Source of the DNA: a virus
DNA: 27,990 bases
Virus record (IMG/VR): IMGVR_UViG_3300033997_000555
Span: 1-27,990 of that record
Strand: one strand, 5' to 3'
The notes under the pieces were generated by a model that made no database searches, had not been told where the DNA came from, and worked only from the letters and a program-made list of their open reading frames with translations. The translations under genes were made by a program, and so were the position numbers. Shown here one piece after another: positions 1 through 27,990 of the stretch (position 1 is its first letter; every line of letters starts with the position of its first letter).

Positions 1-288
1 ATGGATTTCATCGACCGACCGCCGCCGGCCCCTATGCCTGCGGCTCGCATACGCACGCTGTACGCGCAAAACCCCACCGACCAGGCCCGGGCTATGGCCT
101 GGGAGATCTGGCGCCTGCAGCGCGTTATCGTGGCCCTGGAAGCGGGGTTAGCCCATGCCGCCCGCCTGCGTCACCGCCAAGACATCCTTGATCGTGTAAC
201 CGAGCTGCGCGAATACCTGGCCGGTGAACCCTGTTTGAATGAAGCGCATCCAGTGAAGCCCGGAGCGCGCCGCGGCGGACCACCCTGA
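1..288 (+). CDS. Small hypothetical helical phage protein
   Basis: This 95-residue protein is not recognised. It has a proline-rich N-terminus (about residues 6-14). A long helical stretch follows at about residues 27-72, rich in Ala, Leu, Arg and Glu, with no membrane segment and no Cys motif. The tail is Pro/Gly/Arg-rich. It lies convergent to the portal gene, in the place where P2 has tiny genes between cos and Q. The start is the first base of the window, so an upstream start cannot be excluded. A minus-directed terminator lies just beyond its stop codon. It may be a late accessory gene or part of the att-proximal region. No function is proposed. Confidence 0.55.
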   Translation: MDFIDRPPPAPMPAARIRTLYAQNPTDQARAMAWEIWRLQRVIVALEAGLAHAARLRHRQDILDRVTELREYLAGEPCLNEAHPVKPGARRGGPP

Positions 289-302
289 CGCACGGCAGGG
301 CC

Positions 303-327
303 AAAAAAAGCCCCGCGTTGCGGGGCT
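303..327 (-). terminator. Rho-independent terminator of the terminase-portal operon
   Basis: A perfect 8-bp stem (309-316 with 320-327) closes a 3-nt loop. Seven consecutive A on the plus strand at 303-309 become a U-tract directly after the hairpin when read on the minus strand. It begins 24 bases past the portal stop codon. There is no U-run on the plus side, so termination of the convergent small gene here is less likely. Confidence 0.85.
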
Positions 328-350
328 GGTCATCGTTGTACGCTGCGCGG

Positions 351-1412
351 TCAGGCGCGCGGGACACCGGGCGTTCTGTCCTCTTCGACGCCGACGACAT
401 ACGGACGGAACTGCATGACCGGCATGCCGAGCCATGAATTCAGTTCCGAAAGCCGCGCTTGAAGCGGTTCGATTTCATTGCGCGCAAACACCTGGGCGGC
501 CGGCAGCACGGCGCCGAAGCCCCCCGTGTTGCCGGGAACAATGCCCATGAGCTGGGGCGGCACGCGATGAGCCGCAAGCACGTCATCACGCGTGACCGCC
601 TTGATGTTCAGGAACTCGTCTTTGGCCGCCACCTCGCTCAGCGGAATGATCTGCACGCCCTCCTTCTTTCCGTTGGGCGAGTGCAGGAACAGGTTGCGGA
701 AGTTGCCCCGACCCTTTGCCCCCTTCAATGCCGAACGAATCGCGTCAACGTCTTCCTGGCTCGCACCGTCGTCGGTGAAATACATGATGAACCCGGCGTG
801 GCTTCCGTTGTTGTAGTAGCGGCGCCGGAACAGCGTGGCGCTCTCGTTCAACCACGCGCTTTGCAGGGTGCTGAGATATTCCGGCAAGCCGTACACCTCC
901 TGATTGATATCGGCCTCGCGCAAATGCCAGACGCTGCCACGCTCGAATTCATGCTCAATGCGCGAGTGCGGCACGAAGAAATGCGTATCCGGGTCAACGC
1001 CTACGCGCGTGAACTTCGCCAACGAATGGCGCAGGCCAATCACGCGACCGGTGCGGCTGAGCCGCCTTTCGATGAAGGCGTTGCCGAAGGTCAGGTAGTT
1101 GAGCGCGAGTTCCTTGACCATGGCCGTAGGCAATAGCGGGTGCGGAATGTAGGTGCTGGCCAGCACGTTCGCCTTGAAGTAGATGGCGCTGCTGTGGTGC
1201 GTGCTGGCGCGGAACGACTTGGCCAGGCCTTCAAAGCTGATGGGCGGCTCGTACCATCGCCCATTGTCCAGGCATTCCAGATAGTCCAAGATGTCGCGCC
1301 GGTCCATCACAGGCACGGCGTCATCAAACGTGAACGTGTCCGCCGTGAACCGCGAAGCGGCGCCGCCGCTATACGCCAGGGGCGCGCCGTGACGGTCTAC
1401 AAGGGTACTCAT
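351..1412 (-). CDS. Q: Phage portal protein (P2 gpQ family)
   Basis: This is the portal subunit. Twelve copies form the ring at one capsid vertex through which DNA enters and leaves and to which the tail attaches. The 353-residue length is close to P2 gpQ. Recognisable portal-family stretches are the Trp/Tyr-Pro-rich region near residues 49-60 (RWYEPPISFEG), the middle segment GNAFIERR, and VTRDDVLAAHRVPPQLMG in the C-terminal third. The ATG at 1412 overlaps the terminase stop codon by one base (TGATG), so the two genes are translationally coupled. An in-frame TTG one codon upstream (1415) is a less likely start. It is the distal gene of the two-gene minus operon driven by the P promoter and ends 24 bases before a strong terminator. 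Confidence 0.93.
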   Translation of the reverse strand: MSTLVDRHGAPLAYSGGAASRFTADTFTFDDAVPVMDRRDILDYLECLDNGRWYEPPISFEGLAKSFRASTHHSSAIYFKANVLASTYIPHPLLPTAMVKELALNYLTFGNAFIERRLSRTGRVIGLRHSLAKFTRVGVDPDTHFFVPHSRIEHEFERGSVWHLREADINQEVYGLPEYLSTLQSAWLNESATLFRRRYYNNGSHAGFIMYFTDDGASQEDVDAIRSALKGAKGRGNFRNLFLHSPNGKKEGVQIIPLSEVAAKDEFLNIKAVTRDDVLAAHRVPPQLMGIVPGNTGGFGAVLPAAQVFARNEIEPLQARLSELNSWLGMPVMQFRPYVVGVEEDRTPGVPRA

Positions 1413-3169
1413 CAATTAATCTCCAGAATAGTCCGGCCTGCGCTCTCGCCCGCCAGGGATTCATAGTCAAGCGAGTGCATGCACGCCCAAGCCAGATCCG
1501 CGTGGCTGGTTTCCTTCGCGCGGCCTGCGGTGTAGGTAACGGCGTTGCCGCTCGCGGTGATCGTCTTGCGGATCGCCATGAATGCGCCCGCGATATCGTT
1601 CATGCCGGCGTCAAACAAGAACCGGCCCGCGCGTATCAGCTCCTGCGCCTTCAGCACGAGCCGCGTTTTCACTTCGGGGCTGTAAATGATCTTGCGCACG
1701 CGCGGGAAGAACTTCTTCACCAGCTGATACACACCGTGGCCCAGGCCCGTGGCGTCAATGGCAATGTCCACGACGTTGTATTGCTGCATGAGTTGCTTTA
1801 TGCGCTCGGCCTGATCCTCGAATTCCTCGCCGCGCAGTTGGTAGCGTTCCAACACGCGGAACGCCCCTCCCGGCTTTGTCGGCAGGGCCATCACCACAAG
1901 GCCGGCCGAATCGCCCGTCAACGACGGGTCATAGCCAATCGACACGGGATGGTGGCCATAGCGCCGAAGCCCAAACCAATTCACATCCGTCCAATCCACC
2001 ATCGCATCGACCATGCAGGACTGCATGACCTTGAGCGGAAACACGCTGGCCGTGTCGTCGATGAACTCGCACATCAACAGATTGGCGAACTCATCGGGGC
2101 TGTATTCGAACCTCAACTCGTCAATATCGAAGAGGTTGCAGCCGCCGGCCTCCGCGTCAAGAATGGTGACGATCTGCCGCCACTTCCTGTCGGCTGCCAA
2201 CATGCCATCCTTTAGGGCCGCGTGGCTGACATCGATGGTCGCGCGTTCGGCCTTGGGGCGGCGCTTGTTGAACTGATCGCCGTTCCAGACCTTGAACGCT
2301 TCGTGCGACATGGCGGACGGCGTGCTGAAGTAGGTCTTTCGGTACTGCTTGTGCAGCGCCATCGCGCTGGCGACCTTGTTCAACTCCGTGAAGCGCGGCA
2401 CCCAGAAATACTCATCGAAGTAGAAATTGCCGTGGTGGCCCTGCGCCGTGCGTGCGTTCGTTCCCAGGAAGATCAGCTGCGCACCGTTGGGCAAAACGAT
2501 GGGATCGCCCTTCAAGTCCACGTCTGCATGCTCTCGCGCGAAGGCGATGATGTACTGCTTGAACACATGCGCCTGGGCCTTCGACGCGGACAGGAAGATC
2601 TGATTGCGGCCCGTGGCGATGGCGTCAAGCAATGCCTCGCGGGCGAAATACCACGTTGCGCCGATCTGGCGGCTCTTCAGGATCATGCGCGTGCGCTGAT
2701 CCGCGTTGCGATACCAGACCTTTTGATACCCGAAGATTTCGCGCTCGAAGGCCTGCAGCAGCTTGGCCGCCTGTTCCTCGCTGATCGCGTTGCGCTCTGG
2801 CTTCTTCTTCGGACTCGCGTTGCGTCGCTCGATGTTCGGATTTAGGTCCGACTCCTTTCCTCCGCTTTCATACCGGCGCACACGCGTTGTGCGTTCGAGC
2901 TGGCGTCCCAAAAGGTCAATTTCCTTGAAGTCGATGCCCTCCTTGCGCTCTTTCGCTATGAGGGTCGCCAGGCGCGTTTCCAGGCTGCTTTCGATCTTCT
3001 CCGCCGCCGACGCCTCGTCCCACTTGTCGCGGGTCTTCCAGCTGTGGACTGTAGTGCGCTTCTCGCCCAGTTCGCGCGCAATAGACGACACGCGCCACCC
3101 CATCCAGTAGAGGTGACGCGCGCGGCGGCGAGGGTCTAGCGGTTCGGTGATTTGCAACATGGTCGCCAT
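1412..3169 (-). CDS. P: Terminase large subunit, ATPase and nuclease (P2 gpP)
   Basis: This is the packaging motor and cos-cleaving subunit. It has 585 residues, close to P2 gpP. Residues about 18-50 form a helix-turn-helix typical of this family (ARELGEKRTTVHSW). The ATPase follows, with a non-classical Walker A KSRQIGAT at 165-172 and Walker B NFYFDE at 248-253. The C-terminal RNase H-like nuclease carries acidic residues in GYDPSLTGD (D414) and DIAIDATGLGHG (D472). The ATG at 3169 lies inside the proposed -10 box of the P promoter. If that promoter is right, transcription starts near 3161-3162 and the first usable ATG would be codon 4 (3160), giving a nearly leaderless message. Both starts preserve all domains. 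Confidence 0.93.
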   Translation of the reverse strand: MATMLQITEPLDPRRRARHLYWMGWRVSSIARELGEKRTTVHSWKTRDKWDEASAAEKIESSLETRLATLIAKERKEGIDFKEIDLLGRQLERTTRVRRYESGGKESDLNPNIERRNASPKKKPERNAISEEQAAKLLQAFEREIFGYQKVWYRNADQRTRMILKSRQIGATWYFAREALLDAIATGRNQIFLSASKAQAHVFKQYIIAFAREHADVDLKGDPIVLPNGAQLIFLGTNARTAQGHHGNFYFDEYFWVPRFTELNKVASAMALHKQYRKTYFSTPSAMSHEAFKVWNGDQFNKRRPKAERATIDVSHAALKDGMLAADRKWRQIVTILDAEAGGCNLFDIDELRFEYSPDEFANLLMCEFIDDTASVFPLKVMQSCMVDAMVDWTDVNWFGLRRYGHHPVSIGYDPSLTGDSAGLVVMALPTKPGGAFRVLERYQLRGEEFEDQAERIKQLMQQYNVVDIAIDATGLGHGVYQLVKKFFPRVRKIIYSPEVKTRLVLKAQELIRAGRFLFDAGMNDIAGAFMAIRKTITASGNAVTYTAGRAKETSHADLAWACMHSLDYESLAGESAGRTILEIN

Positions 3170-3228
3170 GCTGCCGGTAATCCTCGCGCGCGCGTGAGAG
3201 TCCCTGTTGTCGCTGCGCGATGCACAAC
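3161..3228 (-). promoter_or_regulatory. Late promoter P_P (Ogr-type)
   Basis: Reading the minus strand, a GTTGT-N13-ACAAC dyad (3228 down to 3206) is followed by a CG alternating tract and, exactly 34 bases after ACA, by CAGCAT (3173-3168). The predicted transcription start is about 3161-3162, putting the dyad centre near -55, as known for P2 late promoters activated by Ogr/Delta. The same dyad also serves the divergent O promoter. Confidence 0.7.
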
Positions 3229-3273
3229 CTCACAACGTGGCGCTCGGGCGGCGCTGCGGCCACCATGGCAACA
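3206..3273 (+). promoter_or_regulatory. Late promoter P_O (Ogr-type)
   Basis: The shared dyad GTTGT-N13-ACAAC (3206-3228) lies 34 bases before CACCAT (3261-3266). The predicted start is about 3272-3273, leaving a leader of about 50 bases before the scaffold gene. The GC tract between dyad and -10 is less regular here than in the other three late promoters. Confidence 0.7.
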
Positions 3274-3322
3274 CTGAAAGACCGCGACCCCGCACACCAA
3301 CAACCTTGCGAGATACCCCGCC

Positions 3323-4183
3323 ATGAGCAAGAAGTTTTTCCGCGTTGCCCAGGAAGGCCAGACCACGGACGGCCGCGTCATTGAACGCAAGTGGCTCCAT
3401 CAGATCGCCGAGACCTACGACCCGAAGAAGTACGGCGCGCGCATCAACATCGAACACATGCGCGGCCTGCTGCCCGATAGCCCATTCAAGGCGTACGGTG
3501 ACGTCTTGGCGGTCAAGGTCGAAGACAACGCCGACGGCAAGGCGGAACTCTTTGCGCAGCTGGACCCCACCCCGGAACTCATCGCGTTCAACAAGGCACG
3601 CCAGAAGGTGTACACGTCCATCGAGATCGATCCCGACTTCGCAGGCACCGGCAAATGCGGCCTGGTCGGCCTGGCCGTCACGGACTCGCCCGCCAGCCTG
3701 GGAACCGACTATCTGGTGTTCTGCGCCGGCATCAAGGATCCGGCCAGTAGCCCGCTGGCACATAAAAAACAGAAGCCGGCCAACCTGTTCACGTCCGCCG
3801 AGCTGGTCGCGCTGGACTTCAGCGACGGCGCGGATCCGGCCGAACAAGACGAATCAACGAAAACCTTCCTGGGCAACCTGGGCAAGCTCTTTAGCTTCCT
3901 GAACGGTCAGCAGCAGCCCGCCACCAAGCCCGAGCCGGCGCCCATTCTGCCCGCCGGCATGAATGACTTCGCGGCCGACCTGCGCAAGAACCTGGAAACG
4001 TTCGCCACGGCAAAGGACGCTGAAATCAAGGCAGTGTGCAACGAACTGGCCGAATTCAAAAAGAACGCCGTCTCGCGCGAAGACTTCGACGCGCTGCGCA
4101 AGGAACTCGACATCACCGACCGCAACCACAGCCAGCGCCCGACCGCGACCGGCGGCGCCGGCGAAGTCGAAACCGACTGCTAA
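3323..4183 (+). CDS. O: Capsid scaffolding protein with serine protease domain (gpO)
   Basis: In P2, gpO acts both as internal scaffold and as the maturation protease that trims itself and the capsid and portal proteins. This protein has 286 residues. The N-terminal protease part shows the expected triad candidates Asp16, His45 (NIEHMRG) and Ser99 (KVYTSIEIDP), closely matching the spacing in P2 gpO. The C-terminal 100 residues are Lys/Glu/Ala-rich and predicted coiled coil (about 215-270), the scaffold part. It is the first gene of the long head-lysis operon. The start has only a weak Shine-Dalgarno (GCGAG). The capsid gene follows after 28 bases. Confidence 0.93.
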   Translation: MSKKFFRVAQEGQTTDGRVIERKWLHQIAETYDPKKYGARINIEHMRGLLPDSPFKAYGDVLAVKVEDNADGKAELFAQLDPTPELIAFNKARQKVYTSIEIDPDFAGTGKCGLVGLAVTDSPASLGTDYLVFCAGIKDPASSPLAHKKQKPANLFTSAELVALDFSDGADPAEQDESTKTFLGNLGKLFSFLNGQQQPATKPEPAPILPAGMNDFAADLRKNLETFATAKDAEIKAVCNELAEFKKNAVSREDFDALRKELDITDRNHSQRPTATGGAGEVETDC

Positions 4184-4211
4184 TCCAACATCCCTATCAG
4201 GAGCAACACCC

Positions 4212-5252
4212 ATGCGTAACGACACCCGCAAGCAGTTCGACAAGTACCGGGCGCGCGTCGCCCACCTGAACGGCGTTTCCGACACGTCGGCGTCCTTCTC
4301 CGTGGACCCCGCTATTCAACAGACCATGGAGCAAAAGATTCAGGAAAGCTCCGCCTTCCTGACCTCCATCAACATGCCCATCGTGGTCGATCAGCTTGGC
4401 CAAAAGATCGGCCTTGGCGTTGCCGGCCCCTCGGCCAGCCGCACCGACACCACCACGAAGACCCGTGCAACGCGCGACATCACCGCGTTTGACCCGAACG
4501 GCTACCAATGCGTGAAGACCAACTTCGATACGCACCTGACGTATGCCAAGCTCGACGCCTGGGCGCGTCACAAGGCATTTCAGAATATGGTCCGTGACGC
4601 CGTGCTGAAACGCCAGGGCCTGGATCGCATCATGGTCGGCTGGAACGGTACGCACGCGGCGGCAGACACCAGCCTGACTCAGTACCCGCTGCTGCAGGAT
4701 GTCAACAAGGGATGGCTGCAGAAGATCCGCGAGCGCGCGGCGTCCCGCGTGATCAGCGAAGGCGCGGCAACGGGCAGTAAGGTGCGCATCGGCAAGGGCG
4801 GCGATTACGCCAACATCGATGCGGCTGTTTTCGATCTGGTCACCGCCCTGGAACCGTGGTTCCAAGACGATACCGAACTGGTCGCCATCGTCGGGCGCGG
4901 TCTGCTGCATGACAAGTACTTTCCGCTCGTCAACAACAGCGAAGCCGCCACCGAGAAGGTGGCCACCGATATCATCATGAGCCAGAAGCGTGTCGGCGGT
5001 CAGCGTGCGGTTACCGTGCCATTTTTCCCGGCCGGCACCGTCATGCTCACGCGCCTGGACAACCTGTCCATCTACGTGCAGGAAGGAAGCCGCCGCCGTC
5101 ACATCAAGGAAGCGCCCGAGCGTGATCGCGTCGAATTCTACGAGTCGTCCAACGAAGACTACGCGCTCGAAGACTACGGCTGCTGCGCCCTGCTGGAGAA
5201 CATCCAGCTTCTGGACGCCGAAGGCAACCCCATCGCCGAAGGTGGCCAATAA
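4212..5252 (+). CDS. N: Major capsid protein (P2 gpN)
   Basis: This is the HK97-fold major head protein, 346 residues from the ATG at 4212. The open frame extends far upstream, but AGGAG at 4199-4203 fixes this start. The family-typical N-terminus (MRNDTRKQF, then FSVDPAIQQTMEQKIQES) is present, and in P2 the first ~30 residues are removed by gpO. The C-terminus DYALEDYGCCALLENI is characteristic of the gpN family. The stop overlaps the start of M by one base (TAATG). Confidence 0.95.
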   Translation: MRNDTRKQFDKYRARVAHLNGVSDTSASFSVDPAIQQTMEQKIQESSAFLTSINMPIVVDQLGQKIGLGVAGPSASRTDTTTKTRATRDITAFDPNGYQCVKTNFDTHLTYAKLDAWARHKAFQNMVRDAVLKRQGLDRIMVGWNGTHAAADTSLTQYPLLQDVNKGWLQKIRERAASRVISEGAATGSKVRIGKGGDYANIDAAVFDLVTALEPWFQDDTELVAIVGRGLLHDKYFPLVNNSEAATEKVATDIIMSQKRVGGQRAVTVPFFPAGTVMLTRLDNLSIYVQEGSRRRHIKEAPERDRVEFYESSNEDYALEDYGCCALLENIQLLDAEGNPIAEGGQ

Positions 5253-6022
5253 TGGCCGGCCTGGTCAGACGGCATCAGATGCGCGTGGCCGCGGCGCTCG
5301 CCGCCGCATCCACGCCCGCCGACGCGCCTGCACCGAACTCCGGGCCGTATGAGCTGATGATGCATGCGCTGGTCAACGACCGGCGCATGCTCAAAGGCGT
5401 GCAGTCCATCGAGCGCAAGATTGAACTCAAGCGCGAGATGCTGGACAAGTACCGCGACTACGTTTATGGCGTTCTGGTGGCCGACAAGGGCGGCCAGGAT
5501 GAAGTTGTGGTGACGGTAATGGTCTGGCTGCTGGACACGCTGCAATTCCGTTCCGCGCTGGATCTGGCCGCCTATGTCCTGCGTCACGGCATCAAGCTGC
5601 CACCGCAATACACCCGCGACGTACCAACGCTACTGCTGGACGAGATCACGGGCGCGGTGCTGGGCGATCGCATCGAGCCGAGCGAGCGACTGCTCGATGA
5701 GCTGCTCACGCTGCAAGGCCTCACGGCAGACCATGACGCTCCGGACCAAGCCCGCGCCAAGCTGCACCGCGCGATGGGTGAAACCCTCACGCATCTGGCC
5801 GGCGAACTGCCGGACGAAGACACCCGCCGCATGGCGGCCGCTGCCTTGCAGCACCTGAACCGCGCCAAGCAGCTCGATGCGGCTGTTGGTGTGGTCAAGC
5901 TCATCGAGCAGCTGGAACGCAAGATCAAGAAGGCCGAAAGCGGCACGCCGCCCGAGGTAGGAGGGGAAGGCCAGGCGCCGACCTCGCCCGCCCCGGGTCA
6001 CGAGACGCCGCCCCAGGCATAA
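5252..6022 (+). CDS. M: Terminase small subunit (P2 gpM)
   Basis: This is the DNA-recognition subunit of terminase, which with gpP cuts cos and starts packaging. It has 256 residues, typical for gpM. The N-terminus MAGLVRRHQMRVAAALAA is followed by conserved gpM stretches around residues 45-75 (SIERKIELKREMLDKYRDYV). The C-terminus is a long helix ending in a Gly/Pro-rich tail. It is translationally coupled to the capsid gene. A 93-base GC-rich gap separates it from L. Confidence 0.92.
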   Translation: MAGLVRRHQMRVAAALAAASTPADAPAPNSGPYELMMHALVNDRRMLKGVQSIERKIELKREMLDKYRDYVYGVLVADKGGQDEVVVTVMVWLLDTLQFRSALDLAAYVLRHGIKLPPQYTRDVPTLLLDEITGAVLGDRIEPSERLLDELLTLQGLTADHDAPDQARAKLHRAMGETLTHLAGELPDEDTRRMAAAALQHLNRAKQLDAAVGVVKLIEQLERKIKKAESGTPPEVGGEGQAPTSPAPGHETPPQA

Positions 6023-6115
6023 CTGAGTGCCCCCAACGCACACGGCGGCGCGGGGCTGAAGACGGGCAATGCCCGACCGGACGCCCCGCCCACCGCCGAC
6101 TACCGACCCGCTGAC
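6023..6115 (+). other. Structured GC-rich spacer between M and L
   Basis: This noncoding 93-base gap is unusual in an otherwise overlapping operon. It contains a small perfect hairpin CGGGC-AAT-GCCCG (6063-6075). That is flanked by imperfectly complementary GC-rich arms, GGCGGCGCGGGG at 6044-6055 and its partner at about 6081-6090. It could be an RNA processing or translational element. A cos-like site is a weaker possibility, listed separately. Confidence 0.4.
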
Positions 6116-6586
6116 ATGAGTTTCAACGCCACGCAACCAAAGCCTGTAAGCGAAGACGTCATCAAGAATGATGGCTTCTGGCCCGACATCAGCCCGTCTG
6201 ACGCCCGCGCAGCCGTGCGCCTGGATGACGGTACGGTGACGCCGGGCCGGCTGCGCCAGGCACTCACCACGGCGATTCTGGAAGTGGGGCGCGACTTGAC
6301 GGACTGGACAGACGCGCGCCGCGCCGAGGGATACGCCACGCTTTCCGATGTGCCGAGCCGGGCCACCGTCGACGGCAAGTCCATGCTGCTGCTCAGCTAC
6401 CTGCAGGCGGTGTACTGCTACGCCAAGGCCTCGATCATCGAGCGCATGCCGGATTACGACCTGACGGCGGCCGGTCAGCGCAAGCAGGAGGCATTCACCG
6501 ACGCGCCGGCGGACTTGCGGCGGGACGCCCTGTGGGCGATTTCGCTCATCAAGGGCCGCCCGCGCGCCACGGTGGAGCTGATCTGA
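6116..6586 (+). CDS. L: Head completion/stabilisation protein (P2 gpL)
   Basis: This protein plugs or stabilises the DNA-filled head before tail joining. It has 156 residues, typical of the gpL family (PF05926). Family features are the FWPDI motif near residue 20, the central VGRDLTDW stretch and the KGRPRATVELI C-terminus. The ATG has no good Shine-Dalgarno just upstream, so expression may depend on the structured spacer before it. The stop overlaps the X start (TGATG). Confidence 0.9.
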   Translation: MSFNATQPKPVSEDVIKNDGFWPDISPSDARAAVRLDDGTVTPGRLRQALTTAILEVGRDLTDWTDARRAEGYATLSDVPSRATVDGKSMLLLSYLQAVYCYAKASIIERMPDYDLTAAGQRKQEAFTDAPADLRRDALWAISLIKGRPRATVELI

Positions 6587-6792
6587 TGCAGGTACGGGCG
6601 CAACAAGGCGACACGGTGGATGCGATCTGCTGGCGGCACCTTGGCACCACGCGCGACGTGGTGGAACAAACCTACGAGCTGAATCCCGGCTTGGCCGACC
6701 TGGGCGCGGTGTTGCCGCATGGTCTGCTGGTCACGCTTCCGGATTCAGCCCCTCAACCTTCGACGGCGCAGACCGTCACCCTTTGGGACTGA
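6586..6792 (+). CDS. X: Tail protein X (P2 gpX)
   Basis: This 68-residue protein has the gpX/LysM-like fold (PF05489). It starts MQVRAQQGDTVDAICWRH and ends in a hydrophobic LPHGLLVTLP strand, as in P2 gpX (67 aa). It is needed for tail assembly, probably at the tail tube or baseplate hub. The start is fixed by the one-base overlap with the L stop codon; the frame stays open further upstream inside L. Confidence 0.9.
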   Translation: MQVRAQQGDTVDAICWRHLGTTRDVVEQTYELNPGLADLGAVLPHGLLVTLPDSAPQPSTAQTVTLWD

Positions 6793-6796
6793 AAGC

Positions 6797-7165
6797 ATGG
6801 CCGAACCCTCGACCGTAACCGGCGCCATGGCCACCACGCTCATTTCCGGCGCGGCCATGGCCCAAATCCTGCCCCTCGTTGACGCCAACGCCGTGTTCGG
6901 CGCGGTCATTGGGGCGGCGCTGGTGGCCAGCACGAAAAAAGACCTGACTGCCTGGAAGCGCTTCGTTTCGTTCCTGCTCTCCGCGCTGTGCGGTTACGGC
7001 GGTGCCGGCGAAATCGTCGCGCGCGAGCTTGCCAAGGAAACCTTCCTGCCGGCGCTCATCGGCGCCTTGGTCATCGTGCCGCTGGCGCTCAAGCTGCTGG
7101 CCATGGTTCCCGATATCGACTTGGGCGGGCTGCTGCGCCTGCCTCGCAACGGGGAAAAGAAATGA
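6797..7165 (+). CDS. Putative holin (three-TM membrane protein)
   Basis: This 122-residue protein has three predicted membrane segments, at about 30-47 (VFGAVIGAALVAS), 56-78 (FVSFLLSALCGYGGAG) and 85-107 (FLPALIGALVIVPLALKLL). Its tail is short and basic and ends in EKK. It sits directly before a second small membrane protein and the endolysin, the position of P2 holin Y and antiholin LysA. Two adjacent membrane proteins suggest a holin/antiholin pair, but the sequence does not say which is which. The ATG at 6797 is chosen because it follows the X stop codon by four bases. Confidence 0.75.
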   Translation: MAEPSTVTGAMATTLISGAAMAQILPLVDANAVFGAVIGAALVASTKKDLTAWKRFVSFLLSALCGYGGAGEIVARELAKETFLPALIGALVIVPLALKLLAMVPDIDLGGLLRLPRNGEKK

Positions 7166-7461
7166 ACGCCCTCACCGCTACACCGGCCCTTACCGCCGTG
7201 GCCGTGGCGTGCGCCCTGGTGTACGTGGCCACCGCCGCCCGCTTCCTCTGGTATCGCCCGAACGGTGCGCGGCACCGCCGCATTCTCTCGCTCGTTGCGT
7301 GCCTGCTGATCGCGGCCCTGTTCTGCCGCGCAGGCCAGATCCTGCTGCTGCGCGATCCGGCAGGCCTGCCGGAGCTGGTCATCGCGGCGCTCGTCTGCGC
7401 TGCCGCGTGGCGCGTGCGCGGCAACCTTGCAACCCTGATTCGGAGCTGCCCCGATGCGTGA
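7162..7461 (+). CDS. Putative second holin or antiholin
   Basis: This 99-residue, highly hydrophobic protein has three predicted membrane helices, at about 8-30, 41-62 and 69-86. Basic residues (YRPNGARHRR) lie between the first and second. The start overlaps the previous stop as ATGA. It resembles the 'phage holin family' proteins found beside muramidase endolysins in Burkholderiales P2-like phages. It is likely the partner of the preceding membrane protein in timing lysis. The gene overlaps the endolysin start by eight bases. Confidence 0.72.
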   Translation: MNALTATPALTAVAVACALVYVATAARFLWYRPNGARHRRILSLVACLLIAALFCRAGQILLLRDPAGLPELVIAALVCAAAWRVRGNLATLIRSCPDA

Positions 7462-8263
7462 CATCCTGAAAATGGGCGATATAGGCCAGGACGTATCCGA
7501 CCTGCAGGCGGATCTGCGCCGCGCCGGGTTCGACGTTCCCGCCACCGCCGTCTATGACGAGGTCACGCGAGACGCCGTAGCGACCCTGCAGCAAGCGCGC
7601 GGGCTGGTGGTGGATGGTAGGTATGGCCCGAAGTCCCGCAACGCTCTGGCGGGCTTTGATACGTCCCGCATGCTGCGGGAATCCGACCTGATCACCGCTG
7701 CCGACCGCCTGGACGTGCCACTGGCGAGCATCAAGGCCGTGAACGAGGTGGAATCAAGTGGCCGCGGATTCCTCGCCGATGGCCGCCCCGCCATCCTCTT
7801 TGAGCGGCATGTGTTCTGGCGCCAGCTACTGGCCCATGGAATCGACCCGGCGCCGCACGCCGCCCTGCGACCAGCCATCGTGAACCAGAAGCGCGGCGGC
7901 TATGCCGGTGGTGCAGCCGAATACACCCGGCTGGCGGCGGCTTCGCAGATCTGCGCGCCGGCCGCCCAGGAATCCTCGAGCTGGGGCGCATTCCAGATCA
8001 TGGGCTATCACTGGGAGGCGCTGGGCTTCGCCGACATTGAAACCTTCGTCGCCACGCAAAGCCGCAGCGAGGGCCACCAGCTGGCCACCTTCGTGGCGTT
8101 CGTCCTGGCCGACCCGGCATTGCATCGGGCGTTGAAGGGCCGCAAGTGGGCGCAATTCGCGCGCGCCTACAACGGCCCGGCCTACGCCGAGAACCTCTAT
8201 GACGTGAAGCTGGCGCGCGCTTATGAGCGATTCTCCGGCGGCAGCGCAGGGGCCGAAGCATGA
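7454..8263 (+). CDS. Endolysin: N-acetylmuramidase with peptidoglycan-binding domain
   Basis: This 269-residue modular endolysin cleaves the glycan backbone of the cell wall at lysis. Residues about 8-66 form a PG_binding_1 domain (GDIGQDVSDLQADL, then FQQ-like TLQQARGLVVDGRYGP). Residues about 80-262 form the N-acetylmuramidase domain formerly called DUF3380. It has NEVESSGRGFL (candidate catalytic Glu98 or Glu100), ILFERHVFWR, SSWGAFQIMGYH and FARAYNGP. No signal peptide or signal-arrest segment is present, so export should depend on the holin. This enzyme replaces the P2 gpK-type lysozyme. Confidence 0.92.
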   Translation: MRDILKMGDIGQDVSDLQADLRRAGFDVPATAVYDEVTRDAVATLQQARGLVVDGRYGPKSRNALAGFDTSRMLRESDLITAADRLDVPLASIKAVNEVESSGRGFLADGRPAILFERHVFWRQLLAHGIDPAPHAALRPAIVNQKRGGYAGGAAEYTRLAAASQICAPAAQESSSWGAFQIMGYHWEALGFADIETFVATQSRSEGHQLATFVAFVLADPALHRALKGRKWAQFARAYNGPAYAENLYDVKLARAYERFSGGSAGAEA

Positions 8264-8706
8264 ACGCCATGGCCTGGCGCATCGCGCCGTATCTGCTCGT
8301 TGCTGTGCTGACTCTGTTCGCCTGGCTTCAACGCCAGACCCTCGCACAGCAGGAAACCACCCTAAAAACCTATGGCGCGGTCATCGAGAGCCAAGGCAAG
8401 CAGATCGGCGACCTGGCCGAACGCCTGACCAGCCAGCGCCTGGACCTCGCCGCGCTGACTGCCCAGCAAGAGGGCTTCCGCGCTGCCCTGGATGAGCGTG
8501 AACTCGATTTCGAGAGGCTGAAAGATGAAGATTCGGAAGTTCGTCGCTGGGCTGATACTGTGCTGCCTGCTGGCATTGTCCGGCTGCAGCAGCGCCCCGC
8601 CATCACCGGGGCCGCTGGTTACGATCAATACCTGCGCACCCGTGACGCCCTGCACGCTACCGGCCAGCCAGCCGAGGACAAACGGCGACCTGCAGCGGAC
8701 GATTGA
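8260..8706 (+). CDS. lysB: Inner-membrane spanin (Rz/LysB-like)
   Basis: This 148-residue protein has a single N-terminal membrane anchor at about 6-23 (IAPYLLVAVLTLFAWL). A long Gln/Leu/Glu-rich coiled coil follows at about 28-92, the architecture of i-spanins that link inner and outer membranes at the last step of lysis. The ATGA overlap with the endolysin couples them. The o-spanin gene starts inside it in the +1 frame. The C-terminal 55 residues are read from the same DNA as the o-spanin and are poorly constrained. Confidence 0.82.
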   Translation: MNAMAWRIAPYLLVAVLTLFAWLQRQTLAQQETTLKTYGAVIESQGKQIGDLAERLTSQRLDLAALTAQQEGFRAALDERELDFERLKDEDSEVRRWADTVLPAGIVRLQQRPAITGAAGYDQYLRTRDALHATGQPAEDKRRPAADD

Positions 8707-8797
8707 TCGGCTTGAGGCCGCCTGGGCGATCTGTGCGGCCCAGGTGGATTCCATCATTCGTTGCCAGGACGGGGAACGCGATGCGAAAGCCCGCTGA
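8525..8797 (+). CDS. lysC: Outer-membrane spanin lipoprotein (Rz1/LysC-like)
   Basis: This 90-residue lipoprotein begins MKIRKFVAGLILCCLL and has lipobox L18-S-G-C21, where signal peptidase II would cut. The mature part is Pro/Ser-rich, as in Rz1 proteins (PPSPGP). It starts 182 bases before the i-spanin stop in another frame, runs past that stop, and ends inside the start of gene R. This is the nested spanin arrangement known from lambda Rz/Rz1 and P2 lysB/lysC. Its C-terminal 45 residues are longer than usual and contain three Cys. Confidence 0.85.
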   Translation: MKIRKFVAGLILCCLLALSGCSSAPPSPGPLVTINTCAPVTPCTLPASQPRTNGDLQRTIDRLEAAWAICAAQVDSIIRCQDGERDAKAR

Positions 8798-9284
8798 CCT
8801 GCGCGAGTACCTGACGCGCTGCAACGCGTTCCTGCAGGCCAACCCGGACCGCCTGCAGGTCTTCGTTGAAAAGGGCCGTATCGTCTGCAACGGCACGCGC
8901 AACCTCTCCCATGAGTACCGCTACACGCTGACGCTTGTCGTGACCGACTACCCCGACAGCGAAGACGAAATCATGCTGCCGCTGCTGGGCTGGCTGCGCG
9001 TGAATCAGCCGGAGCTGTTCGAGAATCCCTCACGCTGGGACACCGCATTTCAATTTGAGGTTGAACTGCTCAACAACAACGCAGTGGACATCGAGATTCA
9101 GCTTGCGCTTACTGAACGCGTCATCGTGAAGCCGGGGCCTGACGGCAGGCAGCGCGCTGAGCATATTGGCGAACCCGCCCACCCGGAATTCTCTGGCGAA
9201 GATGTCGCCATTGACGTGGTACTGCCCGAAGGCCTGGGAACGGTGGAAATTCGCATACCGGGCTGGCGCCATCCCTATGAGTGA
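8781..9284 (+). CDS. R: Tail completion protein (P2 gpR)
   Basis: This 167-residue member of the P2 gpR family (PF06891) starts MRKPADLREYLTRC. Typical features are NPDRLQVFVEKGRI, the YRYTLTLVVTDYP strand and the IRIPGWRHPYE C-terminus. In P2, R and S finish the tail tip that connects to the head. The ATG at 8781 lies 17 bases inside the o-spanin gene; the frame is open further upstream, but this start begins the family N-terminus. The C-terminus overlaps the S start. Confidence 0.9.
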   Translation: MRKPADLREYLTRCNAFLQANPDRLQVFVEKGRIVCNGTRNLSHEYRYTLTLVVTDYPDSEDEIMLPLLGWLRVNQPELFENPSRWDTAFQFEVELLNNNAVDIEIQLALTERVIVKPGPDGRQRAEHIGEPAHPEFSGEDVAIDVVLPEGLGTVEIRIPGWRHPYE

Positions 9285-9741
9285 CGAATTCCAAGCCATT
9301 GAGGAATGGGCGGCGGGCCTGCTGGCACGCCTTAAGCCCGCCGAACGCCGCCGCGTCAATCGCGCGGTTGCGGTCGAGCTGCGCCGCAACGAGAGCCAGC
9401 GCATCGCCTCGCAACAGGAGCCGGACGGCTCCCCTTTCTCGCCGCGACGGGCGCCCAAGAATCTACGCGGTAAGAAGGGCCAGGTGCGGCGCAAGATGTT
9501 CGCGCGGCTACGCACGGCGCAGCACATGCGCATCGACGTGACGGACACCGATGCGGCGGTCGGCTACACCGGCCGCGCTGCACGCATTGCCCTGGTACAC
9601 CAAGAGGGCCGCACCGACAGGCCAGAGCGCGGACAGGCGGCCGTACGTTATCCGCGCCGGCGGCTGCTGGGCTTCACCCAAACGTCACGCGAACGCGTAC
9701 TGGATACGCTCGCTCAACATCTGGCCGGCCGTAAGTTGTAG
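9277..9741 (+). CDS. S: Tail completion protein (P2 gpS)
   Basis: This 154-residue protein of the phage virion morphogenesis family (PF05069) contains PDGSPFSPRR, LRGKKGQVRRKMF and the C-terminal RYPRRRLLGFT characteristic of gpS. It is very Arg-rich. The ATG at 9277 overlaps R by eight bases and begins the family-like MSDEFQAIEEWAAGLL. Its stop codon TAG overlaps the TGT half-site of the V promoter dyad. Confidence 0.9.
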   Translation: MSDEFQAIEEWAAGLLARLKPAERRRVNRAVAVELRRNESQRIASQQEPDGSPFSPRRAPKNLRGKKGQVRRKMFARLRTAQHMRIDVTDTDAAVGYTGRAARIALVHQEGRTDRPERGQAAVRYPRRRLLGFTQTSRERVLDTLAQHLAGRKL

Positions 9742-9802
9742 GCGCGGCGGCGACAGCGCGCAATCCGTGCGCGCGCGAAGGCATCGCGGCACCATGGCCG
9801 CT
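9735..9802 (+). promoter_or_regulatory. Late promoter P_V (Ogr-type)
   Basis: TGT-N13-ACA occupies 9737-9755, with extended arms GTTGT and ACAGC. A GCGCGCGCG tract lies at 9769-9777 in place of a -35 box, and CACCAT at 9790-9795 follows 34 bases after ACA. The predicted start is about 9801-9802. The geometry is identical to the P, O and FI promoters. Confidence 0.7.
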
Positions 9803-10432
9803 ATGCCTGACGACATCGCCGAAATCCTCCGTCTCCTTTCCAACCTGATCCGCATCGGGACCGTGTTCGCCGTGGACCTGTCCGTCCGGCCTGCGAAGGT
9901 GCGCGTGTCCACTGGCGGCCTCGAAACGGACTGGCTGCAATGGCGCGAGGCGCGGGCGGGAACGACTACGACATGGAATCCGCCCACGACAGGCGAGCAG
10001 GTCATCATTCTCTGCCCTGGCGGGGATCCCGCTGCTGGCATCGTGCTGGCGGGCCTGAATTCCGAGGCGATCCCCGCGCCGTCCGACAGCCCGGACGAGC
10101 ATGTGACCGCGTACCCGGATGGCGCCCGCATCGTCTATGACCACAAAGCGGGCGCGCTGGTCGTCACGGGCGTCAAAACCCTCACGGCCGAGGTGTCGGA
10201 CACCAGCACCCTCAAATGCCCCGAGATCACGCTGGACGGCAATGTGACCGTGACTGGCCTGCTCACCTATATGGCTGGCATGAGCGGCCGGGATGGCAAG
10301 GGCAACACCACCGAGATCACCGGCAACATCACGCACAGAAGCGGCAATCTGTCGTCAAACGGCGTGGTGCTGCATACGCACCGCCACCGCACCCAGGGGC
10401 TGGATGCGCTCACTACGGAGCCGACCCAATGA
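9794..10432 (+). CDS. V: Baseplate spike protein (P2 gpV)
   Basis: This is the trimeric membrane-piercing spike at the tail tip. It has 212 residues (P2 gpV 211). The N-terminal OB-like domain contains TDWLQWREARAG and GEQVIILCPGGD. The middle forms a beta-helix. The C-terminal tip has HTHRHR near residues 198-203, the His-rich motif that binds iron in P2-type spikes. The open frame begins upstream inside S. The ATG at 9794 overlaps the proposed -10 box, so the second ATG at 9803 may be the true start of the promoter-derived message. The stop overlaps W. Confidence 0.93.
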   Translation: MAAMPDDIAEILRLLSNLIRIGTVFAVDLSVRPAKVRVSTGGLETDWLQWREARAGTTTTWNPPTTGEQVIILCPGGDPAAGIVLAGLNSEAIPAPSDSPDEHVTAYPDGARIVYDHKAGALVVTGVKTLTAEVSDTSTLKCPEITLDGNVTVTGLLTYMAGMSGRDGKGNTTEITGNITHRSGNLSSNGVVLHTHRHRTQGLDALTTEPTQ

Positions 10433-10785
10433 GCTACCTGGGGATGAACGCCCGCACGGGCCTGCGCATCAGCGGCCGCGAGCATCTGGCCCAATCCGTC
10501 GAGAAAATCCTGACCACGGCCTTAGGCACGCGCCACCGTCGGCGCACCTTCGGCGCCCTGAATGCGGACCTCATCGACACTCCTGCCAATGGCGCGGCCG
10601 TCCTGCAGCTCTACGCCGCGTCCGCAACGGCGTTGATGGCCTGGGAGCCGCGCCTACGCGTGCGCTCTCTGGCCATCGAAATGAGCGCCGATGCACCTGG
10701 CCGCGTTGTTCTGACCGTCAACGGCGACACCGACGCCGGCAGCACCAGCGCGCCGGTTTCCGTGGCCGCCACCCTCAAGGCATAG
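10429..10785 (+). CDS. W: Baseplate wedge protein (P2 gpW, gp25-like)
   Basis: This 118-residue member of the GPW/gp25 family (PF04965), a baseplate wedge component, contains the family motif in LTTALGTRHRRRTFG. The following ADLIDTPAN and helical stretch are also typical. The ATGA overlap with V fixes the start. It is the second gene of the V operon. Confidence 0.92.
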   Translation: MSYLGMNARTGLRISGREHLAQSVEKILTTALGTRHRRRTFGALNADLIDTPANGAAVLQLYAASATALMAWEPRLRVRSLAIEMSADAPGRVVLTVNGDTDAGSTSAPVSVAATLKA

Positions 10786-10786
10786 C

Positions 10787-11704
10787 ATGGCCACGTCCAA
10801 CATCATCGACCTTTCCCAGCTTCCCGCGCCGGACGTAGTGGAAGCGCTGGACTACGAACGAATCCTGGAAACGCGCAAGGCGCGGTATCTCGCGCTCTTC
10901 GCGCAAGAGGACCGCGACGCCGTGGCCAAGGCGCTGGCGCTGGAGTCGGAGCCGCTGGTCATCACCCTGCAGGAAAACGCCGAGCGCGAAGTCATTTTGC
11001 GACAACGCATCAACGACGCGGCGCGGTCCGTTCTGCTGGCGTTTGCGCGTGGCACCGACCTGGAACACATCGCAGCCGAGTACGGCGTAAGCCGCTTGGT
11101 CGTCCGGCCGGCGGACCCCGCCGCCGTGCCGCCCGTGGAAGCCATCTACGAAGGCGACGACGAGCTGCGTGAGCGCGCGCAGCTGGCATGGGAAGGCCTG
11201 TCAACTGCCGGCCCGCGTGACGGCTACATCTTTCATGCATTGAGCGCTGACGGCCAGGTGGCCGACGCCACCGCCACCAGCCCCGAACCCTGCGACATAG
11301 TTGTTTGCGTGCTATCGCATGAAGGGGATGGCACAGCGTCACCCGAACTGTTGGCCAAGGTAGGCGCCAAGCTCAACGACGAGGACACCCGCCCGATGGG
11401 GGACCGCGTGACCCTTCAATCCAGCAGCATCATCACCTACAGTGTGCGGGCCGTCCTCCACATGAAAGGCGAAGGCCCGGGCCGGTCGGTCGCGCTGGAG
11501 GCTGCCACGCGCGCGTGTCGCGCCTACGTCAACCGGCCGCGCCGCGCCGGCGTTTCGGTCTGGCAATCCGCCATCAACGCTGCCCTGCATGTCGAAGGCG
11601 TCGCACATCTGGATTTGATCGAGCCAGCGTCTGACATGGTGCTTGACCCCACCCAGGCCGGCACATGCGTGGCGGTGGAAGTCACCATTGCGCCCGGCGG
11701 TTGA
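10787..11704 (+). CDS. J: Baseplate assembly protein (P2 gpJ)
   Basis: This 305-residue baseplate J protein (P2 gpJ 302) forms the wedge with W and I. It begins with NIIDLSQLPAPDVVEALDYE. It includes LLAFARGTDLEHIAAEYGV and the strongly conserved DDELRERAQLAWEGLSTAGPRDGY. The start follows the W stop by one base. The stop lies one base before the ATG of I. Confidence 0.94.
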   Translation: MATSNIIDLSQLPAPDVVEALDYERILETRKARYLALFAQEDRDAVAKALALESEPLVITLQENAEREVILRQRINDAARSVLLAFARGTDLEHIAAEYGVSRLVVRPADPAAVPPVEAIYEGDDELRERAQLAWEGLSTAGPRDGYIFHALSADGQVADATATSPEPCDIVVCVLSHEGDGTASPELLAKVGAKLNDEDTRPMGDRVTLQSSSIITYSVRAVLHMKGEGPGRSVALEAATRACRAYVNRPRRAGVSVWQSAINAALHVEGVAHLDLIEPASDMVLDPTQAGTCVAVEVTIAPGG

Positions 11705-11705
11705 G

Positions 11706-12326
11706 ATGGCGAACAAGTCCACCCTTCTGCCGCCCTCTTCCACCCCGGTTGAGCGCAAACTTGCCCAGGTCGGCGCCGACATCGAGGACATTCCGGTGCC
11801 CATTCGCTCGCTGCGCCGCGCGAGCACCACGCCCGCCCCGCTGCTGCCCTGGCTGGCCTGGGAAAGATCGGTGGACCGCTGGGACGACGCCTGGTCGGAA
11901 GCAGCGAAGCGCAAAGCCATCGCCAATTCTTTCAAGATTCACCAGTTGAAAGGCACCATCGGCGCGCTGCGCCGCGTCGTGGAGCCGCTGGGCTATCTGT
12001 TGGAGGTGACGGAATGGCACCAGATGGTACCGGAGGGCCGGCGCGGGACATTCCGCCTAACTATCAGCGTGCTTGATGGCGGCATCTCCGAAAGCATGTA
12101 TCAAGAGCTGGGCCGGCTCATCGACGGCACAAAGCGCTTGAGCCAGCACCTGATTGGCCTGGCCATCGCCGTAGAGGTGCGTGCGCCGGTGAATTACTGC
12201 ATTGCGTCCTATGACGGTGACGTGATGACCGTTTACCCCTATCAACCCCAACCCGTGGAAGTCGCGACCGCCACGTCGGCCGCCCTGGCCACGCACATCA
12301 TCGACACCCTGACGGTATACCCATGA
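11706..12326 (+). CDS. I: Baseplate tail protein I (P2 gpI)
   Basis: This 206-residue protein of the P2 tail protein I family (PF09684) contains PWLAWERSVDRWDDAW and the KHxLKGT-like segment IHQLKGTIGALRRVVEPLG. It is about 30 residues longer than P2 gpI, with an extra hydrophobic/Ala-Thr-rich C-terminal tail. It links the baseplate wedge to the tail fibre, whose gene follows with a 4-base overlap. The open frame continues upstream, but the ATG at 11706 fits the family start. Confidence 0.92.
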   Translation: MANKSTLLPPSSTPVERKLAQVGADIEDIPVPIRSLRRASTTPAPLLPWLAWERSVDRWDDAWSEAAKRKAIANSFKIHQLKGTIGALRRVVEPLGYLLEVTEWHQMVPEGRRGTFRLTISVLDGGISESMYQELGRLIDGTKRLSQHLIGLAIAVEVRAPVNYCIASYDGDVMTVYPYQPQPVEVATATSAALATHIIDTLTVYP

Positions 12327-13678
12327 CTACCTATTTCGGAATCCTGACAAAGATCGGCGAGGCCAAGGAAGCCAACGCCAAGGCGCTGGGCGTCCCTGTG
12401 AACATCGCGGAGATGGAAGTTGGCGACGGCGGCGGCGTCCTGCCTGTCCCGAATCGTGAGCAAACATCGCTAGTCGGCTCCAAGCATCGCGCACCCATCA
12501 ATCGGATATTCGTTGACCCGAGCAATCCATCCTGGCTTGTAGTAGAGCAGGTCATCCCGGAGCAATTCGGCGGCTGGTGGGCGCGAGAACTGGGCTTGCG
12601 GGATGCGGACGGCGATCTTGTCGCGGTGTCAAATTGTCCGCCGACATACAAGCCTCAAATGACCGAGGGGTCGGCGCGTACGCAGGTAGTGCGCTTGGTG
12701 CTGCAAGTCTCCAGCACCAACAACTTCACGCTCAAGATCGATCCGTCTGTTGTGCTGGCCACCCGACAGTATGTTGACGATGGGTTGAGCGGGAAAGTGG
12801 ACAAGGATGCAGTCATCACTGTTCCCAGTGGAGGGACGGGACACAAGTACCTAACCCCAGGTAGTTACCTCATCGGCAACGGCGCCGCGCCCGTCTCGGC
12901 ACGAACCGCCGATGAAGTCCTCAACGATATTGGGGCAGCTCCACGAAATTCGCCAAGCTTCACAGGCATTCCTACAGGACCGACACCCGGGCAGGGGAAC
13001 AACTCAGACCAGTTCGCTACAACGGCCTTCGTTGCGCGATTTTTGAGCGCATACCCTCAAATGGTTTCCATCTCGGCTATCCCAACTTCAAACGTCGGCC
13101 CACTCATGATTGCCGAAGCAGCGGAAATGTGGCTCTGGACGCAGACCACGCATTTCACCGGCTATCGCTCGCCGCTGTGCGGCCGACCGCTGCTGGGGCA
13201 CACGCCCAACCCGTTCGTCAACGAAGTCGATGCCGTGGGAGGCCTGCTGTCGAAAGCAGCGTATCCCGCACTTTGGGGGTACGCGCAGGACGCAGGCCTA
13301 GTCGTCTCCCAAGCAGTCTGGACTGCAAACATCGGCGCGCACTACTTCGTCGACGTCAACTCGACGCAGTTCCGCGTGCCGGATCTGCGCGATATGCACT
13401 TCCGATTTACCGGCACCTCTGCAGATGGCGGACCACGAATCCTCGGCACGAAGCAAATGGACGCTGGTCAGCGGCTGATAGGCGTGCTGGGTGCACCGCA
13501 GGAGATCGGTATCAATGGCGTGTTTGCTGCGCTGCCGGGCACCGCATCGCAGTTTGCCGGAAGCCCGACAAACGCACAGGCGTTTTCTCAAGTCCAGCTC
13601 GACTCAGCACGTACAGCGCGGGTGTCGAGCGAGACGCGCGGCATCAACGTTGCATTTCATCCTCGCATTCACATCTAA
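12323..13678 (+). CDS. H: Tail fibre protein with tail-collar domain (gpH)
   Basis: This 451-residue protein binds the host surface. The N-terminal ~150 residues are the conserved P2-type fibre attachment domain (MTTYFGILTKIGEAKEA, then WWARELGLRDADGDLVAV). The middle (about 160-240) has short repeats of NDIGAAPRNSPSFTGIPTG type, found in many fibres. The C-terminal part has a tail-collar fold (VDVNSTQFRVPDLRD) and ends SSETRGINVAFHPRIHI. Base composition drops in the 3' two thirds compared with neighbours (for example runs of A/T at 13040-13110), a sign of module exchange in the host-range part. It is shorter than P2 gpH (669 aa). Confidence 0.9.
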   Translation: MTTYFGILTKIGEAKEANAKALGVPVNIAEMEVGDGGGVLPVPNREQTSLVGSKHRAPINRIFVDPSNPSWLVVEQVIPEQFGGWWARELGLRDADGDLVAVSNCPPTYKPQMTEGSARTQVVRLVLQVSSTNNFTLKIDPSVVLATRQYVDDGLSGKVDKDAVITVPSGGTGHKYLTPGSYLIGNGAAPVSARTADEVLNDIGAAPRNSPSFTGIPTGPTPGQGNNSDQFATTAFVARFLSAYPQMVSISAIPTSNVGPLMIAEAAEMWLWTQTTHFTGYRSPLCGRPLLGHTPNPFVNEVDAVGGLLSKAAYPALWGYAQDAGLVVSQAVWTANIGAHYFVDVNSTQFRVPDLRDMHFRFTGTSADGGPRILGTKQMDAGQRLIGVLGAPQEIGINGVFAALPGTASQFAGSPTNAQAFSQVQLDSARTARVSSETRGINVAFHPRIHI

Positions 13679-13689
13679 GGACGCATCGC

Positions 13690-14031
13690 ATGCACCACAT
13701 CATCGTCTATCAGACCGACCCGAGCGGCATTTTCTTGCATGAAATCACGGCGCATGAATTCGGCCTGGAGGAAGGAACCTTCAATATTCCAAACGGCGCA
13801 TACACGGACGCACCACCAAAGCCCAAAGCTGGCCGCTGGCCGCTTCGAGTCGATGGCGCATGGGTCCTTGTTGAAGACTTCCGCGCCGTGCCGCTATGGG
13901 TCACGGACACGGCTGCCCGATACGTCATCGGATCCACACATGAAACCGCTACCGGCCCCATGCAGTATCCTGGCTGGGGCCCTCTGCCTGCGTGGCTGAC
14001 GATACACCGGCCAGAACCCTTAGATCAGTAA
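13690..14031 (+). CDS. Putative tail fibre assembly protein (gpG position)
   Basis: This 113-residue protein lies directly after the fibre gene, where P2 has chaperone G. It starts MHHIIVYQTDPSGIF and contains a Pro/Lys segment (PPKPKAGRWPLR) followed by DGAWVLVEDFRAVPLW, a pattern common in fibre-assembly proteins. The sequence does not clearly match P2 gpG, so the assignment rests mainly on position and this weak pattern. The ATG at 13690 is 11 bases after the H stop; the frame is open far upstream inside H, which is a shadow. Confidence 0.65.
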   Translation: MHHIIVYQTDPSGIFLHEITAHEFGLEEGTFNIPNGAYTDAPPKPKAGRWPLRVDGAWVLVEDFRAVPLWVTDTAARYVIGSTHETATGPMQYPGWGPLPAWLTIHRPEPLDQ

Positions 14032-14057
14032 GTAGTGCAGCCACAAACATCGATTCA

Positions 14058-14125
14058 TTTGTAATACGCCCAGCCACAAAGCGCGCTTCGTGCGCGCGCG
14101 AGGCCAAGCCCTCAGAATTTTAGCG
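14058..14125 (+). promoter_or_regulatory. Late promoter P_F (Ogr-type)
   Basis: TTTGT-N13-ACAAA occupies 14058-14080. A GCGCGCGCG tract lies at 14092-14100, and CAGAAT at 14113-14118 follows 34 bases after ACA. The predicted start is about 14124-14125, 53 bases before the sheath ATG. The -10 box overlaps the 5' arm of the terminator stem described next. Confidence 0.72.
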
Positions 14126-14176
14126 ATCCCCGCCCGAGGTAGAGCGGGATTCAGCTCAACTCTCTGAGGGCTTTTT
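14106..14176 (+). terminator. Long-loop terminator overlapping the F promoter
   Basis: A perfect 11-bp inverted repeat (14106-14116 with 14163-14173) encloses a 46-base loop and is followed by a T run at 14172-14176. Inside the loop a smaller bulged hairpin forms between 14126-14133 and 14144-14150. RNA coming from the V-fibre operon can form the outer stem and terminate. RNA starting at P_F lacks the 5' arm. The 3' arm contains GAGGG (14166-14170), the only Shine-Dalgarno-like sequence for the sheath gene, so the stem would also hide that site. Confidence 0.7.
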
Positions 14177-14177
14177 C

Positions 14178-15359
14178 ATGGCACTTGATCAATACCATCA
14201 CGGCGTCCGGGTTGTCGAAACCGACGACGGCACCCGGCCGATCCGCACTGTATCCACCGCTATTGTCGGCTTCGTGGCCACCGCCGAAGACGCTGACCCC
14301 ATCAGCTTTCCGCTCAATACCCCGGTCTTGGCCACCAACATTGCCGCCGCCGCCGGCAAGGCCGGCACCAAGGGAACGCTCGCGCGTACCCTGCAGGCCA
14401 TCGGCGCACAGACCAATCCCGCCACCATCATCGTGCGCGTGGCCGAGGGCGCCACGCCGGCGGAAACCACGTCCAACGTCATCGGCGGCACCGACGCCAG
14501 CGGGCGCTATACCGGCATGCGCGCACTGCTCGCCGCCCAGAACACCGGGCCGAAGCTGAAACCTCGGATCCTGGGTGCTCCTGGCCTGGAAAATACGGCC
14601 GTCGTCGCGGCGATGGCCGAGATCGCGCAGAAGTTGCGCGGCTTTGCCTACGCGAGCATTCCCGATTGCCCGACCAAAGAAGAGGCCGCTGCGTTTCGCG
14701 AGGGGCTGGGACAGCGGGAAATGATGCTGATCTGGCCCGACTTCCTGGGCTGGGATACCCGTACCAATAAGGAGGGCATCATTGCCGCGTCTGCCACGGC
14801 CCTGGGCCTGCGCGCCAAGCTGGACAAGGAAGTGGGCTGGCACAAAACGCTGTCCAACGTCGTCGTCAACGGCGCCACCGGCATTAGTCGGGATGTCTTC
14901 TGGGATCTGCAAGACCCTGACACGGACGCCGGCTATCTGAACGCCAAGGATGTCACCACGTTGATCAATCGCACGGGCTACCGCTTCTGGGGTTCGCGTA
15001 CCTGCGCAGGACCGCAAAGCCTGTTCCCGTTCGAGAACTACACGCGTACCGCCCAGATCATCGCCGACACGATGGCCGAGGCGCATATGTGGAGCGTCGA
15101 TGCGCCGCTGAATCCTTCGTTGGCGCGCGACATTATTGAAGGCATCAATTCGAAATTCCGCAGCCTCAAGGCCAACGGCTACATCATCGACGGCAGCGCT
15201 TGGTACGACGAAGCGCCGAACACGAAGGAAACGCTCAAGGCCGGGCAGCTCACCATCGACTACGACTACACGCCGGTTCCCCCGCTCGAAAACCTGGGAT
15301 TCCGTCAACGCATCACGGATCGCTATCTGGCTGACTTCGCCCAGCGTATCGGCGCCTGA
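14178..15359 (+). CDS. FI: Tail sheath protein (P2 gpFI)
   Basis: This is the contractile sheath subunit, 393 residues (P2 gpFI 396). It begins YHHGVRVVETDDGTRPI, the family signature of the N-terminal arm. The C-terminal domain, which is conserved in all contractile sheaths, includes GYRFWGSRTC and ends FRQRITDRYLADFAQRIGA. It is the first gene of the F operon. The start codon comes directly after the terminator-like T run, with GAGGG seven bases upstream. Confidence 0.96.
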   Translation: MALDQYHHGVRVVETDDGTRPIRTVSTAIVGFVATAEDADPISFPLNTPVLATNIAAAAGKAGTKGTLARTLQAIGAQTNPATIIVRVAEGATPAETTSNVIGGTDASGRYTGMRALLAAQNTGPKLKPRILGAPGLENTAVVAAMAEIAQKLRGFAYASIPDCPTKEEAAAFREGLGQREMMLIWPDFLGWDTRTNKEGIIAASATALGLRAKLDKEVGWHKTLSNVVVNGATGISRDVFWDLQDPDTDAGYLNAKDVTTLINRTGYRFWGSRTCAGPQSLFPFENYTRTAQIIADTMAEAHMWSVDAPLNPSLARDIIEGINSKFRSLKANGYIIDGSAWYDEAPNTKETLKAGQLTIDYDYTPVPPLENLGFRQRITDRYLADFAQRIGA

Positions 15360-15414
15360 CCCTTCGGCGGCGCGGTGACGCGCCGTCGCCCACTATCTCA
15401 ACGGAGCAACAACC

Positions 15415-15930
15415 ATGGGCATGCCCTCCAAGCTCAAGAACATGAACCTCTACAACGACGGCCAGAGCTATCTGGGCGTCGTTACCGCCGTCACAAAGCC
15501 GAAGCTCACGCGCAAGATGGAAGCATTCCGCGCTGCCGGCATGCTGGGATCTGCCAAGGCCGATTTCGGCCTGGATGATGACGCCATGAAGATGGAATGG
15601 ACCATCGGCGGCTACGTCAAGCAGATCCTGCAGCAGTACGGCGCCGTGGGCGTTGACGGCGTGCAACTGCGCTTTGCCGAAGCGTATCAGCGCGACGACA
15701 CGCAGGAAGTGGATTCCGTGGAAATCATCGTGCGCGGCCGCCACTCCGAGATTGACCGGGGCGAATCCAAGGTAGGCGACGACACGGAGGTGAAGATCAC
15801 CACCGAATGCGTCTACTACAAGGAAACGCTCAACGGTGAAACTCTCTACGAAATCGATCTGCTCAACATGATCCAGATGGTCGGCGGCGTCGATGTGACC
15901 GAATCCCTGCGCCGCGCCATCGGCCTGTAA
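15415..15930 (+). CDS. FII: Tail tube protein (P2 gpFII)
   Basis: This 171-residue inner tube protein (P2 gpFII 172) starts MGMPSKLKNMNLYNDG, the typical family N-terminus. It contains VTAVTKPKLTRKMEAFRAAGM. It ends with the conserved YEIDLLNMIQMVGGVD segment. GGAG at 15404-15407 supports the ATG at 15415 over the second ATG six bases later. Confidence 0.95.
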   Translation: MGMPSKLKNMNLYNDGQSYLGVVTAVTKPKLTRKMEAFRAAGMLGSAKADFGLDDDAMKMEWTIGGYVKQILQQYGAVGVDGVQLRFAEAYQRDDTQEVDSVEIIVRGRHSEIDRGESKVGDDTEVKITTECVYYKETLNGETLYEIDLLNMIQMVGGVDVTESLRRAIGL

Positions 15931-15960
15931 CCCGTTCCTCCCCTTGCACCCGGAGCCATC

Positions 15961-16314
15961 ATGACCCACCCCACCCAATCCACCGAAGCCCAGCAACTCC
16001 CGGCCGTGCCTGCCGTCGCCAATTCCGATGTACAGGTTGTTGTGCTGGATTACCCCATCAAGCGCGGCGCCGGCGACATCACCCAGCTGACGATCCGCAA
16101 GCCCAAGGCGGGTGCCCTGCGCGGCGTCACGCTGATGGCCATCGCCCAGATCGACGTGAAGGCGCTCGAAATCGTGCTGCCGCGCATTTGCGATCCCATC
16201 CTTGCGCCGGGCGAAATCATCAACATGGATCCGGCCGACCTGATGTCGGTGGGCGCGACGGTGGCCAGTTTTTTTCTGAGCAAAGCGGACAAGTCCGCCT
16301 TCCAAACGTCGTAG
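15961..16314 (+). CDS. E: Tail assembly chaperone E (zero-frame product)
   Basis: This 117-residue protein is the short product of the tail assembly chaperone locus. It contains VVLDYPIKRGAGDITQLTIRK followed by KAGALRGV, characteristic of P2 gpE-like proteins (PF10109). Seven T at 16269-16275 let ribosomes slip back one base, giving the longer E+E' protein. Without slippage, translation ends at 16314 after a short tail. Such chaperones coat the tape measure protein during tail assembly. Confidence 0.9.
   Translation: MTHPTQSTEAQQLPAVPAVANSDVQVVVLDYPIKRGAGDITQLTIRKPKAGALRGVTLMAIAQIDVKALEIVLPRICDPILAPGEIINMDPADLMSVGATVASFFLSKADKSAFQTS
16269..16298 (+). promoter_or_regulatory. Programmed -1 ribosomal frameshift signal
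   Basis: The heptamer T-TTT-TTT is in exact slippery register with the E frame (codons 16270-16272 and 16273-16275). After a 9-base spacer a hairpin forms: GCGGA (16285-16289), a 4-base loop, then TCCGC (16294-16298). In P2 the same locus uses a T-rich slippery site for E/E' frameshifting. Confidence 0.85.
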
Positions 16315-16436
16315 AAGACGCCATGGCGGATATCGCGGTCGTGTTTCATTGGCCCCCGGCCGCGATGTATCCCATGGACCTGCAGGAACTGGCCGAATGG
16401 CGCGAGCGCGCCCGCGTTCGCATCGAGAGTGAATAG
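16275..16436 (+). CDS. E': E' extension, made only as E+E' frameshift fusion
   Basis: This is the -1 frame part of the E+E' protein (53 codons after slippage, giving a fusion of about 158 residues; P2 about 142). The sequence MADIAVVFHWPPAAMYPM and MDLQELAEWRERA matches the P2 GpE' family (PF06528), and the FHWPP motif is typical. An in-frame ATG at 16323 exists but has no good ribosome site, so separate initiation is not needed to explain it. In lambda G/GT and P2 the long form recruits the tape measure protein, whose gene follows nine bases later. Confidence 0.88.
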   Translation, partial: SEQSGQVRLPNVVEDAMADIAVVFHWPPAAMYPMDLQELAEWRERARVRIESE

Positions 16437-16445
16437 GTTTACGCC

Positions 16446-19160
16446 ATGGACAAGGCGCTACAGCTGCGTGTCATCGCTGCCATACAGGACAAACTATCGG
16501 GGCCGCTGAACAAGATCAAGGGATCGTCCGCAGCGTCCGCCCAGGGCGTTGCCGACCTGCGCAGCAAGCTCAAGGCGCTGGACACCGCCCAGCGCGAAGT
16601 CGGCAGGTTCCGCGAGATCTCCCGAGGCCTGCAAACCACGCGCGCCGACCTGGCGGCCGCGCAGCAGCGCGTGGCCGGTCTGGCGCAGCAGATGCAGGCG
16701 ACAGCCTCGCCCACGCGAGCCATGACGCGCGAGTTTGATAGGGCGGTACGCGCGGCCCAGCAGCTCAAGGAAAAACACGGTCAACAATCCATGGAGCTGC
16801 AGCGCTTACGCGAGAACTTGGGGCGCGCTGGCATCTCCACGTCGAATCTGGCGCGCGATGAGCGCGGGCTGCGCCAACGCATCGATCAGACATCCCAGGC
16901 GCTGGATAGGCAAACCGCCAAGCTGCAGGCCGCTGCGAGGCATCAGCAGCGTTTGGCCGCCGCGAAAGAGCGCTACACGTCCGGGCGTGCGGCCGTGGGC
17001 GCAGCCGCCGGCACCGGCGCGGCAGCGCTCGCCGCCGGCGGTGGCATGCTGTACGCCGAGAGTAAGTTCGTCATGCCTGGGATTGATTTCGACGCCAGCA
17101 TGAGCAAGGTTCAGGCGCTGGCCCGACTGGAGAAAACCAGCGAAGAAATGAAGGCCCTGCGCAAGCAGGCCCGCGACCTGGGCGCGGAAACCATGTTCTC
17201 CGCTGGGCAGGCCGCCGACGCGCAAGGCTTTCTCGCCATGGCGGGTTTCACACCGAAGGCGATACTTGCCGCCATGCCCGGCATGCTGTCGCTGGCAAAA
17301 GCCGGCGATACCGACCTTGCGCAAACGGCGGATATCGGCTCCAACATCTTGACCGGGTTCAAGCTTCCGGCCGATCAGATGGGCCGCGTGGGCGATGTGC
17401 TGACGGGCGCATTCACCCGCTCGAACACCAGCCTTTACATGCTGGGCGAAACGATGAAGTACGTGGCCCCTGTGGCCGCCGGCCTGGGCGTGGACATCGA
17501 GACGGCGGCCGCCATGGCGGGCAAGCTGGGCGATGCGGGTATCCAGGGCAGCATGGCCGGCACGGCGATGCGTGCGATTCTCGGGCGCCTTGCCGCGCCT
17601 CCCAAGGCTGCGGCGGACGCGTTGGCGGAGCTGGGCGTCAAGACGAAGGACGCGAAAGGCAACCTGCGCGATCTGCCCGCCATCCTGGCTGAGATCGACA
17701 AGAAAACCCAAAAGATGGGGTCGGCGCAGCGCGCCGGCTTCTTCAAGCATATTGCCGGCGAAGAAGCCTTCAGCGCCCTGCAGGTGCTGACCGACCAGGC
17801 CGGCCAGGGTGAATTGCAGAAATTCGTCGGGACGCTAAAGACCAACGCAGGCGACGCCGACAAGACCGCAGGCACGATGGCCGACAACATGCGCGGCTCG
17901 CTGGACGAGCTTTCCAGCGCTTGGGAAGACCTGGGCATTCAGATCTACGAGCAACACGACGGCGCTTTGCGCAAAATGGTCGTCCGCTTGGCAGATCTCA
18001 TCGGCAGCGTGAAAAACTGGGCAGCGGCCAACCCTGAGCTTGCCAGCACCCTCACCGCGATAGCGGGCGGCCTGGCGGTGCTGATCGCGGGCTTTGGCGC
18101 GCTCACGCTGGCGCTGGCCAGCATCCTGGGACCGTTCATCATCATCCGCTACGGCCTGTCGCTGATGGGCATACAGTCGGGCAGCCTGTTGGGCCTGCTG
18201 GCCAACCTCGTACGCAATGGCTTTGGCATGCTGGGCAAGGCCATCTTGTTCGTTGGTCGCCTTTTTCTGGCCAACCCCATCGGCTTGGCCGTCACCGCCA
18301 TCGGCTTGGCGGCCTATGCCATCTATCGCTATTGGGAGCCGATCAGCGGCTTTTTCAGCGGGTTATGGTCGCGTATCACCACCGCCTTTAATTCGGCCGT
18401 GCAATGGCTTTCCGGGCTTCTGGCGGGCTGGGATCCGCTGTCGGTTCTGGGCGCTGCCTGGGGTGCGGTCTCGGGATTCTTTGGGCAGATCTGGCAATCT
18501 GTCACGCAGGTCTTTGACGGCGGCCTGGCCGGCGTCGGTGCGATGCTGCTGAACTGGTCCCCGCTGGGCCTGCTGTACCAGCCGATAGCCGCCGCGCTGG
18601 CGTCCCTGGGCGTGTCGCTGCCGGGCAATTTCTCCGAGTTCGGCTCCATGCTGGTGCAAGGCCTTATCAACGGGATATCCAGCATGGCCGGCGCGCTGAA
18701 AGAATCCATTTCCAACATGGGCAGCGGCGTGATCGGCTGGTTCAAGGAAAAGCTGGGTATTCACTCGCCAAGCCGGGTCTTTGCGGACATGGGCGGGTTC
18801 GTGTCTGAGGGCGCGGCCGTCGGCATCAAAGCCCAGCAGCCTGAGGCCATGAAGGCCGCTCAGGCGCTGGCCGCATCCGTTGCGCTAAGCGGCGCCATGC
18901 TGGCCCCCGGCGCACTCGCTGCACCAGCGGGCATCGACACCCAACAAGCGGCGGCCCGCTTCGACATGCGCACGCCCATGGCCACCGCGCCGGCCAGCGC
19001 ACCGCGCCAGATCACCGTCCAGGGCGACACCATCAACATCACCATCCAGGGCGCGGGGATGAGCCAAATGGACCTGCAGCGCGCGGTTGAAACTGCCTTG
19101 CGCCGCGTCCAGGCGGACAAGGATGCGCGCATCCGCTCCGCCTATATCGACCGAGACTAG
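16446..19160 (+). CDS. T: Tape measure protein (P2 gpT)
   Basis: This 904-residue protein sets tail length and leaves the tail during DNA injection (P2 gpT 815). Residues 1-190 are predicted coiled coil (QLRVIAAIQDKLSGPLNKIKG, then many Ala/Gln/Arg heptads). The TP901-type core follows at about 210-510 (FDASMSKVQALARL, ETMFSAGQAADAQGFLAMAGF). Two hydrophobic segments lie at about 535-575 and 598-630. A Trp/Gly/Leu-rich repeat-like region with WSPLGL motifs follows. The conserved GWFKEKLGIHSPSRVF comes near residue 765. The last ~120 residues are Ala-rich and disordered-looking. Confidence 0.94.
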   Translation: MDKALQLRVIAAIQDKLSGPLNKIKGSSAASAQGVADLRSKLKALDTAQREVGRFREISRGLQTTRADLAAAQQRVAGLAQQMQATASPTRAMTREFDRAVRAAQQLKEKHGQQSMELQRLRENLGRAGISTSNLARDERGLRQRIDQTSQALDRQTAKLQAAARHQQRLAAAKERYTSGRAAVGAAAGTGAAALAAGGGMLYAESKFVMPGIDFDASMSKVQALARLEKTSEEMKALRKQARDLGAETMFSAGQAADAQGFLAMAGFTPKAILAAMPGMLSLAKAGDTDLAQTADIGSNILTGFKLPADQMGRVGDVLTGAFTRSNTSLYMLGETMKYVAPVAAGLGVDIETAAAMAGKLGDAGIQGSMAGTAMRAILGRLAAPPKAAADALAELGVKTKDAKGNLRDLPAILAEIDKKTQKMGSAQRAGFFKHIAGEEAFSALQVLTDQAGQGELQKFVGTLKTNAGDADKTAGTMADNMRGSLDELSSAWEDLGIQIYEQHDGALRKMVVRLADLIGSVKNWAAANPELASTLTAIAGGLAVLIAGFGALTLALASILGPFIIIRYGLSLMGIQSGSLLGLLANLVRNGFGMLGKAILFVGRLFLANPIGLAVTAIGLAAYAIYRYWEPISGFFSGLWSRITTAFNSAVQWLSGLLAGWDPLSVLGAAWGAVSGFFGQIWQSVTQVFDGGLAGVGAMLLNWSPLGLLYQPIAAALASLGVSLPGNFSEFGSMLVQGLINGISSMAGALKESISNMGSGVIGWFKEKLGIHSPSRVFADMGGFVSEGAAVGIKAQQPEAMKAAQALAASVALSGAMLAPGALAAPAGIDTQQAAARFDMRTPMATAPASAPRQITVQGDTINITIQGAGMSQMDLQRAVETALRRVQADKDARIRSAYIDRD

Positions 19161-19171
19161 GAGAATTCGCC

Positions 19172-19627
19172 ATGATGATGGCACTTGGCATGTTTGTATT
19201 CGGCCTGCCCACGGTCGCCTACCAGTCGCTGCGGCGCAGCACCGAGTGGCGCCACCCGTCCAACGCCCGGATGGGCGCACGCCCCGCCTATCAATACGTG
19301 GGGCCGGGGGAAGACACCATTACGCTCAGCGGGACGGTCATTCCGCAGATCATGGGTTCGTCCGGATCGCTGCAGCTGCTGCGTCGCATGGGCAACACGG
19401 GCAAGGCTTATGTGATGGTGGACGGCTTGGGGACCGTACACGGCGCATTCATCATCGAGCGGCTGGAGGAAGAGGGATCGATGTTCTTCATCAACGGCGT
19501 GGCGCAAAAGACGGACTTCACCATCACCCTCAAATGCGTGGACGACGCCCAGGCGCGCGGCCTGCTCGATGACCTGCAGATTCCCATCGACAAGATGGAC
19601 GGGTCTGTCATGAATTGGGGTGTCTGA
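19172..19627 (+). CDS. U: Tail terminator/baseplate protein (P2 gpU)
   Basis: This 151-residue member of the P2 gpU family (PF06995) starts MMMALGMFVFGLPTVAYQ. It contains WRHPSNARMGARPAYQY and LRRMGNTGKAYVMVDGLG, all typical. AGGAG at 19159-19163 is a strong ribosome site. It is translationally coupled to D by a one-base stop/start overlap (TGATG). Confidence 0.94.
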   Translation: MMMALGMFVFGLPTVAYQSLRRSTEWRHPSNARMGARPAYQYVGPGEDTITLSGTVIPQIMGSSGSLQLLRRMGNTGKAYVMVDGLGTVHGAFIIERLEEEGSMFFINGVAQKTDFTITLKCVDDAQARGLLDDLQIPIDKMDGSVMNWGV

Positions 19628-20736
19628 TGTTCGCCGCCCAATCCGCCGAATCCGCGGCCGCCGGCCAGCCGCCCGAGGCCTACCGCTATCCGCGCCCCAT
19701 CTGGCGCGTCATCGTTGACGGCAAGGATGTCACGGGCAATGTCCGGCCACGCCTTCAAAGCCTGACCATCACGGAATGCCGATCCGACCAGGCGGACCAG
19801 CTGGATCTCGTTCTGGATGACCATGATGGTCGCCTGGAGCTGCCCGCCCGGGGCGTGTCTGTACGTGTCCTGCTTGGCTGGGAAAGCACCGGCCTGGTGG
19901 ACAAGGGCACCTTCGAGGTGGATGAGGTGGAATTCAGCGGCCCGCCCGACATCATCACGCTACGCGCTCGCAGCGCCGACATGAAATCGGCCTTGCGCAC
20001 GCGCTCCGCGCGCAGCTTTCACGGCACCACCATCAAGGCCATCGTGGAAACCATCGCCAAGGCGCACGGCCTTACCGCCGTCGTCGGCACCTTCGGCAAT
20101 ACGAAGGTGCAGCACATCGACCAGACCGACGAATCGGACCTCGCGTTTCTGAACCGCATCGGCAAGCGGTACGACGCCGTGGCCACAGTCAAAGACAAGC
20201 GGCTCTTGTTCCTGCCCATCGAGCACGGCAAGACCGCCAGCGGCAAGGACATGCCCACCATTACGCTGTCGCGCCGCGATGGGGACCGGATCCGGTTTCA
20301 CATCGCCGACCGCGATTCGTACACGGGCGTGCGCGCATCCTGGCAGGACAAGGGTAAGGCCAAGCGTCGGCATGTGCTGGCGGGCGTTATCGGCAACGCC
20401 AAGCGCTTGCGTCAGCTCTATGCGAGCGAGTCGGATGCACTGGAAGCGGCGCGCGCGGAATGGGCACGTATCCGGCGCGGCATGGCCACGTTTGAAATGG
20501 ATCTGGCGTATGGTCGCCCGGACCTGTCGCCTCAGACCAAGATCCAACTCCCGAGCCTGAAAGCGCCGCTCAATGAATACACCTGGCTCAACGTGAAGCT
20601 GGTGCATCAGCTCGACGGCAACGGCTTGACCACGAAGCTGGAGGCGGAAACCGCAGAAGCGGCAGACGCACGCGCGGAGGACGAAGCCCAATCCGGCGGC
20701 GATCTGCCTGCGGTAGATATCGAGGACGCGGACTAA
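19627..20736 (+). CDS. D: Late control/baseplate hub protein D (P2 gpD)
   Basis: This 369-residue protein (P2 gpD 387) is the phage late control D family (PF05954), the gp27-like hub to which the spike attaches. It contains RPIWRVIVDGKDVTGN, ECRSDQADQLDLVLDD, DESDLAFLNRIGKRYDA and a C-terminal AEAADARAEDEAQ tail. The frame is open from 19615 through a TTG, but the ATG at 19627, overlapping the U stop, is preferred. It is the last late gene; no terminator is visible in the 13 bases before the convergent minus gene. Confidence 0.94.
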   Translation: MFAAQSAESAAAGQPPEAYRYPRPIWRVIVDGKDVTGNVRPRLQSLTITECRSDQADQLDLVLDDHDGRLELPARGVSVRVLLGWESTGLVDKGTFEVDEVEFSGPPDIITLRARSADMKSALRTRSARSFHGTTIKAIVETIAKAHGLTAVVGTFGNTKVQHIDQTDESDLAFLNRIGKRYDAVATVKDKRLLFLPIEHGKTASGKDMPTITLSRRDGDRIRFHIADRDSYTGVRASWQDKGKAKRRHVLAGVIGNAKRLRQLYASESDALEAARAEWARIRRGMATFEMDLAYGRPDLSPQTKIQLPSLKAPLNEYTWLNVKLVHQLDGNGLTTKLEAETAEAADARAEDEAQSGGDLPAVDIEDAD

Positions 20737-20749
20737 GCGCCGCGCTCCC

Positions 20750-21043
20750 CTACCGCTGAACGTTCACCATCACCTTCACCACCAACTGCACCGCGCCGAT
20801 CTGAATGTTGTTATTGCCTGTGATCGACTGGCGCGGCGCAGTTTCACCCGAGATCTGAGTATTCCCCTCTCCCTCTATCGTCTGGGCAGCGTTCGCACCG
20901 TCATAGGCGGGACGCTCCGGGCGCTTTTCCTTTGCGGTCTTCAACTCTGCGTGGAGCGTATCCAGCACGTCTGCCGGCGTGGTCCCGCCGTGGAGCTGAT
21001 GGAGAAAATGAACGTTCGATCCGGGGTCATGAGGCTTTTGCAT
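20750..21043 (-). CDS. Hypothetical protein with twin GxxNxQI repeats
   Basis: This 97-residue protein is not recognised. The ATG at 21043 is preceded by AGGAAG; an upstream ATG at 21085 lacks one. Residues 1-40 are helical and His/Asp-rich. Residues 54-66 (QTIEGEGNTQISG) and 72-84 (QSITGNNNIQIGA) are two copies of a 13-residue motif spaced 18 residues apart, suggesting stacked beta turns. A hydrophobic strand VQLVVKVMVNV ends the protein. It is transcribed with the repressor strand, downstream of it, so it may be expressed in the lysogen. In P2 this boundary carries genes that exclude other phages, but no such activity can be read from the sequence. Confidence 0.6.
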   Translation of the reverse strand: MQKPHDPGSNVHFLHQLHGGTTPADVLDTLHAELKTAKEKRPERPAYDGANAAQTIEGEGNTQISGETAPRQSITGNNNIQIGAVQLVVKVMVNVQR

Positions 21044-21158
21044 TGCTTTTCTTCCTACTGTGCATGGCCGGCTCCACACGGGCATTCAATCCGGTCAACA
21101 CCCGCAGCCCTTGCCGGCTTATGAGGGCGTCACCCCCCACCCTGACCCCGTTCAAGCT
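21044..21158. other. Noncoding gap between the 97-aa gene and the repressor
   Basis: The 115 bases between the two minus-strand genes hold no clear coding frame. AGGAAG on the minus strand near 21050 is the ribosome site for the 97-aa gene. I see no convincing terminator hairpin, so the gene may be read as the second cistron of the repressor message or from its own unrecognised promoter. Confidence 0.4.
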
Positions 21159-21563
21159 CTACGCTGCGAGATCTAGAACCAGATTCACCAGCTGCTCAGT
21201 CGAAGCTGCCATTTGCGCCTTGCTGGCGCGAAACAGCGCATCTGCGGCTTTGCGCTTCCTAGCCGGCTCCATCTCCCGCCCCGTCGCTTCCAGTGCCATC
21301 TCGAGCGTTTCCCAAGCCTTGCCGTAGCGGTCTAGGTCTGCCTCCAGATCCTGTTCAGAGATGGCCCGCATGCCCGTCACGATGTACAGCACATCCACGC
21401 CGGCAGTGGCGGCACGTTCCAGATAAGCCATATCTGGTTGCCGCAACCCCTTCTCATAGTTCGCTTGAGCACCTCTTCCAACGCCTGCGATGGCTGCAAA
21501 TTCTCCCTGCCCATACCCAAGACGCACGCGCTCCTCGGCCAATCGTTCATTTGATGATGTCAT
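21159..21563 (-). CDS. XRE-family phage repressor
   Basis: This 134-residue DNA-binding protein has a lambda/Cro-type helix-turn-helix at about residues 7-63 (ERLAEERVRLGYGQGEFA, AQANYEKGLRQPDMAYLER). The conserved VDVLYIVTG closes the fold. The rest (about 70-134) is helical and Ala/Glu-rich. There is no S24/LexA-type peptidase, so like P2 C it should not be cleaved in the SOS response. It is divergent from the early operon, which makes it the probable lysogeny repressor. The ATG is directly adjacent to a perfect palindrome and has no Shine-Dalgarno, so the message may be leaderless or the start may be slightly internal. Confidence 0.85.
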   Translation of the reverse strand: MTSSNERLAEERVRLGYGQGEFAAIAGVGRGAQANYEKGLRQPDMAYLERAATAGVDVLYIVTGMRAISEQDLEADLDRYGKAWETLEMALEATGREMEPARKRKAADALFRASKAQMAASTEQLVNLVLDLAA

Positions 21564-21573
21564 TTGATATCAA
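21547..21573. promoter_or_regulatory. Candidate repressor operator (palindrome and direct repeats)
   Basis: TTGATATCAA (21564-21573) is a perfect 10-bp palindrome touching the repressor start codon and six bases from the early promoter -35 box. TCATTTGAT occurs twice, at 21547-21555 and 21560-21568, 13 bp apart. Position and symmetry fit an operator controlling both divergent genes. Confidence 0.5.
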
Positions 21574-21578
21574 TCCTG

Positions 21579-21615
21579 TTGACTGATGTTCTCGTTTGGA
21601 AGCATAATCACTCCG
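21579..21615 (+). promoter_or_regulatory. Early promoter (sigma70-like)
   Basis: TTGACT (21579-21584), an 18-bp spacer and CATAAT (21603-21608) give a good match to the sigma70 consensus. The predicted start is about 21615, 28 bases before the first early gene. It faces away from the repressor gene. Confidence 0.6.
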
Positions 21616-21642
21616 TCACGTCACCAAGCAGAGTGTCACGCC

Positions 21643-21858
21643 ATGCAACATACACCATCCAAACGCCAGGTAGCGCCCAAACGAACGCAACGCCCCATGG
21701 TGGGGCTGCGTATGGACGCAGAGGAATTTGAACGCTGCAAAGCGTTTGCTGAGGCCGACGCCCGCTCCGCCGGTCAATTCGCCCTTTTGATGTACCGGCG
21801 CGGCCTGGAGAGCTGGGAAGCCGAGCGCGCCGCTGGCAAGCCTCCCCGCCGACGCTAA
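21643..21858 (+). CDS. Ribbon-helix-helix-like small protein (early gene 1)
   Basis: This 71-residue basic protein has an N-terminal Lys/Arg-rich arm, a short strand at 18-24 (RPMVGLRM) and two helices at about 26-40 and 42-58 (AEEFERCKAFAEADARSAG, FALLMYRRGLESWEAE). This is the order of an Arc/MetJ ribbon-helix-helix DNA-binding fold. As the first gene of the early operon, opposite the repressor, it could be the Cro/Cox-like antirepressor, but that is inference. The ATG at 21586 in the same frame lies upstream of the -10 box and is not used in this model. Confidence 0.65.
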   Translation: MQHTPSKRQVAPKRTQRPMVGLRMDAEEFERCKAFAEADARSAGQFALLMYRRGLESWEAERAAGKPPRRR

Positions 21859-21867
21859 GGCCATCCG

Positions 21868-22155
21868 ATGAATCAACTCGGTCAGCGGTGCCCCCACTGC
21901 GGTACGTGGGCGACGGTCAGACACAGCATTGAGCTGTCGCCCACGGTGCGCGCGCTGTACTTCACGTGCCGCGCTCTTGGCTGCGGCCATACCTGGAAAT
22001 CGCACCTAGAGATGGTTTGCACCATCACGCCGTCATTGGTCGCCAATCCGGCTGTGCATCTGCCTCTTTCGCCCAAAAGCGAAAACCTCCGCCTTCTGTC
22101 GGCCAGCAAAGCCGACCCTCGCCAACAAAGCATGTTTGGAGACCACGATGAGTAA
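21868..22155 (+). CDS. ogr: Ogr/Delta-type zinc-finger late transcription activator
   Basis: This 95-residue protein activates the late promoters by binding the dyad at -55 and contacting the RNA polymerase alpha subunit, as known for P2 Ogr and P4 Delta. Zinc ligands are C8-x2-C11 and C34-x4-C39, in CPHCG and YFTCRALGCGHTW, which match the family (PF04606). The C-terminal ~40 residues are polar and extra compared with P2 Ogr (72 aa). It lies in the early operon rather than after D as in P2. Its presence agrees with the four dyad promoters found in this window. It overlaps the next gene by eight bases. Confidence 0.88.
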   Translation: MNQLGQRCPHCGTWATVRHSIELSPTVRALYFTCRALGCGHTWKSHLEMVCTITPSLVANPAVHLPLSPKSENLRLLSASKADPRQQSMFGDHDE

Positions 22156-22546
22156 ATCAGCCCTTTCCCTGGTGTCGAGATCTACTGACTGGAACCGCAG
22201 TTTTCTAGCGGACCAGGCACATCAATTCTTGGCCGTCGAGCTGCAACAGGGCGCCCGCCCCACCGTTCTCCGCGACAACCTTTTGCTTGAGCGCTGCACC
22301 GCTCATCTGATGGCCATGGCGAACTGCTCGAAGCGCACGGCCGCAACACAAGCGGCGCAGGCAATCGCGGAGATATCCAGCGCCCGCAGCCGCGTCAGCC
22401 TGGACATGGACCGCAGCACGAGCCATGCCCTTTTTGTTGTTGAACGTGCTTCCGGCAATACCCGCGTGATTTCCGCCGCCGAGCTTGGCGGCATTCTGGA
22501 CGCCTACGACGCCGCCCAGGCGCGCCGTCAAGTGCGACCCCACTAA
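22148..22546 (+). CDS. Hypothetical early protein
   Basis: This 132-residue protein is not recognised. It is Ala/Arg/Ser-rich and mainly helical, with a possible strand pair near residues 92-106 (SHALFVVERASGNTRVI). GGAG at 22138-22141 supports the ATG at 22148. An ATG four codons upstream (22136) is possible. It overlaps the ogr stop, so it is coupled to it within the early operon. No Cys pairs, Walker motif or membrane segment are seen. Confidence 0.6.
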   Translation: MSKSALSLVSRSTDWNRSFLADQAHQFLAVELQQGARPTVLRDNLLLERCTAHLMAMANCSKRTAATQAAQAIAEISSARSRVSLDMDRSTSHALFVVERASGNTRVISAAELGGILDAYDAAQARRQVRPH

Positions 22547-22573
22547 CCCCCTATCCCCTGTTTTCCGTCTAGC

Positions 22574-22597
22574 TGGCGGGCGTTCTCGCGCCCGCCA
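22574..22597 (+). terminator. GC-rich hairpin in the early operon
   Basis: A perfect 9-bp stem (22574-22582 with 22589-22597) closes a 6-base loop. It lies in the 80-base gap before the next gene. No immediate U-tract follows; a short T run comes only 12 bases later. It may be an RNA stability element, a weak attenuator or a factor-dependent stop. It separates the regulatory genes from the replication genes. Confidence 0.5.
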
Positions 22598-22626
22598 CGG
22601 GTAACTGTTTTCTGAAGGAATTGAAT

Positions 22627-22860
22627 ATGCCCGCCATTTCCGTGCACGCCCGCATCGAGGCACACATGGACGACGATGAGGTAAAGGCGTTGGCCAAGTT
22701 GACCGCATACCTTGTTCGTGGCGCCTATGAACCGGGGCAATCCCTGTTTCTGACTGCCGCCGCTGGCGATGCCGCCGTGTCCGGCCACATGCTCACCGCT
22801 GCCTGCGCCGTCCACGCCGCCGCCATGCGCGCCCTGCGCGAACGCAACCTGACGGCTTGA
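22627..22860 (+). CDS. Hypothetical early protein (77 aa)
   Basis: This small protein is not recognised. It has an acidic N-terminal third (HMDDDEVKALAKLTAYLV) and an Ala-rich C-terminal helix (MLTAACAVHAAAMRALRERN). AAGGA at 22616-22620 supports the ATG at 22627, although a TTG two codons upstream is in frame. It ends two bases before the ATG of the primase-helicase, so the two genes are probably coupled and it may act in replication. Confidence 0.6.
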   Translation: MPAISVHARIEAHMDDDEVKALAKLTAYLVRGAYEPGQSLFLTAAAGDAAVSGHMLTAACAVHAAAMRALRERNLTA

Positions 22861-22862
22861 TC

Positions 22863-25565
22863 ATGAAGCCCGATATTCACCGCGAGGTCATGGAGCGCCT
22901 ACAGGCGTACGACTTCAAAGATCGCTCCGACTGGCTTCGCCAAGGCCGATGCCCTGCCTGCAACAAGAAAGAGCTTTACACGAACGCGGAGCATCCATGG
23001 GTGCTGCGGTGTGGCCGATTGAACAACTGCGGCTACGAGGGCCACGTAAAAGACCTGTTCCCGGAGATATTCGATCACTGGTCCACTCGCTACGCAGAAG
23101 AGGCCAAGACCAACCCGAACGCCGCGGCTGATGCCTATCTCGCTCACGCGCGCGGATTCGACATTTCCAAGCTGAAGGGCTGCTACACGCAGGAGACTTA
23201 TCACGACCGCGAGAAAGGCATCACATCCGCAACGGTTCGCTTCCCCGTTGCGCGGTCCTATTGGGAACGCCTGATAGACCAGCCTAGTCGCTTCGGCAAG
23301 AAGAAGGCCCGCTTCCAATATGGCGGTAGCTACGTGGGCGAATGGTGGACCCCGCCCGGGTTCGATATTGCCAAGGTTGCCGAACTGTGGCTCGTCGAAG
23401 GCATATTCGACGCGATAGCGCTCTGGTCGGTCGGGATCCACGCCGCCGCCCTGCTCTCCTGCAACAACTACCCCAGCGTTTCCCTGCGCGCGGTGGCGGA
23501 CGCACGCCCCAACAACCTCCCACATCTGGTTTGGGCGCTCGATGGGGATAGTGCTGGCCGCAGCTTCATCCGCAAGTTCGTAGAACGCGCCCAGGACGAT
23601 GGCTGGACCTGCAAGGCCGCCATCATCCCGCAGGACGGACGCATAAAGCGCGATTGGAATGACCTGTATCTGCTAGACCGCAACACCGAGGATCCCGGCA
23701 AGCACCGCCTTTCCGCCGAAGGGCGCAAGCTGTATTTGCACCACGGTGCGGTGCTGCTGGCCAAGTCCGCCACGGAAAAAGCGCTGCTCCAGTATGAACA
23801 CGACAACAGCCGCAGCGAGTTTGATTTTGAATTCGGCAAGCGCCTGTACTGGTTCCGCATGGATGTTGACGCATACCAGAAGGCCATGGATCGCATCGGG
23901 AACGAGGCGAAGGAACAACTTTCATCAGAAGAACTGCGCGCGCTCGCGCTGCGCGAAGCCGGCGGTATCCGCCCCATTTCGAACTGCTATCCCACCCCGC
24001 TCTACTTCCAAGAGAACAAGCTAACGGACGAGAGCTGGTATTACTTCCGCGTCGAATTCCCCCACGACGGCCCACCCGTGAAGAACACCTTCACGTCATC
24101 CCAGGTATCGACCGCCAGCGAATTCAAGAAGCGCCTCTTGGCCATCGCCCCGGGCGCCATGTTCTCGGGCCAGGGCCACCATCTGGACAAGATGATGGAG
24201 CGCCGCCTCTACAACATCAAGCGCGTAGAGACGGTTGACTTCACCGGGTACAGCCGGGATCACGGCTGCTTTGTGTTAGGCAAGCTGGCCGTCAAGGATG
24301 GCGCAGTCTTTCACGTCAACGCTGAGGATTACTTCGACATTGGCAAGCTGTCGGTGAAGTCTCTCAGCCAGTCGGTGGACCTGAAAATCAATGAGGACGT
24401 CAATGACTACAAGACGGATTGGTTTGGCCGCCTCTGGACCGCGTTCGGCCCGCGTGGCACCGTGGCGCTAGCCTACTGGCTCGGCTCACTATTTTCTGAG
24501 CAAATTCGCGCCTGCCATGGCTTCTACCCATTCCTTGAAATCGTTGGCGAGGCAGGCTCCGGAAAATCGACTCTCATCGACTTTCTATGGAAGCTGCTGG
24601 GCCGGGAGAACTACGAAGGCTTCGACCCGTCGAAGGCCACCGTGGCGGCCCGCGCGCGCAACTTTGCGCAAGTATCAGGCCTGCCCATCGTCCTCATCGA
24701 ATCAGACCGCGAACGGCTCTCCGAAGAAAAGACACACGTTAAATCGTTCGATTGGGACGAACTGAAGACGGCCTTCAACGGCCGCAGCATCCGTTCGCGT
24801 GGCGTGGCAAACGGTGGCAATGAAACCTACGAACCGCCGTTCAGGGCATCCATCGTCATCGCTCAGAACAACGAGGTCAACGCGTCCGAAGCCATCCTTT
24901 CCCGCATTGTCCACGTCCGCATCGACCGTTCCGAACAATCGCCGGCGTCCTATGAGGCCGCGCAGGCTCTGGCAGCAGCGAGCGTTGAAGAGGTATCCCA
25001 TTTCATCCTGGCGGCCGTAAAGCGCGAAGCGGACGTAATGAGCGTTGTGAAAGCGCGCATGCCAGTCTATCGCCAGGCGATCTTAGACCGCCGCGAGGTG
25101 CGCATGATCCGAATCGGGGAATGCCACGGTCTGCTCATGTCATTGTTGGATGCGCTGAAGATTCTCGTCCCGATGAGCGACGAGCAACACGCGGTATCCG
25201 TTCAATACGTGGCCGGCATGGCCACAGCGCGCCAAGTGGTCCTCAACGCGGATCACCCCTTGGTGCAGGAATTCTGGGATGCCTATGCGTACCTGAATGG
25301 CGACGATGAAATGGCGCCTCAGCTGAATCACTCCTGCGATGAGGACGTGATAGCTGTGAACCTGAACCAGTTTATTGAGGTCGCCTCCAGCCATCGCCAG
25401 CAAGTTCCGGCGCTACGCGACTTGAAGAAGGTTCTCCGCACCAGCCGCAAATTCAAGTTCCTGGGCGTCAAGACCGTCAAGAGCCGGATGCGCCAGAACA
25501 GCAGCCAAGCGGGTAGCGCCATGGCATCTACGGTGCATTGCTGGGTCTTCAAGAAGGGGGCATGA
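22863..25565 (+). CDS. Toprim primase-helicase replication protein
   Basis: This 900-residue protein very likely starts phage DNA replication by primer synthesis and unwinding. Residues 30-56 form a zinc ribbon with C30, C33, C50 and C56. A Toprim domain follows at about 172-262, with VEG (E179) and the metal-binding DGD (D227, D229). The C-terminal half is a ring-type ATPase: Walker A GEAGSGKST at 562-570, Walker B-like IVLIESD, a sensor-like Asn pair N669-N670 and a candidate arginine finger R681. P2 uses a rolling-circle nickase (gpA) instead, so the replication module is of another type. The ATG at 22863 is chosen over a TTG two codons upstream. Confidence 0.88.
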   Translation: MKPDIHREVMERLQAYDFKDRSDWLRQGRCPACNKKELYTNAEHPWVLRCGRLNNCGYEGHVKDLFPEIFDHWSTRYAEEAKTNPNAAADAYLAHARGFDISKLKGCYTQETYHDREKGITSATVRFPVARSYWERLIDQPSRFGKKKARFQYGGSYVGEWWTPPGFDIAKVAELWLVEGIFDAIALWSVGIHAAALLSCNNYPSVSLRAVADARPNNLPHLVWALDGDSAGRSFIRKFVERAQDDGWTCKAAIIPQDGRIKRDWNDLYLLDRNTEDPGKHRLSAEGRKLYLHHGAVLLAKSATEKALLQYEHDNSRSEFDFEFGKRLYWFRMDVDAYQKAMDRIGNEAKEQLSSEELRALALREAGGIRPISNCYPTPLYFQENKLTDESWYYFRVEFPHDGPPVKNTFTSSQVSTASEFKKRLLAIAPGAMFSGQGHHLDKMMERRLYNIKRVETVDFTGYSRDHGCFVLGKLAVKDGAVFHVNAEDYFDIGKLSVKSLSQSVDLKINEDVNDYKTDWFGRLWTAFGPRGTVALAYWLGSLFSEQIRACHGFYPFLEIVGEAGSGKSTLIDFLWKLLGRENYEGFDPSKATVAARARNFAQVSGLPIVLIESDRERLSEEKTHVKSFDWDELKTAFNGRSIRSRGVANGGNETYEPPFRASIVIAQNNEVNASEAILSRIVHVRIDRSEQSPASYEAAQALAAASVEEVSHFILAAVKREADVMSVVKARMPVYRQAILDRREVRMIRIGECHGLLMSLLDALKILVPMSDEQHAVSVQYVAGMATARQVVLNADHPLVQEFWDAYAYLNGDDEMAPQLNHSCDEDVIAVNLNQFIEVASSHRQQVPALRDLKKVLRTSRKFKFLGVKTVKSRMRQNSSQAGSAMASTVHCWVFKKGA

Positions 25566-25825
25566 GCATGGTGAAGCCCTCTCCCGCAATGCTGACCCAA
25601 GCCCACGCCGCAGCCGATCTACGTGGCACGCTGGCCGAAGCCATGCGCTCGCCCGTGTTGGCCCGCTGCCTCGAAATCACCGCCTTGGCGCTCGCTCATC
25701 CGCGAGCTGGTGAATTTCGGCCACCACCAGCGGCGCCGCCGCTGCGCCTGCCCGCCGCTAGTACCCCCTACACTACGCTGCCCCGCGACTACAAGCGCGC
25801 GAGTGCGGCAGATATTGACGAGTGA
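25562..25825 (+). CDS. Hypothetical small protein between primase and its paralogue
   Basis: This 87-residue protein is not recognised. The ATG overlaps the primase-helicase stop (ATGA); a second ATG two codons later is equally possible. The first half is helical. The second half is Pro/Ala-rich (FRPPPAAPPLRLPA) and probably unstructured, with an acidic end. It could be a short adaptor between the two flanking ATPase-type proteins. Coding status is supported by tight packing and codon bias only. Confidence 0.5.
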   Translation: MSMVKPSPAMLTQAHAAADLRGTLAEAMRSPVLARCLEITALALAHPRAGEFRPPPAAPPLRLPAASTPYTTLPRDYKRASAADIDE

Positions 25826-25829
25826 AACC

Positions 25830-26708
25830 ATGCACACCAATAAAGACCATTACCCCGCTATCTGCGCAAATCTGTTTTGGGATGCCTTCGGCCCCGAAGG
25901 CATCGCCGCCCTCGCCTACTGGTACGGCGCGCAATGCAGCAACTACCTCATGCAGGATTGGACGCGCTTCCCCCTCATGCAAGTCTATGGGCAGGCTGGC
26001 ACGGGTAAGGACGCGCTCATTGAGTTCTTGTGGAAGCTGCTTGGCCGAGACTGCTATCTCGGATGGATGCCCCATAAGATGACACCAGCCGCGCTCGCGC
26101 GACAGCTCGATGAGAATGATGGCCGACCTGTTGTATTGATCGAACTCGATTCAGCCCCGGAAGGACTCGAGCTGATCAACGTGTTTGCGGGCAATCGCCC
26201 GTATGAGGTTTCCGATCGCGCTTCCGGCCAGCCCTCGAAACAACACTGGTTCCATGGAGCGGCCCTCTTTGCACCCGAATCACAGCACTCATTGTCCGCC
26301 GAACTGCAACATCGGATGGTCAACGTACAGCTTTGTCATCGGTCGAAGGATTCAGCTGCGCAACTTGCGATGGTCCCCGTCGACCTGCTGGCAACATTTT
26401 CGCGTGACGCGCAGCGGTCAGCCAGCTCCGGCGCCGGCCTCATTACACGGCGTGCCACGAAGTATCTGCAGGCGCTCACGGATAAGTACAGGCTGCACGA
26501 TCAAACCCTTTTAGACACGTACTCCCGCGTGATGGGAATGGTCGATGCGCTCACGCTGATTGTTCCACTGTCGCGCGCCCAGGTGGACACCACCATGCAC
26601 CTACTGGCTCATGCAGCCAATCAGCAAAAGCATCGTTCCGATATGGATGCGTCCAGGTACGGCACCCTTGATGGGCTGGCGAGTCAAACGCGGGGGACGC
26701 CAGTATGA
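25830..26708 (+). CDS. Degenerate paralogue of the primase-helicase ATPase half
   Basis: This 292-residue protein aligns by eye with the C-terminal half of the preceding primase-helicase. FGPEGIAALAYWYG corresponds to FGPRGTVALAYWLG, FLWKLLGR is identical in both, and PVVLIELD corresponds to PIVLIESD. It has no zinc ribbon or Toprim domain. The Walker A loop reads GQAGTGKD (54-61): the Ser/Thr that holds magnesium is Asp61. The sensor-like QNN of the primase is replaced by APES (148-151), while the arginine at R162 is kept. The ATG at 25830 starts four bases after the previous stop. It may be a non-hydrolysing regulatory partner of the helicase or an unusual ATPase; it overlaps the excisionase-like gene by four bases. 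Confidence 0.75.
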   Translation: MHTNKDHYPAICANLFWDAFGPEGIAALAYWYGAQCSNYLMQDWTRFPLMQVYGQAGTGKDALIEFLWKLLGRDCYLGWMPHKMTPAALARQLDENDGRPVVLIELDSAPEGLELINVFAGNRPYEVSDRASGQPSKQHWFHGAALFAPESQHSLSAELQHRMVNVQLCHRSKDSAAQLAMVPVDLLATFSRDAQRSASSGAGLITRRATKYLQALTDKYRLHDQTLLDTYSRVMGMVDALTLIVPLSRAQVDTTMHLLAHAANQQKHRSDMDASRYGTLDGLASQTRGTPV

Positions 26709-26965
26709 GCGACAAGACGAGCACACCGCCCACTGCCTCCACGGCCATCATCTTGTATATGCGATACGGCCGCATGCGATTGACTATGGGCGAGCTGGCC
26801 ACCGAGCTAGGCATAAAGGAAGGCTCGTTGCGAAACTTGATCTCTGACGACAAGTGTGCGGTCCCCACGTACACCGAAGGCCGCAACCGTTACGCCGACG
26901 TGCGCGCTGTCGGGGAGTATCTGGACCAGCGCTACCGCGAGGCGGCACTAACCGCCGCAGTCTAA
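26705..26965 (+). CDS. Excisionase-like winged-helix DNA-binding protein
   Basis: This 86-residue protein has a helix-turn-helix at about 26-48 (LTMGELATELGIKEGSLRNLI) and a wing-like segment at 54-66 (PTYTEGRNRYADV) that leads into a final helix. This is the pattern of MerR/AlpA-type excisionases and PrtN-like activators. It lies at the end of the early operon and overlaps the integrase stop by three bases tail to tail, a usual place for the recombination directionality factor. Excisionase is the best guess; a transcription activator is possible. Confidence 0.65.
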   Translation: MSDKTSTPPTASTAIILYMRYGRMRLTMGELATELGIKEGSLRNLISDDKCAVPTYTEGRNRYADVRAVGEYLDQRYREAALTAAV

Positions 26966-27990
26966 GCAACGCGCTTTGGCATCGGCAGGACTTTGTTATG
27001 AAGTCCTGCCGGGTCAATTTGGGTGTACCTCTTGAGCTGGCGCCAGTCCTTATGTCCGGACACGGCGGCCACTTCGGGAATCTGCCAGCCTGCTTCAAAG
27101 AGGCTGCTCACGGCCTCATGGCGCATGTCGTGAAAATGCAGGTCTTTAATCTCCAGCGTCACGCACGTCCGCGTGAATAGCTGGCTCACCGTCGCGGCGC
27201 GGTACGGGAAAATCCGCCCGTCTGGAGTGTCGCGCGGCTGTCGATCAATCGCCGCCCACGCCTCGCCCAGTAGCGGAATGGGTTGATCGTTCCCGATCTT
27301 TTGCTTAGGGTGCTTGCGGTCTCGCACGATGATCAGCTTGCGCACGTCGTCAAGGTCGGCCCAGCGGATGCGGAATATCTCGCCCTGGCGTAGCCCCGTA
27401 TTGATAGCCACCGTCAGCACATCCACCATATAGGGGAAGTGCTCGGCGAAGTATTCATACAGCTGTTCCAGCTCCTTGGCCGTGGGCCGGCGGTCGCGTT
27501 TGTTACCCGGGCCGATCAGTCCAAAATGGTGCAGCGTCGGCCGGGCGTCGCCAACCGGATCCCCGATGCGCAGGTTGAGAATGCTCTTGGTGTGGCGAAT
27601 TGCAGTCCCCAGCTTGGACATATGCATGTTGACCGTGTAAGGCCCGGCGCCAGCACGCTGGCGACGCTGGCACCAGGTCACAAGGTGCGAGGTGGCCAGC
27701 TTCTCAAGTTTCACCTGCCCCAGCCCGTCGTCCTCGGCCGCGAGGTGCTGGAGCATGTAATCTTCATTGGACTTGGACTTGATCGGGCGCCCCGATTCCG
27801 CCCGCAGCTCGCGGTACTTCTCAATCAGCTTGGCCACCGTCATGGATGCGGTTTCGGCCGAGCTTCCCTCGATCTCCAACGCCCAGCGCTGGGCCTCGAT
27901 TTTGGTCTCGAACGTCCTGCTGATAGACTTGCGTCCTGCCTTGCGTACCTGGGCGCGCCACTTGGCGCCGATCTTGACTATCGCGGCCAT
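26962..27990 (-). CDS. int: Tyrosine-type phage integrase
   Basis: This 342-residue site-specific recombinase integrates and excises the phage DNA. The N-terminal arm-binding region is at about 1-45 (KWRAQVRKAGRKSISRTFETK). The core-binding SAM-like domain lies at about 48-150. The catalytic domain carries R201 (NTGLRQGEIFRIRW), K226 or K231, H287-x2-R290 (HDMRHEAVSSLF), H313 (SGHKDW) and nucleophile Y322 (LKRYTQID). All catalytic residues are present, so it should be active. The gene is intact, but its start codon is the last base of the window, so the promoter and the att site that usually sits near one end of int cannot be seen. Confidence 0.95.
   Translation of the reverse strand: MAAIVKIGAKWRAQVRKAGRKSISRTFETKIEAQRWALEIEGSSAETASMTVAKLIEKYRELRAESGRPIKSKSNEDYMLQHLAAEDDGLGQVKLEKLATSHLVTWCQRRQRAGAGPYTVNMHMSKLGTAIRHTKSILNLRIGDPVGDARPTLHHFGLIGPGNKRDRRPTAKELEQLYEYFAEHFPYMVDVLTVAINTGLRQGEIFRIRWADLDDVRKLIIVRDRKHPKQKIGNDQPIPLLGEAWAAIDRQPRDTPDGRIFPYRAATVSQLFTRTCVTLEIKDLHFHDMRHEAVSSLFEAGWQIPEVAAVSGHKDWRQLKRYTQIDPAGLHNKVLPMPKRVA

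Follow-up and report, generated by a model that had tools for sequence, protein, structure and literature searches.

The window, by which is meant the whole stretch of 27,990 nucleotides analysed, is part of a P2-like phage with the P2 gene order, and its closest relatives are Achromobacter and Bordetella prophages and viral contigs. The tail sheath gene (FI), first in the F operon, occupies positions 14178–15359 of the plus strand with its ATG at 14178 (PHROG 23 tail sheath, E 7e-132). Ahead of it on the same strand, at 13129–14031, lies a frame matching tail-fibre assembly families (PHROG 105, E 1e-7), the true start of which may fall within the open reading frame. This frame is the end of the preceding, V–G type operon, which would be the source of read-through RNA. 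A fold-back element is located between the two. The intervening plus-strand sequence opens with an Ogr/Delta-type activator site, TGT-N13-ACA, read directly at 14060–14078 and centred some 55 nt before the predicted transcription start; it thus has the form of a P2-type Ogr/Delta late promoter, TGT-N12/13-ACA centred at about −55. The −10 hexamer of the late promoter PF, CAGAAT (14113–14118), follows the activator site by 34 nt; motif and spacing recur in relatives, and the GenBank annotation of P2 pF and 186 pJ gives the same motif and spacing. An offset rule applied from the activator site predicts an Ogr-type start at 14125 (to about ±2 nt). A TCGTGCGCGCGCGA block at 14088–14101 is conserved among Alcaligenaceae relatives and occurs a second time at the baseplate promoter PV (9765–9778); a (C/T)CGTGCGCGCGCGA block is found at both of these late promoters, PV and PF, and in most of the Alcaligenaceae relatives between activator site and −10.

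The 5′ arm of the fold-back, AAGCCCTCAGA (14106–14116), overlaps the −10 box and lies entirely upstream of the predicted start. The 3′ arm, TCTGAGGGCTT (14163–14173), contains GAGGG (14166–14170), the sole Shine-Dalgarno sequence of the sheath gene. The arms are 46 nt apart and 100% complementary over 11 bp. An inner hairpin, ATCCCCGC/GCGGGAT (14126–14150), is present in both the read-through and the own-promoter RNA and does not include the Shine-Dalgarno, and a run of five Ts (14172–14176), terminator-like in the clade of the window only, follows the stem. The first-pass annotation had described the 11-bp repeat, the T-run, CAGAAT and GAGGG, and each was found exactly where it had been placed. 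A perfect repeat of 11 bp was reached in 1 of 400 dinucleotide shuffles of 14032–14177 (mean 6.1), and the predicted fold of 14100–14180, at −35.7 kcal/mol against −22.6 kcal/mol in shuffles (z −3.6), exceeds all shuffles. No Rfam family matched in a search of the window.

It had further been proposed that RNA from the sheath promoter lacks the 5′ arm, and that folding of the longer RNA hides the Shine-Dalgarno. Both proposals agree with the predicted start and with folding of the leader with and without the 5′ arm. The predicted cost of opening the ribosome-binding site rises from 7.8 kcal/mol in the own-promoter RNA to 19.8 kcal/mol in the read-through RNA, in which GAGGG is 0% unpaired. The own-promoter RNA has a weaker alternative fold, which partly covers the GGG of the Shine-Dalgarno.

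Annotated start sites are available for the homologous promoters of P2 and 186. In GenBank the starts are given at 17626–17628 for P2 pF (NC_001895) and at 14159 for 186 pJ (U32222), and they fall inside 5′ arms, CACTCACC and CACTCGCC, which pair with GGaTGAGTG across the start codon, so that the fold-back covers GGATGAGTG, the start of the sheath gene. These start sites were consulted only after the pattern had been seen; the two records give the activator site and the start site, and no hairpin at the sheath start. P2 and 186 resemble the window in having a homologous promoter and gene and in the fold-back that covers the start of the sheath gene; their start sites lie within its 5′ arm. They differ in their shorter arms, which take in the start codon, and in having no T-run. 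With upstream sequence included, the opening cost in P2 goes from 5.9 to 13.2 kcal/mol.

Were transcription to begin further upstream, the hairpin would be ordinary 5′-UTR structure of the sheath mRNA, either an operator bound by a protein or a stabiliser of the 5′ end. This is very unlikely. Starts are annotated for P2 and 186 only and predicted elsewhere, which leaves some room for such a reading, but both annotated starts lie inside the 5′ arm, and the −10 hexamer is within the arm or adjoins it. The offset rule reproduces P2 pF (17626) exactly and 186 pJ within 2 nt, and comes within 1 nt for P2 pV, for which the annotated start is the A of the V start codon (10308). Applied family-wide, it yields leaderless P and V transcripts, as described below.

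Viral contigs with the exact 5′ arm and other Achromobacter-type loci retain the stem in varied form. The arm pair is GCCCTCAGA/TCTGAGGGC in the window and ACCCTCAGA/TCTGAGGGT in L200, where a G-C pair has become A-U; it is TTTCAGA/TCTGAAG in L206, ACCTTC/GAGGGT in L202 as against GCCCTC/GAGGGC in L173, GCCTGTGCAGTG/CACTGCACAGGC in Pseudomonas and CATAGAAGCT/AGCTTCTATG in Providencia. The expectation that pairing would persist in close relatives was borne out in part: the closest relatives of the window keep 8–11 pairs, but pairing is weak or absent in some Achromobacter relatives (L199/L204, L198), and L174 and L170 are among the close Achromobacter/Bordetella relatives without good pairing.

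These comparisons bear on the main idea of the first-pass annotation, namely that hairpin and T-run form an intrinsic terminator of the baseplate/fibre operon with the late promoter inside it. In the window the T5 run comes straight after the 3′ arm, and the stretch from the fibre-assembly frame to the promoter showed no ordinary terminator; since both hold, some termination in the window phage is possible. A terminator pattern scan with a loop limit of 8 did not list the stem with its T5. Other lineages do overlay the promoter with terminators, which lie around the activator site in Bordetella L170 and L083 and between the activator site and the −10 in Mannheimia phage 1127AP1 (L290). The T-run, however, is found in the clade of the window only and is decaying there (GGGCTTTTTC, GGGCATTTTC, GAGGGCTTTCC, GAGGGTTCCCC) while the pairing persists, so that among relatives it is not conserved with the stem. 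Furthermore, the apical part of the structure is a branched region of 46 nt, and in the family-wide signal described below it is the Shine-Dalgarno and start codon that are paired, often without a T-run. In 10 of 45 clusters an ordinary terminator lies upstream of the start instead. Termination as a conserved function was therefore rejected, and a terminator is an unlikely account of the element as a whole.

Upstream of the CCGTGCGCGCGCG block the sequences of the relatives are unrelated, and homology begins sharply at the CGTGCGCGCGCG block, at about 14088 in the window. The fibre module therefore seems to have been exchanged at this border, with the element from promoter to ATG apparently travelling with the sheath gene. 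At several other loci, those of Smp131 (L295), FLC5 (L296), KS14 (L209) and L035, the sheath gene stands close behind the previous gene and has no confident activator site. Such loci are useful natural controls for the fold-back.

The pattern was first seen by reading sheath upstream regions side by side, where the pairing keeps its position in sequences that otherwise differ considerably. For a family-wide analysis 276 such regions were gathered, with starts predicted from the activator site, and the promoter segment (−14 to +2) of each phage was paired with the sheath start (−20 to +11) of its own genome or of other phages. Own pairs were consistently the stronger: −11.6 versus −8.2 kcal/mol for 45 clusters (z −9.0), −12.7 versus −8.4 kcal/mol for 73 clusters (z −12.6) and −11.9 versus −8.2 kcal/mol for 32 clusters (z −8.2), the difference being equalled in 0 of 2000 permutations each time. 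Swaps matched for GC content gave z −8.7. The excess spans about −22 to +4 relative to the start. In sliding windows it was zero between −100 and −30 and again within the transcribed leader, and it peaked at −10 to +4 (z −8.5). With 9-nt windows z was −6.5 at −8 to 0 and +0.8 at 0 to +8, and the excess therefore ends at the start site. The second gene of the operon, FII, showed almost no excess at equal distances (z −1.9), and the capsid promoter PO, which has an ordinary leader, gave −8.5 versus −7.5 kcal/mol in 34 clusters (z −2.7), an effect of 1 kcal/mol. Taken with within-sequence shuffles, the GC-matched swaps, sliding windows and FII control rule out an artefact of composition.

The windows for the swap test were picked after the sequences had been inspected, and the controls were designed to guard against this. 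It might be argued that the complementarity of the −10 region with the Shine-Dalgarno arose by chance and was picked out by eye, the more so as a −10 hexamer with CAT at its end is complementary to ATG. Yet the swaps retain such shared motifs and still give z of about −8 to −9 with 0 of 2000 permutations, the signal is position-specific, and the P2 and 186 starts were looked up only afterwards; chance can hardly be entertained. A function of the inverted repeat as DNA, whether as a protein-binding dyad or a promoter cruciform with the ribosome-binding-site pairing as a by-product, is improbable too, if not to the same degree. A mismatch test intended to separate RNA pairing from a DNA-level repeat gave RNA no advantage (G·U 4, A·C 6; neither favoured). 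Against a DNA function, the arms differ wholly in sequence between lineages and are thus ill-suited to a single DNA-binding protein, the 3′ arm stays with the Shine-Dalgarno or start codon as the distance from promoter to gene varies from about 20 to 59 nt, and the excess stops at +1.

The swap test indicates that pairing is conserved through sequence change across relatives, and a second measure qualifies its extent. When whole leaders were folded with native or with foreign upstream sequence, a rise of 3 kcal/mol or more in the cost of opening the ribosome-binding site was seen in 51% of clusters with native sequence, as against 2% with foreign (p = 9e-6). A clear rise is lacking in about half of the clusters, where the pairing is absent or weak by this measure.

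The geometry of promoter and sheath start, a family-wide complementarity that is specific to position, and the location of the annotated starts of P2 and 186 within the 5′ arm are in our judgement probably best explained by a translational lock on read-through RNA at the sheath gene. The late promoter of the F operon would be sited so that its −10 to +1 region complements the sheath gene at its ribosome-binding site and start. Transcripts entering from the baseplate/fibre operon upstream would carry both arms and fold, and the Shine-Dalgarno, in many cases with the start codon, would be buried. Ogr-activated RNA from PF would begin inside or after the 5′ arm, form no such hairpin and be translated, and synthesis of the sheath, and of the coupled tube protein, would then follow its own promoter only. 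The complementarity has a selection-like character; silencing itself we infer, and it supposes that a useful amount of read-through RNA is made and that the fold blocks its translation. The idea of translational silencing had been put forward for the window alone, and as judged by the swap test its geometry would generalise across P2-like phages. The lock would explain in a simple way how the amounts of sheath and tube could be independent of leaky termination of the baseplate operon.

The other late promoters offer a parallel of a different kind. At PP the predicted start coincides with the start codon of the terminase gene P, or precedes it by 1 nt, in 93 of 102 P2-like loci (L297–L376, L463–L491), and the P mRNA is probably leaderless. 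In the window PP lies at 3157–3226 on the minus strand, where the likely start of P is the ATG at 3160 and not that at 3169. At PV, 29 of 33 loci (L493–L522; window 9737–9803) have a predicted start no more than 2 nt from the start codon of V; V mRNAs would be leaderless, extending the P2 pV case to the family. PP had been considered as a control with no upstream operon, and proved mostly unusable because of the leaderless state of 93 of its 102 loci. Fold-backs are present at those PP loci which have leaders, P2 included (6 clusters, z −2.6). At P2 pP (L207, 2993–3028, minus strand) an 11-bp fold-back, GCCTTGCCGTG/CACGGCGAGGT, has the annotated start at the end of its 5′ arm. This counts against the lock, as P2 pP has the fold-back though P has no late operon upstream that would read into it. 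A scan with the P2 terminase gave near-identical copies only.

Translation starts poorly at an internal AUG that has no Shine-Dalgarno, and a leaderless start therefore ties translation to the gene's own promoter. It is attractive to consider, and perhaps somewhat less than an even call, that the first genes of several late operons are guarded from foreign RNA, P and V by being leaderless and FI by its split hairpin. Late operons would then be separated in translation as well as in transcription. That every late first gene is guarded against translation from foreign RNA is a conjecture.

P2 and 186 are classic model phages whose late promoters were mapped decades ago. A search of the open-access literature, outside which most subscription papers lie, found no description of a hairpin at the sheath start of P2-like phages. 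That the promoter should complement the ribosome-binding site family-wide and at an exact position points to insulation of late operons at the level of translation, and the swap test is a general means of finding such locks in other phages.

Similar designs are known elsewhere. The transposase gene of IS10 is protected against outside transcription by a fold-back. There, as in the lock proposed here, read-through RNA folds over the ribosome-binding site and RNA from the own promoter is without the outer arm; IS10 differs in being a transposon, with host promoters and another gene. The split hairpins of T4 have their 5′ strand upstream of the start, a position which is annotated in P2 and 186 and predicted in the window and the other phages, and their 3′ strand over the Shine-Dalgarno or start codon, as was also found here. 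Read-through RNA of T4 gene e folds over its ribosome-binding site and lysozyme synthesis is 100-fold lower, whilst the late RNA lacks the 5′ strand (PMC3014915); hairpins of like design accompany the late promoters of I-TevI, segB and Aeh1 mobE (PMC2988022). In all of these, T4 e, soc, 49, I-TevI/segB and Aeh1 mobE, late RNA is without the 5′ strand (PMC3014915, PMC2988022), whose presence in longer RNA from upstream conceals the Shine-Dalgarno or start codon; the same is proposed for the P2-like phages. The T4 cases involve gp55 sigma late promoters, read-through of early or middle transcription and scattered single genes. By contrast, the P2-like lock would act at an Ogr/Delta-activated sigma-70 promoter, on late-to-late read-through and on the sheath gene, and its pairing recurs in much of a phage family although the arm sequences are unrelated.
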